From Candidatus Borreliella tachyglossi (GTDB taxonomy: Bacteria > Spirochaetota > Spirochaetia > Borreliales > Borreliaceae), in contig NZ_CP025785.1 of the NCBI RefSeq assembly GCF_003076595.1, forward strand, positions 588,398 through 652,397: DNA of 64,000 nt. The letters are read 5' to 3'. A program made the position numbers and the translations under genes. The notes beneath the pieces are model-generated. The model had not been told where the DNA came from, searched no databases, and saw only the letters and a list, made by a program, of their open reading frames with translations. Each line of letters starts with the position of its first letter. The first letter of the stretch is position 1. This document shows, piece by piece, positions 1 through 64,000 of the stretch.

Positions 1-1025
1 TACATATTAATTTTGTAGAAACTAGGAGTGATGCTGTGTTTTTTTATAACAATCATTTGTTATTTGAAACATCTATTTATAATTTTATTTATTCAAACTT
101 TTATAATATTGCCGTAAGTTTGTCAGTTGAACCTCTTAGTTATTTATTAAATCATATTAAAAATGAGTATAATATTTTTTTGAAGATTTTTGAGAGGATT
201 AATTTAAAAAATTCTATAATGAGAAAGTCATCTTCTATAAGTTTAAATAATAAATATAGTATTTTTGATGCGAGAAGAAAAGGTGTAGGATTTGCCTTTT
301 TAAATCTAGACTCTACCTTTTTAGGAAGCAAGCAAACTGTTTTTATGAGTTTGCATAAGGATAAATTGGATATATTTATTCCTTATAGTATGATAGATGC
401 TAATTTAATGAATTATTTAAGGAATACTTTAGCTAGGACTTTTAGGATATCTTATAATAGTGTAAATTTTATTGTTAGCGATGTCTTCAGAGATAATATT
501 GGGATTTATGATATATTGATCAAAGAATCCTATTTCATTGAAAGAGAAGTTTTGGCTTTAAAAGATAATCTTTTTTCGATAATTGGTGAAGATTTTAAAG
601 GAGAATATCCTGTTGTAGTTAACCAAGGCTTTATTTCGAATATGGATAATAGATTTAGTCTTGCATGTTCTCTTGAGATTGATGTAGAAATACATTCTTT
701 TAATGTTACATTTAGCAATGTAAGTTTTTTTGTTGAGCAGGGTAAACTTGTTAAGCTTAGATTAAATAATAAACGAGCATGTTCAGTTTTTAGCTTGGCA
801 GTTGACTATGTTTTTGGAAATATTAATTATGATATTGCTGATTCCTTAGGGCTTGATTTTATTGAAGATGGTGAGTTTGTGTTCTCTTTTAGGGGCTTAT
901 TTATTGCATCCGTTTCTGCAATTAGAACAGCTTTAATCCAAGTTTTTGACTTTAATTTAGGTAGTACTCCTATTGATCGTGAAGATACTTTAAATAGTTG
1001 GAGTGTACGAATTGATACTAATTAA
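1..1025 (+). CDS. Degenerate molybdenum-hydroxylase large-subunit-like protein (5' end outside window)
   Basis: The frame is open to the left edge (first full codon at 3), so the gene starts outside the window; the GTG at 36 is internal. It is usually called a hypothetical protein (BB0554 position). The order of motifs resembles the molybdopterin-binding subunit of xanthine/CO dehydrogenases: an xxLSVEPLSYLLNHIK stretch like the family's lgxDPxexRxxN, then ARRKGVGFAF like RGxGxA, a hydrophobic strand block, and a C-terminal FRGLFIASVSAIRTAL block followed by lP-x-pe-like STPIDREDTLNSW. Where the family has the catalytic GxGE, this protein has FSFRG, so the active-site Glu is missing. It overlaps the next gene. 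The fold assignment is my inference from pattern; a catalytically dead or repurposed homologue is likely. Confidence 0.6.
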   Translation, partial: HINFVETRSDAVFFYNNHLLFETSIYNFIYSNFYNIAVSLSVEPLSYLLNHIKNEYNIFLKIFERINLKNSIMRKSSSISLNNKYSIFDARRKGVGFAFLNLDSTFLGSKQTVFMSLHKDKLDIFIPYSMIDANLMNYLRNTLARTFRISYNSVNFIVSDVFRDNIGIYDILIKESYFIEREVLALKDNLFSIIGEDFKGEYPVVVNQGFISNMDNRFSLACSLEIDVEIHSFNVTFSNVSFFVEQGKLVKLRLNNKRACSVFSLAVDYVFGNINYDIADSLGLDFIEDGEFVFSFRGLFIASVSAIRTALIQVFDFNLGSTPIDREDTLNSWSVRIDTN

Positions 1026-1473
1026 CTTTAATTTAAATGGAGAAACTCTTTCAAAAAGCATAGGGCTTTCTTTAAGCACTAGAGAGCTTTTAATAAGTAT
1101 TTTTTATTCAAGAGAGAGAGGTTTCATTGAAAATATTAATAATAACTTTTCTTTGGTACTTTTAGATTGGAAACCTGTATATGCATCTTTAGTCCCAGCT
1201 TTTATGTTAAATGGTCGTAACATAGTGACTATTGATGGGTTAGAGAATACAGTCTTTTATGAGAATTTGCTTAAAGTTTTATTAAAGAATGATTTCGGGT
1301 TTTGTACAAATTGTTTCGCATCTAATGCATTATTATTTTACTATTTTTTAAAAAATAAGGTAATAATTAGAATGGATATTTTAGGATATTACAATACATT
1401 GAAGTGTCATTGTATTGATGTTAATACTTTTTTAGATCTTTATTTGCAATTAGAAGAGTTAGAGAGAAAATGA
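1012..1473 (+). CDS. Degenerate [2Fe-2S] small-subunit-like protein of the xanthine/CO dehydrogenase family
   Basis: A 153-residue protein in the BB0555 position. It reads like CoxS/XdhC: INFNLNGETL at the N-terminus, VLLDWKPVYASLVPAF and IVTIDGLE in the middle, then GFCTNC and KCHC. The C-terminal helical cluster motif is kept as C-x2-C-x30-C-x-C (Cys 98, 101, 132, 134; family spacing is about x31), but all cysteines of the N-terminal plant-type ferredoxin cluster are gone. I chose TTG at 1012 because GGAG at 1000-1003 lies 8 bases before it; GTG at 1003 overlaps that GGAG and is less likely. The gene overlaps its neighbours on both sides (the next ATG at 1470 overlaps its TGA), so the three are translationally coupled. 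Confidence 0.62.
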   Translation: MILINFNLNGETLSKSIGLSLSTRELLISIFYSRERGFIENINNNFSLVLLDWKPVYASLVPAFMLNGRNIVTIDGLENTVFYENLLKVLLKNDFGFCTNCFASNALLFYYFLKNKVIIRMDILGYYNTLKCHCIDVNTFLDLYLQLEELERK

Positions 1474-2333
1474 GTGGCACGAAAGTGTATTACCCAGAAA
1501 GCTTTAATGCACTTATTAGTTTGTTTAGGAAAGAGGCAAGCAATTATATCATTTATAATGAACTTGATTTTCATAAAAATTTTGAGATTTTTAAGGAGAG
1601 GGAAGTTTCTAGTAACTTTTTTCTAATTAATAATTTTGAAAGATTGAGAAAAGTTTTCCTTAAGAGTAATTTTTTAGAAATGGGGCCATGTGTTACTTAT
1701 GATGAAATATTGCAATTTGGAGAGAGAAACATTCCAAGGTTATTTTATGAATTTATTTCAAAATTGAATGATAAAATATATTTAAATAGTATTAATATTG
1801 CTAATGGTTTCTATTACAAGAATACTGTTTTTGATCTTTATCCCTTATTGTTAAGTCTTGATGCTCAGCTTGAATTTAAAAATATTTTAACTAAAAAAAC
1901 TTACACCTTGAACGCTTATAGTATTAATAGGGATGATTATATACAGAACCGCAATACTTTATTTTTGACCAAATTGAAATTTCCAATTACGAATTTGTGG
2001 AATAAGAGTTTTTATAGTAAAGTATTTGTTGATACTTTTTCGTTTGATATTTTAGAAGAGGTTGACATTATTTTTATTTGCGTGCTTTTGAATGTTAAAA
2101 GAGATATTATAAGTGATTTTTTAATGAAAATATTTTATGATGATAAAGTTATTACTTTAAGGGATTTTCAAGTTTTGCTTCTGGGTAAATCTTTGCCTTT
2201 TTCTCTATTTGAAATTGAAGATTCCCTTAAGATGCTAGATAAGAATATTCGAGATGCTAAAAACTTTAGTTTAGGCGAGCGGAACTTGAAGGTAGTAAAA
2301 AATTTTTATTTTGATATATTAGCTAATTTTTAA
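1470..2333 (+). CDS. Degenerate FAD-subunit-like protein of the molybdenum-hydroxylase family
   Basis: A 287-residue protein in the BB0556 position. Residues 5-172 follow the FAD-binding (PF00941-type) subunit CoxM/XdhB: YYPESFNALISL at the start, LINNFERLR, EMGPCVTYDEIL (family lxIGAxvTyxEi), YLNSINIANG (family iRNxaTiGGN), DLYPLLLSLDAQLEF (family Dx-PxLlaLdAxv), then TLFLTKLKFP. Residues 180-285 match the family's C-terminal lobe in length and in the LLGKSL region. The glycine-rich FAD loops are weak: the first is replaced by NYIIYNE and the second GGN is ANG. With the two upstream genes this gives the large-small-medium order seen in Cox-type operons. Role unknown; possibly a structural relic. 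Confidence 0.62.
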   Translation: MSGTKVYYPESFNALISLFRKEASNYIIYNELDFHKNFEIFKEREVSSNFFLINNFERLRKVFLKSNFLEMGPCVTYDEILQFGERNIPRLFYEFISKLNDKIYLNSINIANGFYYKNTVFDLYPLLLSLDAQLEFKNILTKKTYTLNAYSINRDDYIQNRNTLFLTKLKFPITNLWNKSFYSKVFVDTFSFDILEEVDIIFICVLLNVKRDIISDFLMKIFYDDKVITLRDFQVLLLGKSLPFSLFEIEDSLKMLDKNIRDAKNFSLGERNLKVVKNFYFDILANF

Positions 2334-2405
2334 TCTTAAAAAATTAGAGATGTTAAATAAATGCTAATTTTTGACATAGTTTTAATATAAAAGCAATAGA
2401 ATTAA

Positions 2406-2434
2406 TTTATCAATTCGCTTTTATGTATTATAAT
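2406..2434 (+). promoter_or_regulatory. Candidate promoter of ptsHI-crr
   Basis: A perfect TATAAT lies at 2429-2434 in the gap before ptsH. The best -35 at 17 bases is poor (TTTATC, 2406-2411). A TTGACA at 2371-2376 has no matching -10 at usual spacing. Confidence 0.35.
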
Positions 2435-2487
2435 GTTAATTTATTAATAAGTTAATCAAAAAACCATTATAAGGGGTTCTTAAGTTT

Positions 2488-2748
2488 ATGGTAAAAAAAG
2501 AAGCTACGATTAAAGCTATTAATGGCTTACATGTTAGACCAGCATCAACTTTTGTAAAAAGGGCTAAGGAGTATATTAGTGATGTCTCTATAGAGGCTGA
2601 TGGAAAGTCTGTTAGTGGAAAAAGTTTGTTTCGGTTGCAAACCTTGGAATTATCTGTTGGTAAGAAGCTTTTAGTTTGTGCTGATGGTGCTGATGAGGAG
2701 AGGGCTGCTAATGAGCTTGCCGAACTCATTGAATCTTTTAAAGAGTAG
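2488..2748 (+). CDS. ptsH: Phosphocarrier protein HPr
   Basis: An 86-residue cytosolic phosphocarrier that takes phosphate from enzyme I and passes it to the sugar-specific EIIA domains. The active-site His15 is in GLHVRPAS, and Ser46 lies in GKSLFRLQTL, where many bacteria phosphorylate HPr for regulation. Length and sequence are typical of the family. An AAGGGG sequence at 2471-2476 precedes the ATG. It is first of a tight ptsH-ptsI-crr cluster (15 bases to ptsI). I see no HPr kinase in the window, so regulatory use of Ser46 is open. Confidence 0.97.
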   Translation: MVKKEATIKAINGLHVRPASTFVKRAKEYISDVSIEADGKSVSGKSLFRLQTLELSVGKKLLVCADGADEERAANELAELIESFKE

Positions 2749-2763
2749 GCTTGGAAGGTTGAT

Positions 2764-4485
2764 ATGACTTTATCGGGAAAAAGAATATCTAAAGGAATAG
2801 GCATAGGAGAAGCTCTTTTTATTAGGAAAGATTTTGATAAATTGATTAATAAATCAAAAATTACTTCTTCCCAAATTGATGAGGAGATAAAAAAATTTAA
2901 TGATGCTAAGCTTAAAGCTATCTCTGTACTTGAAAGTCTTACTAAGAAGGCGGTAGATCAGCTTGGTGCTGATAAGGAAGGCATTTTCGAAGGGCAGATG
3001 TTAATTATTGAAGATGATGAACTTGCAGATTCTGTTCTCAATTTTATTAAGTATGAGAATTATGGTGCTGCTTATGCTGTTTATTTATCTTTTGAGGAAT
3101 TGATTAAAGGTGTAGAGGAATATACAGATGTTTATTTAAAGGAAAGAGTTTCTGATTTTAGGGATATTAGGAATAGGCTTGTTTTTAGTATTTTAGGTCA
3201 GTTGACAGATTTTTCTGAAATTAAGAGTGATGTAGTTCTGATTACTGAAGAATTAACGCCTTCTGATACAATGCAGGTTGACTTAAGTTATGTTAAAGGG
3301 TTTTTAACTACAGTTGGTGGCGAAACTTCTCATGCTGCCATATTGGCAAGGACAATGGGACTTCCAGCTCTTGTTATGGCTCCTTTGGATATTGATAATA
3401 TTAAGGATGGTGATAAATTGATAATTGATGGACTTTCTTCGGTAGTTATTATTGATCCTTCATCCAGTGAACTTAATAAATATTCAAATAAGATATTGAA
3501 ACATAATGAGATTGAAAAAGAGCTTTTCTCATTAAAGAATCAGGATGCAAAGACTAAGGACGGTATTCTAATATCGCTAAAAGCTAATATTGGGACTCCT
3601 GCGGATATTTATTATGTTAATAAATATGGGCTTGAGGGAATAGGGCTTTTTAGGACAGAGTTTTTATATATGGAATCTGTGAAGCCACCAACAGAGGATG
3701 AACAGTTTGAAGCTTACAAGAAGGTCGTCGAGACTATTGAGAAGAAAGGTGTTGTTACTATTCGTACTCTTGATATTGGAGGAGATAAGGAGATCCCTTA
3801 TCTCCATTTTCCGAAAGAAGATAATCCTTTTTTGGGATATCGTGCTCTTAGAATGTATATGGACTATGAGGAATTGGTACAGAGTCAATTTAATGCAATC
3901 TTTAGGGCTAGTCATTATGGTAGGATCAGAATAATGGTTCCTATGCTTGCTCGATATGAGGAAATTGAGATAATTAATTATTTTGTAGAAAAAGCTAAAG
4001 AAAATTTAAAATCTAGAAATTTGCCTTTTGATAAAGGTTTGGAAGTGGGGTGTATGATAGAGGTACCTTCAGCAGCTTTAATTGCTTCTGAACTTGCTAG
4101 CAAATTGAGCTTCTTTAGTATTGGGACTAATGATTTAACTCAGTATACTTTGGCTGTGGATCGTGGTAATGATAAGATATCAAATTTATATGACAAATAT
4201 AATCCTGCTGTTTTAAGACTGATTAAGATCATTCTTGATGCTGGGAGTAGTGCTGGTATTGATGTGTCTGTTTGTGGTGAACTTGGGGGAGATGAGGCTG
4301 GGGCTTTGATTCTTGTTGGTCTTGGATTTAGATCTTTGAGTATGATTCCTAGTGCTTCGCTTAGAGTTAAGTATTTGCTCAAAAAATATACAATATCTGA
4401 GCTAAGTGAATTGGCAAATAAGATATTAAATAGTAAATTAGAATCAGAGACTTTGAAATGTTTAGATAAATTTATAGGAGATTAA
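2764..4485 (+). CDS. ptsI: PTS enzyme I (phosphoenolpyruvate-protein phosphotransferase)
   Basis: 573 residues, full length. It moves phosphate from PEP to HPr. The phospho-acceptor His190 is in GGETSHAAILAR; the PEP-binding TIM barrel includes GIGLFRTEFLY, and the C-terminal VCGELGGDE carries the conserved Cys near residue 504. GGAAGG at 2754-2759 precedes the ATG. It lies between ptsH and crr (3 bases to crr), so the general PTS proteins and EIIA-Glc are probably made from one message. Sugar uptake through PTS matters in Borrelia, which has a small set of carbon sources. Confidence 0.97.
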   Translation: MTLSGKRISKGIGIGEALFIRKDFDKLINKSKITSSQIDEEIKKFNDAKLKAISVLESLTKKAVDQLGADKEGIFEGQMLIIEDDELADSVLNFIKYENYGAAYAVYLSFEELIKGVEEYTDVYLKERVSDFRDIRNRLVFSILGQLTDFSEIKSDVVLITEELTPSDTMQVDLSYVKGFLTTVGGETSHAAILARTMGLPALVMAPLDIDNIKDGDKLIIDGLSSVVIIDPSSSELNKYSNKILKHNEIEKELFSLKNQDAKTKDGILISLKANIGTPADIYYVNKYGLEGIGLFRTEFLYMESVKPPTEDEQFEAYKKVVETIEKKGVVTIRTLDIGGDKEIPYLHFPKEDNPFLGYRALRMYMDYEELVQSQFNAIFRASHYGRIRIMVPMLARYEEIEIINYFVEKAKENLKSRNLPFDKGLEVGCMIEVPSAALIASELASKLSFFSIGTNDLTQYTLAVDRGNDKISNLYDKYNPAVLRLIKIILDAGSSAGIDVSVCGELGGDEAGALILVGLGFRSLSMIPSASLRVKYLLKKYTISELSELANKILNSKLESETLKCLDKFIGD

Positions 4486-4488
4486 TTT

Positions 4489-5058
4489 ATGGGGTTTTTA
4501 GATTTTTTTAAAAAGGTTGCTACTTTAGATTTAATAGCACCTATTAGTGGAAAGGTTGTGTCCATTGATAAGGTTCCAGATGAGGCTTTTGCTGAAAAGA
4601 TAGTTGGTGATGGAATTGCTATTGTTCCAACGGGAAGTGAGTTGGTTGCACCTTGTGATGGTAATATTGGTAAAATTTTCAAAACCAATCATGCCTTTAG
4701 TCTTGAGACTAAAGAAGGTGTTGAAATTTTTGTGCACTTTGGTATTAATACACTTAATTTGAATGGAAAAGGATTCACAAGGGTTGCTGAGGAGGGAATG
4801 AGCGTAAAACGAGGTGATGTTATTATTAGGCTTGACCTTGAGTATTTAAAGGTTCATGCAGAGTCAGTGGTTACTCCTGTTGTTATTGCAAATTCAGATG
4901 AGGTTTCAAGCATTGAATATGTGTTTGGGAAGCTTGATGATGGTTCTGAATATATTTTACCTTCTTCTACTTCTTTGACGTTGGACATTAGAAATAAAAT
5001 ATCTCAGGCTAAGCCTGTTGAGGCAGGCAAAGATTTAGTCCTTAGAGTTAAAAAATAA
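4489..5058 (+). CDS. crr: PTS glucose-type EIIA component
   Basis: A 189-residue stand-alone EIIA of the glucose class. It accepts phosphate from HPr and passes it to a membrane EIIBC. His68 (NHAFSLET) and His83 (FVHFGI) match His75 and His90 of the E. coli protein, with the same 15-residue spacing. The hydrophobic start MGFLDFF resembles the membrane-touching N-terminus of E. coli EIIA-Glc. The stop codon lies within the left arm of a strong hairpin shared with the facing htpG gene. No EIIBC is encoded in the window. Confidence 0.96.
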   Translation: MGFLDFFKKVATLDLIAPISGKVVSIDKVPDEAFAEKIVGDGIAIVPTGSELVAPCDGNIGKIFKTNHAFSLETKEGVEIFVHFGINTLNLNGKGFTRVAEEGMSVKRGDVIIRLDLEYLKVHAESVVTPVVIANSDEVSSIEYVFGKLDDGSEYILPSSTSLTLDIRNKISQAKPVEAGKDLVLRVKK

Positions 5059-5088
5059 GATCGGAGTTTATACGGCTCCGATCTTATT
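5050..5088 (-). terminator. Bidirectional terminator between crr and htpG
   Basis: A perfect 13-bp stem (5054-5066 with 5076-5088) around a 9-base loop. On the minus strand the stem is followed by six Ts (the A run at 5050-5055), a textbook intrinsic terminator for htpG. On the plus strand the tail is less T-rich but the same hairpin can end the pts message; the crr stop codon is inside the stem. Confidence 0.85.
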
Positions 5089-5103
5089 GATGTTATATAC
5101 ATG

Positions 5104-6951
5104 CTATATATTTTTCTCTAGGATTTCATTTAAAATGTTGATAAATTGGCTTGGGTTTTTGCTTGGTAGGCCTGAAGTTATCATAGCCTCTTCAAGTAGT
5201 ATTAGGCTTATTTTTTCTAAATTTTCGTTATCTAAGGTTTTTAAATTTTGAATGATTTTATTGTTTGGATTGAGTTCTAGAATAGGTTTTATTTCTTTGA
5301 CCTCTTGACCCATTGACATCATAATTCTTTGCATTTGATAAGTAGGGTCAGTACTGTCAATTATTATTGCTGATGGTTCTTTAGTTAGAGTTGCTGAGAG
5401 TAAAACATCTTTGACATCATTTTTAAGTATTTCTTTTACCCTTAATAAAATGTCCTTGAATTCTTCTTCCACTTTTTTGAAATTTTCATCTTTAAGTTCG
5501 TTACTTGTTTCATTTTTATTTATTGCTTTTAGTTTTATTCCGTCATATTCTGTAATGAAATTTAAAATTGCCTCATCAAGTTCATCATCCATGATAAGAG
5601 TTTCATATCCTCTTTCTCTGTAAGCATTTACAATGGGATTGGCTTTCAGTATATTTTCTTTCCCTCCGGTTATATAGTATATGCTTTTTTGTTCCTCAAT
5701 CATTCTATTTTTGTATTCTCTTAGAGATACAAGTCCATCTACATTAGAAGACTTGAATCTAATTAAGGATATGAGCTTGTCTCTGTTATCAAAATCAGAA
5801 TAAACCCCTTCTTTTAAGCATCGTCCGAATTCTTTGGAAAATTCATGGAACTTGGAAGGGTCGGCTTCACTTAGCTTTTCAAGTTCGCTAAGTATTTTTT
5901 TTACAGAAGATGATTTGATTTTAGACAGCATTTTGTTTTGTTGTAGAATTTCTCTACTTACATTTAATGGTAAGTCTTGGCAATCTATTATACCCTTTAT
6001 GAATCTTAAGTAATTTGGAAGCAAGCTACCTTCAGAGTCTGTAATGAAAATTCTATTTATGAATAATTTTACACCAGGTTTGGGGTTTGGGTAATATAAA
6101 TCATAAGGTGCTTTGCTCGGGACGTAGAAAAGGTTGATATATTCAATACTGCCTTCAGCTTTTGTATGAATATGAATTAATGGATTCTCGTAATCAAAAG
6201 TTAGATTCTTGTAAAATTCATTGTACTCTTCATCAGTAATTTCATTTTTGTTTTTTATCCAAATTGCTGTTGTGTCGTTTAATTTGTCTTCTTTTTCTTC
6301 AAATCCATCCTGTTTTCCATCTTTCATTAAAGGTTCTTTATATTTAATGAAAATAGGATAATTAATATGGTTTGAATATTTTTTTATAATCTCTTGAATT
6401 TTCCATTTGTTAGCGTATTCAATTCCTTCTTCATTAAGATAAAGAGTTATTTCAGTCCCCATTTCATCTTTTTCTGTCTTGTCTATTTCATATCCGGTTT
6501 TGCCATCACTAGACCAGATATAGGCAGTGTTTTCCAAAGCTTTTTTTGTTACAACCTCAACTCTTTCCGATACAATAAAAGCACTGTAAAATCCAACTCC
6601 AAACTGTCCAATTAAACTTGCAGCCTTTTTCTCATCTTTTTTTAAGTTGGTTATAAATTCTTTGGTTCCTGATTTTGCAATTATGCCAAGATGATTAATT
6701 AGGTCATCCTCATTCATTCCAATTCCATTGTCTTTTATCTTAATAACTTTCTCATCAAAGCTTATTTCTATTTTTGGATCTAAGTTGATATTCTTAAATT
6801 TTTCATTTGTTAAGTTTAAAAATTTAAGTTTGTCAATGGCATCAGAAGCATTTGATATTAATTCTCGTAAAAATATTTCTTTATGAGAATAAAGTGAATG
6901 TATGATTAAGTAAAGTAAATCATTAACTTCTGTGTCAAATTGTTTTTTCAT
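5104..6951 (-). CDS. htpG: Chaperone HtpG (Hsp90 family)
   Basis: 615 residues from the chosen ATG. An ATP-dependent cytosolic chaperone. The N-terminal GHKL ATPase has ELISNASDAIDKL, DNGIGM and GQFGVGFYSAF; middle and C-terminal dimer domains follow at normal length. An in-frame ATG 21 bases upstream (6972) exists, but AGGAG ends 7 bases before the ATG at 6951 and homologues begin MKKQFDTE, so I use 6951. The gene is divergent from gnd and convergent with crr. Confidence 0.96.
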   Translation of the reverse strand: MKKQFDTEVNDLLYLIIHSLYSHKEIFLRELISNASDAIDKLKFLNLTNEKFKNINLDPKIEISFDEKVIKIKDNGIGMNEDDLINHLGIIAKSGTKEFITNLKKDEKKAASLIGQFGVGFYSAFIVSERVEVVTKKALENTAYIWSSDGKTGYEIDKTEKDEMGTEITLYLNEEGIEYANKWKIQEIIKKYSNHINYPIFIKYKEPLMKDGKQDGFEEKEDKLNDTTAIWIKNKNEITDEEYNEFYKNLTFDYENPLIHIHTKAEGSIEYINLFYVPSKAPYDLYYPNPKPGVKLFINRIFITDSEGSLLPNYLRFIKGIIDCQDLPLNVSREILQQNKMLSKIKSSSVKKILSELEKLSEADPSKFHEFSKEFGRCLKEGVYSDFDNRDKLISLIRFKSSNVDGLVSLREYKNRMIEEQKSIYYITGGKENILKANPIVNAYRERGYETLIMDDELDEAILNFITEYDGIKLKAINKNETSNELKDENFKKVEEEFKDILLRVKEILKNDVKDVLLSATLTKEPSAIIIDSTDPTYQMQRIMMSMGQEVKEIKPILELNPNNKIIQNLKTLDNENLEKISLILLEEAMITSGLPSKNPSQFINILNEILEKNI

Positions 6952-7071
6952 TGAGCTTCTCCTATTATTCATATGTTTTAATCTTTACTTTTTTTATAAT
7001 ATAACATAATCTAAAAATAATGAATAAAGTAGGTTTGTTTAGAATAAAATGTTAATATAGAGGACAATACA

Positions 7072-8466
7072 ATGGATGTTGGTGTTTATGGTCTAGGTAT
7101 TATGGGTAGCAATTTAGCCTTAAATATTGCTGATAGTGGATTTAATGTTTCTGTTTATAATAGAGATAGTGAGAGAACAGAGGCCTTTCTTGTAAACAGT
7201 TCTCATAAAAAGATTAATGGATTTAAAGATATTGAGACTTTTATTAGAAGTTTAAAAAGGCCGAGAAAAATTATTTTGATGGTAGCAAGCTCAGCTGTAG
7301 ACAAGGTAGTTGAACAAATTCTACCTTTGGTTGAAAAATTTGACATTATTATTGATGGTGGGAATTCTCATTATAAGAGTACGATGAGGAGAGAGCTGGA
7401 ATTATTTTCTAGGGATATTTATTTCGTTGGACTTGGGATTTCAGGAGGTGAAGAAGGTGCAAGATTTGGAGCTTCGTTAATGTATGGTGGGAGTCAAAAG
7501 GCTTACGAATTAATTGAGCCTATCTTGAGCAAGATAGCTGCTAAGACCCAATTAGGAGATATTTGTTCTGCTTATATGGGTGAAAATGGCGCTGGACATT
7601 ATGTAAAAATGGTTCACAATGGGATTGAATATGCAGATATGCAACTTATTAGTGAAGCATATTTTTTTATGAAGAGAGCTTTTAATTTGGATAATTTAAG
7701 AATTTCTGAAGTATTTGACAAGTGGGGCGAAGGGGAGCTATCTAGTTATTTGATAGAAATAACATCTAAAATACTAAAATATAAGGAAAATAATGAATAT
7801 TTACTTGATAAAATTTTAGATGTTGCAAATCAAAAGGGTACTGGAAAGTGGGCTTCAGTTGAGGCTCTTGAATCAAATGTGCCGGTAAATTTGATCTTTG
7901 AATCTGTGTTCGCAAGGTTTTTATCGGGATTGAAGCATGAAAGAATAATTGCTAGTGACATCCTTAAAATGAATGTGGATTCTTTTGAATTTGAGCTTAG
8001 TGATTGGATTCTAGATCTCTATTATGCCCTTTTGGTTTCAAAAATCTTAGCTTATGCTCAGGGTTTTATGATGCTTAAGATGGCATCCACTAATTATAAG
8101 TGGGATTTAAACTTAGGAAAAATTTCTTTGGTTTGGAGAGAGGGTTGCATAATTAGAAGTGCCTTCTTGCAGAAGATTAAATTAGCATATGACAAAAATC
8201 CTCATCTTATTAATTTGATTTTTGATGATTATTTTTTGGAGATAATAAGAGAACATCATAAGTCTTTAAGACGTATAGTTTCAAAAGCTAGCGAGATTGG
8301 AATACCTTTGCCAGCATTTTATGCAAGTCTTTCCTTTCTGGATTCTTATTCTACTAGTTACTTGCCAGCTAATTTAATTCAGGCCCAAAGGGATTTCTTT
8401 GGTGCACATAGTTTTGAAAGGCTTGATTCAAAAAGAGGTGAATTTTTTCATAGTACTTGGGAATAA
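7072..8466 (+). CDS. gnd: 6-phosphogluconate dehydrogenase (decarboxylating)
   Basis: 464 residues. It oxidises 6-phosphogluconate to ribulose 5-phosphate and CO2 in the pentose phosphate pathway, making NADPH. GLGIMG at the N-terminus is the nucleotide-binding loop; GISGGEEGARFG is the substrate-binding signature; Lys179 and Glu186 in GHYVKMVHNGIE match the catalytic pair. GAGG lies about 9 bases before the ATG. The gene stands alone, with its stop 18 bases from the stop of the convergent exported-protein gene. Confidence 0.95.
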   Translation: MDVGVYGLGIMGSNLALNIADSGFNVSVYNRDSERTEAFLVNSSHKKINGFKDIETFIRSLKRPRKIILMVASSAVDKVVEQILPLVEKFDIIIDGGNSHYKSTMRRELELFSRDIYFVGLGISGGEEGARFGASLMYGGSQKAYELIEPILSKIAAKTQLGDICSAYMGENGAGHYVKMVHNGIEYADMQLISEAYFFMKRAFNLDNLRISEVFDKWGEGELSSYLIEITSKILKYKENNEYLLDKILDVANQKGTGKWASVEALESNVPVNLIFESVFARFLSGLKHERIIASDILKMNVDSFEFELSDWILDLYYALLVSKILAYAQGFMMLKMASTNYKWDLNLGKISLVWREGCIIRSAFLQKIKLAYDKNPHLINLIFDDYFLEIIREHHKSLRRIVSKASEIGIPLPAFYASLSFLDSYSTSYLPANLIQAQRDFFGAHSFERLDSKRGEFFHSTWE

Positions 8467-8484
8467 TTTTAAATTGAATATTTT

Positions 8485-9024
8485 TTAAATATAATATTTG
8501 GCGAATATTCCGCCTACTATGTTTGTCTTAAATCCTGCGTAGAGATGGTGGTATACAAGAGATCTTGAGTTTGATACAAATTCTATTGAGGGTGCAATTT
8601 TAAATCCTATTTCTACTTTTTCTGTTAAGTCATAGAACATTGTTATTGGCATTCTTAATCCAAATCCTATTTGCATATTTATGAGATCTGATTTGTGAGA
8701 TGACATGTGTATACTTCCCCCAATTCCCATTCCAATAGATAACCTTTCTATTACGGGTATTGTGAAGATTAAATCTAAAGCGGCGAGTAGAAATACATTA
8801 AAATCATATTTTTTTGATTTAATTTTGAGTCCAGATAAATTTATGCCGTTAGTTCCACCATAGCCTATTTCAAGATCAATGAATGGAAATGACACAATAT
8901 AATTAAAAATGGGATTTCCAATACTTCCTCCAAATCCCACGCCTCTGTTTAAGTATGAACTTCTAGCAAATGCACTAGTCCATATGATTAGTAGTAGCGC
9001 CATTATTAGTATTAACTTTTGCAT
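8485..9024 (-). CDS. Small exported beta-barrel-like membrane protein, paralogue 1 (BB0562 position)
   Basis: 179 residues with a signal peptide (hydrophobic 4-16, likely cut after SAFA, residue 20), many short amphipathic strands with alternating glycine and aromatic residues, and a C-terminus KYYI as in outer-membrane barrels. GGAGG precedes the ATG. It is first of three related genes on this strand. By position it matches B. burgdorferi BB0562, which I recall being reported as a membrane-associated protein with lipase activity; a GGSIG (GxSxG pattern) is present at residues 32-36, but that is weak evidence. The function here is therefore uncertain. Confidence 0.7.
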   Translation of the reverse strand: MQKLILIMALLLIIWTSAFARSSYLNRGVGFGGSIGNPIFNYIVSFPFIDLEIGYGGTNGINLSGLKIKSKKYDFNVFLLAALDLIFTIPVIERLSIGMGIGGSIHMSSHKSDLINMQIGFGLRMPITMFYDLTEKVEIGFKIAPSIEFVSNSRSLVYHHLYAGFKTNIVGGIFAKYYI

Positions 9025-9207
9025 TAAACCTCCAACAATATCATTTTTATATTATATTATATAATTGAATTTAATGATTAAGTAGATTTTTAGGATTATG
9101 CATTCAGCTACTTTAAGTGATATTTCAAAGGGGATATAAGAGATTGAGAAATTTTTAGATGATATTAAAATTAGTTTGTAGCTGTCATGTTTGCGAATTA
9201 TTTGGTT

Positions 9208-9726
9208 TTATATAAACCAGACCCTAAGGCCAAGTCCTGCAAAGATCTCCCATCTTTGAGCCAAATTGCCACCACCACCCCAAATATTGATACCAGGTCC
9301 TGCTTTTAAGAATATGTCAAAGCTTCTTTTGACAATTGCAAAATTTAGTATGAAGGATAATCTTCCTCCAATATTCATCGAATTGTAAATTCTATGAGTA
9401 TTTTCCCATTCTGATATCCACCATAACCCATAAAGACCAATTCCAATTGACATATCTATCATATGCGATTCTTCAGAGAAATTAAATGTGGATATAATGA
9501 AATCTAAAGAAGCAAACATTGTATCAAAATTTTTAAATAAGTTTTTTAAGCCATTGTAAATTCCAATTTCTACTTCGATTTTTTGACCAAAATTTAGTTG
9601 GAATGTGCTTGGAAATGGACCCAGAATCCCTATTCCAAAGAAACCTCGATTTGGATACACATCGTTTGCTGAAATATTAAAAGAAATGCTTAGTAATAAG
9701 ATTGGAATTAATATAAATGTTTTCAT
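9208..9726 (-). CDS. Small exported beta-barrel-like membrane protein, paralogue 2
   Basis: 172 residues. Signal peptide (hydrophobic 4-16, probable cut after NISA, residue 20). The mature part shares with the third paralogue NRGFFGIGILGPFP/ARGKFGAGLLLPFP, LFKNFDTMFASLDFI/LFRDWKTLFLALDYI and the C-terminal FAGLGLRVWF, so the two are clear duplicates; resemblance to paralogue 1 is weaker. An aromatic residue next to last and the strand pattern suggest an outer-membrane barrel. AAAGGAAAAG before the ATG serves as ribosome site. Function unknown. Confidence 0.7.
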   Translation of the reverse strand: MKTFILIPILLLSISFNISANDVYPNRGFFGIGILGPFPSTFQLNFGQKIEVEIGIYNGLKNLFKNFDTMFASLDFIISTFNFSEESHMIDMSIGIGLYGLWWISEWENTHRIYNSMNIGGRLSFILNFAIVKRSFDIFLKAGPGINIWGGGGNLAQRWEIFAGLGLRVWFI

Positions 9727-10090
9727 GCTTTTCCTTTAAGATAGATACTTCTCTTAATTATTAGTATATACTTAATTGCTTGTAAACGTAAATAAGTAGT
9801 TGCAAGCAATTTTTAACAAAATGCTTATTTTAAAATTTCAGTAAATTTAATATTTATAATATTTCTAAAAATATTATAAGGAATGCTTAGTGCTTAATAA
9901 TTATCACGATTTTAGTTCTCTTAGAGCTGTATAATAAAGTATGTCAGCAATGAATTTTATTTATACGACGTTATTTTAATTAATTAATTTTTAGATGAGA
10001 ACAGTGTTGAGATTGTTTAATATTAAAGCTTTGTTGTTTTATGTAAAGAAAAGAAGTAGGTTATTGCTCCTTTTCTTTATATACAAGTTT
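9727..10090. other. Gene-free gap between exported-protein paralogues 2 and 3
   Basis: I see no protein gene here. It holds an 11-bp all-AT inverted repeat with a CTAA loop (9854-9879), a 9-bp inverted repeat followed by TTTTT on the plus strand (9774-9814), and the probable terminator of paralogue 3 (10044-10079). A TATAAT at about 9942 on the plus strand leads only to a 12-codon frame. Confidence 0.4.
10044..10079 (-). terminator. Hairpin after exported-protein paralogue 3
   Basis: A 10-bp perfect stem (10044-10053 with 10070-10079), loop of 16 bases, 11 bases past the stop codon. The stem is AT-rich and the T-tract on the minus strand is short, so termination may be weak. Confidence 0.45.
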
Positions 10091-10606
10091 TTATGCAAAC
10101 CAGACTCTAAGACCAAGTCCTGCAAATACTTCCCATCTGAACCCAACACCTTTGCTCCAAATATTTAGTCCAAGACCAGGTGCTACTTTTAAAAATACGT
10201 CGAATTTTTTTCTAACTACTGCAAGATTTAAAATCAGTGGTAATCTGGCCCCCAAACTCATTGGCCCATGATTTGCTTGATTACTTCCCCACCTTGAGAA
10301 CCATATTGTTCCATAAGCACCACCCCCAACAGCAAAATCTAGTATATTAGCTGCTCCTGAAAAAGTAAATGTATAGAAAATGTAGTCTAGTGCAAGAAAT
10401 AAAGTTTTCCAATCCCTAAATAGGTTATTTGAACCAGCATAAAGACCAAAATCTATATCAACATTACCAATACTCAATTCTAATGCAATTGGAAATGGCA
10501 ATAAAAGCCCTGCTCCAAATTTACCCCTTGCTGTTGATGTTGAATCTGCAAAAGTATATGTTGCAAGTAGTATAAGTATTGAGGCAAGCATAATCCTTTT
10601 TGTCAT
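10091..10606 (-). CDS. Small exported beta-barrel-like membrane protein, paralogue 3
   Basis: 171 residues. Signal peptide likely cut after TFA (residue 20). It is close to paralogue 2 along its whole length and ends in GLGLRVWFA. AAGGAG lies 8 bases before the ATG. Each of the three paralogues has its own long leader and spacing, so they may be separately transcribed. Surface or periplasmic-face roles such as adhesion, nutrient passage or lipid handling are possible but not shown by the sequence. Confidence 0.7.
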   Translation of the reverse strand: MTKRIMLASILILLATYTFADSTSTARGKFGAGLLLPFPIALELSIGNVDIDFGLYAGSNNLFRDWKTLFLALDYIFYTFTFSGAANILDFAVGGGAYGTIWFSRWGSNQANHGPMSLGARLPLILNLAVVRKKFDVFLKVAPGLGLNIWSKGVGFRWEVFAGLGLRVWFA

Positions 10607-11167
10607 AATTTTTCTCCTTAATTATATATTATAAATATGATTATAATATATAATTATATATAAAACAAATCCAATGGATTTGTGATAGAGAAGTACTTTT
10701 GGGTAATATTATGGCTTAATCCAGCCTTAGATTCCTACAATAAATTTCTCTTTATTGAAAAAAATCTTTTGCTAGGTGTTTGACCAGTAAGAATTTATGG
10801 GGTAGTTTTGATATTCATTTAGAAATTAATATTTATGATTTTTATCAGATTGTTTTGTATTAAATTCCATTCTTATTTTCATTATAGACTTGTTTGAATT
10901 AGGTTTTTAAAGTTTTTTTGCGGATATATGTTTGTTATAAACAAGGATTAAAGATGTTATGCTGCATAGCAGTTTTTATCGGCATTTATATTTTTATCCT
11001 TAATTATATTAGCTTTTATGTATATTATGAACAATATTTTATATTCATTTAGTATTTAAATTTTTGATTTATAATTGGTATTTAATAGTATGTAAAATAA
11101 TGTGAGGTGTAATAATTCACTTTATTACGCTTTATTTAATGATTAGTTATATTATTAAGAGGCATTT
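10607..11167. other. Long gap upstream of the cheW2 operon
   Basis: 561 bases with no convincing gene. It contains an 8-bp perfect hairpin with a 3-base loop (10665-10683), a GTG frame of 33 codons with no ribosome site (10682-10783), and a 7-bp inverted repeat (11109-11115 with 11122-11128) about 40 bases before cheW2. The promoters of paralogue 3 and of the chemotaxis operon must lie here. Confidence 0.4.
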
Positions 11168-11707
11168 ATGGAATTAGAAACCGATATACAAGATACATTA
11201 AGTCAGTATCTTTTGTTTAGTTTGGATGAACTTTATGCTATCGAGGTTAGGTATGTGGTTGAAGTATTGGAATATACTCAAATATCAAAAATACCAAGAA
11301 CTCCTGATTATATGGCAGGGATTATTAACAATCGAGGCAAAATAGTTCCAATAATTGACATAAGACGACAATTTGGCATGGAAGCTCGCAAAGTTAATTA
11401 TGATGAAATTAAGAAAACCAAGGAAGTGGATGTTTCAAACATCATTATATTAAGTCTAACATATGAAGGAGATGAATTTAATCTTGGAATTTTGGTAGAT
11501 TGTGTTAATGAAGTTCTTGAATTAGATCCATCTAATATTGATGATGCTCCAAAGATTGGTGCGGGGTTCAATTCAAGATTTATCTCAGGCATTGGCAAGA
11601 GTAATAATCGATTTATTATTATCCTTGATATAGACAATTTATTTGATGTTAAAGAGCTTTCCAAATTTAGAAATACTACAATACATGACCCTAATAGTAA
11701 GAACTAG
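11168..11707 (+). CDS. cheW2: Chemotaxis coupling protein CheW2
   Basis: 179 residues, one CheW (SH3-like) domain. It couples receptor arrays to the CheA kinase in the cytoplasm. YLLFSLDELYAIEVRYVVEVL and MAGIINNRGKIVPIIDIRR are the usual core blocks. AAGAGG precedes the ATG. First gene of an operon: 14 bases to the STAS gene, 24 to cheA1. In B. burgdorferi this operon is separate from the cheA2 cluster that drives motility under laboratory conditions. Confidence 0.93.
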   Translation: MELETDIQDTLSQYLLFSLDELYAIEVRYVVEVLEYTQISKIPRTPDYMAGIINNRGKIVPIIDIRRQFGMEARKVNYDEIKKTKEVDVSNIIILSLTYEGDEFNLGILVDCVNEVLELDPSNIDDAPKIGAGFNSRFISGIGKSNNRFIIILDIDNLFDVKELSKFRNTTIHDPNSKN

Positions 11708-11721
11708 GAGTTTCAAGAATT

Positions 11722-12033
11722 ATGATTTATAAGCCAGAAGGAGAACTTGTAATAAACAGCATTTTCAAAGTTAAGGAAGATCTTTTAAATATTTTCAAAG
11801 AGATGAAAGAAGGTGATGCTCTTACTATCGATCTTTCAAGTGTGGAAAAAATAGATATTACTTTTATACAAATTTTGTATGCGTCCAATAAATATGCTAG
11901 GAATAAGAATTTGTTTGTAAAGATAGGATATCCATCTGATGAAGTTTTAAGTTCATTGCTACATGGTGGATTTTTAAATGACATTGAAGATATTGACCAC
12001 TTGGATTTAGGACTTAGTTTGATTGAATTTTAG
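11722..12033 (+). CDS. STAS-domain protein (anti-sigma-factor-antagonist fold)
   Basis: 103 residues forming a single STAS domain, BB0566 position. The block LTIDLSSVEKIDITFIQIL corresponds to the loop that carries the phosphorylated Ser in SpoIIAA-type proteins, but here the residue after Asp is Ile and the next is Thr, so control by phosphorylation at the usual site is doubtful. Placed between cheW2 and cheA1 it probably acts as a protein-protein adaptor for the chemotaxis kinase; that role is inferred from context only. Confidence 0.8.
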   Translation: MIYKPEGELVINSIFKVKEDLLNIFKEMKEGDALTIDLSSVEKIDITFIQILYASNKYARNKNLFVKIGYPSDEVLSSLLHGGFLNDIEDIDHLDLGLSLIEF

Positions 12034-12057
12034 GTTTATGTATTTTAAGGAAAATTT

Positions 12058-14214
12058 ATGAATAGTAGCGATATGATTGATAAATTTAAAGATTCTTTTA
12101 AAGAAGAGTCGATAGAGAATATTTCAGATATTGAGCAGGCACTTTTAAATATTGAGTTTGAATCAGATCAAGAGGTTATTAATTCTATTTTTAGGAATTT
12201 TCATACAATAAAGGGTAGTGCTGGAATGTTTGGTTTTAATTTTACAGCTTCTCTTGTTCATGAAATAGAAACTGTGCTTGATTCTATAAAGGAAGGTCTT
12301 GACGAGTTTAGTCAGGCTACTGTTGACGCTACATTAATGGCAGTTGATTTTATTCGTGAACTTATTGAAGGCGATGAGGCTGTCGATGAGTCTGAATTTA
12401 AGAACCGTGAGAAAATTTTAGTAGATACAATTAAACAAGGATTGGGATTTGTTTCTGATATTGAGCTTAGTGGTGGTTCAACTTTAAGTTTTGATGAGAA
12501 ATCTCGGATAGAATCATCTGAAACTTTACAGTCTCAGAATCCTGTAGTAGATTCATCGGAGGGGGAAGATGGGTTTGCAGATGAAGCTTTGCATATTGCA
12601 ACTAAGGTCTATAAAATTCTTTTCTCACCTGCAAGGGGAATTTTATTCCATGGGCACAAACCAATCAATTTGCTAAAAAAATTATTAAACTTGGGAAGTG
12701 GACAAATTAAAGCTAGAGTAAGCAATATTCCTGATTTAGAGTTAATATCTCCTGATAACGTTTATGTTGGATGGGAAATAAAGCTAGAGACAGAAGAGAG
12801 TAAAACTTCTATAGAGGATATTTTTATGTTTCTAGATGAACAGTCTAAGGTAAGCGTTGAAGAAGTTAATGTAGATTATGAAATACCAGAGGATTTTGAG
12901 CTTGACTCCTTGGGGGGCAATGAAGATAAGGACGATGAGAGAGTATCTTTTAAGGAAAAGGAATCTTTATCTAAAGAAGCAGACAGTAGGATGACTTCTA
13001 AGGGCGATGGGGCAAATTTTAATTTACATGATGCTACAGCTAAGAGCAAGGTTAATATTGCAAGCATTAGGGTTGATTCGAAGAAGTTAGATCACTTAGT
13101 AAATCTTGTTGGCGAGCTTGTTACAATCCAGTCTAAGCTTTCAAAGGAATCTGAGAATAGAAATAGTAGTGTTTTAAATTCGATTTCAGCTGAATTTTCG
13201 TTGCTTATTAATGAGCTTAGAGATTATACTACAGGACTTCGAACAGTTCCTATTGAAATTTTATTTGTAAAATTTCAAAGAATAGTGAAGGATTTATCTG
13301 CTCAGTTGGGTAAATCAATTCTTTATCATACTCAAGGTGGCGACACTGTACTTGACAAGAGTATTATCGAGAAGCTAAATGAACCTTTGGTGCATTTAAT
13401 CAGAAACTCAATTGACCATGGAATTGAGTCAGTTGATGAGCGAGTTAGGGTTGGAAAGGATCCTAAGGGTGTAATTAAGCTTTCTGCCCACCAATCGGGG
13501 GATTCTGTTATTGTTATTATTGAGGATGATGGTAGAGGACTTAATAGGAATAAGATAATTAAGAAGGCTGTGGAGAAAAATATAATATCGGAGGCTGTTT
13601 CAAAGACTTTATCCGATGCGGATGTTTATAATTTAATTTTTGAGCTTGGATTTTCAACAGCTAGTGTTATCACTAATATATCAGGGCGCGGTGTTGGAAT
13701 GGATGTTGTTAGGAAGCAAGTGGAATCTCTTAGGGGCAATGTTATTCTTGAGAGTGAGCTTGGAAAATATACTAGGACAAAGTTAATTTTTCCTTTGACT
13801 TTGGCAATTATTGAAGGTTGGCTGGTAAGGGTTATGAATGAGCATTTTATTGTTCCTCTTTCTAGTGTTGAGTCTTGTCTTGAGGCTGATAAGTTGATTT
13901 CTAAAAGGTATGGACTTGACGGTAGCAATAATGTTATGAATTATAGAGGAAGCATGATTAGCTTTATACGCCTTCGAGAGTTTTTTGAAATTTCTAATGA
14001 ACAAAATGACAATGAGCATGTTGTTGTTGTTAATACAAATAGTGGCAAAATAGGGATTGTAGTTGATGAGGTGTTAGGTCAGCATCAAACTGTTATTAAG
14101 GCTTTAGGTAAAATTTATTCTAAGGTAGAGGGAGTTTCTGGAGCTACAATACTTGGAGATGGGAGTCTGGCGTTAGTTATTGATATTGATACAATAACTA
14201 AAATGATAAGATAG
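12058..14214 (+). CDS. cheA1: Chemotaxis histidine kinase CheA1
   Basis: 718 residues. Hpt domain at 1-130 with phospho-His49 (FHTIKGSAGMFG); a P2-like domain about 180-265; dimerisation helices from 336 (VDSKKLDHLVNLVGELV); GHKL ATPase about 430-570 with N box LVHLIRNSIDHG, EDDGRGL and SGRGVGMDVV; CheW-like domain 577-715. All catalytic motifs are present. It should phosphorylate CheY2 and CheB2 encoded downstream. From the literature, CheA2 rather than CheA1 is needed for chemotaxis in B. burgdorferi, so this kinase probably serves another stage of the life cycle. Confidence 0.95.
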   Translation: MNSSDMIDKFKDSFKEESIENISDIEQALLNIEFESDQEVINSIFRNFHTIKGSAGMFGFNFTASLVHEIETVLDSIKEGLDEFSQATVDATLMAVDFIRELIEGDEAVDESEFKNREKILVDTIKQGLGFVSDIELSGGSTLSFDEKSRIESSETLQSQNPVVDSSEGEDGFADEALHIATKVYKILFSPARGILFHGHKPINLLKKLLNLGSGQIKARVSNIPDLELISPDNVYVGWEIKLETEESKTSIEDIFMFLDEQSKVSVEEVNVDYEIPEDFELDSLGGNEDKDDERVSFKEKESLSKEADSRMTSKGDGANFNLHDATAKSKVNIASIRVDSKKLDHLVNLVGELVTIQSKLSKESENRNSSVLNSISAEFSLLINELRDYTTGLRTVPIEILFVKFQRIVKDLSAQLGKSILYHTQGGDTVLDKSIIEKLNEPLVHLIRNSIDHGIESVDERVRVGKDPKGVIKLSAHQSGDSVIVIIEDDGRGLNRNKIIKKAVEKNIISEAVSKTLSDADVYNLIFELGFSTASVITNISGRGVGMDVVRKQVESLRGNVILESELGKYTRTKLIFPLTLAIIEGWLVRVMNEHFIVPLSSVESCLEADKLISKRYGLDGSNNVMNYRGSMISFIRLREFFEISNEQNDNEHVVVVNTNSGKIGIVVDEVLGQHQTVIKALGKIYSKVEGVSGATILGDGSLALVIDIDTITKMIR

Positions 14215-14274
14215 AAAATTCTTTAACATGTATTTTTGTTTTTATAAGGTAGAGGTAAGTATTAAAAGATAATA

Positions 14275-15426
14275 ATGAAAATATTGATAGTTGATATTCA
14301 AGGTCTTATAAGACAGGTTTTTGTTAGGGCTTTTAATAGAGATGTGGATGTTGAGATATTAAATCCGGGTTCTAATTCTTTAAACCTTATTAATGTGTTT
14401 TTACAGAAATTTCCCGATTTGGTTATTATTGACGAGAATACAGCTAGGTCTAATTTTGGAAGTGCTCTTAATAATGTTCTTAATAATATTTCACTTCCTG
14501 TTGTCTTTATAGCAGAGGATGAGATTTCTCCAAACTTTGGATTTCTTGAAGCTAAGAAAGATAAAATTAAGTTAGTAATAAATAAACTTAACTTTAGGCT
14601 TACAATTAATTTATTTAGAAGTGAATATTTAAGTTTAATAAAATCTGAGGTAAGGAAAGTTGCGAGCAATAAACTTATTACTTCTTTTGATGTTAAAAGG
14701 ATTAAAGCTCCTGAATCTTCGGATAAGTTTGAGACTAGAAAATCTAATGTAGATATTTCTAGTGTAACAAAGAGTTATAAAGTTGCAGATATTATTAATG
14801 TTGCTCCTAAGAATGATCCTGATATTGTTATAAAATATCAGGGAGTCATTAATAGACAAAAAACTGGAAAAGTGATTTTTGTTGGATCTTCAACGGGTGG
14901 TACTGAAGCTTTAAGAGTTTTTTTAAAGTTTTTTAGGAAAGATTCTCCTCCAATTGTCATTGTCCAACATATGCCAGGAGGATTTACAACATCTTTTGCA
15001 AGAAGTTTAAATAATGAGCTTGAGGTTGATGTGAAAGAGGCTGAGGATGGCGATGTTTTAAGGACAGGTCTTGTAATCATTGCCAATGGTAATTATCATT
15101 TAGTTGTCAAATATGCTAATGGAAGCTATTTTGTGAATTTATTAGATGGTCCTTTAGTTAGTAGACATAAGCCTTCTGTTAATGTATTGTTTCGTTCTGC
15201 TGCTATGTATGCTGGAGAGAATGCTATTGGTGTTATGCTTACAGGAATGGGAGATGATGGGGCTGTTTGTATGCTTGAGATGAAGAAGAATGGTTCGTAT
15301 AATATTGCTCAGGATCAACAAACATCTGTGGTATTTGGTATGCCTATGGAAGCAATAAAAATAGGTGCTGTAGATAAGATTCTTCCTTTAAATAAAATAC
15401 CTGAATATATTCTGAGGAGGTCTTAA
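14275..15426 (+). CDS. cheB2: Chemotaxis methylesterase/deamidase CheB2 with degenerate receiver
   Basis: 383 residues. The C-terminal methylesterase domain (from about 197) has a complete triad: Ser206 in GSSTGG, His232 in QHMPGG, Asp328 in GMGDDG. The N-terminal receiver-like domain keeps a possible phospho-acceptor Asp53 (LVIIDEN) but has only one acidic residue at the usual DD pocket (VDIQG) and no KP motif (NKLNF). Control by CheA phosphorylation may therefore be weak or absent. It overlaps the next start codon by one base (TAATG), so translation is coupled. Confidence 0.92.
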   Translation: MKILIVDIQGLIRQVFVRAFNRDVDVEILNPGSNSLNLINVFLQKFPDLVIIDENTARSNFGSALNNVLNNISLPVVFIAEDEISPNFGFLEAKKDKIKLVINKLNFRLTINLFRSEYLSLIKSEVRKVASNKLITSFDVKRIKAPESSDKFETRKSNVDISSVTKSYKVADIINVAPKNDPDIVIKYQGVINRQKTGKVIFVGSSTGGTEALRVFLKFFRKDSPPIVIVQHMPGGFTTSFARSLNNELEVDVKEAEDGDVLRTGLVIIANGNYHLVVKYANGSYFVNLLDGPLVSRHKPSVNVLFRSAAMYAGENAIGVMLTGMGDDGAVCMLEMKKNGSYNIAQDQQTSVVFGMPMEAIKIGAVDKILPLNKIPEYILRRS

Positions 15427-17198
15427 TGAGAGATAATGATAAACCTTTGGATATTAACTTGCATATTGATAAATTGTTTACTGAGCTTGAAACTTTTGAT
15501 ACTCGTTCAAGACAGATTTATTCCAACTTAAGTAAAGCAATTCCTAAAATAATAGAGAAACTTTCAAAAGATATTAAAGATTTGTCTTTTAATATTGGTT
15601 TTATTTCTGACCTTGACATTGACAATGATTATTCTTTAAATAATTTTATCTATAAAGTAATAAGAGTATTAAATGATTTTGTCTCTTATTTTAATTCTTC
15701 AACAGATTCACTTGAGATTCAGTTTGGCACAATAAGAGATAAGGTTAAGGATATTGAGATACTTGAAGATGTTATTGAAAGGATGAAGAAGAGCTCTCTT
15801 GATATGGAAATAATGTCAATTAATACATTAACTGTTGCCATGAGGGCTGGACGGGCAGGGGGAGCGTTTTCTTATATTACAAATGAGATTAAGATTTTGA
15901 CTCAATCTATGATTAAGCAAGCAGATCAGCTTACTAGTAGGGGTAGAGATGTTAAGGTTGGACTTGATCGTGCTAAGGATCAAGTGCTTGAAAATAATAC
16001 AGCTGAGAATAAAATTCTTGAAGAATTTAAAGGCAATTTAATTAAAAATATAGATGAATTCTCAGGAGAGATTGGAGAAGTTATTGCTTTTTATGATGGT
16101 ATATTGGGTATACTTAATGAGTTTAAATTTAAGTTTGTGAATGCTGTCTCTTATCTGCAGTTTCAAGATAGACTTACTCAGTCTTTGTATCATTTAAATA
16201 TTATGTATTCAAATATTGACGTTTTTAAATTTAGAGATATAAATGAACTTCAAAAATTGAAAGTTTTATCCGTTTTTACAGAATCATCCAAGATGATAAT
16301 TAGAGATGTGATTGACAAATTGGATGAAAATTTATTTGTGTTTGAAGGATTTGTTGACGCATCTATTTCTTCTATTCAGAGCATCAATGATTTAAAATCA
16401 GATAATTCTTTATATATTGATATTTCAAGAACTGTGGAATCTTTTGCGGTGATTTTATCAAATTTGCTTAAAAGAATTGATGATGTTGAGAAAAATAATT
16501 CTAACTTTTTAAGTCTTTATTATGAACAGATTAAGCTTGTTAAGTCTTTAGAGTTTATGTTTGCAAATATTTCAGATATTTCTTCTAGATTTCAAAATAT
16601 TAATATCGCTTCTAAAATAGAGGTTGTAAAGAGAATTGAACTTGAGGATATGGAAGGTAATATTTCTGAGATGTCAAAGATTATTAGTAATATTGATTTT
16701 AATATCAATAAAGGACGAGAATTTTTAGACCAGATAATATTTTTCTTTGAAAAAGTTGTAAAGGATTATGATAACAGATTTTATCTTGAGAAAACTTATT
16801 TTAATAAGTTCAAGAAATTATTCATGGAAATAAGGAGTAATATTTTCGAGATAAAAAATATTGCTATTGACAATATTTTATCTTATGAAATATTTCCGGT
16901 TGATTTTTTAGAAATATTTGAAGAAATAAAATTAGAAGTTTATAATGTTAAGGCTTTAAAAAATGGTCTTTTACATATTCAAGAGATTATAACCAATATG
17001 GAGGACGATATTAATCATAATCTTAACTTAGAACTATTGAAGAACGGCCTTAATTTTGTTGCAATTGAAGATAAGGAGTTTATTCGCAGAATTGCTAACA
17101 GATTTACTTTGTTTGTGCATAAGAAACATTTGCTATCCCTTATTGAGGATGAAAAAGATGTGCAATCATTGGACGAGGGTAGTGTAATTTTATTTTAA
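15426..17198 (+). CDS. Cytoplasmic coiled-coil protein with two degenerate MCP-tip-like hairpins (BB0569 position)
   Basis: 590 residues, no membrane segment, long amphipathic helices throughout. Around residues 105-190 the sequence SINTLTVAMRAGRAGGAFSY followed by ITNEIKILTQ copies the layout of an MCP signalling tip (NxLxLNAAIEAARAGExGxGFxVVAxEIxxLA). A weaker second copy lies near 380-440 (NINIASKIEVVKRIELEDM, then EISEMSK-type helix). It has no sensor, no HAMP and no response-regulator motifs. Lying between cheB2 and cheY2 it may bind CheA1/CheW2 as a receptor mimic or array scaffold; this is inference. Confidence 0.75.
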   Translation: MRDNDKPLDINLHIDKLFTELETFDTRSRQIYSNLSKAIPKIIEKLSKDIKDLSFNIGFISDLDIDNDYSLNNFIYKVIRVLNDFVSYFNSSTDSLEIQFGTIRDKVKDIEILEDVIERMKKSSLDMEIMSINTLTVAMRAGRAGGAFSYITNEIKILTQSMIKQADQLTSRGRDVKVGLDRAKDQVLENNTAENKILEEFKGNLIKNIDEFSGEIGEVIAFYDGILGILNEFKFKFVNAVSYLQFQDRLTQSLYHLNIMYSNIDVFKFRDINELQKLKVLSVFTESSKMIIRDVIDKLDENLFVFEGFVDASISSIQSINDLKSDNSLYIDISRTVESFAVILSNLLKRIDDVEKNNSNFLSLYYEQIKLVKSLEFMFANISDISSRFQNINIASKIEVVKRIELEDMEGNISEMSKIISNIDFNINKGREFLDQIIFFFEKVVKDYDNRFYLEKTYFNKFKKLFMEIRSNIFEIKNIAIDNILSYEIFPVDFLEIFEEIKLEVYNVKALKNGLLHIQEIITNMEDDINHNLNLELLKNGLNFVAIEDKEFIRRIANRFTLFVHKKHLLSLIEDEKDVQSLDEGSVILF

Positions 17199-17234
17199 TT
17201 TTTATATACTTTTACTTGTATTTAGGAGTGTCAC

Positions 17235-17609
17235 ATGCAAAAAAGAATTTTAGTCATAGATGACAATAGAGCTATTAGACAAAGCGTTGCTTATATTTTG
17301 GAGCAGAATGGTTTTGGAGTGTCTGAGGCAAAAGATGGACTGGAAGGTGTATCTAAATTTAAGGAGGCTGTTGGACAGAGTGATAAAGATTTTGATCTTA
17401 TTATTACGGATATAAATATGCCTAATTTAGATGGAATAGGAGTGATTAAGCAGATAAGAGAATTTGGAAGTTTTGTTCCGATACTTGTTTTAACTACGGA
17501 GTCCGAGCAGTCTAAAGTTGATGAAGGTCGTAAGGCTGGTGCAACTGGTTGGCTTGTTAAGCCTTTTAATCCTGATACTCTTATGCAAACAATATCTAAA
17601 ATATTTTAG
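17235..17609 (+). CDS. cheY2: Chemotaxis response regulator CheY2
   Basis: 124 residues, a single receiver domain. Acid pocket Asp9/Asp10, phospho-acceptor Asp59 (LIITDINMPNLDG), Thr87, Lys109 in VKPFNP: all conserved. AGGAG precedes the ATG. Last gene of the operon. Published work in B. burgdorferi found CheY2 dispensable for swimming but needed in infection, so its target may not be the flagellar motor. Confidence 0.95.
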   Translation: MQKRILVIDDNRAIRQSVAYILEQNGFGVSEAKDGLEGVSKFKEAVGQSDKDFDLIITDINMPNLDGIGVIKQIREFGSFVPILVLTTESEQSKVDEGRKAGATGWLVKPFNPDTLMQTISKIF

Positions 17610-17742
17610 CTCTTTTTGTTTTTAAAAAATTACACTTAAGGTTTTAGACATATTTCTTTTCAGTATAATTGGTTGTTAATATTTTATATTTAAGAGTGTC
17701 AAATGTTAATAATTAATTTATTATGATAGGAGGTATAGCCTT

Positions 17743-19086
17743 ATGAGTTTTCAGTTAAAAGAACAATTTTATTTTGACTTAGAAAAATTAATAAAGTTTA
17801 ATAGTGTGAATGCTGCTCCTTTGCCCAATAAGCCTTTTGGGGAACAAATTGATTTGTGTTTAGATAAAGTTTTAGAGATAGCTAAAACTATTGGTTTTGA
17901 AGTTTATAAAGACAAATTTGGATATTATGGTTTTGCTGAAATAGGGAAGGGCAATGAGCTTATAGGTGTTTTGGCGCACATTGATATTGTTGATGTTGGA
18001 AATGTGTCTCATTGGGATTCAGATCCTTTTACACTTAGTTTTAGAGATGGAAAGGTATATGCTAGGGGTATTCTGGACGACAAGGGACCTTTGATGGCGG
18101 TTCTTTATGCTTTTCAATTATTAGTTTTGGAGGGGACTTTTTTTAAGAAAAGATTTAGGTTGATTTTTGGCACGGATGAGGAAACTTTATGGCGTTGTAT
18201 TGAGCAGTATAAGGTTAGGGAAGAGATTCCTAAGTTTTCTTTTACGCCCGATGCTGATTTTCCAGTGGTTAATGCTGAGAAAGGACTATTGCAGTTTGAT
18301 GTTGTTAGTGATGAAAAATTTGTTACGGATTTTGCGCTTGGGGTTGGATATAATGTTATTCCTGAAGAGTGTTCTTTTGAGCTTGGAGATTCTAACAAGG
18401 ATGACTTTAGAATTTTGCTTGACAGTTTTGGTGATAAGATTAGATATAAATTTTCAGAGAATAATGTTGTAATTCATGGTGTATCCGCCCATGCTTCATT
18501 GCCTGAACTTGGTGTTAATGTTGCTCCTTATGCACTCAGTATAATGAAGACTTTTGGCGCGAAAGCTAATTTTCTTAACTTTTTTGAAGACAAAATTGGC
18601 TTTACTGTTAATGGTGAGAAATTGTTTGATAAAGTTTTGGAAGATTCTAAGTCGGGGAAGCTTACTCTTTGTTTGACAAAAGTTAACTTGTCTAAGACTT
18701 CTAGTCAAGTTTTGTCTTTTGATATGAGGCATCCTGTAGATTTTAGAAGAGAGGATTTAGTAGATTCAATTAAGAAGGCTTTAAATCCATATGGCTTAAA
18801 TTATCGAGAAATTTCCTTTCTCGATCCTATTTATGTTGATTCTGATTCAAATTTTGTTAAGTCTTTGATTGAAGTTTATCAAAATTTTACAGGAGAAAGT
18901 GATGTTAAGCCTATTGCTATTGGTGGTGCAACTTATGCTAGGGCTTTTGCAAATTGTGTTGCCTTTGGGCCATTGTTTAAAGGCTCAGATAGTACAGCTC
19001 ATCAAACTAATGAATATATGCAAGAAAGCGAGCTTTTAAAGCTTGTTTTGATTTATAAAGAAGCTATCTTGAAGCTTAATGCTTAA
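17743..19086 (+). CDS. M20-family dipeptidase, PepV-like
   Basis: 447 residues. Probable di-zinc aminoacyl dipeptidase of the PepV/carnosinase group, which releases amino acids from dipeptides in the cytosol. Metal ligands are in place: His79 (AHID), bridging Asp112 (LDDKGP), Glu146/Glu147 (TDEETLW), Asp170 (FTPDADFP) and His420 (STAHQTNEY). A full AGGAGG precedes the ATG. I do not remember this gene between cheY2 and pyrH in the B31 map; it may mark the relapsing-fever lineage. Peptide salvage suits an organism that makes almost no amino acids. A strong hairpin follows. Confidence 0.88.
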   Translation: MSFQLKEQFYFDLEKLIKFNSVNAAPLPNKPFGEQIDLCLDKVLEIAKTIGFEVYKDKFGYYGFAEIGKGNELIGVLAHIDIVDVGNVSHWDSDPFTLSFRDGKVYARGILDDKGPLMAVLYAFQLLVLEGTFFKKRFRLIFGTDEETLWRCIEQYKVREEIPKFSFTPDADFPVVNAEKGLLQFDVVSDEKFVTDFALGVGYNVIPEECSFELGDSNKDDFRILLDSFGDKIRYKFSENNVVIHGVSAHASLPELGVNVAPYALSIMKTFGAKANFLNFFEDKIGFTVNGEKLFDKVLEDSKSGKLTLCLTKVNLSKTSSQVLSFDMRHPVDFRREDLVDSIKKALNPYGLNYREISFLDPIYVDSDSNFVKSLIEVYQNFTGESDVKPIAIGGATYARAFANCVAFGPLFKGSDSTAHQTNEYMQESELLKLVLIYKEAILKLNA

Positions 19087-19098
19087 GTTTGTATTTAA

Positions 19099-19127
19099 AA
19101 TAGGATCAATATTTTATTGATCCTATT
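19099..19127 (+). terminator. Hairpin after the dipeptidase gene
   Basis: A perfect 13-bp stem (19099-19111 with 19115-19127) with a TTT loop, 12 bases past the stop codon. The downstream tail is AT-rich but lacks a clean T run. It could also stop transcription coming from pyrH and the tRNA on the other strand. Confidence 0.65.
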
Positions 19128-19200
19128 AAATTTATCAAAGGTCTAGCTGTAGTATTTTGGGTTAAGTTTGCTTAAGAAAAATTTTTATATTGAAACTAAA

Positions 19201-19284
19201 TACCGGTAGTCGGAGTCGAACCGACACGAAGTTGCCTTCATCAGATTTTGAGTCTGACGCGTCTACCAATTCCGCCATACCGGC
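19201..19284 (-). tRNA. tRNA-Leu (CAA)
   Basis: 84 bases, class II cloverleaf with an extended variable arm. The anticodon stem TCAGA/TCTGA closes the loop CTCAAAA, giving anticodon CAA. The D arm (GGAATTGGTAGACGC), T arm (GTCGG-TTCGACT-CCGAC) and discriminator A are normal for leucine. The CCA end is not encoded. The first acceptor pair reads G1-T72, a wobble pair in RNA. It begins 8 bases past the pyrH stop on the same strand, so the two are probably one transcript. Confidence 0.95.
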
Positions 19285-19292
19285 AATAAATT

Positions 19293-19982
19293 TTATTTTA
19301 CTACAATCGTTCCTAAAAAATCATCATTTTTATATAAAACTTTTTCCAAATTTTTAAGGTCAATTCCATTTAAGATATAGGCTCTAAGACCAAGATTTAG
19401 TGCTAAGCTGGTCGCTATTGGGTCAAATGGCGAATTTAATCCAGGTTTCCAGCTGTTTCCAACAATATCTTGTAATTCATTCCAAGTAATATTACTGAGT
19501 CCCTTAGCATCATTAAATTTTTTTGGATCTTTATCATAAACTTGATTTACATTCGTTAAGTTAATTATTTCACCTGATTTGAATTTTTCGGCAAATTTTA
19601 CAGCAATGTAATCTGTTGAGAATCCTGATTTCCATCCTGAAGCAACTAATATTTTTCCTTTAAAATGAAAATCTTGAGTAGGATCGCTAATGATGTCATC
19701 AATACAAAATGGTTTCATTGATTTGCTAATAAGTTTGGCATTGAGTTTGGTTGCCATTATTCCAATCTCATCAAGTTCATAATTTTCAAATTCAGGGTTG
19801 ATTTGTTTATAAGCATCTTGATATTCTCTTGCTATCTTGCCTCCACCTGTGACTAGGATAATTTTTCTTTTGTCATTTTCTTTTATCCATTTGAAAATAA
19901 GATTTCTGAAATTTTTGATGTATTCTATGTTGATTTTATCAGGATGAATTATTCCGCCTCCAAGGCTGATTATTTTAAGCAT
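19293..19982 (-). CDS. pyrH: UMP kinase (archaeal-type amino-acid-kinase fold)
   Basis: 229 residues. It converts UMP to UDP. ISLGGGIIHPD at the start and LVTGGGKIAREYQ are phosphate-binding loops; VASGWKSGFSTDYIAVKFA and LTNVNQVYDKDP match the UMP/ATP-binding parts. It resembles the shorter archaeal-like form rather than E. coli PyrH. I use ATG at 19982, with AGGAG 5 bases before it; the TTG just upstream is not needed. The tRNA-Leu gene follows directly. Confidence 0.9.
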   Translation of the reverse strand: MLKIISLGGGIIHPDKINIEYIKNFRNLIFKWIKENDKRKIILVTGGGKIAREYQDAYKQINPEFENYELDEIGIMATKLNAKLISKSMKPFCIDDIISDPTQDFHFKGKILVASGWKSGFSTDYIAVKFAEKFKSGEIINLTNVNQVYDKDPKKFNDAKGLSNITWNELQDIVGNSWKPGLNSPFDPIATSLALNLGLRAYILNGIDLKNLEKVLYKNDDFLGTIVVK

Positions 19983-20080
19983 CAAAACTCCTTATTATTT
20001 GCGTTTTTTAGTTTGCTTTCTGATTTTTATTTGTATTATATAGTATTATTTAGGTTAATGTATTGGGAAATAGGTTTAAA

Positions 20081-20120
20081 ATAATAAAAATCATTAATAA
20101 ATAATAAAAATCATTAATAA
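20081..20120. repeat. Exact 20-bp tandem duplication
   Basis: Bases 20081-20100 and 20101-20120 are identical, in the gap between pyrH and the glycosyltransferase gene. All but two base pairs of each unit are A or T. Probably slippage; it may alter spacing of the upstream promoter region. Confidence 0.9.
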
Positions 20121-20223
20121 TAATATATAATACTTGTTTGCATATTATAATTAATAATGTTATCTAGCATAGTAGGTTATTATATCCAAACTTTTTAGGT
20201 GGGTGTTTTTTTGGGAGGGTGTT

Positions 20224-21288
20224 ATGCATAAGTACAAGGTATCGGTGATTATTTGCTTTTTTAATTCTGATAAGACTCTTGAATCAATAATAAAGGATGC
20301 TATTAATCAAACATTAAGAGATAAAGAAATTGTACTGATTAATGATGGTTCTTACGATAATAGTTTGGAGATAGCTCAAAAGTATGCAGATAAATATGAT
20401 TTTATAAAAATTATTAATCAGAGAAATATGGGAATAGCTGTCTCTAGAAATAACGGACTTGAAATGGCTCAAGGCGAGTATATAGTTTATTGGGATGGTG
20501 ATGATTCTGTTGAGAGCACTATGCTCGAGGTACTATATAATAGAGCAAAAGCTGATAATTCAGATATTGTTTGTTCTCAGTTTTATATTTATTTTCTTGC
20601 AAGAAGTATAAGAAGAAAATCTTTGCTTCCTTTTCCCAATTATCCAATAACTGGGAAAGAAGCCTTTGAGAATTTATTATTAACTGTTTTTGCTAGCTTT
20701 TGCAAGAGAAATTTTGTTGTGGGTACATTGTGGGATAAGCTCATTAGAAGAGATTTTGTTTTAAGTCATAATATTAGACTACATAATGTAATATTAGAAG
20801 ACATAGTTTTTTTGATTCATGTTTTTTTAAAAGCAGGTAGAGTTTCTTTTGTAAATAATTATTTTTATACTAACTTTCAGCGTATGGGTAGTGCTAGTTC
20901 GTCAATTAGTGTGATAAGTAAAATTGATTTACCTCTTAAGGTGGTAGAGAATTTGCTAAGGGATGAAGGAATTTTTGAGAAGTATTTTGAGCTTTATAAA
21001 AAGTTTTATTTACAGTTTTATTATTATATTTCTTTTAAGCAGATTTATATTGTAAGTTCACACATTAGGGATCGGCTTGTTTATAAGGCTTATAAAGAAA
21101 AGCTTATCTCTGTACTTAATGAAATTAAGCATTCTGAAGAATTTCAAGAATATTACTCAAGTCTTGAAGGTATTGGGATGAGTGGGATTCAAATTTTGCC
21201 AAGAGTTATGTTGAAAGTTTGGCATGTTAGTTCAGCTTTGTATGTGAATTTTTCTTTGTTTATTTACAGATCTTTTTTGAGGAACTAA
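20224..21288 (+). CDS. Family 2 glycosyltransferase
   Basis: 354 residues, inverting GT-A fold. Residues 1-100 carry the nucleotide-sugar domain: VSVIICFFNSDKTLESII, VLINDGSYDNS, and the metal-binding WDGDD (Asp91-x-Asp93). The C-terminal 200 residues are less conserved. The start is the ATG at 20224 because GGGAGG lies just before it; an upstream in-frame start at 20203 lacks a site. BB0572 position, sometimes named lgtD in B31. It could add sugar to a glycolipid such as the galactosyl lipids of Borrelia; the acceptor is not known. Confidence 0.85.
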   Translation: MHKYKVSVIICFFNSDKTLESIIKDAINQTLRDKEIVLINDGSYDNSLEIAQKYADKYDFIKIINQRNMGIAVSRNNGLEMAQGEYIVYWDGDDSVESTMLEVLYNRAKADNSDIVCSQFYIYFLARSIRRKSLLPFPNYPITGKEAFENLLLTVFASFCKRNFVVGTLWDKLIRRDFVLSHNIRLHNVILEDIVFLIHVFLKAGRVSFVNNYFYTNFQRMGSASSSISVISKIDLPLKVVENLLRDEGIFEKYFELYKKFYLQFYYYISFKQIYIVSSHIRDRLVYKAYKEKLISVLNEIKHSEEFQEYYSSLEGIGMSGIQILPRVMLKVWHVSSALYVNFSLFIYRSFLRN

Positions 21289-21303
21289 TTTTATATCTTG
21301 CAG

Positions 21304-21335
21304 TTAATATCGACTTATTTTAAAGTTGATATTAA
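21304..21335 (+). promoter_or_regulatory. 13-bp hairpin abutting the ABC gene's ribosome site
   Basis: Stem 21304-21316 with 21323-21335, one G-U pair, 6-base loop. The right arm runs into the AAGGA at 21334-21338 that serves the GTG start at 21347. It could act on translation or as a processing site between the glycosyltransferase and ABC genes. Confidence 0.55.
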
Positions 21336-21346
21336 GGATCATTTCA

Positions 21347-22165
21347 GTGAAAATAGAATTTTGCAATGTGTCATTTTTTTATGGTAAGAATGAAATTTAT
21401 TCAGATTTAAATTTAAGTTTTTCCAAGCCACAGACTTACTTGATTCTTGGCAAGAACGGGGTAGGTAAGACTACTTTACTTAAGCTTATGAGTGGGCTAC
21501 TAAATTCATTTAAGGGAAAAATTTTGTTTAATTCTTTGAAAGTTTTTCCAAGAAATCCTTTAAATTTAGTGAATTTATTTTTTGTTCCTGAGGAATTTAA
21601 GTTGCCCAATCTTTCTTTGAGGGATTATTATAGCTCTTTATGTAGATTTTATTCAAACTTTAGCGAAGAGGATTTTAAGGAGTATTTATTGAAATTTGAG
21701 ATAGATACTGATCTTAATTTTGCATCTTGTTCATATGGTCAGAAGAAAAAAAGTCTTATTGCTTTCTCTATTGCTACAAATGTTCCTGTTTTAATATTTG
21801 ATGAACCAACGAATGGTCTTGATATTGTTTCAAAGAATGTTTTCAGAAGTGTTATAAATAATTTAAAAGATAAGATGGTTTTTGTTACAGGACATAATGT
21901 TAGGGATTTAGTAGATATTGTAGACCATTTGACTATTATTGGGAATAAGGATGTTCTTTTCTCGAATTCAATTTCTTATATTAATGATAATTATAAAGTT
22001 AAGATTGTAGGTGAACTTGATGGGAGGGAGATTTATTATGAAGAGGCAAAGGATGGATTTAAAGCACTCTATCATGAGAATGGGGCTTCCGGTAAGGGTG
22101 TTGACCTTGAGTTCTTTTTTTTATATATAAGTAGTAATAAAGTAAGGAAGTTGATAAATGTTTAG
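21347..22165 (+). CDS. ABC transporter ATP-binding protein
   Basis: 272 residues. Walker A GKNGVGKTT (residues 35-43), signature CSYGQ (an unusual form of LSGGQ), Walker B VLIFDEPTNGLD, switch His in GHNVRDL. I choose GTG at 21347, with AAGGA about 9 bases before it; homologues begin close to the first strand KIEFCNV. It overlaps the permease gene by 8 bases. Domain type is that of ABC-2 exporters acting on drugs, lipids or peptides. BB0573 position. The substrate is unknown. Confidence 0.88.
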   Translation: MKIEFCNVSFFYGKNEIYSDLNLSFSKPQTYLILGKNGVGKTTLLKLMSGLLNSFKGKILFNSLKVFPRNPLNLVNLFFVPEEFKLPNLSLRDYYSSLCRFYSNFSEEDFKEYLLKFEIDTDLNFASCSYGQKKKSLIAFSIATNVPVLIFDEPTNGLDIVSKNVFRSVINNLKDKMVFVTGHNVRDLVDIVDHLTIIGNKDVLFSNSISYINDNYKVKIVGELDGREIYYEEAKDGFKALYHENGASGKGVDLEFFFLYISSNKVRKLINV

Positions 22166-23015
22166 CTTAAAAAGGATTGCAAACCTTTTTCATATTGAAT
22201 TTACTTATCATAAAAAGCTATATCTTTATTTCGTTATTTTAGTTTTTAGTGTTTTTATTTTGATTCATATTTTTTCAAGACTTTATTGGATCAATAGTTT
22301 AATTGATGTGCGTACTCCTGCTAATGAAATTATATTTTTTTTGTTTGCCTCATCATCTTATATTATATCAATATATATGATGTTTGATCATTATAATGCG
22401 ATTCATGATCCACTTAGAAGTGTGCTTTATCTATCTCTTCCGGTATCAGCTCTAGAGAGATATTTTTTTAATTTAGTTAAATTTTTGTTTGTTTTTCCGT
22501 TGTTTTTAATTTTGTGTTATTATTCAGCTTTTAATTTTATTGTGTTATTAGATAACGTATTTTCCGTAGAAAATAAGACTGATTATTTTTCTATGCATCT
22601 TATTTTTAAATTTTTAAAAATGACTTATTTTAATTACTTAATAGCCTTTCCTATATTTTTGTTATCTAGTCTTATATTTAAAAGTTACCCCTTCCTAAAG
22701 GCTGTGCTTATAGGTGTATTGCTTTTCGGGTTTTTGGCAGCCTTTTTTGATTTTGCTATATTTTTTACTGACGCCTATATATTTTCAGAGTTATATAATT
22801 TTAGTATTTTACATAAGGGATATTCTTTATTTAAACTTGTTTGTATGCTTTTCTCAAGTTTCTTATATTTTTCTTTATATTTTGTTCTAAACAACTTGGG
22901 ATGTTTGAATAGTAGAAGTAATTTACGAATTTTACTCGGATTAATACCTTTTTTCCCATGTGCTATTTTTCTTATTATTATTCTTAGCTTTCTTTGTATG
23001 TATGATTTATTATAA
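22158..23015 (+). CDS. ABC-2-type membrane permease
   Basis: 285 residues, about six membrane segments (around 20-40, 55-75, 105-130, 155-175, 180-205, 245-280), no extracellular domain. It starts inside the ATPase gene, so the two form an export pair. BB0574 position. The sequence is very rich in Phe, Leu and Ile, and I cannot name a substrate. Confidence 0.8.
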   Translation: MFSLKRIANLFHIEFTYHKKLYLYFVILVFSVFILIHIFSRLYWINSLIDVRTPANEIIFFLFASSSYIISIYMMFDHYNAIHDPLRSVLYLSLPVSALERYFFNLVKFLFVFPLFLILCYYSAFNFIVLLDNVFSVENKTDYFSMHLIFKFLKMTYFNYLIAFPIFLLSSLIFKSYPFLKAVLIGVLLFGFLAAFFDFAIFFTDAYIFSELYNFSILHKGYSLFKLVCMLFSSFLYFSLYFVLNNLGCLNSRSNLRILLGLIPFFPCAIFLIIILSFLCMYDLL

Positions 23016-23347
23016 TAAATTCAGTAGTTATGATTTTCTAGACTAAGCTAATGTTGATGTCATAATTAGTGGGCTTTTATTTAGAACGATATTTGAAAGG
23101 TAATTCTTGTTTACACTTAATTATATTATTATATTAGGTTATAAGTGCATAAGTTTAAATTTTGTTAAAAGATAAATAGAAGGTGATTCTTAACTTTTTT
23201 ACTTGAAATATGTTTCTTTGCTTAAATCTGTATAGGTTTTTTGCAATTCTATGTCAGTCAAAAAAAATATAGTATTAAAGAACTTTGATTAAAGTTTTGT
23301 GTAGACATTATATTATAGTATTTTTAATTTGTATTTAGGAGAGTGTA
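23016..23347 (+). promoter_or_regulatory. Gap upstream of pyrG with candidate promoter
   Basis: 332 bases without a gene. A possible promoter is TTGATT (23285-23290), 18-base spacer, TATATT (23309-23314), which would give a leader of about 27 bases holding AGGAG. I saw no attenuator-like repeat of the kind that controls pyrG in Gram-positive bacteria. Confidence 0.35.
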
Positions 23348-24949
23348 ATGAGAGACAATCTGAAAATTTTGGTAGTAACAGGTGGTGTGATTTCTGGAAT
23401 AGGGAAAGGAGTGACATCGGCAAGTATCGCAAGATTATTTAAGGATAATTTGAGGATAACACCAATTAAATGTGATGGATATTTAAATACAGATCCTGGA
23501 ACCATTAACCCTGTTGAGCATGGAGAGGTTTTTGTTCTTGATGATGGTGGGGAAGTTGACATGGATTTTGGTCATTATGAGCGATTTTTGGACCTGAATG
23601 CTAAGTCTCATTGGAACATTACGATGGGTAAAATATATAAAAAGATTCTTGAAAATGAAAGACATGGTAAATATTTAGGTCGAACTGTACAGCTCATTCC
23701 TCATGTTACTGATGAGATAAAAGAGACAATTTTTAGGATTGCTGAAGATGAGTGCAGTGAACTTTTAGTAATCGAGATTGGTGGCACTGTAGGAGATATG
23801 GAGAATATTTTATTTATTGAGACTATGAGACAAATAAGATATGAGATTGGGAGTGATAACATTGCTTTTATTCATTTGACTTATGTTCCAAATCCTGCGG
23901 GAATAAATGAGCAAAAGTCCAAGCCTACTCAACAAAGTGTTAAAACTTTAAATAAAGCTGGAATTTTTCCAGATTTAATTATTGCAAGAAGTTCTCAACT
24001 TTTGACAAAGCAAATAAGACAAAAGATAGCGATGTTTTGTAATGTTGATTCTTCATCTATTATTGACAATATTGATGTTGCAACTATTTATGAGATACCC
24101 ATATCTTTTTATAGACAGGGCTTACATCAAATATTAGGTTCAAAATTAAAAATAGATATTCAACCTAAGGTAGAAAAATTAGAAAGATTAGTAAGTGTAA
24201 TAAAGAAAAACTTTATATCTCCCAAAAGGATAGTAAATATTGCTATTTGTGGTAAGTATACTGAACTTGGTGATTCTTATGCATCAATATTTGAGTCTTT
24301 AACGCATGTGGCTGCTAATTTAGATATTCTAATTAAGACAACTGTAGTGGATAGCACTAATTTTGATGAAAAGATTTTAAAGAGTATAGATGGCCTTGTG
24401 ATTCCTGGTGGGTTTGGTGGTAGAGGATATGAAGGGAAAATTCTTGCAATTAAATATGCTAGGGAGAATAATATTCCTTTTCTTGGTATATGTCTTGGAT
24501 TGCAGCTTGCAATAATTGAATTTGCTAGGAATGTTTGTGGAATTCTTGATGCTGACACTGAAGAAAATTTATTTGAGGGCAATTTGACGGGCAATCCTGT
24601 TATTCACTTATTACCTGAACAAAAGAGCTTGAAAGATAAGGGTGCTACAATGAGGCTTGGGGGTTATCCTGTATTTTTAAGAAAGGATACTATGGCCTTT
24701 AAACTTTATGGAAGCGATAGGGTCGTTGAGAGATTTAGACATAGATATGAAGTTAACAATGACTACCTTGATTTGTTTAAGAAGAAAGGGCTCGTGGTAT
24801 CTGGATTTTCTGAAGATTACAGAATAGTCAAGATGATAGAAATACCAAAGAATAAGTTTTTTGTAGCTTGTCAATTTCATCCTGAGCTTATCACAAGGCT
24901 GGAGAGTCCGTCTAAACTTTTTTTAGGGTTAGTGCAAGCTTGTCTTTGA
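23348..24949 (+). CDS. pyrG: CTP synthase
   Basis: 533 residues. It makes CTP from UTP, ATP and glutamine. N-terminal amidoligase domain with [18 protein letters not shown]-terminal class I glutaminase domain with GGFGGRG, nucleophile Cys382 (FLGICLGLQ) and the His-x-Glu of CQFHPE. All motifs are intact. GGAGAG precedes the ATG. Together with pyrH in this window it covers UMP-to-UDP and UTP-to-CTP, which suits a salvage-only pyrimidine metabolism. Confidence 0.97.
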
Positions 24950-25108
24950 TTATTGTACTTAATAAGCTTATTATTCAATTGTTGAGTGTTGTATTACCAA
25001 TTGGGGTAACTTTTGATATTAGTTTTATTTATTCTTTAATATCTTGCATAGATTTACTATAATTTATAGAGTTATTGTTTTGAGGAATATTTTGTTAGGG
25101 AGTAAGAG

Positions 25109-25696
25109 ATGAAGGAAGAAGATATAAGAAAGGCAATTGCAATGAAGAGGCTAGTTAAGCATTTCTTTGATGAGCTTAAATATAGGATGAAAATACCCTG
25201 CCTTAGACCAAATAATAAAGATCTGAGTACAAAATATATACTTTTAAATCTTTTCAGAAAGATAGCAAATCTTCCGTTTAATAAGAAATATGAAATTGAA
25301 GAGCAATTTCCTCTTGAGGTTTCAGGAAAAGTTGTGCCTACGGACGCGGTTCTTATTAAGAGATTGGATTATGAGAGATGTGTTATTGTTGGTATTATTG
25401 AGGCAAAAGCAGATCAGATTAATCTTGACTATGAACTTGAGAGGTTTTTTATTCAAGACAATAAAGTTAATGTACTTTTTTGGCAACCCAAAAGAGTTGT
25501 GTTAAAGCAGAATGAAAAATTAGCTACATTAGAGGCGGATGATATTTTTAGGCTTGATAATGATTTTAATTTACCAGCAGTTAAAGATAAGTTAGAAGAT
25601 TTCATTAGTGTTTTTATGCAATTTTTCGCGTATGAAGATGTTTTATTTGAATATGATAAATTAAAGAGTAAATATTTTTTAGTTAAAAATAAGTAA
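25109..25696 (+). CDS. Conserved protein with a PD-(D/E)XK-like nuclease pattern
   Basis: 195 residues, no signal or membrane segment (BB0577 position, usually hypothetical). Residues 68-103 carry PLEVSGKVVPTDAVLI, then VIVGIIEAKAD: a Glu (70), an Asp (79) and an E-x-K (98, 100) on hydrophobic strands, the arrangement of PD-(D/E)XK nucleases such as the N-terminus of type I restriction R subunits. No helicase or methylase partner is nearby. It could be a DNA repair or processing nuclease, or an inactive DNA-binding relative. GGGAG precedes the ATG. Confidence 0.6.
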   Translation: MKEEDIRKAIAMKRLVKHFFDELKYRMKIPCLRPNNKDLSTKYILLNLFRKIANLPFNKKYEIEEQFPLEVSGKVVPTDAVLIKRLDYERCVIVGIIEAKADQINLDYELERFFIQDNKVNVLFWQPKRVVLKQNEKLATLEADDIFRLDNDFNLPAVKDKLEDFISVFMQFFAYEDVLFEYDKLKSKYFLVKNK

Positions 25697-25885
25697 GATA
25701 GCTATTTTGGTGTATGAAATTTTATTTGAGAGATAGGGAGAATATGATTTAGTGGTTTTGTGTTAAATTTGCTTATATAAGTTAATGCTAAAATATTTTT
25801 TTGTAATTGATATCTTCTTAATTTATTGCATTTTAAAAATCATTGAATTAAGTTGAGATAAGTCTGTTCAAAAAATATTTTTTAT

Positions 25886-25893
25886 GGTAGAAT
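25886..25893 (+). promoter_or_regulatory. Extended -10 box immediately before mcp1
   Basis: TGGTAGAAT (extended -10 form, TAGAAT at 25888-25893) ends 6 bases before the ATG at 25900, and there is no ribosome site. Transcription would begin at or within a base or two of the start codon. No convincing -35. Confidence 0.5.
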
Positions 25894-25899
25894 CCCTTT

Positions 25900-27081
25900 A
25901 TGCAAAAAATATCGTTTTTTAATAAAAAAAAGTCTAATATATCTCGAGTGTCTAAGTATGAGACTTTGAGAAATCTTAAAGATGACAAGAAAGATTTACA
26001 TGTATATGAGTATAAGGCTCCAGTTAAAGAGTTACTAAAGGGATTTTATCATTCTAAGTCTTCTATTAATAATGTATTAATTAGTGCGGAGTTTTTATAC
26101 AAGAGTTTATTTTCTAGTTTTGAGAATCTCGACAAGATATTTGAGATGCTTATTAAGACGACAAATGATGCACGTAATCAGGTGGGTGTTATTTTTGATG
26201 ATATTGAAAGAAACAATGAGGAGAAATTGAAAAAAATTACTACTGTTATTGTAGGCGTTCAAGGAAGCCTAGAGACAATAAATAATTTTTTAGGTGCAAC
26301 TAATATGATTTCTCTTAACGCTAAGCTTGAGGCTGCAAGAGCAAAGGAGTACGGAAAAGGGTTTTCTGTTGTTGCTGATGAGATTAAACGTCTCTCAGAT
26401 CAGGCTAAGGGCGTTATGAATATGATTTCTGTTAAGGAAATTGAGGAAGTCTCTAAGGATTTAATTTCTAAGAATATTAGAGAATTACAGTCAGATATTG
26501 ATAAATTTTTCTCAAGTTTTCTTGAGGAGCTTACTTCTCTTGAAAGTTTATTTAAACATTTTGTTAGGCAGCAAAGTGAATTTTCAATGTTAATTAGTGA
26601 TCTTGAGGGTGTTGAAGCTAATGTGTCTTATTTGACAAGAAGTTGTGATTCTTTGTCTAATTCTGAAACCTTTATGTACTCTAATGATGAATTTTTAAAG
26701 GAGTTAGAGTTTATTATCTCAGAACAAATGACATGGATGAATATTTTAAGATCAATTGTTGAGAATCAGAAGAGTATGGCTATTCAAACTGATCCGGTTA
26801 AGCATGGATTTGGGTTGTTTTATAAGGGGTTTAGTCCGAATTATGGGGAGGTAAAAGAAATTTGGGAAGATCTTTATTCTTATTGTTTAAATGTTCATAA
26901 GATTGCTGTTGAGATAGTAAAAATCTTTCTTAAGGATAATTTTGGTGATATAGATTTGAGACGGTCAAGGGATTTTTTAATTCAAGCTGAGGGTTTATCA
27001 GATGAAATTGTTAGAAAACTTGAACATCTTAAAAAGATAGTAATTGAATTGGAGAATCAGGGTATTAATATTTTTGCCTAA
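25900..27081 (+). CDS. mcp1: Soluble methyl-accepting chemotaxis protein Mcp1
   Basis: 393 residues, no membrane segment, so a cytoplasmic receptor. The signalling tip is at about residues 125-175: GATNMISLNAKLEAARAKEYGKGF then VVADEIKRLS. The N-terminal 100 residues are basic then helical; the C-terminal 100 residues are helical and resemble a small sensor or zinc-binding bundle, but I do not see a full CZB motif. There is no Shine-Dalgarno site; see the -10 box just upstream. BB0578 position. The ligand is unknown. Confidence 0.88.
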   Translation: MQKISFFNKKKSNISRVSKYETLRNLKDDKKDLHVYEYKAPVKELLKGFYHSKSSINNVLISAEFLYKSLFSSFENLDKIFEMLIKTTNDARNQVGVIFDDIERNNEEKLKKITTVIVGVQGSLETINNFLGATNMISLNAKLEAARAKEYGKGFSVVADEIKRLSDQAKGVMNMISVKEIEEVSKDLISKNIRELQSDIDKFFSSFLEELTSLESLFKHFVRQQSEFSMLISDLEGVEANVSYLTRSCDSLSNSETFMYSNDEFLKELEFIISEQMTWMNILRSIVENQKSMAIQTDPVKHGFGLFYKGFSPNYGEVKEIWEDLYSYCLNVHKIAVEIVKIFLKDNFGDIDLRRSRDFLIQAEGLSDEIVRKLEHLKKIVIELENQGINIFA

Positions 27082-27222
27082 TTTTTTAATTTTATTATTA
27101 TGTTTATTTAGCATTTTTATTAGTTTAGATTTGATATTTAAGTGTTTGTTATTTAATATTTGGGTAGGTTGGTGTATACCTATTAAAAATCAGGTTTTAT
27201 TTTGATAGAATAATTTTAAGTT

Positions 27223-30200
27223 ATGGATTTAAAAGTTAAATTTATTCATTTGCATGTTCATTCAGATTATTCTCTCTTAGATGGTGCTGCAAAGATTACA
27301 GATATTGTGGCAAAGGCGAAGGAATGCAATATGTCCCATATTGCATTAACAGATCATGGGAATCTTTTTGGTGCTATTAGGTTTTACAATGAAGCGAGAA
27401 AGGCAGGAGTAAAGCCCATAATTGGAATTGAGGCTTATATGTCCAGTACTTCAAAGCATATAAGAAAGAATGATGATCTTGGAAAGCCTTCTTATCATTT
27501 AATTCTTCTTGCCAAGAATGAATTAGGATATAAGAATTTATTAAAGCTTACAAGTATTTCTTATCTTGAGGGATTTTATTATCGCCCAAGAATAGATAAG
27601 GGTGATCTAGAGAAATATTCTGAAGGTCTTATTTGCACATCTGCATGCATTGGTGGGATTATTCCTCAGCTAATTATAGCAAACAGGTTTGATGATGCAA
27701 GGAATGAAATTCTTTGGTTTAAAAGTATTTTCGGTGATGATTTTTATCTTGAACTTCAACGTCATGGGATTAAACAACAAGATATTGTTAATGAAAGATT
27801 AATTGCTTATTCTAGAGAACTTAATGTTCCACTAACTGTGTCTAATGATTCTCATTATGTTAATAAAGAGGATGCAACAGCTCAAGATATTATTATTTGC
27901 ATTGGAACAGGTGCTAAGAGAAGGGATCCTAATAGGCTTAAAATGGAGACTAATGAATTTTATATTAAATCTCAAGAAGAGATGTGTGAGCTTTTTAAGG
28001 ATTTACCAGAGGCTTTGGCAAATACTGTAAAAATTGCTGAAAAATGTAATGACTTTAAGATCAAATTTCCAGGTCCTATTTTCCCTGAATATCAGATTCC
28101 TAGTGAGTTTAATACTCTTGGTCAATATTTAGAGCACCTGACACTTGAGGGTTTAAAATTTAGGTATGATATTGTAACTAATAGCATTAAAGAGCGTGCT
28201 TTTTATGAACTTGCAACAATAATTAAAATGGGATTTGAGGCTTATTTTTTAATTGTTTGGGATTTTATTAAATTTGCACATGATAACGATATTCCTGTTG
28301 GTCCTGGGCGTGGTTCTGGGGCGGGTTCAATTGTTGCATATGCTTTAAGGATTACTGATATTGATCCCTTAAAGTATAATCTTCTTTTCGAGAGATTCCT
28401 AAATCCCGAGCGTGTCTCTATGCCTGACTTTGACATTGATTTCTGCTTTGAGGGTAGAGATGAGGTCATAAAGTATGTCGCAAGAAAGTATGGTGAGGAT
28501 AGGGTTGCTCAGATAATTACATTTGGGACATTAAAACCTAAGGCTGTATTTAAGGATGTTGGAAGAGTTTTAGATATTCCTTTTGCTGAATCTAATGAAC
28601 TTACTAAACTTATTCCCGATGGTCCAAAAGTTTCTTTAAAGGAAGTCTTTGCAGATGAATCTTTAAAAGAATATTTAAATAAAGGTTCTATTTATAAGGA
28701 ATTGATGGATGCAGCTCTTGTTCTTGAAGGTATGAATAGACATGTTTCAACTCATGCAGCAGGCATTGTGATTTCTAGGGCACCTTTAACAGAGTATGTT
28801 CCACTTTATAAGGATTATAAACAAGATACTGTTTCTACGCAGTATACTATGGACTTGTTGGAGGATTGTGGTCTTGTAAAGATGGATTTTCTTGGTCTTA
28901 AGACATTAACTTTAATAAAAAATGCAGAAAATCTGATTAGGACTGTTAATCCTAATTTTAGAATAGAAAATATTTCCGATAGTGATGCTAAGACTTTCAA
29001 GATGCTTTCTGAGGGGCGTAGTGCGTCTGTTTTTCAATTTGAATCTGAGGGTATGCAGCAAGTTTTAAGGGATGCAAAACCTGACAGTATTGAGGATTTA
29101 ATTGCTTTAAATGCACTCTATCGTCCAGGGCCTATGCAGTTTATACCTCAATTTATTGCGGCTAAGACAGGTGCTAAGAAAATTAAATATCCTCATCCAG
29201 ACTTAGTAGAAGTTTTAAAGCCAACTTATGGAGTTATTGTTTATCAAGAACAAGTAATGGAAGTTGCAAGGATTATTGGGGGGTTTTCTCTTGGAAAAGC
29301 AGATATATTAAGACGTGCGATGGGAAAAAAGAAAGAAGATGAAATGAATAAGATGAAAGTCGACTTTTTAAAAGGTGCTCTTATTAAAGGTTATGATGAG
29401 AGGCTTGCAAGTGATATATTTGAGCTTTTAAAGCCCTTTGCTGGTTATGGTTTTAATAAATCTCATGCAGCTGCATATTCTTTAATAGCTTATCAAACAG
29501 CATATCTTAAGGCTAATTATCCTGAAAGCTTTATGGCTGCCAATTTAACAAATGAGATTAATAATACTGATAAACTCTCTTATTATATTGAAGAGGCAGA
29601 GTCGATGGGGATAAATGTTTTAAAACCGGATGTAAATCAGTCTTTTAGAGAATTCCGTGTCAATGGATCTAAGATCTCTTATGGGCTTAATGGAATTAAG
29701 AATATTGGGGGTTTTATAGTCGATCTTGTAGTTGCTGAGAGGCAAGAGAATGGGGAATATAAATCCTTTGAGGACTTTATTAGGAGAGTAGATGATAAGG
29801 TTATTAATAGAAAATTTCTTGAATCCGCGATAAAGTCTGGGCTCTTTGATAGTTTTGACCAAAATAGGAGAACACTTTTTGAAAATCTTGATAGATTAAT
29901 AGAAGTTGTATCTAAAGACAAGAGCGATAAAAGACTTGGTCAGAGTAGTTTATTTGGCTCTCTTGGAGTTCAGAATGCCGTTAAGGAAAGTTTTCATTAT
30001 GATTTGTTTGAAGAATATTCTTATCCTGAACTTTTAAGATTTGAGAAGGAACTTTTAGGTTTTTATGTATCTGGGCATCCTCTTGATCCATATAAAACGG
30101 AAATAGAGAGTTTTACAAGCTTTAATATATTAGAAGAGCTTGCTATTAAAAAGAATAGTCGTGTTAAGTTTGCTGGGAATCTAAATTCAGTAAAAATTAT

Positions 30201-30666
30201 CAATTCTAAGAAAAATAATTCTAGAATGGCCTTTGGAGTTATTGAAGATTTTAAAGGTATGATGGAAATTGTAATTTTTACTGAAAGTTATGAAAAATAT
30301 AAACATTTGCTTATTGAGGGCAATGTGGTTGGCGTTATAGGTAAGCTTACATTTAATAGAGATAAATTTTCAATAGTCGTTGAAAAGGTGTTAAGTATTG
30401 AAGAGCTTTCTGTTAATAAGATTAATAATCTTCATATTAAATTTTTTAATGAAAAGTTCAATGATTCTAATCTTCTTAATTCTTTAAAGGATAAACTCTT
30501 TAAGTTTGAGGATAATACTGGATTTTCGAATGTTTATCTTTATTTAAAGAATAATGATGAAGATTTGAGGCTCAAAATGGATTTAACCCTAAACTTTAAA
30601 CCTGATGAGTTTAAGATTAATGAGCTGAGGAGTCACGAAATAGTAGAGGATGTTTGGTTTGATTAG
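27223..30666 (+). CDS. dnaE: DNA polymerase III alpha subunit
   Basis: 1147 residues, the chromosomal replicase. N-terminal PHP domain (HLHVHSDYSLLDGAAK, ALTDHGNLFG), palm with GPGRGSGAGSIVAYAL and the metal-binding PDFDIDF, fingers and helix-hairpin-helix region, OB fold near 950-1040. Full length. There is no Shine-Dalgarno; TGATAGAAT ends 11 bases before the ATG. It is followed 11 bases later by the YggT-like gene and then recG, so replication, membrane and recombination genes share a transcript. Confidence 0.97.
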   Translation: MDLKVKFIHLHVHSDYSLLDGAAKITDIVAKAKECNMSHIALTDHGNLFGAIRFYNEARKAGVKPIIGIEAYMSSTSKHIRKNDDLGKPSYHLILLAKNELGYKNLLKLTSISYLEGFYYRPRIDKGDLEKYSEGLICTSACIGGIIPQLIIANRFDDARNEILWFKSIFGDDFYLELQRHGIKQQDIVNERLIAYSRELNVPLTVSNDSHYVNKEDATAQDIIICIGTGAKRRDPNRLKMETNEFYIKSQEEMCELFKDLPEALANTVKIAEKCNDFKIKFPGPIFPEYQIPSEFNTLGQYLEHLTLEGLKFRYDIVTNSIKERAFYELATIIKMGFEAYFLIVWDFIKFAHDNDIPVGPGRGSGAGSIVAYALRITDIDPLKYNLLFERFLNPERVSMPDFDIDFCFEGRDEVIKYVARKYGEDRVAQIITFGTLKPKAVFKDVGRVLDIPFAESNELTKLIPDGPKVSLKEVFADESLKEYLNKGSIYKELMDAALVLEGMNRHVSTHAAGIVISRAPLTEYVPLYKDYKQDTVSTQYTMDLLEDCGLVKMDFLGLKTLTLIKNAENLIRTVNPNFRIENISDSDAKTFKMLSEGRSASVFQFESEGMQQVLRDAKPDSIEDLIALNALYRPGPMQFIPQFIAAKTGAKKIKYPHPDLVEVLKPTYGVIVYQEQVMEVARIIGGFSLGKADILRRAMGKKKEDEMNKMKVDFLKGALIKGYDERLASDIFELLKPFAGYGFNKSHAAAYSLIAYQTAYLKANYPESFMAANLTNEINNTDKLSYYIEEAESMGINVLKPDVNQSFREFRVNGSKISYGLNGIKNIGGFIVDLVVAERQENGEYKSFEDFIRRVDDKVINRKFLESAIKSGLFDSFDQNRRTLFENLDRLIEVVSKDKSDKRLGQSSLFGSLGVQNAVKESFHYDLFEEYSYPELLRFEKELLGFYVSGHPLDPYKTEIESFTSFNILEELAIKKNSRVKFAGNLNSVKIINSKKNNSRMAFGVIEDFKGMMEIVIFTESYEKYKHLLIEGNVVGVIGKLTFNRDKFSIVVEKVLSIEELSVNKINNLHIKFFNEKFNDSNLLNSLKDKLFKFEDNTGFSNVYLYLKNNDEDLRLKMDLTLNFKPDEFKINELRSHEIVEDVWFD

Positions 30667-30677
30667 GAGGATTAATT

Positions 30678-31250
30678 GTGATAGTAGAGACTTTAATTTT
30701 ATTTTTAAATGCTTATAGAATTTTAATTTTGATTAGAATTATTCTTAGTTGGCTTGTATCCTCAGGAATTAATACTAATGTATTTTTTAAATTTATCTAT
30801 AGTGCAACAGAACCATTTTTATCTGTTTTTAGAAGGGTTAGGTTTTTCAGGCTTGGTATGTATGATTTTTCGCCAATTGCGGCTTTAATTACTCTTACAA
30901 TAGTTGAGAGGATGCTGTCTCATGGTGATTATAAACTTTCTACGTTTATTGTATTGTTTATTATTGAAGTTTGGGGAATATTTAGAAGTATTTTTATTGC
31001 ACTTATTTTTTTCTTTGCCTTAAGATTAATATTTTTACTTTTCAGCCTATTTGATGATACTGATTTCATGAGGGGAGTTGATTCGTTGCTTATTCCCTTG
31101 TCTGTTAAAATAAACAATATTGTTACAGATAAGACTATGTCTTATACTCTTAATTTGATTGTAGCCGACGCACTGCTAATGGCATTTATAATCATTTTTG
31201 AGCAAGCCATATTTGCTATTAGTATTTTAGCCTTTTACTTACCTTTTTAA
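30678..31250 (+). CDS. YggT-family membrane protein with two repeats
   Basis: 190 residues, about five to six membrane segments. Two copies of the YggT pattern: residues 1-75 (LILFLNAYRILILIRIILSW, ATEPFL) and 100-190 (FIALIFFFALRLIFLLFSLF, DSLLIPL). GTG start with a good GGAGG. BB0580 position. YggT proteins are linked to osmotic stress and cell division placement of membrane proteins, but the role in Borrelia is not known. It lies between dnaE and recG. Confidence 0.8.
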   Translation: MIVETLILFLNAYRILILIRIILSWLVSSGINTNVFFKFIYSATEPFLSVFRRVRFFRLGMYDFSPIAALITLTIVERMLSHGDYKLSTFIVLFIIEVWGIFRSIFIALIFFFALRLIFLLFSLFDDTDFMRGVDSLLIPLSVKINNIVTDKTMSYTLNLIVADALLMAFIIIFEQAIFAISILAFYLPF

Positions 31251-31258
31251 GGATTTTG

Positions 31259-33328
31259 ATGTTTTTGCATGAGTTTCAATATGACTTAAAGGGCATACGT
31301 GGTCTTGGAAAGAAGGGACTTGAGAGATTAAATAGTCTTCAGATTACAAATATTAAAGAGCTCATAGAATACTTTCCTAAAAAGTACGAGGATCGTCAGA
31401 ATATAAAAACTTTTCCAGACCCACTGGAAGTTAGAGATTGTGAACTCATGACAATTTTTACTGTTTTAGAACATAAAAAGCTTGGAGGGAGTAATTTTAA
31501 AAAGAATTTAAAACTTATTGCTAGGAGTGAAAATGATGAGATATTTGAAATTCTTCTTTTTAATAGGGGATTCTTAGAAGGGGTTTTTAAGGTAGGTCAA
31601 AAATTCTATATTTATTCCAAATTTAATTACAGCGATTATACTCAAATGTGGAGTTGTTCTAATTTTGACAGCGAATCTTTTAGCTATAATCCGGAACGAT
31701 TTAAAAAAATTATGCCAATTTATTCTCTTAGTGAAAGCCTAACTTCTAAAAAGATATCGTCTTATATAAAAGAAGCTCTGATTTATTTTGTAAAGTTTGG
31801 ACAATCTGATGTGCCTGAATTCTTAATCAACAAATATACATTATTGCCGTTCCATGAGGCTTTAAATGAAATCCATTTTCCAAGTTCTCTTGAAATGCTT
31901 GAAAGGGCAAAGAAAACGTTAACTTATAGGGAAATATTTTTGCTTCAGTTTTTTTCGAGGGGAAAAAGTTCTGAGATTTTTTTGCGTGACAGGAAGCAAT
32001 TATCAAGGAATTTGCTTGATCAAATTATTTTAAGTCTTCCATTTAAGCTTACAAGAGATCAAATAATTTCAATTAATGAGATAATTAATGATCTTGAAAG
32101 CATTAGGCCTATGAGTAGATTACTTCAAGGTGATGTTGGAAGTGGGAAAACTTTAGTTGCTTTTCTCTCGAGTATTCCTTTAATTGAAGCTGGATATCAA
32201 GTGGCATTTATGGTGCCTACTGATCTTTTGGCACGGCAACATTATAATAATTTGGCAAATATACTCAAAGATTTTAATATATCTATAGTTCTTTTAACGG
32301 GTAGTTTGAAAAAAAGAGGCAAAGATGATGTGTTGGAAAAAATTAAAAATGGTACTTCTAGTTTAGTAATTGGGACTCATTCTATTTTTTCTTGCGGAAC
32401 AAAGTTTAAAAAATTAGCTTATGCCATCATTGATGAACAGCATAAATTTGGCGTTGAGCAGAGAGAAGAGCTTAAGAATAAGGGAGAAGGAGTTGATATT
32501 CTTTTAATGTCAGCAACTCCTATTCCTAGAAGCTTAGCTTTAACTCTTTTTGGCGATCTTGAAGTATCTTTAATTAAGAGAGGCCCTGCATGCAGAATAC
32601 CTGTTACTACTTATTTAGCAAAACATGGCAATGAAGACAAAGTTTATGAGTTTTTAAAAAATGAACTTGCAAAAGGGCACCAAATTTATTTTGTGTACCC
32701 CCTAATATCATCCTCAGAAAAGTTTGATTTAAAAGATGCTACTAATATGTGCTTAGAGCTTAGGAATGTTTTTGTCGAATATTGTGTTGAAATGGTTCAT
32801 TCTAAACTTCCATCTGATGTCAAGGAAGATATTATGAATGATTTTTACTCAAAAAAAATAGATATTTTGGTTGCAACAAGCGTTATTGAAGTTGGTATTG
32901 ATTGCCCAAATGCAACTTGCATGGTAATAGAGCATGCTGAGCGTTTTGGACTTTCTACTTTGCATCAAATTAGGGGGCGTGTCGGTAGAGGCGACTTAAA
33001 ATCTTTTTTATTTTTGCTCTACAGGGAACCTTTAACGGATGCAGGAAGATTTAGACTTAAGACTATAAAAGAGAATGTAGATGGATTTAAAATAGCAGAA
33101 GAAGATCTTAAATTAAGAGGGCCTGGCAATTTATTTGGTCTTGAACAAACGGGTTATTTGAAGCTTAAGATAGCTGATTTTGTTGAGAATAGAGATGTCA
33201 TAAGCTTAATTCGAGAAGAACTTAATCTGTTTTTTTCAAATAAATCTTTTTATGACAAATTAGATGTTGAATTACTTGATAGACTTTTACTTTCATATTT
33301 AAGATCTGTTGGCAAGGATAATAGTTGA
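31259..33328 (+). CDS. recG: ATP-dependent DNA helicase RecG
   Basis: 689 residues. It remodels stalled replication forks and Holliday junctions. N-terminal wedge OB domain; Walker A LLQGDVGSGKT near residue 290; DEQHKFG; SATPIPRSLALTLFGDL; motif VI QIRGRVGRG; C-terminal TRG motif region. I take ATG at 31259, with AAGGA 5 bases before it, not the TTG at 31256. Complete and typical. Its stop is 3 bases from the convergent carboxypeptidase gene. Confidence 0.96.
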   Translation: MFLHEFQYDLKGIRGLGKKGLERLNSLQITNIKELIEYFPKKYEDRQNIKTFPDPLEVRDCELMTIFTVLEHKKLGGSNFKKNLKLIARSENDEIFEILLFNRGFLEGVFKVGQKFYIYSKFNYSDYTQMWSCSNFDSESFSYNPERFKKIMPIYSLSESLTSKKISSYIKEALIYFVKFGQSDVPEFLINKYTLLPFHEALNEIHFPSSLEMLERAKKTLTYREIFLLQFFSRGKSSEIFLRDRKQLSRNLLDQIILSLPFKLTRDQIISINEIINDLESIRPMSRLLQGDVGSGKTLVAFLSSIPLIEAGYQVAFMVPTDLLARQHYNNLANILKDFNISIVLLTGSLKKRGKDDVLEKIKNGTSSLVIGTHSIFSCGTKFKKLAYAIIDEQHKFGVEQREELKNKGEGVDILLMSATPIPRSLALTLFGDLEVSLIKRGPACRIPVTTYLAKHGNEDKVYEFLKNELAKGHQIYFVYPLISSSEKFDLKDATNMCLELRNVFVEYCVEMVHSKLPSDVKEDIMNDFYSKKIDILVATSVIEVGIDCPNATCMVIEHAERFGLSTLHQIRGRVGRGDLKSFLFLLYREPLTDAGRFRLKTIKENVDGFKIAEEDLKLRGPGNLFGLEQTGYLKLKIADFVENRDVISLIREELNLFFSNKSFYDKLDVELLDRLLLSYLRSVGKDNS

Positions 33329-33331
33329 TTA

Positions 33332-34126
33332 TTAGCTTGTGTATTTTTGAATTAAATTTGAAATTTCTTTTTTATGTTCATTCCAAAATTCAAGAAGTTT
33401 ATACTGTAAATTGTTGAAATATTTTTCTTGAATAATACATGCTTGTTTGCCAATATACATATAATGCCAAGGTTCTGATTTATATCCAGTGTCTCTTTCA
33501 TGATTTTTAGGGTAAGATAATGAGAATCCATACTTTGATGAGTTTTCATAAATCCACTTGCCTTCTTTTGTATTTAGTAAATTATCGTCTATTTTCATGA
33601 AGTCCATAGCTGTTCCTAGTTGATGTTGTGAGTGATTAGGTCTTGCTGATTGTTGTTCTGCTGCCTTTAATCCGTAGGTTGTAACATTATGTTCAAATAA
33701 AAATTTTTGATATTCTTCTGTTCTGTATGCTGATACTATTTTTATACTAAAGCCATTTTCCCTAGCATCCTTGACAAGACTAATCAAGTCATTTATTAAT
33801 ACTTTTCTCAACATTAAGCTTTTTTTGCCAATGTCTTTTAATTCTTGAAAGTCTTTTAGATAAACTAAGTCTTTTGGTTGGTATCCCTTAGGAATTGGGA
33901 TTTTTTTGTTTACAAGTATTAAAAGCTTATTTTTCTCTGCTTCAAGAAGTGGTTTTATCTCTGCTAGGAATTGAATAGGATTTTCTTTGATTTGTTTGCG
34001 GTAAGGTGCTTCTAGATTTTTTGTAGCCTCAAGTAAGATTTCTAAGTCTTGGGATTGTATTTCATTGGCTTTCAAAACACAGTTGTTAATTAAGAATATT
34101 GACAAAAAAATGTAGAATAACTTCAT
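33332..34126 (-). CDS. D-alanyl-D-alanine carboxypeptidase, VanY/M15 family
   Basis: 264 residues. Zinc peptidase that trims the terminal D-Ala of peptidoglycan stems. Zinc ligands His168 and Asp175 in SQHQLGTAMD and His221 with Glu218 in EPWHYMY are intact. The N-terminus (1-20) is a signal peptide; FLINNC16 could be a loose spirochaetal lipobox, so it may be a lipoprotein. No Shine-Dalgarno: a TATAAT on the minus strand (34141-34136) ends 9 bases before the ATG. BB0582 position. Fits with the nearby murD and femA. Confidence 0.88.
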   Translation of the reverse strand: MKLFYIFLSIFLINNCVLKANEIQSQDLEILLEATKNLEAPYRKQIKENPIQFLAEIKPLLEAEKNKLLILVNKKIPIPKGYQPKDLVYLKDFQELKDIGKKSLMLRKVLINDLISLVKDARENGFSIKIVSAYRTEEYQKFLFEHNVTTYGLKAAEQQSARPNHSQHQLGTAMDFMKIDDNLLNTKEGKWIYENSSKYGFSLSYPKNHERDTGYKSEPWHYMYIGKQACIIQEKYFNNLQYKLLEFWNEHKKEISNLIQKYTS

Positions 34127-34221
34127 ATAAATTTAATTATAATATAATTTGTGTTAATTATTGGATTAATTTTAAGGCTAAATTATTTTTTTATTTACAA
34201 AAGTGGTAGAATAGTTAGAAT

Positions 34222-35571
34222 ATGTTAAAAAGACTTAATAATTATAGCTCAATACTGAGAGAATTGCTCATATTGGCCATTCCTACAGCTTTTGAGGCTT
34301 TTTTGTATCAGCTAGTAGTATTTTTTGATAATTATATGATTGTTTATTTAGGAACTCCTCAAGTTACAGGAGTTTCTCTAGCGAATAGAATAAGTTTTCT
34401 TTTCTTTATTACTGTATTTGCACTTGGTACTACTCTTAGTGCTTATGCTTCTCAAGCATTTTCTAAGGGAAAGTTTTCACATGTTAGGCAAGCATTTGCT
34501 TACGCTTTGATGATTGGAACAACTATTGGAATTATTTTTTTTGTTATATCCTTTATTTTTTCAAAAGAAGTCCTTAATCTATTCATAGGTGAATCAGAGC
34601 CTCTAAATTTTGGAATAGAGTATTTAAGAATTGTTTCTGTTGCCTATATTTTTATATCTTATTCTTTTCTATCCGCAATGGGTTTTAAGAGTGCTAAGGA
34701 TATAAAAATACCTTTATTTGTGACTATATTTGTTGTAATAGTTAATGTTGTTTTTAATTACATCTTTATTTTTGTGCTTGATATGGGAATAAGTGGGGCA
34801 GCTTATGCTACTTTGCTTGCTAGAATGCTTGAATTTACCTTTTATTTTTTTTATAACTTTTTTAATGTGAATTCTTATTATCATCTTGAAGTGAAAGATT
34901 TTTTTGTTTCTAAGAGTGTAAGAGTGGCTACTTTAAAGATACTTGTTCCTGTTTTATCACATGAAATCTGTTGGGTTTTAAGTATAACTATTCTGCATGC
35001 TTTGTATGCTCGACTTGGAAGTGGTGAATATGCGTCTTTTGCAGTTGCATCTAACCTTTTAGACTTGTGCTTTGTTTTAATGCATGGAATGGGAGTTGCA
35101 ACGGGTGTTATTATCGGGCATTTGATGGTAAATGATAAGGAACATGTTAGAGAACTTGGAATATTTTTATCAGTTATTGGAGTTATTTTAGGACTTTTTG
35201 TAGCCTTTATTCTTTTGCTAATATCTAGGGTTGCACCTATGATATTTAGTAATCTAGATTCTCCTGAACTTGTTGGTATTTTTATCTCTGTTTTTGCTAG
35301 CATTGTTGTTTTTAAGGGTTTTACGTCTCAGGCGCTTGTTGGTATTTTTCGAACGAGCGGAATTCCTAATACTTGTTTTTATATTGAGATAGGAGTGATA
35401 GTTTTTTATACATTGCCAGTTGCACATTGTTTGATTTTTTTTACAGATTTTAAATTACCAATGATAGTTTTTATTGTAAGTCTTGAAGAAGTTATTAAAA
35501 ATATATTTATTTTAATAGAATTTTTTAAAGATAATTGGATAAGGGAAATACATTATGAAGAGCTGACTTAA
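34222..35571 (+). CDS. MATE-family efflux protein, copy 1
   Basis: 449 residues, twelve membrane segments in two halves of six. Typical MATE starts of each half: LLILAIPTAFEAFLYQLVVFFDN and LVPVLSHEICWVLSITILHAL. Exchanges H+ or Na+ for cationic compounds; the substrate is unknown. No Shine-Dalgarno; TGGTAGAAT ends 9 bases before the ATG. A second MATE gene follows 181 bases later on the same strand and is clearly paralogous but diverged. Confidence 0.88.
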   Translation: MLKRLNNYSSILRELLILAIPTAFEAFLYQLVVFFDNYMIVYLGTPQVTGVSLANRISFLFFITVFALGTTLSAYASQAFSKGKFSHVRQAFAYALMIGTTIGIIFFVISFIFSKEVLNLFIGESEPLNFGIEYLRIVSVAYIFISYSFLSAMGFKSAKDIKIPLFVTIFVVIVNVVFNYIFIFVLDMGISGAAYATLLARMLEFTFYFFYNFFNVNSYYHLEVKDFFVSKSVRVATLKILVPVLSHEICWVLSITILHALYARLGSGEYASFAVASNLLDLCFVLMHGMGVATGVIIGHLMVNDKEHVRELGIFLSVIGVILGLFVAFILLLISRVAPMIFSNLDSPELVGIFISVFASIVVFKGFTSQALVGIFRTSGIPNTCFYIEIGVIVFYTLPVAHCLIFFTDFKLPMIVFIVSLEEVIKNIFILIEFFKDNWIREIHYEELT

Positions 35572-35752
35572 TTTGTAAAATATACTATAATACTATAATT
35601 AGGACATATTATGAGTAATATGAATTTTAAGTTCATTTTGATTTTATTTAATAAAGGGATTCCCTCTACTTTTTTATAGTGTTTTTATTGTAATTCACTA
35701 CTCCAATTTTTTTGAAAATCTAGTTTACTGTTTTGATATTTAGGAGGAGGTT

Positions 35753-37096
35753 ATGTATTCGTTAAGCGAATCCAGGAAGAGTAGGGTTTATCGGGATCTT
35801 TTAAATATTGCAATTCCAACAGCTGTTGAATTTTTTTTGTTTAATGTTATTGCATTTACAGACAATATTATGGTGTCTTATCTTGGAGATTATCCTGTTG
35901 CTGGAGTTTCTCTTGCAAATAAATTTTTTGAACTTTTTATTACTATTGCCTTTGCTGTAATGGGAGCTTATAATATATTGGCAACCAGGCAATATGCTAA
36001 AGGTGATATTGATGACTTTAAAAACACATTTTTTATTAGCATCTTAATTCTCCTATTGTTTTCCTTTTTATTCATATTTATTTCATTATTTTATCCATAT
36101 TTTTTTCTTGGATTACTATCTAATGACTCAAAAGCTATCTCTTATGGAATAACTTATCTTGACATCGCTGTTTATTCTTTTGTATTTGCGGTTGTTAAGG
36201 GGATTATTGCAAATTCACTAAAGATTGTTAAAATAACTAAAATTCAGGTTGTCACTTCTGTTGTTGCAGTTGTTTTAAATGTAGTTTTTAACTATTTATT
36301 TATTTTTATATTTGGCATGGGAGTACTTGGGGCTGCTATTGCAACTACATTAGTTCGCGGTATTGAACTTGTTTTTTATCTTCTTTATACAGTCTTTAAT
36401 TCAGACTCGCATTTTCACCTTAAAGTTAAAAACTTAAAAATCAATCCTGTAATATTTTCTCAATTAATTAAGTTTTTTATTCCAATATTTTTAAATGAAT
36501 TTATTTGGTTTTTGGGATATTTTGGCTTAATTGCAATTTTTGCAAGAATTAATACCGCTAAATATGCGGCTTATAGTATAACTTTTTCTACTTATTTTAT
36601 GGGATTTAATATAATTAATGCGTTTTGTTTCTCTGTCAATATTATAATGGGACATGAAATGCATAATGATAAGAGAGAGATAATGGCTGTTGCAATATAT
36701 TTGGGCAAGATAGGCTTCATTCTTGCTATTGTTACATCTTTTATAATGGTAGCTTTGTCTTTCATAGCACCCTATGTTTTTTATGAGTTAGAATATGCAA
36801 GTCTTATAGGAGTTATGCTAAGGTATTATGCTATCTCGGTGTTTTTTACAGCACTTGCATTTCAATATTTATTTGGGTTTTTCCGAGCAGGTGCATCTCC
36901 AAGCTTTGGGGCTATTATGGAGGGCTCTGTAACTTTTATTTATACAATACCCATTGCATACCTTTTAGCAAATTATACACAAATTCCATTTGAGCTTATT
37001 GTTTTTATTCCAACTCTTGAAGATGTCATTAAGCTTGGTATTTCTTTACCTTATTTTTATAGTACCAAGTGGATTAAGTCTATTAAAACAGGTTAA
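35753..37096 (+). CDS. MATE-family efflux protein, copy 2
   Basis: 447 residues, twelve membrane segments; LLNIAIPTAVEFFLFNVIAF and FFIPIFLNEFIWFLGYFGLI begin the halves. Same architecture as the preceding gene, so an old tandem duplication. Unlike copy 1 it has a strong AGGAGGAGG before the ATG, so the two are translated by different signals. The stop lies 25 bases before the likely murD start. Confidence 0.88.
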   Translation: MYSLSESRKSRVYRDLLNIAIPTAVEFFLFNVIAFTDNIMVSYLGDYPVAGVSLANKFFELFITIAFAVMGAYNILATRQYAKGDIDDFKNTFFISILILLLFSFLFIFISLFYPYFFLGLLSNDSKAISYGITYLDIAVYSFVFAVVKGIIANSLKIVKITKIQVVTSVVAVVLNVVFNYLFIFIFGMGVLGAAIATTLVRGIELVFYLLYTVFNSDSHFHLKVKNLKINPVIFSQLIKFFIPIFLNEFIWFLGYFGLIAIFARINTAKYAAYSITFSTYFMGFNIINAFCFSVNIIMGHEMHNDKREIMAVAIYLGKIGFILAIVTSFIMVALSFIAPYVFYELEYASLIGVMLRYYAISVFFTALAFQYLFGFFRAGASPSFGAIMEGSVTFIYTIPIAYLLANYTQIPFELIVFIPTLEDVIKLGISLPYFYSTKWIKSIKTG

Positions 37097-37121
37097 TTAT
37101 TTTGTTATACTTGCTTATATT

Positions 37122-38477
37122 GTGTGTTTAGATGAGATAAGAGGTAAGAATTTTTTAGTTATGGGATTGGGTCTTAATGGAGGAGGCCTGGTTGTTTCAA
37201 AATTTTTGTTAAGGCATGGGGCTAATTTAGTAATCACTGATTTAAAGGATGATGTAGAATTAGCTTCAAGTATTAAGTCTCTAGAAGAATTTAGCAGTAA
37301 GATTCGATATGTTTTAGGATATCATGACGTGGATGATTTTAAGAGAGCAGATATTGTTATTAAGAATCCTGGTGTAAGTTCTTGCAATAAGTATTTAAAG
37401 TTTGCAAAAAGAGTTGAGACTGATATTAGTTTATTTTTAATGTTTAATAAGAATCCTATAATTGCTATTACGGGTACTAAGGGAAAATCAACTCTTGCAT
37501 CTCTTTTGTATCAAGTTTTAGGCACTCAGTATCCCAATGTTAAGCTTGGAGGTAATATTGGAATATCTCCTTTAAGTTTTCTAGATGAGCTTGATGGAAT
37601 ATCACCTATTGTTTTAGAATTTTCTTCTTGGCAATTGCATGATCTTCGAAATTTAAATCCTATTATTAGTATTATTACAAATATTTACTATGATCATCAA
37701 AATTCTTATTCAAATTTTGATGATTATATAGGAGATAAATCTAAAGTTTTTATAAATCAAAATTCGGGGATTTTTATCTCTCAGGATCGAGCTTATTATG
37801 ACTACTTTTATAGATTTAAAACTAAATCCAGAGTTATTTTGTTCTCAGAAACGATTCCTTTAAACTTTGATAATGATGTTTTTTATTTTAAAAATAATAA
37901 AGTTTATTTAAATGATGAAGCTATATCCACGCTTAGTGAGTCAAAGATTGTTCTTTTGATCTCTAAACTGATAGTCATTTTTGTTTCAAATTACTGCAAA
38001 TTGGATTTGAGTCTTGTGTCTAAGGTTGTGGCTGATTTTAATGGCATTGAGCATCGATTGGAATTTGTAAGAGAATTTGGAGGCGTTAAATATTATAATG
38101 ATACAGCATCGACAATCCCTGATTCTACAGTTTTATCTGTTAAAAGTTTAAAGATTAATGAGATTTCTGTTAACCTCATTGCTGGTGGGACTGATAAGGA
38201 GCTGGATTTTTTGATTTTTGGTCAGATTTTGAGTATGGTTAAAACTTGGATTTTATTAAGAGGTAGTGCTACTTACAAGATTGTTAAGGTTTTAGAAGAA
38301 AATAATATTAAGTATTTTGTTTTTTCTTCTTTAAAAGAATGTATTTGTTATGCTAGAAAAATTTCTATTCGAAATGATGTGGTATTATTTTCTCCCGCTA
38401 GTGCTTCTTTTGAGCTTTTTAAGAATGAGTTTGATAGAGGGATTCAATTTAAGACGTTAGTCAATACCATGGCTTAA
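37122..38477 (+). CDS. murD: UDP-N-acetylmuramoylalanine--D-glutamate ligase
   Basis: 451 residues. It adds D-Glu to UDP-MurNAc-Ala. N-terminal Rossmann domain (VMGLGLNGGG), ATPase loop GTKGKSTLAS, LEFSSWQL, then ITNIYYDH and NDTAST in the central and C-terminal domains. The open frame extends upstream to 36990, but that part lies within the MATE gene and encodes nothing MurD-like. GTG at 37122 gives the length I recall for the B. burgdorferi protein. No clear ribosome site. It overlaps the stop of convergent femA by 4 bases. Confidence 0.93.
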   Translation: MCLDEIRGKNFLVMGLGLNGGGLVVSKFLLRHGANLVITDLKDDVELASSIKSLEEFSSKIRYVLGYHDVDDFKRADIVIKNPGVSSCNKYLKFAKRVETDISLFLMFNKNPIIAITGTKGKSTLASLLYQVLGTQYPNVKLGGNIGISPLSFLDELDGISPIVLEFSSWQLHDLRNLNPIISIITNIYYDHQNSYSNFDDYIGDKSKVFINQNSGIFISQDRAYYDYFYRFKTKSRVILFSETIPLNFDNDVFYFKNNKVYLNDEAISTLSESKIVLLISKLIVIFVSNYCKLDLSLVSKVVADFNGIEHRLEFVREFGGVKYYNDTASTIPDSTVLSVKSLKINEISVNLIAGGTDKELDFLIFGQILSMVKTWILLRGSATYKIVKVLEENNIKYFVFSSLKECICYARKISIRNDVVLFSPASASFELFKNEFDRGIQFKTLVNTMA

Positions 38478-39523
38478 AATCTTTTTTTTATGACTTTGTA
38501 GTAAAAGTATCTTAGTATTTCAAGTGTTCTATAAATTTTATATGAAAATTTTTTATAAACGAAGTCATAGCATCCAATCCTGTGGATGAGCTCTCCTCCA
38601 AAGCCTGTTTTGAATTGAAAGAGACCAAATAGAGGGTGTTTTTCATCGGTAGTTGGGGGAATGCCTAAAAGATCATATTCTTTAATAGAATAACTTTTAA
38701 GCATTTGTATTGCACTAAATTGCACTGCATAATTTGCCATTAGATGTCTATCCTCTCTACTTGATGCGCCATAAAGATATGTGGCTTTATCTTTGTAGAT
38801 TCCAACGATTATTCCAGATATGAGTTTTTCGTTGTGTAGTGCGATTATTAGTTTGATAGTAGAATTTTCATCTCTCCTAAATTCTTTTATTAAATCTTTT
38901 ATATAGTTTTTTGAGTGAATAGTAAATTTGTCTCGTTTGGCTGTTGCTTCGTGAAGCGCATAAAATTCATTAAAATAGTTAAAGTCATCATCTATAATGA
39001 CTGTTACATCCTTCTTGCAGCTAAGCGTTATGTTATATCTTGTTTTCTTTTTCATGCGAGCTTTAATGTTGTCTAGTGAATCGTTCAAGTTTAGTATTGT
39101 TGTATTTGGGGGCTGTATGTCGTCAAATGATTTCTTGAGACCTTTAAGTTTAAGCTTTAGGGGAGTATAAGTTTCTTTTAAGCTTCTTGAGTTATAGTAC
39201 ATTAAGTCAAATCTTAAAAAGATAGTATTTTTATGTAGGTATTCCTGTATTCTTTCACTAAGTTTTGCAATATGAGTGGTAACCTCATTCATGTTAATCT
39301 CTTCAATTTTTTTATTTGAAAATTCTGGATGAGCAATGTAACTTAAATAAAAATTCCAAAATATTTTTCTTTGCATCACAAGAATTTTGTCAAAATGTTC
39401 ACTACTGAATGCTATGGCTTTCCATGGGCTTTCTTTGATTGAGGTTTTTTTTACAGATGCCCATAATTTACTTTGTAGATAATTCTCATTTAAACTTTCT
39501 ACTTCAATTTTTTTAATAACCAT
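38474..39523 (-). CDS. femA: FemAB-family peptidoglycan aminoacyltransferase
   Basis: 349 residues with two GNAT-like halves and the FemAB signature region (TRYNITLSCKKDV, LISGIIVGIYKDKATYLYGAS, NYAVQFSAIQMLKSY, YDLLGIP). FemAB enzymes add amino acids from tRNA to the peptidoglycan stem. Borrelia peptidoglycan carries Gly on ornithine, so this enzyme is a good candidate to add that Gly; this is inference from chemistry and family. It lies 20 bases after metG on the same strand and converges on murD. Confidence 0.85.
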   Translation of the reverse strand: MVIKKIEVESLNENYLQSKLWASVKKTSIKESPWKAIAFSSEHFDKILVMQRKIFWNFYLSYIAHPEFSNKKIEEINMNEVTTHIAKLSERIQEYLHKNTIFLRFDLMYYNSRSLKETYTPLKLKLKGLKKSFDDIQPPNTTILNLNDSLDNIKARMKKKTRYNITLSCKKDVTVIIDDDFNYFNEFYALHEATAKRDKFTIHSKNYIKDLIKEFRRDENSTIKLIIALHNEKLISGIIVGIYKDKATYLYGASSREDRHLMANYAVQFSAIQMLKSYSIKEYDLLGIPPTTDEKHPLFGLFQFKTGFGGELIHRIGCYDFVYKKFSYKIYRTLEILRYFYYKVIKKRF

Positions 39524-39543
39524 TGATTGCTCTTGAATGAATT

Positions 39544-41724
39544 TTAATACACTATTCCATTTGGAATGTCTCTAGATAGTATTTTTTCTTTAGAGTGCTC
39601 TAGTATTAAGTTGATTCCGTTTATTTTAAGTTCGCCATTCTCTGCTACAATTTGGGTTTTCAAGAATTTATCTACGCTGATTTTTGATGGGTAGTGTAAT
39701 TCCTTACCACTATCAGTTTCAAGTATTATGCGTTCACCAGAGATGGGATTGTCTTTAAAGTCTTCCATAATTATTACTTTAAAGTTCTTATCCTTATCTT
39801 CAGTTGAGATTAACATTCCTTCAGATTTTATTCCTCTAAATTTTGCAGGCTTTAAGTTGTCAACGATTATTATGTGTTTTCCAATGAACTCTTTTTCCGT
39901 GTAATAGTCTGCAAGACTGCTTACAATTTGTTTTCCTTCAAGAGTTCCATCATCAAGTTTTAAAATGAATAGTTTTTCTGCATCTGGATTCCGCTCTATT
40001 GCTTTTACTTTAACAACCCTTAAGAAAACTTTCTCGCTGAATAAATTTACTGGATTTTCTGTTTGTTGCTCTTGCATATTTTTACCTCCCGAGTATTTTA
40101 ATTTTAAACTATCAATCACTTCTTTTTCTAGCTTGCTAAATAGCACCTCTGTAGTTTTAATGGTGCTTAGACCTAAATTTGTGCCTAAGAATTTGTTGGA
40201 AATTTCATAACTTTCACCAAAAAATTTTCTTATTTTATCGCTTGTTTGAGGTATAAATGGTGATATTAAGATTGATAGATCTCTTATTAGGTATATTAGA
40301 TTTACCAATAGTTCTTTTGTTTCTCCAGGAGCACTATCCTTTGTCTTCCATGGTTCTCTATCTTGGAATATTTTATTACCTAGACTTGAGATGTCAAGAA
40401 TATCTTTTAATGCTGATTTTAGTTCTGTTTTACTAAAAAAATCTAGGATTTTAGCATATTTAATATTGATTTCTCCCCAGAAATCTTGTTTTATTTCTAT
40501 CTGATCTATCTGATCTGTAAAAAATTTTTTATAAAAGGTTAATACACGGTTAATAAGATTTGAAAAATTGCCAATAAGTTCAGAGTTTGACCTCTCCATA
40601 AAATCATCCCACATGAATTGAAAGTCAGATTTTTCAGGCTTATTATAATATATATAAAATCGCCATACATCAGCAGGTATTCCAGTAGTAATGACATCAT
40701 TTCCAAATATTCCAGTTCCCTTAGATTTTGAAAATTTTAGGTTTTCATAGTTTAAATATTCGCTTGAAGATATCTTGCTTAACATTGTCCAATTTTCTCT
40801 GCTTCCAAGCTCTACGGCAGGGAATACAACAGTGTGGAATAAGATATTATCTTTTCCAATAAATTGTACCAGATTTGTTTCACTATTATTTTTCCACCAG
40901 GATTCCCAATCTTTTGCAATTTCTTTTGTAATTGAGATATATCCAATTGGGGCATCAAACCATACATAAAACACCTTATTTTCATATCCCTTTTTGGGTA
41001 CAGGTATCCCCCATTTTAAATCTCTTGTTATTGCTCTTTCTTTAAGGCCATCTCTTAAGAATGCAGACGTCATTTTAATAGCATTGGTATTCCAATTTGA
41101 ATTTTCGGTAGATGTTTTTATCCAATCCTCAAGTTCATTTTTTATTTGTGGAAGATCAATATAGAGATGTTTGGTTGTTTTCAGAATAGGTACATTTTTG
41201 CAAATTATGCACTTAGGATTTATTAACTCAGTGGGACATAAGATCTTGGAACAGTTTTCACACTGATCACCTTTTGCATTGCTTCCACAATTTGGACATT
41301 CACCTATTATATATCTATCAGCTAGAAACATAAGGTCATGAGTGCAAAAAAACTGTTCACTCTCTCTCTCATTGATATAACCATTTTCTTCTAGCTTTAA
41401 GAATAAGTCTTGTACGGTTTCTTTGTGATGTTTGTTAGTTGTGCGTCCAAAGTGGTCAAATTTAATGTTAAACCATTCATAGATTGATTTATGTATAGCG
41501 TAATATTTGCTACAAAGTTCTTCAGGAGTAATTTTCTCAATTAAAGCCCTAGTTTCTGTAGCTGTTCCGTATTCATCTGTTCCACAAATATAAAGTGTTT
41601 CTATTCCCATCATCCTTGAATATCTTGCAAAAGCATCTGCTGATAGGACTTGTACTAAGTTACCAAGGTGGGGTATGTTATTAACATATGGTAATGCGGC
41701 TGTAACTAAATTCTTTTTTTTCAC
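39544..41724 (-). CDS. metG: Methionyl-tRNA synthetase
   Basis: 726 residues, GTG start. Class I synthetase: PHLGNL is the HIGH motif, KFSKSKG the KMSKS motif, CPNC/CENC/CPT/CIIC the zinc knuckle, and the last 110 residues form a Trbp111/EMAP-like tRNA-binding domain ([18 protein letters not shown]). Full length. The ribosome site is weak (GGAAA far upstream). femA follows in the same operon. In my memory of B31 a nucleosidase gene lies upstream; here only about 125 bases separate it from pta. Confidence 0.95.
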
Positions 41725-41809
41725 TTAAGTTGATGTTTCCTTTTTGCTATATTGTATTCATATTTTAATACTAGTATAAGCTATTTTATGCATTTTGTTT
41801 GTTAAATAG

Positions 41810-41842
41810 TATATGATATTCATTATTAATGAATATCATATA
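41810..41842 (+). promoter_or_regulatory. Perfect 15-bp inverted repeat in the pta leader
   Basis: Arms 41810-41824 and 41828-41842 with an ATT centre. The right arm ends on the first base of the AGGGA ribosome site at 41842-41846. It also overlaps a -10-like TATGAT (41812-41817). It could be an operator or an mRNA hairpin that limits ribosome access. Confidence 0.7.
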
Positions 41843-41851
41843 GGGAATATT

Positions 41852-42901
41852 ATGGGATTGTTTAATTTTAAAGAATATGTGTTCGGTAGAGCAAGAAAAG
41901 TTGTGATGGAAAATAGAGATAAGGCTAGCATAGTTTTTCCTGAAAGTAGTGATATTAGAATTTTAGAGGCAACAATTGAACTTTTAAAGGAAAAGTTAGC
42001 AGGGCTTGTGGTTCTGATTGGTAGTAAGGATGAGATTTTTAAAAGTTTAAAAGAGTTTGTAAGCCCTAGAGATGATATCTTAGCAATGGTAGAAGTTATA
42101 GATCCCAATTCTTTTAGCGGATTTAATCGATATTTGGATGAATATTTTAATTTACGACGAAAGAAGGGATTAGCCTTCAATAAGGCTAGAGAAGAAATTT
42201 TAAATGAAATTGCTTTTTCTATGATGATGGTAAGGCTTGGCGAAGTTAAAACTTGTGTTTGTGGATCTTTGACGTCGTCTGCCAAGGTTTTAAGAAGTGC
42301 ACTTACGATATTGCCCAAGCTGAAGGACACTAAGCTTGTATCATCTTTTATGCTTATGAATACTGGTAATGATTGTAGTCTGACTAGAGCTTCTTGTTTT
42401 GGTCATGGGGGAGTTTTACTTTTTTCTGACTGCGCAGTGGTTGTCAGTCCTGATTCTTTAGAGCTTGCAGAAATTGCAATACAGAGTGCAAATTCTTTTA
42501 AGAATATTTTTGATGCAGAGCCAAGAGTGGCTCTGTTAAGCTTTTCTACAAAGGGTTCTTCGCATTCCATGGAAGTTGAAAAAGTGCAATGTGCTTTAAA
42601 GATTGTCAAGAGTAAATGTAAAGACTTACTCATTGATGGAGAACTTCAACTTGATGCAGCTTTAATTAAGAGTGTTGCAGAGAAAAAGTGTGGGGATTCT
42701 GTAGTTGCCGGTGATGCTAATGTATTGATTTTTCCTAGTTTAGAGTCTGGAAATATTGGATATAAGCTGGTTGAGAGATTATCTTTTACTAAAGCTTATG
42801 GACCTTTCTTACAGGGATTTGAAAATCCTGTTAGTGATCTTTCAAGAGGTTGCTCTGTAGACGATATTGTATTAACAAGTGCCTTGATGATAGGTAGTTA
42901 A
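41852..42901 (+). CDS. pta: Phosphate acetyltransferase
   Basis: 349 residues. It interconverts acetyl-CoA and acetyl phosphate; in Borrelia it feeds acetate toward acetyl-CoA for the mevalonate pathway and sets acetyl-phosphate levels. Conserved blocks VFPESSDIRILEA, GSLTSSAKVLRSAL, FSDCAVVVSPDS, LSFSTKGSS and DGELQLDAAL. ATG at 41852 follows AGGGA; an upstream in-frame start at 41813 would sit inside the palindrome and is rejected. The 3' end overlaps the convergent ksgA gene by 30 bases. Confidence 0.94.
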   Translation: MGLFNFKEYVFGRARKVVMENRDKASIVFPESSDIRILEATIELLKEKLAGLVVLIGSKDEIFKSLKEFVSPRDDILAMVEVIDPNSFSGFNRYLDEYFNLRRKKGLAFNKAREEILNEIAFSMMMVRLGEVKTCVCGSLTSSAKVLRSALTILPKLKDTKLVSSFMLMNTGNDCSLTRASCFGHGGVLLFSDCAVVVSPDSLELAEIAIQSANSFKNIFDAEPRVALLSFSTKGSSHSMEVEKVQCALKIVKSKCKDLLIDGELQLDAALIKSVAEKKCGDSVVAGDANVLIFPSLESGNIGYKLVERLSFTKAYGPFLQGFENPVSDLSRGCSVDDIVLTSALMIGS

Positions 42902-43708
42902 TTTATTTGAAATTTCGATGAATTCTTGGACAGAAATCTCTTCTGGTCTTTTATCTAGGAAGTTTTTTAAGAATTCTTCTTGAATAATTTTTTCGTTTTT
43001 TAAAAAGTTAATTATTGTGTTTTTGAGTTTTTTTCTACGACTTGTAAATACTGTTCTAACTAATTTATTGAATTCTTTAAAGTCTGAGATTGCTCCTTCT
43101 TGAGGAATTAGCTTGAGAGTTGTAGATTTTACTTTAGGAATTGGATAAAAATTATTATTGTTGATATCCATTATTTTAGTTACATTAAAGTGTGATTGGA
43201 CTAGAATGGTGAATGAAGAGTAGTTTTTATTACCCTCCTTTGCAAGCATTCTATCTGCTAGTTCTTTTTGTACTGTAAATACCATATTCTTTAAGATTTT
43301 ATCTTCAATAAGCATGGATATCACTTTTGATGCGATGTTATAAGGTAAATTTGAAAATATTTTATTAATATTTCTTTCTTCTTTTTTGTATGTCTTTAAA
43401 AAATCACCTTTTATTAGCTTAAAGTTTTTAAACTCACCAAATTGTTCATCCAGAATTTCTGAGTACTTAGGGTCAATTTCAAACGCAGTCAGAAAATTTG
43501 TTTTTTTGAGTAGAATAATTGTCATTGCTCCAAGACCTGGGCCTATTTCCCAAATTTTTTCATTTTCTTTTATTTCAAGTGCATCTACTATTTTTTCTCT
43601 TATGTGTTCATTAATTAAGTAATTTTGCCCCCATATTTTTCTTGGAGCTATGTTTTTTTTCTTTAGATGAAGTTTGATGCTATTTACGCTGTTATAGTTT
43701 ATGTTCAT
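42872..43708 (-). CDS. ksgA: 16S rRNA dimethyladenosine transferase KsgA/RsmA
   Basis: 278 residues. It dimethylates two adjacent adenosines near the 3' end of 16S rRNA. SAM-binding WEIGPGLGAMT, acidic AFEID, catalytic NLPYNI, and C-terminal PKVKSTTLKL are intact. ATG at 43708 (MNINYNS) matches family starts; 43723 would add five residues. No Shine-Dalgarno; TGCTATGAT (extended -10) ends 10 bases before the ATG, so it may have its own promoter although comEC lies 36 bases upstream. Confidence 0.94.
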   Translation of the reverse strand: MNINYNSVNSIKLHLKKKNIAPRKIWGQNYLINEHIREKIVDALEIKENEKIWEIGPGLGAMTIILLKKTNFLTAFEIDPKYSEILDEQFGEFKNFKLIKGDFLKTYKKEERNINKIFSNLPYNIASKVISMLIEDKILKNMVFTVQKELADRMLAKEGNKNYSSFTILVQSHFNVTKIMDINNNNFYPIPKVKSTTLKLIPQEGAISDFKEFNKLVRTVFTSRRKKLKNTIINFLKNEKIIQEEFLKNFLDKRPEEISVQEFIEISNKLTTYHQGTC

Positions 43709-43744
43709 AAGTAGTAAAATCATAGCATATTGGTAGAATATGTT

Positions 43745-45043
43745 TTAATCTTTGCTACAATGTCTCTTCTCTCTTTCTAATTTGTAGATTATGTAGAATA
43801 ATATTAGGATACTTAAGAATAAAAATACACTTATGTTATGACTTTGAATTACAGGAAATTTACTGAAGATTGTTGCTATGTCTTTTATTGCCTTAAATAT
43901 ATAAGTGTTTATTAGATCAAATAACAAAAATAGATGTGTGTTGAATGTGTAGAACCCTAATGTTAGTATTTTTACTAATAAAAATACTAACATTAGGGGA
44001 GTAATTATTAAATTTGCCAGGATTGAGATTGCCGAAAGGTTAAAATTGTGAGCATAAAGAACAGGGGCGATTGTAACTTGAATCAAAAAGGTTGTAAGAA
44101 TTGAAGATATGAGTGCATTTAAATTGTATCTGTTTTTAAGATAAAGGGAGATTGATATGCCAAATACTGCAAGATAAGATAGTTTAAATCCTATTGAATT
44201 TAGTGTGTGTGGTAGAATAATAGCACTTATTATAAAGCTAATTGATAGTGTATTAAGCAAATTAATTTTTCCATATACTGATTTATATATCATAAGTATT
44301 TCCATCATTATAAATGCTCTTAGTGCCGATGGTGAGAATCCCGTTAGGATTAGATAATTAAATAAAATTATGCTTAAAATTACATATTTGAGTATTTCAT
44401 TTTTTATGAGATAGAGCAAATAATGAAAAATGATATAAAGCAAGTAAAAATGTAGGCCAGACACCACTAATATATGTGATATGCCTGCTTTTTGAAATAG
44501 ATTGCGCTCATATTTTGTTATCTCAGATTTGTCATTAGTTAAAATCGCTTTTGAAAAATGAGAATAGGTAGGACTTATTTCATTGAAGAATCGATTTAGT
44601 AGTTTATTATATTTCTCTCTTGCTTTGACAAGCAATGGTCTTTTGATAAATTGAATGTTATTATTTTGAATTTTGACTATATCGCCGATTTTATATTTAT
44701 CATTAATATTTTCAAATGTAAAGCTGTACTCATTTCCAAATCCATCTAGTGATTCAATCTTGGTGTTTGAATATTTTGTCATGTAGGTGATATTTGTTAT
44801 TTTATAGTAATAATCCTCAAATCTTTTAAACTTTAAGCTAGTTTCAAAAATTACTAGAAGGCTTGTGCTAATCATAAAAGTGAGTACTAGATGAGCATTC
44901 TTTTTTATTAGAAAAATTAATATTAAAGTTAAATTTAAATATATTAGGTTGAATTGTAAGTAGTATTGTATTAATAAGTTTAATGAACTTATTATGAATA
45001 AAAAAATCACTAGAAATCTCTTTTTAAGAATTGTTGTTTTCAA
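43745..45043 (-). CDS. comEC: ComEC/Rec2-type membrane protein, short form
   Basis: 432 residues with about ten membrane segments and the ComEC core signature HILVVSGLHFYLLY. The metallo-beta-lactamase C-terminal domain of full ComEC is absent, and the N-terminal part (OB region about 70-130) is short. Full ComEC forms the DNA-uptake channel; natural transformation is not known in Borrelia, so the job here is uncertain. The 3' third contains a 20-bp perfect inverted repeat (43955-43998) within the reading frame. BB0591 position. Confidence 0.82.
   Translation of the reverse strand: MKTTILKKRFLVIFLFIISSLNLLIQYYLQFNLIYLNLTLILIFLIKKNAHLVLTFMISTSLLVIFETSLKFKRFEDYYYKITNITYMTKYSNTKIESLDGFGNEYSFTFENINDKYKIGDIVKIQNNNIQFIKRPLLVKAREKYNKLLNRFFNEISPTYSHFSKAILTNDKSEITKYERNLFQKAGISHILVVSGLHFYLLYIIFHYLLYLIKNEILKYVILSIILFNYLILTGFSPSALRAFIMMEILMIYKSVYGKINLLNTLSISFIISAIILPHTLNSIGFKLSYLAVFGISISLYLKNRYNLNALISSILTTFLIQVTIAPVLYAHNFNLSAISILANLIITPLMLVFLLVKILTLGFYTFNTHLFLLFDLINTYIFKAIKDIATIFSKFPVIQSHNISVFLFLSILILFYIIYKLEREKRHCSKD
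43955..43998. repeat. 20-bp perfect inverted repeat inside comEC
   Basis: Arms 43955-43974 and 43979-43998 with a 4-base centre (CTAA). It encodes the peptide MLVFLLVKILTL in the comEC frame. A hairpin this long inside a gene is unexpected and would form a strong cruciform or RNA stem. Confidence 0.92.
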
Positions 45044-45079
45044 TATATCAAATCATTGTTGAATTAGTAATTACTAGGT

Positions 45080-45109
45080 TTGACAATGTTATGAATATGT
45101 ATTTATAAT
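45080..45109 (+). promoter_or_regulatory. Consensus sigma-70 promoter fused to the CAAX protease start
   Basis: TTGACA (45080-45085), 18-base spacer, TATAAT (45104-45109): both hexamers perfect. The ATG is at 45115, 5 bases past the -10, so transcription would begin about at the start codon. Confidence 0.7.
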
Positions 45110-45114
45110 TTATT

Positions 45115-45834
45115 ATGAGACTATTAAATAATAAATATCCTATCAAATATGCTTTCTTAGAGCTTTTTTTATGTTATTGTGTGATTACTCTTGTAGCTCC
45201 TTTCAAGAGCATTGATGAGGATCTTTGGAATTTTAGTAAAAATCATTATGTGTATTGGTTCTATGCTACTTTTTTAATTGTTTTCATTGTATATTTTTCT
45301 AAGCTAACAAGCTCTTATGATTTCAGAGATGAGTTTTATATTCCTAAATTTCGATTAATTTTTGTTTGGAAGTCATTTTGGATCTTTATTAAGATCTTTA
45401 TTTTATTTATTTTGATATTGACTATTGTTTATTCCTTTCTTTTTTATCTTTTTCCATCATTATTATCTTGGCTTGAAGCAGATGGAACTACTTCTTTTAG
45501 ATGGAAGATATACAGTAAGCAAGCACTTTATTTAATGGGTATTACTGCTCTTTTTACGGGAGGAGTTGAAGAATTGTTTTATAGAGCTTTTATTATTACC
45601 AAACTTAAACAGGTGGGATTTAGTTCGTTGATTTCAGCTTTTCTTAGTAGTATCATTTTTGGTTATGGGCATCTTTATTATGGATTTATGGGATTTTTCG
45701 TTACATTGATTATTGGATTTGCTTTAGCTTATATTTATTTAATACACAAAAATGTGTATTACTCTATTTTTGTTCATAGCTTTTATAACATTACTGTTAG
45801 TATTTTGCTCTTTGTGTTAAATTATTATAGTTAA
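45115..45834 (+). CDS. CPBP-family (CAAX-like) intramembrane protease
   Basis: 239 residues, about seven to eight membrane segments. Abi/CPBP motifs: EELFYR (motif 1, EExxxR), FGYGH (motif 2, FxxxH) and HSFYN (motif 3, HxxxN). These form the metal site in Rce1-type proteases. Substrates are unknown; Borrelia has no known prenylated CAAX proteins, so the role may be in processing signal or small peptides. No ribosome site; the start follows directly on a consensus promoter. The acyl-CoA ligase follows after 9 bases. Confidence 0.85.
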   Translation: MRLLNNKYPIKYAFLELFLCYCVITLVAPFKSIDEDLWNFSKNHYVYWFYATFLIVFIVYFSKLTSSYDFRDEFYIPKFRLIFVWKSFWIFIKIFILFILILTIVYSFLFYLFPSLLSWLEADGTTSFRWKIYSKQALYLMGITALFTGGVEELFYRAFIITKLKQVGFSSLISAFLSSIIFGYGHLYYGFMGFFVTLIIGFALAYIYLIHKNVYYSIFVHSFYNITVSILLFVLNYYS

Positions 45835-45843
45835 GGAGGAGTT

Positions 45844-47775
45844 ATGCTAGATACTATACCCAAACGCTTTAATGAGGTGGCTAGACTTTATGGTGATCTT
45901 GATATTTTTATTTATAGAGAGAACGAATCTAAAGATTTTAAGAAACAGATATATTCTGAATTTTGGAATGAAGTTAAGATGATTGCGTCTGGACTTCTGC
46001 ATTATGGAGTCAAGAGAGGTGAGAGAGTATCTCTTATATCTGATTCGAGAAGAGAGTGGATAATTATCGATATTGCTATTATGAGCTTGGGATGCATTGA
46101 TGTGCCGAGGGGTAATGATTCTCCTGAAGATGAATTATCGTATATTATTAATCATTCTGAATCTAGCTTTATCTTTGTGGAGAATAATAAACAGCTTCAA
46201 AAAATTATTTCTAAAAAGCACGAACTTAAATTTATTAAACACATTGTTGTTATTGACGATGATAAGTTTAATGGAGAGAGGTTAGGAGATATTACAATAA
46301 TTTCTTATAGAAAATTATTGAGTTTGGGAGATGAGTATTTGAAAGATAATCCTAAGGCATTTGATACTGAGCTTGAAAAGGGCACTACTAAAGATCTTGC
46401 TACTATAATATATACTTCAGGCACAACAGGATTTCCAAAGGGTGTTATGCTTCGTCATGAATCTTTTATTTTTCAAATAGATAGGATTTATGATTACTTG
46501 CCTTTACTGAAACCAGGGAAAATAATGATATCTATTCTTCCTCTTTGGCATTCATTTGAGAGGGCTTGTGAGTATATAGTTGCTCTTAAGGGAATGTCAA
46601 TTGCTTATTCAAAGCCTATTGGGCCTATTTTGCTTAAAGATTTTGCAGCTTTAAATCCTTATACAATTATTTCTGTCCCGAGAATTTGGGAGGGGATAAG
46701 GATTGGCATTATTAAAAGGGTATCGGAATCTCTTTTGAAGAGAGTTTTATTTAACGTTTTCCTCAAGGTGGGAATTCTTTATATAAAGCTTAAGGAGAAA
46801 TTTTTAGGTCTTGTTCCTGTTTATAAGAAATCGAATTTATTAGTTTTATTTGTTATGAAATTAATATATCTTTCTGGATTAATTTTGATTTTTCCTTTTA
46901 AATTTTTAGGAGATATTTTAGTTTTCAGAAAGATAAGAAAGGCATTTGGAAAAAGATATGAGTTTGGTGTTTCTGGTGGGGGGGCTTTGGTAGACTATGT
47001 TGATTATTTTTTTAAAGCCTTGGGGATTAAGGTTCTTGAAGGATATGGCCTTACAGAGACAGGTCCTGTTTTAAGTGTACGATGCCTTAGGCATCCTATT
47101 GCAAGAACTGTTGGACCTCTTCTTCCAGATATTGAGTATAGAGTAGTTGATAGTAATGGCAGTGATTTACTTCCTGGTGAGAAGGGTGAACTTTGGATAA
47201 AATCACCTCAGGTTATGAGTGGTTATTTTAAAGATGAGGAGATGACAAATGAGGCTTTAACACAAGATGGATGGCTTAAAACAGGTGATTTGGTTCGCGC
47301 AACAATTAATCATGAAATTTCAATTGTTGGTAGAAGTAAAGATACAATTGTGCTAAGAGGTGGAGAAAACATTGAACCGGAACCTATTGAGAGAGCTTTA
47401 TCTAAATCTTTACTTATTGAGAATATTATGATTGTGGGTCAGGATCAAAAATTTTTAGGAGCTGTTATTGTGCCCAATTTTGAAACTCTTGAAAAGTGGT
47501 CGAGTTCTAATGGAATAAGCTTTTCTTCTTACGATGAGTTATTATCTAATAATGCTGTTAATAAACTATATTCTAAATGTATTTCGGATATAATTAATTC
47601 TAAATCTGGTTTTAAGACTTTTGAAAGAATAGTTGGATTTACTTTATTAAAGGATGCTTTTGTTATTGGAGAAGAACTTACTAATACGCTTAAGCTTAAA
47701 AGGTACTATATATTTAAAAAATATCATAAAAAGATAATATCAATATTTAATAAGGATGACTTTGAATTATTGTGA
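45844..47775 (+). CDS. Long-chain fatty acid--CoA ligase
   Basis: 643 residues. Adenylate-forming enzyme: P-loop YTSGTTGFPKGVMLRH, GYGLTETGPVL, TGDLVR, GRSKDTIVLRGGENIEPEPIE are all present, and the long middle insert is typical of long-chain enzymes. It activates host-derived fatty acids for membrane and lipoprotein synthesis; Borrelia cannot make fatty acids. AAGGAGGAG before the ATG is strong. BB0593 position, paralogous to BB0137 in B31 as I recall. Confidence 0.93.
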   Translation: MLDTIPKRFNEVARLYGDLDIFIYRENESKDFKKQIYSEFWNEVKMIASGLLHYGVKRGERVSLISDSRREWIIIDIAIMSLGCIDVPRGNDSPEDELSYIINHSESSFIFVENNKQLQKIISKKHELKFIKHIVVIDDDKFNGERLGDITIISYRKLLSLGDEYLKDNPKAFDTELEKGTTKDLATIIYTSGTTGFPKGVMLRHESFIFQIDRIYDYLPLLKPGKIMISILPLWHSFERACEYIVALKGMSIAYSKPIGPILLKDFAALNPYTIISVPRIWEGIRIGIIKRVSESLLKRVLFNVFLKVGILYIKLKEKFLGLVPVYKKSNLLVLFVMKLIYLSGLILIFPFKFLGDILVFRKIRKAFGKRYEFGVSGGGALVDYVDYFFKALGIKVLEGYGLTETGPVLSVRCLRHPIARTVGPLLPDIEYRVVDSNGSDLLPGEKGELWIKSPQVMSGYFKDEEMTNEALTQDGWLKTGDLVRATINHEISIVGRSKDTIVLRGGENIEPEPIERALSKSLLIENIMIVGQDQKFLGAVIVPNFETLEKWSSSNGISFSSYDELLSNNAVNKLYSKCISDIINSKSGFKTFERIVGFTLLKDAFVIGEELTNTLKLKRYYIFKKYHKKIISIFNKDDFELL

Positions 47776-47780
47776 TGCAG

Positions 47781-47805
47781 ACTTGTAAAATTAAACGTTA
47801 CAAGT
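47781..47805. terminator. Hairpin between convergent acyl-CoA ligase and argS
   Basis: An 8-bp stem (47781-47788 with 47798-47805) with a 9-base loop in the 30-base gap between two stop codons. Modest stem, no long T run, so weak. Confidence 0.4.
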
Positions 47806-49560
47806 TTACATCTTTGTTATGTAGGGAATGTTGAGTAAATGCATACAGTTTTTTATTGTTTGCAGAACTATTTTTGATAAACTTATTCTTGAATTTGTGA
47901 GTTCGGGGTTGTTTATGTCTATTATTTTTGCTTCTTGGTAGTATGTGCTGAAGCTTTTTGCGAGTGAGTAAGTATAATTAGCTATTAATGAAGGATTTAG
48001 ATCTTTTGATGCCTTAATAATATGCTCTTCAAATTCAGAAATAATTTTAATTATTTCCCATTCTTTTTCGTGTTCTAAAAGATCTAAATTAATATTTTCT
48101 TTAGACAAATTTAATTCATCGTATTTTTCAAGTATACTATTGATTCTTGCTCCTACATATTGAATGTAGGGACCCGAATTTCCAACAAAAGATAAACTAT
48201 CTTCTTTATTAAATAAAATATCTTTATGTATGGCTGTCTTTAGTAGATAGTAGTGAATAGCTCCTAGCGAGATGTCTAGGGCAGTTTTTTTAATATCTTT
48301 TTTATTTGACTGTCTCTTTTTAATCTCTAGTGCAGTTGATGCGGCTAGCTCATGGATGAGAGTATCTGCATCAACTACAGTTCCCTCTCTTGATTTCATT
48401 TTGCCTTCAGGTAAGCTTACCATTCCATATGATAAATGTTTGAGGTTATTTTCTTTCGTAATGCCTAATTTATCTGCAACAAAAAATAAAGTTTTAAAGT
48501 GATGAATTTGCTCACTTCCAACGACATAAATCATCTCATCAAAATTAAATTCTTCTTTTCTAGTTACTATATTTCCTAAATCTTGAGTAAGATAAATAGA
48601 TGTACCATTGGCTCTCAAGAGTACTTTCTCTTTAATTTTGATTTCTTTTCCGTCGTTTTCTTCTCTAGGAATGCTTATACATATTGCATTATCTTCTCTT
48701 CTATAACATAAATCTTTCTCTAATCCTTTAAGTACAACTTCTCGTCCGATCTCAAATATTTCGCTTTCAAGATAAATTTTATCGAATGTAGTATTTGTAA
48801 GATTATACGTTTCCATAATTCCCTCAATAGCCCATTTATTTAATTTCTTCCAGAGTTGCACTGTATCCGTATCGCCGCCTTCCCACTTGTAGAGCAAGTT
48901 TTGTATCTCGGCTTCTGCCGACTCATTGTCTTTAGCATATTCGTTATATTTTACATAGAAATCACCAATCAAATGATCTCCCTTTTTTAAGGAGAGTTCG
49001 GGGGTAGTATTATTTCCAAATTTTTTGTAAGCAAGCATGGATTTGCAAATATGTACGCCTCTGTCATTTATTAGGTTTATTTTTGTTATCTGACCACCAG
49101 AAGCTTTAAGTATTCTTGATAGACTCTCGCCAATAATATCATTTCTAAGATGTCCTACATGCAATGGTTTATTTGTATTGGGTGCGGAGAATTCTATTAC
49201 TATTTTTTTGCTTTCTAGGAAATTATTTGTACCATATTTTTCCTTTTCTCTATTGACTTTGTGGATTGTATCTTTAATGTATTCTTTTCTATTGAGTTTA
49301 ATGTTTAAATAAGGACCCATTGGTTTCATGTCATATTGTTCCCCAAGTTGTTTAATGATCTCTTCAGTAATTACAGATGTGCTAAGGTCTAAGATTTTAC
49401 TAAATTGAAATATTAATATTGATAAATCTCCAAGCTCACTTTTTGGAGGTTTTTGAATTATTATAGGTACTTTATCTAATTTAACATTTTTACTTAAGGC
49501 AAGGCTTCTTATTATGTGGGTAACTTTATCTTCTAAATCCTTTTTTATTTTGCTAATCAT
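47806..49560 (-). CDS. argS: Arginyl-tRNA synthetase
   Basis: 584 residues. [15 protein letters not shown] carries the HIGH motif; [11 protein letters not shown] replaces KMSKS, as in many ArgRS; the C-terminal 110 residues are the DALR anticodon-binding domain. Complete. GGGGATC precedes the ATG. It is last in a minus-strand run mcp2, Rnf-like gene, argS. Degenerate direct repeats lie in its leader. Confidence 0.95.
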
Positions 49561-49587
49561 TATTGATCCCCTTTAATATTTGTTGAT

Positions 49588-49668
49588 GCATTAATAAATA
49601 GGATATTAACGCATTAACAAATAAGAGAATTAAGGATTTCTTAATGCATTGATCAATAAGAATATTAA
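49588..49668. repeat. Three degenerate direct repeats upstream of argS
   Basis: Units of about 22-23 bases begin at 49588, 49611 and 49646, each starting GCATT and continuing with an A/T-rich core ending ATTAA. The third lies in the 3' end of the neighbouring membrane-protein gene. Matches are imperfect. Confidence 0.45.
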
Positions 49669-50202
49669 TGATGCTACTAAGAAAACATTTGAGCTATAAT
49701 GCGGCATTTTGGTTATCCCGAATTCTTTAATGATTGATAATTTTGTACTGAAAAGTTGCAAGCTTCCAGTATTTAATATTTCTCTAAAGAGTGACGTTGT
49801 TGAGCTTAATGATATAAATGTGATTAATGGTAATTTGGAATATTGTAATATTTTTAAAGGGTCTTTTAGATTTTTAAAAGGTTCATTTTTATGAAATGAT
49901 ACTATTATAACTGTTAAAATAGGAATTGAAAATCTTAGATTGCCATAAAGAACAGGAGTTACATGGTACATAAACAGGTAAGTTAAGCTAACAAAAATAC
50001 CTATCATTATCAAGTAGATTCCTAATATTTGATTTCTTATTTCTATTTGATTGATGATTATTGCTGGCAATAAGATACAAAATGAGATCCAAATTGATAT
50101 TATAGTGCCTTCTAAAAATGTTTTTGTATAGGCAAAAATTGGAAAAAGCATTAAAGAGGTTTTTAAATATTGTTCTGTAATATAAAATGTTTTCTTTTGC
50201 AT
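49630..50202 (-). CDS. Degenerate RnfA/RnfE (NqrD/NqrE)-family membrane protein
   Basis: 190 residues, about six membrane segments, BB0595 position, normally hypothetical. The pattern follows RnfE/NqrD: an N-terminal MLFPIFAYT (family GLCPxLAVt), LGIYLIMIGIFVSLTYLFM, GNLRFSIPILTVIIVS (family LGIFIPLIvtNCaIlG), and FREILNTGSLQLF (family xREllGxGtl). The two Cys that hold the membrane [2Fe-2S] cluster in the family are replaced (Phe20 and the VIIVS segment). I use ATG at 50202, preceded by AGAGG; an upstream start at 50292 overlaps mcp2. No other Rnf gene is nearby. Assignment by pattern only. Confidence 0.6.
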   Translation of the reverse strand: MQKKTFYITEQYLKTSLMLFPIFAYTKTFLEGTIISIWISFCILLPAIIINQIEIRNQILGIYLIMIGIFVSLTYLFMYHVTPVLYGNLRFSIPILTVIIVSFHKNEPFKNLKDPLKILQYSKLPLITFISLSSTTSLFREILNTGSLQLFSTKLSIIKEFGITKMPHYSSNVFLVASLIFLLINALRNP

Positions 50203-50224
50203 AAGCTTTACCTCTAAACGGGTT

Positions 50225-52414
50225 TTATTTTGTTTTAAATTGATTTGTGTCTTTGTTAATCTCTGTAATATGATTTGAGTTTGTTGTTCCAAAAGTTTTG
50301 ATTGTCTCGATTGTTCCTATTAGTTTTTTGATTTCTTCTTTTAGACTCTTCATTGAATTTGAAACTGTGATATTAATTTCTTCTAGAACAGAAACTGTAT
50401 TAATTATTTCTTTATTTCCTCTAAACATTTCATTTGAACCAATTTTTACCTCATATGTTATTTCTCTCATTGTATTTAAAGACTTTAAGATCTCTTGACT
50501 ACCGATTGACTGTTCTTGCATAGTATGATTTATTTCTTCTATGACTTGAACTACGAGGTTTATTGAATCAAATATCTGATTGAAAGCTTTATTTGTGAGT
50601 TCGGATGTTTTTACTGTTTTATTGATTGAATCCATTATTTCATTTATTGATGTCGCAACTGATTCTGACTGTGAAGTAACTTGCTCTGCAAGGTCTTTGA
50701 TCTCTTCTGCAACTATTGCAAATCCCTTACCAGCTTCCCCAGCATGAGATGCCTCAATGGCCGCATTCATTGATAGTAAGTTGGTTTGACTAGCAATTGA
50801 TGATATTAGAGCATTGGCTTCTTGAAGTCTTGTTGAATTTTTGTAAATATCTTTAATTTGCATAATAACTTCTTCTTGCTTTTTTCGACCATCATCAGAG
50901 AATATTTTAAGTTCCTCTGTGCTTTTTGCAGCTTTTTGTGTTATCTCTGTGACTGATTGTATGCTTCCTATCATCTCTTCAATAGCTGATGATGACTCTT
51001 CAACGCTTGCAGCTTGAGTTTCAATTGAGTTGTCAAGTGATGCAATATTTTTAGATAAACTTTCGATTGTGTTTGTTGTATTTGAAATAAACTCGACTTG
51101 CTTTTCTACTTCTCCCTGTGTTTTTTCTATGTAATTGTTTGAATTTGTTATTGTATCATAAGCGTTATTTATTTCATTAAATAGCAAATCGCCATTATCC
51201 TTTAATAATTTTACTCTATCTTGTAGTGAGTTTATTACCTTCTTTAAGTTTTCAATGAAATGTCCGAAATGATTTATTGTGTCACTGATTGAGTCTTTCC
51301 CCGTTGATTCAATCTTAATTGTTAAATCGCCCTCTTTGACTTTTGGGATAATCTCATTTAGCTTGACTATTTTTGACACTACTAAATTCTTGATTGTAAA
51401 TATCATTATTAATATAAATATCACTACAAGTACTGATATTATTGATATTGACATCAATTTAATCTTGTCTAGCTCATTTGAGAATATATTATCATAGTTA
51501 ATTTGTATGGCTAAGTACCAAGATGAAGTTGTAAGTCTTACCAAAGAGAGCATGTTATTATTGTAGTTAATATTATAATTACTGGTTCTTTTAGATATTG
51601 CATTCAGCAATTGAGTTGTTATTTTGGGATTGTTTTCGAATAAGTTATTTATAGATAATTTTGTAGGCTCAAGTGTTTCTTCATCTTGTTCACCAAAAAC
51701 ATCGCCCAGGTTGTTGATAGTATATATCTTGAAGTAGTGAGAACTTTTGTGGTGATTCCCTTTTTCTAATAAAGACCTTTCTATAAGCATAAATATATTT
51801 TTTCTCAAGTGTCTTATATGTTCTAGTATGTCTACATATAAGATAATATACTCATTATGATTTGTGGCTCCTTGTTCTGAGTTTATGTTTTTATTATACA
51901 AATCGTTTTGGCTTGTTTTGTAAATCTTATAAATCATTGGTATGTAAGCCCTATTGTTTATTTTTGTTAAATTTTTATGTAACCTAAGTATTTGAGTTGT
52001 ATTTGTATTACCTTCTCTTAAATCTTTCAAGGTTATGCGGGTGTTGATTCTCTTCTCATCACTTGAATATAATATTTCGCCACTTTTATTTATATATTCT
52101 ATTATTTTTATGTAGTTTGGGAATAAGCTTAACTTATTGTTAGATATTATGTACTTCAAGCTTTGACTGCTTTGTGTCTTGGTATGCCCAATAAGATCAT
52201 TAATAATTTCCAGCATCTCTCTTGTATCATCAGCGAAACTTTTTATCATAATGTTATTGACGAATTTTGTAAAATTTTTAAGCTCTTTTGTTATTATTCT
52301 TCTGTATCCATAGTTTAATAGTAAAAAAGTAGTCGTAACAATAACTATTGTGTATATAAGAATGACAGCATTAAATTTATAAAAAAGAGTGAAACTGGAA
52401 TTTTTTCTTTTCAC
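50225..52414 (-). CDS. mcp2: Methyl-accepting chemotaxis protein Mcp2
   Basis: 729 residues, GTG start with GAGGA before it. Membrane segment about 14-36, a periplasmic sensor of about 270 residues (dCache-like length), second membrane segment about 310-335, HAMP region, then the signalling coil with tip [20 protein letters not shown] and [11 protein letters not shown]. The ligand is unknown. It is divergent from mcp3 across a 190-base gap, and the Rnf-like gene begins 22 bases past its stop. Confidence 0.93.
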
Positions 52415-52602
52415 TTAAGTCCTCACAAAACTTTTTACAAAATAATATAATCAACTAGTATTATATATGTTTTATTATATAATTATATACATATATCTAA
52501 ATAATAAAATAATTATTCGGATATGTGTTTAATTATGTAAATATAATGTTTTATAACAGCTTGAAGTTTTGTTTTTGTAGGTTTAATTTTGGAGAACTTT
52601 CT

Positions 52603-54804
52603 ATGCATGATGATTCAGTAAATGTGAAATTAAAAAATATGAGATTTTTTATTTATTTCATGCTTTTTGGTTTTGTTTGCTTTAGTTTGTTGTTTATAGG
52701 CCAAGCATATTTAAGCTATAAAAATGGATATTTGGAACGTGTTAGGTCTGATTTTAGGATATTTTCAAGTAATGTTACTTTTCAGTTTAAGAACAAATAT
52801 GATTATGCTATTCACATCCTTAATAATTTTATTAAGGATGATGAAGTTTTGAGTGTTTTGAAGGATGCTTCGGGTAGTTTTATTTCAAGTATTGACTTGA
52901 AATCTATGTATGATTTGAAAGTCAGTAGTGATTTGTTTTTAAATTCGAAAGAATTTAGTAAGGTAAGCAAAATTTTTAAGTATATACCTTTTAAAGAGGA
53001 TTCTTTGGAGGGAATTTTTTATATTCCTATTGGACAAAATGTTTTGATTGCAAGTAGAGACTTTTCATTCTTGGATATAAATAATATTATTGAGCATCCA
53101 ATTTATTTTATTCCTGCAAAGACTAATGTTGCTTATTATTCAAGTTATCAGAAAGTAAGGAATAATTTTTACACTGTTGTAAGTGTTCCGGTTGTTAAGA
53201 ATGGTTCTGAGGTATTGGGTGTAATCTGTTTGGTAGTTTGTTTTGAGGATTTGCTGAACAATATCGCAAGTCAATTTAATTCTGGTCTTAAATCTAGCAA
53301 TACAAACTATGAATTTTTTGTGGTTGACAGAGAGTTTAAGCCTTTGTTTTTAGGTATTAATGAAATAGGTGCTGATAATTTTTCAGAAGGGTATGAGCGC
53401 AGTGCTGTAAGTAGATCTTTGGGATATGTTAAGACAGATCCTAATATTTTTGAGCATATTTTTCAACATGGGAATTCTTCGTATTTATTAAATACGATCC
53501 AGATTGATGGGAATGTGGTTCAAGGTTTTATATGGAATATGAGCTCTGCCACTCTTGGATTTCAATCAAATTCGGTATTATTTTTGGGATTTTTGTTACT
53601 TTCTTTGTTTATTATATTTTATCTTTGCAAGAGCCTAATTTTGCCTGTTATGGAAGATTTTAGGATTATGTTTCAGCATAAGAAGGCAAAAGATGACATT
53701 TTAAATATTGACCCTCCTTTAGAAGTTAAATACACATCTTTGATTTTCTCTTATATTGCTTCTGAATTTAATAGCTTTTCTTCAAAAACGATTGATGCTA
53801 TCAATAGAATTAAAAGTTATTCACATAAGTTAGGTAAATATTTAGATGAGATAAGCATATCTGAAACAGAAATAGACAAGGTGGGTACTAGTCTTTCTAT
53901 TTATGAGAGAATAGGGGATACTTTTTCTAAAATTGAAAAATCAATTCTTAATATTTTGAAAGATTTTGAATCAATATCTGAGCCAATTAGTGATCATAAT
54001 AAAAATATAGCAGATATTGCTACTAGATTTGAAGATAATGCCACTGCTTTTTATGGCATAGATAAGAATTTAGAGATCTTCAATAAAGTTGTTGCAGCAA
54101 ATTCTACAAATATTGATAGTGTTAAAAGTAGAGTTTTTGAATTAAATTCTATTTTTGAAGGTGTTAATAAGAATTTTTCTGAACTTTTATCTCAGACGAA
54201 TAATCTTCAAAGTGCAAATAAGCTTTTAGTGTTAATATCAGCTCAAACGAATATGCTTGCGATGAATGCAGCCATTGAGGCTGCCAAAGCTGGTGATGCT
54301 GGTAAAAGTTTTGCTGTTGTTGCAGAGGAAATTAGGAAGCTTGCTATAAATTCTGGTAAATATTCAACAACTATTAAGGATGAACTTAAAACGGTTAATA
54401 ATATTATTTCGGTTATAAGTTCAGAAATTGATACTATTTATAAGAATTTTATGGATATCCAGGATAATGTTAATAATAATTCTGTGCAGCATGAGCGGAT
54501 AAATATTACGATTAACAAACATATTAAGGAAATTAAATCCTTTGAGGGTAAGTATTTATCTCATGATATTAAGATTAAAGATACTAAGAATATGTATAAG
54601 GAAATATTTAATAATTACCTTTTTGTGAACGGAAAGTTCAATAATTTAAATAATGATTTGAATGAATTTGAAGTTTCTAAGATGAGTTTAGATGCATTAG
54701 GGCCTTTGCGTGAGCATATGGATTTAGTTAGGGGAGCTAGAGAAAAAATCACTAAGATGAAAGATATTGTTGAGGGTATTGATAAGGAACTTCAGGGGAT
54801 GTAG
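52603..54804 (+). CDS. mcp3: Methyl-accepting chemotaxis protein Mcp3
   Basis: 733 residues from the chosen start. Membrane segment about 17-37, periplasmic sensor with a PAS/Cache-like part ([20 protein letters not shown]), second membrane segment about 325-345, signalling tip [20 protein letters not shown] then [18 protein letters not shown] at 52603 follows GGAGA by 7 bases; an in-frame start at 52525 lacks a site and would add 26 residues before the membrane segment. Its cytoplasmic part differs from Mcp2, so the two are not recent copies. Confidence 0.92.
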
Positions 54805-54806
54805 TT

Positions 54807-55724
54807 TTAAGTTTTGGTTTTAAAGCCAATATAGAGGATTTCTTCCTCAAGTGAAAAGCTGGTTTTTATTTGTACCTCAGTTTTTACTTTGTCAATTAGA
54901 GCTTTAATATCTTTAGCGCTGGCGTTTTTATGGTTTATAATAAAGTTTCCATGGTATTGTGATACTGATGCGTCTCCAATTTTTAGTCCTTTTAAGTTAC
55001 ATTCTTCAATTATTTGTCCGGTAGGTTTTAAAAAATTTTTATTATTTTTAAATGTACTTCCGCTGCTTGGAAAGAGATAATGACCTCTATCTATTCTGTT
55101 TTGTTTGGTTTGTTTCATAATTTTTTCAATATGCGTTTTATTCCCCTTTGCTAGATTTAATGTGACTTTTAGTATGAAAAGGTTTTTATTTTGAAATGGG
55201 GACATTTTATATGAAAATTCACTTTTATCAAATTTTTTGCAAATAAGCTTACCATTTTCATCTATAAAAATAACCAGATCTAATATTTCAGAAATTTCAT
55301 TTCCAAAACACCTAGCATTCATCCAAACTGCGCCCCCAAGTGTCCCAGGAATTCCATATATAAATTCTAATCCTCTTAATTCATTTTCCAGTGCAAAATT
55401 ACATAAATCTTCAAAATTAGTTCCGCATTCAGCAGTAATTTTATTACCTTGGAGTTCAATTTTATTTAAGTATCCAGTGTATATTATGGGAAAATCAATT
55501 TCTCCTTCATCGTTTATTAATAGATTGGATCCACCACCTAGAATGAATATTTTAACCTTTTCTTCTATTGCTGTTTTAAATAGATGCTCGGCATCTTTGA
55601 TGGTTTTGGGTGCGAAAAATAGTTTAGAAATGCCCCCTATTTTATAGGTTGTGTAGTTTGCAAGATTTTCTGTTATAGGATTAGCATTGATTTTACTTAA
55701 GAAGTTATTTATGTTTATTAGCAT
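54807..55724 (-). CDS. murB: UDP-N-acetylenolpyruvoylglucosamine reductase
   Basis: 305 residues, FAD-dependent second step of UDP-MurNAc synthesis. TTYKIGG, GGGSNLLI, GIPGTLGGAVWMNA, the catalytic-Ser block FPSSGSTFKN and HGNFIINHKNAS are present. It has the short type II form lacking the extra Tyr-loop domain. Stop is 2 bases from the convergent mcp3 stop. No clear ribosome site before the ATG. Confidence 0.95.
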   Translation of the reverse strand: MLININNFLSKINANPITENLANYTTYKIGGISKLFFAPKTIKDAEHLFKTAIEEKVKIFILGGGSNLLINDEGEIDFPIIYTGYLNKIELQGNKITAECGTNFEDLCNFALENELRGLEFIYGIPGTLGGAVWMNARCFGNEISEILDLVIFIDENGKLICKKFDKSEFSYKMSPFQNKNLFILKVTLNLAKGNKTHIEKIMKQTKQNRIDRGHYLFPSSGSTFKNNKNFLKPTGQIIEECNLKGLKIGDASVSQYHGNFIINHKNASAKDIKALIDKVKTEVQIKTSFSLEEEILYIGFKTKT

Positions 55725-55922
55725 ATCTGCTTAATTTTATATTAGACAATTACTTTTTTCAAACTTGAAGTAAAAATTTTGGGAATTATTTGGTTAAATA
55801 AATTTTAGAAATTATAACGATTGTATTGTTAATAAATTTGTCAAATTATTTTAAATATAATAAACTTGTAAGTAGGTTAGGTGGAGATTGTATTAGCCAG
55901 AAAATTAATTTTCACAGGGTTT

Positions 55923-57371
55923 ATGATTCTTAAATTATATAATACAAAGACAAGGGATTTATCTGAGGTAGAAAACTCTAACTGCATTAAAGTCTATGCT
56001 TGTGGTCCTACTGTTTATAATTATGCACATATAGGTAATCTTAGGACTTATATTTTTGAAGATTTGCTTATTAAGTCTTTAAGATTACTAGGATACAAGG
56101 TTAATTATGCGATGAATATTACTGACATAGGTCACCTGACAGGTGATCTTGATGAAGGAGAGGATAAGGTAGTTAAGGCTGCGAGAGAAAGAGGACTTAC
56201 GGTTTATGAGATTAGTAGATTTTTTGCAGAAGCTTTTTTTTGTGATTGTGAAAAGTTGAATATAATACGTCCTGATAATGTTCTTGTTGCAAGCGAATAT
56301 ATTGATAACATGATAGAAGTGGTCAAAGTTCTTGAACAGAATAATTACACTTATTTTGCTAATGGTAATGTTTATTTTGATACCTCTCGTTTTAAAAATT
56401 ATGGTCAGATGGCATGCATTAATCCAAATAATTCTAATTATGTTTCTGTTTCTAGAGTGGAAGTAGATATATCAAAAAAGAATAAGTCAGACTTTGTTTT
56501 GTGGTTTACGAATTCAAAATTTAAAAATCAGGAAATGAAATGGGATTCACCTTGGGGATTTGGTTATCCAAGTTGGCATTTAGAGTGTGCTGCCATGAAT
56601 TTAGATTGCTTCAATGATGCTCTCGATATTCATTTAGGAGGTGTTGATCATATCGGTGTTCATCACATAAATGAAATAGCCATAGTTGAATGTTACTTAA
56701 ATAAAAAGTGGTGTAACATATTTGTGCATGGCGAATTTTTAATTATGGAAGATGAAAAGATGTCAAAATCAACCAATAATTTTATTACCATTCAGGACTT
56801 AGAGGATGATGGATTTTCACCTTTAGATTTTAGATATTTCTGTTTAACGGCACATTATAGAACTCAACTTAAATTTACATTGAGTAATCTTAGAGCTTGC
56901 AGGTTAGCTAGGGAAAATATGCTAGGTAAGTTAACATCTCTTTATACTATGTTAAGTCAAGTTGATATAGCATTGCTTAATAAGGGGGATTATCACGATA
57001 TGGGAGCTTCTCTAGAGAGTAGATATTATAATGATTTTTTAGAAAAAGTGGCTTTTGATTTAAATATTCCACAAGTATTGGCATTACTCTGGGATATTTT
57101 GAAAGATGATAACTTAGAAACGCTTTGCAAGCTTACACTTACGTTTAAGATTGATGAGGTTTTATCTCTTAGTTTAAGAGAAGAAGTGTTAAAAAAGCTC
57201 AAGAGAGATAAGGTACACCTTGATAGCTCCATGAATGCTTTATTGGAAGAGAGACGACTTGCAAAGCTAAGAAAAAACTTTAAACGTGCTGATGAGATTA
57301 GAGATTATTTTATTTCTAAGGGATTTGTATTAATTGACACGCAAGAGGGGACTAAGGTTAGAAGAGGTTAG
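55923..57371 (+). CDS. cysS: Cysteinyl-tRNA synthetase
   Basis: 482 residues. Class I synthetase with zinc ligand in [13 protein letters not shown] as AHIGNL, zinc/adenylate residues in LECAAMNLD and [13 protein letters not shown] as EKMSKST, and the C-terminal anticodon part ending [12 protein letters not shown]-like (here [13 protein letters not shown]). Start is ATG at 55923 (MILKLYNT); an upstream ATG-like start at 55881 is not supported by family alignment. The next gene starts 3 bases after the stop. Confidence 0.94.
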
Positions 57372-57374
57372 TTT

Positions 57375-58934
57375 TTGGCAAGGGTTTTTAAGAGTAAATA
57401 TTTTGTTTTAAGCTTGGTTTTTTTAATTTTACTAGGGTTATTTATTTTTTCTGGATTCTTATTTTATTTAAAACCTGTAATTTATGAAATATCGCCAATT
57501 CCTGCTTCGCATGAAAATATAATTGTGATTAGAGGACATAATTTAGGTACTAAGGTTGGAGATATTAATATTAATGATCACTATTTAACTAAGAGTAGCA
57601 TTGTGAGTTGGAGTGATGAGGAAGTAGTATTCAAAATTACAGATGAAATACATTCGGGTTTGATTTTTATACGGAGTGAAAAAGGAATTAGTAATGAACT
57701 TTTTCTTGTTATTAGTAGGCAAGTTCCAATTAAACTTAAGAGAGTGAATGAACCTTTTATTTTTGCTGTTCAGGGGCTAAGGTTAACGACAAACATTCCT
57801 GTTATACTGAGAGGCAGAAATTTGACAACAGCTGCTGCTGATGTTCAGATATTTATTCGAACAAAGGAAGAACTTTACAAAGTTCTTCCTCAAGATGTAT
57901 TAAGATTGAGTGGCGAGGAGATAGAGTTCATTCCGCCAAAGACTCTGCGCCTTAAGGGTGAGATTTTTTTATTGGTTGATGGAATTGAAAGTAATAAGAT
58001 ATTTTTTAACTTTGAACCGAATTTTTTTAAGTGGACTTTGGGTAGAGTTAAAAATTTTAAGATATCTCATGAAATTTATTTTGTGCAAGATACCAAGAGA
58101 GATTCTAGTTTGAAGCTGCATGATATTAATTTTAATGTTTTTTATTTAAGTCCAATTGAAAATGCAAGGCAGAAAATTAAGTTTTCAGAGAATAATGGTA
58201 TTGGATTAGATTTAAATAATTTATTTTTTAAAAGCCTAAAAGGGGATAAACATCATTTTAAATTTGAAGTTGAGACTTATAATCTAGATTTAGAAATTTT
58301 TGATAGAAAAGCTTTAGAGAATATTAAGGTGAATACAGATAAGGATATGCATGAATTTAAGGCATATGTTTTAAATAAAAAAAATAAATATTCGTCTTAT
58401 GAGTCACTTGATTTAAATCCAGTGACTCTGATTATAGGTAAAATAGATAGTGGGTCAGTTTATGAATTAGCTAAGTCTATTATTGATGCTTTAATTTTGT
58501 ATTTCAGAATTACCGATAATGATTTAAATTTGGCTGAGTCTATTAAAGTGAGAGAAATTTCGGCCGATAATCTAATAACTCTTACAAATTTGATATTTTT
58601 GCAAAAAAATATACCGTTACGAACTGCAGTTGGATTTTATTTTGATTCTGAGTCTGCTACCCTTAAAAAGCATACTTGGTGTGAATTCTTTTTAGATAAT
58701 ATTGGGTTTATTTATTTTGATATAATAAATGCGGTATTATTTAAGGATAGTTCTAGTTATTTTTTAAATATGTCAGAGAATTATATTCATTATGGATACA
58801 AGGAAGATTTTGATGATCATTTAATATCTAGTGAATACTTAGACTTGGCACTATTGAAATATAAAAGCTTAAGCAATGACAATTATTCTCTGAATTATAG
58901 GTTTTCTTTGGAGGAAAATATTAATGATAGATAG
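57375..58934 (+). CDS. Membrane-anchored TIG/IPT protein with inactive transglutaminase-like domain
   Basis: 519 residues, TTG start with AGAGG about 7 bases upstream. Residues 9-32 form one membrane anchor. Residues 33-105 look like an IPT/TIG domain ([41 protein letters not shown]); residues 128-215 are a second. The C-terminal 170 residues follow the transglutaminase-like fold with [17 protein letters not shown] and FDI, keeping His and Asp, but the position of the catalytic Cys is Leu/Ile ([11 protein letters not shown]). Probably a surface or periplasmic structural protein. BB0600 position. It overlaps glyA by 11 bases. Confidence 0.7.
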
Positions 58935-60177
58935 GGTTGTGTTTGATTTAATTAAAAGGGAAACTAAGAGGGAGAGAGAGAACATTGAATTGATTGCTTC
59001 AGAGAATTTTGTATCGTTGGATGTAAGACAGGCTGTTGGAAGTATTTTAACTAACAAATATGCCGAAGGCTATCCTTCTAAGAGATATTATGGTGGGTGT
59101 TTTGTTGTTGATGAGATTGAAAGTTTGGCAATGGTACGAGCAAAAGAACTTTTTAGTGCAAGTTATGCTAATGTGCAGCCTCATAGTGGATCTCAGGCTA
59201 ATATGGCTGCGATAATGGCACTTATTAAGCCTAAAGATAGAGTCCTTGGAATGGAATTGTCTCATGGTGGGCATTTAACTCATGGTAGTAAGGTCAATTT
59301 TTCTGGAATTTATTTTGATGCGTATTCTTATGGAGTGTCAAAGGATTCTGAGATTATTGATTACGATGAGGTTAAGCGAATAGCTAAAGAGTGTAGGCCT
59401 AACTTAATAATAGCCGGTGCTTCTTCTTATTCAAGAGAAATTGATTTTAAGAAATTTCGCGAGATAGCTGATGAAGTTTCTGCGTATCTTTTGTGTGATA
59501 TTGCGCATACGGCAGGTCTTATTGCTACAGGCTTCCATAACTCTCCTATTGATGTTGCACATCTGACTACAAGCACCACACATAAGACTTTAAGGGGACC
59601 CAGGGGGGGATTAATTCTATCAGGAACAGAAGCTAAGAGCATTATTAATTACAATAATAAGGAGCGAACACTAGAGAATGCAATTAATTCTTGCGTTTTC
59701 CCAGGAACTCAAGGGGGACCTTTAATGCATGTTATTGCTGGTAAGGCGGTAGCTTTTGGAGAAGCTTTGAAAGAGGACTTTAAAGATTATATTGCTAGAG
59801 TAATAGATAATACCAAAGCCATGGCTGAATATTTTGACTCAGAGGGTTTTAGGATAGTCAGCGGTGGAACTGATAATCATTTATTTTTGGTTGATCTTGG
59901 CGTTTTGGGTATTACGGGGGCTGATGCTGAAAAGATTCTTGAGGGTGTAAATATTACGCTTAATAAAAATGTGATCCCTTTTGATACAAGAAATCCTTCT
60001 TTAGCTTCTGGTATTCGAATTGGAGCTGCTGCTATTACTTCCAGAGGGCTAAATAGAGATGATTCTCTTAGGGTGGCTTATTTTATTGTTAGAGCTTTAA
60101 AAACTAAATCGGAGGATGTGCTTAGAGCTATAAAGCGAGAAGTCATAGAATTTATTAGTAGTTTTAATATGCCTTAA
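58924..60177 (+). CDS. glyA: Serine hydroxymethyltransferase
   Basis: 417 residues, PLP enzyme interconverting serine and glycine with one-carbon units for folate. PLP-Lys221 in [13 protein letters not shown] (STTHKTLRG); IELIASENF at the N-terminus; [15 protein letters not shown] lies before the ATG within the 3' end of the preceding gene, so the two are coupled. Complete and typical. Confidence 0.96.
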
Positions 60178-60203
60178 TTTTAATTAATAGGTTACCTGTT
60201 TCG

Positions 60204-60953
60204 ATGTCTAATTTGTTTCGGATTTTATTTTTATTGTTGTTACTTGTTTTGATTTTCAATCCCTTTACTTTGGGCATACTGTTCATGTTTATTATTTTTT
60301 TTATAATCTCCAGTCTTTTGGGGGGTTTTAGGGTATATACAACAAGAGGTTATTCTTATTCTAAGTCAAGGGAATTTGAATTTTATAAGCTGTCTTTTTT
60401 ATTAATGGCTAAGTTGATTTCTATTTTGGGATCAATGACAGGTGAACAATTAAACTATATTAACTTTATTATTAATTCTTTAAATTTGTCTGAAAGACAT
60501 AAGACAGAGCTTTATAATATATTTCATTTCTATATTACTAAGAACAGAAATGCAGACAAAATATTGTATACACTAAAACTTGGATACTTTCAGCATAAAG
60601 ATCTTTTTGTGTGGCTTGTTTCAGCTCTAAAAGAGATTAATAAGCTAGCTAGGTATAAGAATGCAGAAGGAGATAGATTTATTCTTTATGTTAGTTCTTT
60701 TCTTGAGCTTGATTTTGAGAATTATGATACTTACAAAAACATTAATATAGAGATTGTGAATCCTTATGCGGTATTGGGTTTAAAGCACAGCTCCAGTGAT
60801 GATGACATAAAGAAAACTTATAAAAAACTGGTTATGCAATGTCATCCGGATAGATTTGCAAATGAACCTATTAAGCAAAGAGAAGCGAATGAAAAATTTA
60901 TTAAGATTCGAAATGCTTATGAGAAGATCTGTAAGGATAGGAATTTAAAATAA
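60204..60953 (+). CDS. Membrane-anchored DnaJ-like protein (DjlA type)
   Basis: 249 residues. One or two N-terminal membrane segments (5-40), a helical TerB-like middle (70-165), and a C-terminal J domain: PYAVLGLKHSSSDDDIKKTY, KKLVMQCHPDR with the HPD, KFIKIRNAYEKI. This is the layout of DjlA, a co-chaperone that recruits DnaK to the inner membrane. No Gly/Phe or zinc-finger parts. BB0602 position. It ends the plus-strand run before a strong terminator. Confidence 0.88.
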   Translation: MSNLFRILFLLLLLVLIFNPFTLGILFMFIIFFIISSLLGGFRVYTTRGYSYSKSREFEFYKLSFLLMAKLISILGSMTGEQLNYINFIINSLNLSERHKTELYNIFHFYITKNRNADKILYTLKLGYFQHKDLFVWLVSALKEINKLARYKNAEGDRFILYVSSFLELDFENYDTYKNINIEIVNPYAVLGLKHSSSDDDIKKTYKKLVMQCHPDRFANEPIKQREANEKFIKIRNAYEKICKDRNLK

Positions 60954-61013
60954 TCAACATAAGGCTTACATCTGAATAGCTAAGATTATTGATATAAATG
61001 TATGAATTTATAT

Positions 61014-61056
61014 CTTGTATAAAGAATAAATTTCTATTCTTTATACAAGTTTATTT
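61014..61056 (+). terminator. Strong terminator between the DnaJ-like gene and p66
   Basis: A perfect 15-bp stem (61014-61028 with 61035-61049), 6-base loop, followed on the plus strand by TTTATTTTATTT. It lies in the gap between convergent genes; p66 transcripts from the other strand can use the same stem. Confidence 0.85.
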
Positions 61057-61059
61057 TAT

Positions 61060-62874
61060 TTAATTGAAAGCGATTTTAAATTTGAGGAATACACTTCCCA
61101 TTTTGTCTTTTTTTGCCAAGATATCATTTGAATCCCATCCAAGTGAGACTGTTGTGGCCTTTATTAAATTGTCCAGCTCAAGTCCCGCTTTTAGGTATAT
61201 ATTACTATCACCTTTAAGTGAACTTAGGACGTGGGTTCCTACATACGGAGTTATATACGCCTTTGGTGATATAGATTCTACAGGTACTGCGTAATCGAGG
61301 TATAAAGCACCACCAAGTTTAGTAGCTTCTACAAATGAAGGTGATGCGATACCCCCAGCATCATCAGATTGTGCAAGAATAGTTATTATATCCTCTGCCT
61401 TAGGCTTCTTTTTTAATAAATCGTAAACTCCCATTGAAGCTATCCAACCAAGGCCAGGTAGGATTCCTTTTTTATTGTCTTCATAAGTTGAAATCTCAAC
61501 ATTTAAAGTTTTAAATGCGTTTTGAGCGATATCTTTTACTAATTTTTTTGAAGACTTAGGCTGATATAAATTTTGTCCATAATTAATTCCAAGTCCAATT
61601 CCAGATTTTTTATCTTGTTCTCCGAATACTCTTGTATTAAAAGAATCTTTTCCTTTAATTGACCATGATTCTTTTTCTCCCTCATCTTTATTCCAAGCTA
61701 AACCTATATTAGCCCCTACAGAGAATGCAGTGTTAAAGGATTTTTTTTGGTCGAAGGCAAGTTTATTTACTTTTTCGTGGAATACATCTTTATCTTTTGG
61801 ATCGTCAGGATTAGTCTTGAAGGTATTTGCCTTTCTAGAGATGTGTCCAAATGTAGAAAAATCACTGGCAAATAAATCGAATCCAACGTCAGCTCCTGTT
61901 TGCAAAACAAGATAGGTATTCTTGTCGTTGATTTTTGAAAGCCCCATCTTATATATAAATCCAAGAGAGGTCATAATAGATGTATTTGATAAAGTGGGAA
62001 TGAAAAGATCTGACCCAGCAAGGGATTTATCCTTAAGTCCATACGTTATTGACGAGTCATTAAATACCTTGTTACCAACCGCTCCAGAGATTCCAAAGTT
62101 TAATTCAAATGGAGACTCTGCCATGACAGCAGTGGTGTCTTTTTCCAACACATTTTTTATTGGCTTCCATTTTGCCTGTATCCCGTAAAGCATACCCCTG
62201 TAAACATCATTGTAAGGCGTATCTTCTTTTTTCTTTTTATCGTCATCTGATTCACTACCGGTTATTTTATCATTTCGATTACCTGTTCCTGTAGCTCCAA
62301 TTGCAAGCACAAGTTCTAACTGAGGTAGCGTGTATCCAAACTGTAGTGTACCTATTTTTTTTGCTGTACCTCTTGCAAGAATTGTTTTACTAGTAGCTCT
62401 GTCATTGCTAGGGAAACCATAGTATTTACTTTTGATGGAAGTCATTGGGGCGAAGCTAAATAAAGACTCTTGATTAAAATCAAAATCAGTCATTGAATCC
62501 ATTTTGATGTAAAAATCATACATATTGATTTTTGCTGTAATATTCCCTACATCAAGCTTAAATGTAGCATCCTTCTTTCCTTTAACTTTTAAACCCAAAT
62601 CTTCTACTTTAATGTAAGCTGAGAAAGGATCATTCTTGCCCAATTCTGCATTTTTTTCAGATGGTAAAAATTTGATGCCTATTTGGGTTTTATTTTCCAA
62701 ACCAGGAACGAGTTCATCCATGTCGAATCTAAACTCACTGCTGTTTTCGAATTCAAATTTAGGACTCCATGGATTTAATTTAAACGCATCTTTTTCCGTG
62801 TCTGTCTCATCTGCAAAAGCCGAGACGGAAAAGATTAATAACAGTATAAAAATATAAGGTATTTGGTTACGCAT
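61060..62874 (-). CDS. p66: Outer-membrane porin and adhesin P66
   Basis: 604 residues. Signal peptide 1-21 (cut after SAFA), then a barrel-like mature protein with many alternating strands and a terminal Phe-x-Asn (KFKIAFN). P66 of B. burgdorferi forms large pores and binds beta-3 integrins; it is about 618 residues. AAGGAG lies before the ATG. On the minus strand a TATAAT (62911-62906) is about 32 bases upstream of the ATG, and a long palindrome lies beyond it. Integrin binding is not assured in other Borrelia groups. Confidence 0.93.
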   Translation of the reverse strand: MRNQIPYIFILLLIFSVSAFADETDTEKDAFKLNPWSPKFEFENSSEFRFDMDELVPGLENKTQIGIKFLPSEKNAELGKNDPFSAYIKVEDLGLKVKGKKDATFKLDVGNITAKINMYDFYIKMDSMTDFDFNQESLFSFAPMTSIKSKYYGFPSNDRATSKTILARGTAKKIGTLQFGYTLPQLELVLAIGATGTGNRNDKITGSESDDDKKKKEDTPYNDVYRGMLYGIQAKWKPIKNVLEKDTTAVMAESPFELNFGISGAVGNKVFNDSSITYGLKDKSLAGSDLFIPTLSNTSIMTSLGFIYKMGLSKINDKNTYLVLQTGADVGFDLFASDFSTFGHISRKANTFKTNPDDPKDKDVFHEKVNKLAFDQKKSFNTAFSVGANIGLAWNKDEGEKESWSIKGKDSFNTRVFGEQDKKSGIGLGINYGQNLYQPKSSKKLVKDIAQNAFKTLNVEISTYEDNKKGILPGLGWIASMGVYDLLKKKPKAEDIITILAQSDDAGGIASPSFVEATKLGGALYLDYAVPVESISPKAYITPYVGTHVLSSLKGDSNIYLKAGLELDNLIKATTVSLGWDSNDILAKKDKMGSVFLKFKIAFN

Positions 62875-62937
62875 ATTATGCTCCTTGAATGTAAAATTTA
62901 GATATATTATATATATTAAATTTTTTAAATAATATGT

Positions 62938-62969
62938 TTTTTAAATAATAGTGAACTATTATTTAAAAA
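62938..62969. repeat. 15-bp perfect inverted repeat upstream of p66
   Basis: Arms 62938-62952 and 62955-62969 with a 2-base centre, about 65-95 bases before the p66 start and upstream of its -10 box. A partial copy of the left arm lies just before it (62921-62935). It could be a regulator site. Confidence 0.8.
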
Positions 62970-63030
62970 TAAAAGTTCGAATATTTTCATAATTCATAAT
63001 ATTAAGTATTAAATAAAAATTCAAGCATTT

Positions 63031-63086
63031 TTATAGGTTATGTTGATTATTTTCCAATTTATAGGTTATGTTGATTATTTTCCAAT
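63031..63086. repeat. Exact 28-bp tandem duplication between p66 and lctP
   Basis: Bases 63031-63058 and 63059-63086 are identical. The second copy runs into the left arm of the lctP terminator (its CCAAT is part of the stem). Confidence 0.93.
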
Positions 63087-63119
63087 AAGACTTCCACAAG
63101 CTTTTGTTAGTCTTATTGG
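63082..63119 (-). terminator. Hairpin after lctP
   Basis: An 11-bp perfect stem (63082-63092 with 63109-63119), with a further 4-bp inner pair (63096-63099 with 63104-63107). It lies 25 bases past the lctP stop. The minus-strand tail is not T-rich, the plus-strand tail is. Confidence 0.6.
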
Positions 63120-63144
63120 TTTAAATTTTTAATTTTTTCTAATT

Positions 63145-64000
63145 TTATAGAAAGTATACTAATATTCCTGATATAAAAATATAGCAAAGAGCGTATATTA
63201 TAGTTTTTGAGAGCAATTTTCCTTCTTGTCCAACAAGTCCTGCAGTTGTTGTTGCTATTGTGATATTTTGAGGTGAAATCATCTTTCCCCCTGTTGCCCC
63301 TGTTGTGTTTGCGGCTGCAAGCCAGTAAGGATTAGCATTAATATTTTCTGCAATTTGTGTTTGTAAGGGGCCAAATAAGATGTTTGAAACAGTGTCGCTT
63401 CCTGTTAAGAAAGTGCCAAGAGCACCAATTAATGGACTAAATAATGGGTAGAATGTGCTTGTCAGTGTTGAGATACCATTTGCAAGGTCTTTTATCATTC
63501 CGCTATGTGTCATTAATCTTGATATTGATACTATGCAAATAATTACGAATGAAGATACTGCCATTTTTTTTATAGTGAGAATAAATACTTTAAATTGCTC
63601 AACTATAAAGACGCCTCTTATTGAATAAGATACTACTGTTGCAAGAATAATTAAGAGCCCCGGTGAGGTTATCCATTTAAAGTGCAAGGACGATGCTCCT
63701 GGATAAATAGAAAGAATAGTTTTAAAGCTTGATAGATATTTGTTTATGCCATAAAAAAGTGGTGAAACAAGTATTATGAATGAGACTATTAAGATATAGG
63801 GCAAACATGCAAGGAATCCTTGCATTGCTGATACTTTTAAATTGTTATGAGTTGTACTTCTTTTTTCAAAAAACTTTACATAAATTATTGTTATTGCCAT
63901 TGAAAGAATACTTCCCAATATTGCAGGAAGTTCAGGGCCTAAGGCTTTTGACACATAAATTTGCGAGATCGCTATTGATGCTCCTGAGAGGAGTGTAAGG
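63145..64000 (-). CDS. lctP: L-lactate permease (3' part; 5' end outside window)
   Basis: The frame is open through the right edge, so only the C-terminal about 285 residues are seen; the GTG at 63954 is internal. Many membrane segments and LctP-family blocks: SKALGPELPAILGSILSMAI, TSTFYPLFSPLIGALGTFLTG, GSDTVSNILFGPLQ, and NTTGATGGKMISPQNITIA. It imports or exports lactate with protons; Borrelia ferments sugars to lactate, so export is the likely direction. BB0604 position. Confidence 0.93.
   Translation of the reverse strand, partial: LTLLSGASIAISQIYVSKALGPELPAILGSILSMAITIIYVKFFEKRSTTHNNLKVSAMQGFLACLPYILIVSFIILVSPLFYGINKYLSSFKTILSIYPGASSLHFKWITSPGLLIILATVVSYSIRGVFIVEQFKVFILTIKKMAVSSFVIICIVSISRLMTHSGMIKDLANGISTLTSTFYPLFSPLIGALGTFLTGSDTVSNILFGPLQTQIAENINANPYWLAAANTTGATGGKMISPQNITIATTTAGLVGQEGKLLSKTIIYALCYIFISGILVYFL

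Follow-up and report, generated by a model that had tools for sequence, protein, structure and literature searches.

The analysed window, a stretch of 64,000 nucleotides from Candidatus Borreliella tachyglossi, opens with three open, overlapping frames on the + strand, which fill positions 1-2333 and follow each other in the order large, small and FAD subunit of molybdenum (Mo) hydroxylases; their coordinates are reported in Table 1. The large-subunit gene begins 835 nt upstream of the window: the complete gene (L031:9564-11423) encodes 619 aa, the first 279 residues lying upstream and the last 340 inside. The small and FAD genes are joined through an ATGA overlap at 1470. About 150 nt 3' of the FAD gene lies ptsH, followed by ptsI, crr and htpG; ptsH is likewise found downstream of the trio in other Borreliaceae loci, and is not beside it in the other spirochaetes examined. 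Positions 2334-2487 form the boundary between the trio and ptsH; in the B. burgdorferi transcriptome, ncRNA0083 is listed at the bb0556/bb0557 boundary (PMC6117026).

Table 1. Features of the trio locus, in window coordinates.
Feature	Position	Strand	Remarks
Large subunit (formerly molybdopterin-binding), residues 280-619 of 619	3..1025	+	hhalign to spirochaetal relatives E 1.1e-10; Foldseek matches only to XO/AO large subunits (low-confidence model); no GGxFGGK or AFRG residues
Small (2Fe-2S) subunit, 156 aa	1003..1473	+	start GTG 1003 or TTG 1012
C101-x2-C104, first half of four-cysteine site (equivalent to the second 2Fe-2S site in Mo hydroxylases)	1303..1314	+	
C135-x-C137, second half of four-cysteine site	1405..1413	+	
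FAD-type subunit (287 aa), similar to PF00941, with degenerate FAD contact motifs	1470..2333	+	
ptsH (HPr), downstream neighbour, outside the trio	2488..2748	+	

From the downstream ptsH-ptsI-crr-htpG order and from the description given in the papers, we take the locus to be B. burgdorferi bb0554-bb0556. The initial annotation had treated the three genes as hypothetical, but they have already been described, under the names CODH-like or "xdhACB, putative xanthine dehydrogenase" (the latter in Phelan 2023), and peroxide, tick and mouse phenotypes have been published for them. Transposon mutants were recovered in both H2O2 and TBHP screens, by authors who also remarked on a limited homology with subunits of CO dehydrogenase (PMC5333916); bb0554 and bb0555 feature in a larval-tick screen (PMC6516651), and the role of the locus against ROS is summarised in PMC10566445.

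An intact orthologue of the FAD-type gene was found in all 36 Borreliaceae genomes searched, and in 21 out of 21 loci examined all three genes are intact and their order is unchanged. Median dN/dS, computed pairwise by NG86 and limited to pairs with dS 0.05-1, is 0.28 for the large subunit, the fastest-evolving member of the trio, 0.19 for the small and 0.14 for the FAD subunit, the value for the neighbouring ptsH being 0.083. Purifying selection therefore acts on all three genes, and the claim that the frames are open and the complex under selection held.

Homology of the trio and its spirochaetal relatives

Evidence of descent differs from subunit to subunit. The FAD subunit matches Pfam PF00941 as a single sequence (E = 5e-4), and the same family matches 15 out of 16 orthologues, with a best E of 2e-5. 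For the small subunit, a family profile searched against PDB sequences gave five matches, every one a Mo-hydroxylase small subunit (4zoh_C, E = 0.002); its structural model features a confident C-terminal domain, whose fold matches are again Mo-hydroxylase small subunits. Single-sequence searches with the large subunit found nothing among Pfam, NCBIfam or PDB sequences, so that its homology is established only through the spirochaetal relatives described below: in profile-profile comparison (hhalign) it matches them over residues 60-610 (97%, E = 1.1e-10), the corresponding E values being 2e-15 for the small and 7e-17 for the FAD subunit. Control comparisons with reversed, column-shuffled and cross-subunit profiles reached at best P = 0.08. 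The Foldseek matches of the large-subunit model at E <= 1e-3 are solely large subunits of the XO/AO family, but they are supporting evidence only, because the model is of low confidence (pLDDT 40).

All three proteins are thus homologous, collinearly, to the subunits of Mo hydroxylases, and by descent the trio is a member of the Mo hydroxylase (xanthine oxidase) superfamily. The initial annotation had read the three overlapping genes as large, small and FAD subunits in that order; this reading held, profile comparisons having returned matches for every subunit and fold searches for the small and large ones, with the reservation just made for the fold of the large one.

When 149 genomes of the spirochaete phylum were searched for MoCoBD_1, members of the same class turned out to have a divergent type alongside canonical enzymes. 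The small- and FAD-subunit profiles of Borrelia match the divergent type far better than the canonical one (for FAD, 4e-19 versus 0.008 or worse). In a tree built on small and FAD subunits Borrelia groups with the divergent type (SH-aLRT 99); its exact placement is unsure, the Borrelia branch being very long (3.26) and the canonical outgroup consisting of only two rows. Scanning 84,980 species genomes produced a list of 80 relatives, all titled spirochaetes, one of which is carried by a genome of 1.14 Mb, similar in size to that of Treponema pallidum. The scan relied on patterns from a close set, favouring near relatives, and restriction to spirochaetes is therefore unproven for very distant members.

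The relatives pass the Pfam cut-offs for MoCoBD_1, Fer2_2 and FAD_binding_5. None reaches an NCBIfam equivalog cut-off, even when well preserved (188.6 versus 830 bits), and therefore no named NCBIfam family covers them. The large-small-FAD order, with overlapping frames, is common to Borreliaceae and the spirochaetal family. The Borrelia trio belongs to a family of Spirochaetia devoid of the molybdenum pocket, which is newly described here; a limited search of the open-access literature found no paper on the spirochaetal trio family or on its operon.

In the relatives the usual gene order is a NusG paralogue, a nucleotide-sugar (NDP-sugar) 4,6-dehydratase (PF02719), a DegT aminotransferase (PF01041), then the large, small and FAD subunits, with overlapping frames. 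Among the 80 database loci, where the flanks could be tested, adjacency was found for DegT in 46 out of 66, for the dehydratase in 39 out of 59 and for the NusG paralogue in 35 out of 53. The DegT partners look like aminotransferases, because the PLP lysine is kept: a strict pattern finds it in 71 out of 86 proteins, the others reading FYANK...EGG. An E1-type (3-deoxysugar) role for this partner was dropped, the PLP lysine being present. Borreliaceae have no adjacent DegT or PF02719 dehydratase, and elsewhere in the genome only weak, partial and distant matches were seen, the DegT-like one being a SufS/NifS-type class-V aminotransferase. Gene neighbourhood leads us to infer that the trio may once have served an envelope amino-sugar pathway; against a sugar reading in Borrelia, no link to sugar chemistry is left in Borrelia itself.

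In two loci of another spirochaetal family (L166 and L173, family f53) the NusG paralogue lies directly 5' of the trio and both dehydratase and aminotransferase are missing, which makes this a second lineage where the trio persists without adjacent sugar enzymes.

Cofactor sites and cofactor supply

The molybdopterin loop, GGxFGG(K), was scored in two ways, on alignments and with an alignment-free pattern: present in 30 out of 30 canonical controls, it is missing in 16 out of 16 Borreliaceae and in 34 out of 34 and 78 out of 78 full-length relatives, these two sets of relatives adding up to 112 out of 112 large subunits. The arginine of AFRGxGxPQ, found in all 30 canonical sequences, is D or N in all 16 Borreliaceae, and is likewise lost in the spirochaetal relatives. 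As read from sequence alone, molybdopterin loop and conserved pocket arginine are lost across the whole spirochaetal trio family. Near the C terminus, the position of the catalytic glutamate (E1261 in bovine XO) is occupied by E in 15 out of 34 relatives; the Borrelia column is S, with an invariant GE a few residues off, in a region of uncertain local alignment. As the change in the large subunit is spirochaete-wide, the genome of T. pallidum size included, it is most likely older than Borrelia.

The electron-transfer sites have a different distribution. The plant-type 2Fe-2S cysteines, C-x4-C-x2-C...C, are found in none of 21 Borreliaceae versus 103 out of 105 relatives, and the two FAD contact motifs of PF00941 in none of 21 versus 94 and 86 out of 101. 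The second 2Fe-2S site, CxxC...CxC, is present in 21 out of 21 Borreliaceae and in 98 out of 105 relatives, with five more featuring a variant. C101, C104, C135 and C137 are invariant in the small-subunit alignment (A2); C101-x2-C104 aligns with CGxC of 4zoh_C and of canonical small subunits, and C135-x-C137 with CRC of the canonical ones. On sequence evidence, most relatives retain the cysteines of both 2Fe-2S sites together with the FAD motifs, and Borreliaceae solely the four-cysteine site. The claim that catalytic and cofactor residues are eroded held only in part: loop, arginine, plant-type cysteines and FAD motifs are gone, but CxxC...CxC is invariant.

Occasional relatives depart from this scheme. 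In one genome (G162; L097:8263-8802 and L152) the small subunit has neither 2Fe-2S cysteine set, while the trio frames are open and the operon complete.

Genes for molybdenum-cofactor synthesis are absent from Borreliaceae, as judged from genome sequences alone: MoaC and MoeA were found in none of 36 genomes, and MoaA had no match in any Borreliaceae genome checked in the class sample. This supports the earlier suggestion that Borrelia does not make molybdopterin. MoaA, MoaC and MoeA are also all missing from the genomes of 29 out of 34 relatives with full-length large subunits; the genomes of several relatives are incomplete (around 80%). Gene absence and pocket loss are imperfectly linked, since two genomes of family f50 (L115, L123) and a third one (G054, L099) carry canonical large subunits with an intact GGxFGGK and yet have no MoaA, MoaC or MoeA match. 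Many further f50 genomes feature several strong MoCoBD_1 matches without these three genes; in such genomes, the genes for the cofactor may have diverged strongly, or the cofactor may be obtained elsewhere.

B. burgdorferi has been described as not requiring iron (PMC3828560), and by 2017 no iron-requiring enzyme had been characterised in it (PMC5333916). Elsewhere in the genome under study (L262:3731-5531, on contig C1 at about 79.7-81.5 kb) a gene for a SufS-type cysteine desulfurase is followed by a SufU/NifU_N-like one, whose product retains the CGD motif and three cysteines. With both genes present, assembly of a 2Fe-2S cluster may be feasible in Borrelia. That the four-cysteine site carries such a cluster is inferred from the cysteine spacing and from these genes, no metal data being available.

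Proposed function and competing explanations

The trio is likely to be a complex that works without molybdenum and has been repurposed for redox chemistry or ligand binding, a reading not backed by biochemistry. Repurposing had been proposed in the initial annotation and is supported, but the change is family-wide in spirochaetes, not specific to Borrelia. In this reading, the heterotrimer would descend from a Mo hydroxylase and be unable to work as one. Its ancestor would have retained the FAD-2Fe-2S-2Fe-2S electron path, the substrate subunit having switched to other chemistry or binding, in the setting of an operon for an envelope nucleotide amino-sugar, with 4,6-dehydratase and aminotransferase. 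Borreliaceae would then have dropped the sugar enzymes along with most of the cofactor sites, leaving a streamlined complex in which two subunits form a scaffold around a single Cys4 site. A 2Fe-2S cluster delivered by SufS/SufU would probably be bound there, or else zinc in a structural role, and the complex might serve as a one-electron site or one that reacts with peroxide, or as a ligand-binding assembly, aiding peroxide resistance in tick and host.

Three-subunit Mo hydroxylases (CoxLMS, glyceraldehyde dehydrogenase 4zoh, PucCDE, XdhABC) have the same three domains, with fold and profile matches; the trio differs in lacking the molybdopterin loop and the pocket arginine, and its order is large-small-FAD. 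The selenium-dependent xanthine dehydrogenase (TIGR03311) is the best NCBIfam match of a relative's large subunit (L181, E 1.6e-55), but the relatives score about a quarter of its cut-off and have lost the pocket residues. An analogy, and no more, may be drawn with E1/E3 of 3,6-dideoxysugar synthesis, a nucleotide-sugar pathway in which a DegT-family enzyme similarly stands beside a protein with flavin and 2Fe-2S. E1/E3 is a DegT-fold dehydratase with an FAD/2Fe-2S reductase, and E3 is not homologous to the trio.

In its published form the name implies that the complex is active as a xanthine dehydrogenase, but the residues and the pathway required are missing at the Borreliaceae locus, and the name is probably wrong, a judgement inferred from residues and cofactor supply and not from biochemistry. 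A working xanthine dehydrogenase (xdhACB) using host molybdopterin would be in line with the published name and phenotypes, with gene order and with homology, and some spirochaetes endowed with canonical enzymes also have no MoaA/MoaC/MoeA matches. We nevertheless regard it as unlikely: Borreliaceae have neither molybdopterin loop, pocket arginine, plant-type cysteines nor FAD motifs, the pocket is missing in 112 out of 112 relatives as well, and no route for molybdopterin uptake is known in bacteria. Chance resemblance among unrelated AT-rich proteins could be invoked where single-sequence matches are weak or absent, but is practically ruled out by three independent, collinear profile matches, identical gene order and null controls.

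Two further explanations accept the homology. In a non-redox assembly the four cysteines would bind zinc, and the complex would be a scaffold or ligand binder, structural or metal-binding in nature. This remains possible, given a Borrelia described as needing no iron (PMC3828560) and the loss of FAD and plant-type cluster sites; against it stand the retained SufS and SufU-like genes, the invariant CxxC...CxC pattern of a 2Fe-2S site and the peroxide sensitivity of published mutants (PMC5333916). A decaying relic without function would account for the loss of most cofactor residues and for how fast the large subunit evolves (median dN/dS 0.28), but it is very hard to reconcile with genes intact in every genome examined, dN/dS well below 1 and mutant phenotypes in published screens.

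Our preferred reading, a repurposed molybdenum-free complex, admits a bolder version, which we put forward tentatively and would not ourselves favour at present: the trio would define an unnamed class of spirochaete complexes, in which the FAD and 2Fe-2S path is kept and molybdopterin chemistry replaced, involved in making an envelope amino-sugar, and shrunk in Borrelia to one four-cysteine site, which may be one of only a few iron-sulfur clients in a pathogen otherwise independent of iron. If molybdopterin was indeed dropped and the electron chain kept, this would be a rare change of active-site chemistry in a large redox complex across a bacterial class, and the operon would suggest an uncharacterised envelope-sugar step, also in a genome of T. 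pallidum size. As matters stand, the Lyme spirochaete depends, in both ticks and mice, on a locus whose name is contradicted by its sequence, and the trio turns the use of any iron-sulfur protein by Borrelia into a directly testable question.

In the T. pallidum-sized genome, dehydratase, aminotransferase and trio are clustered (L082:3264-9592); its small subunit no longer has the plant-type 2Fe-2S cysteines, a loss apparently separate from that in Borrelia, and CxxC...CxC and the FAD motifs are kept.
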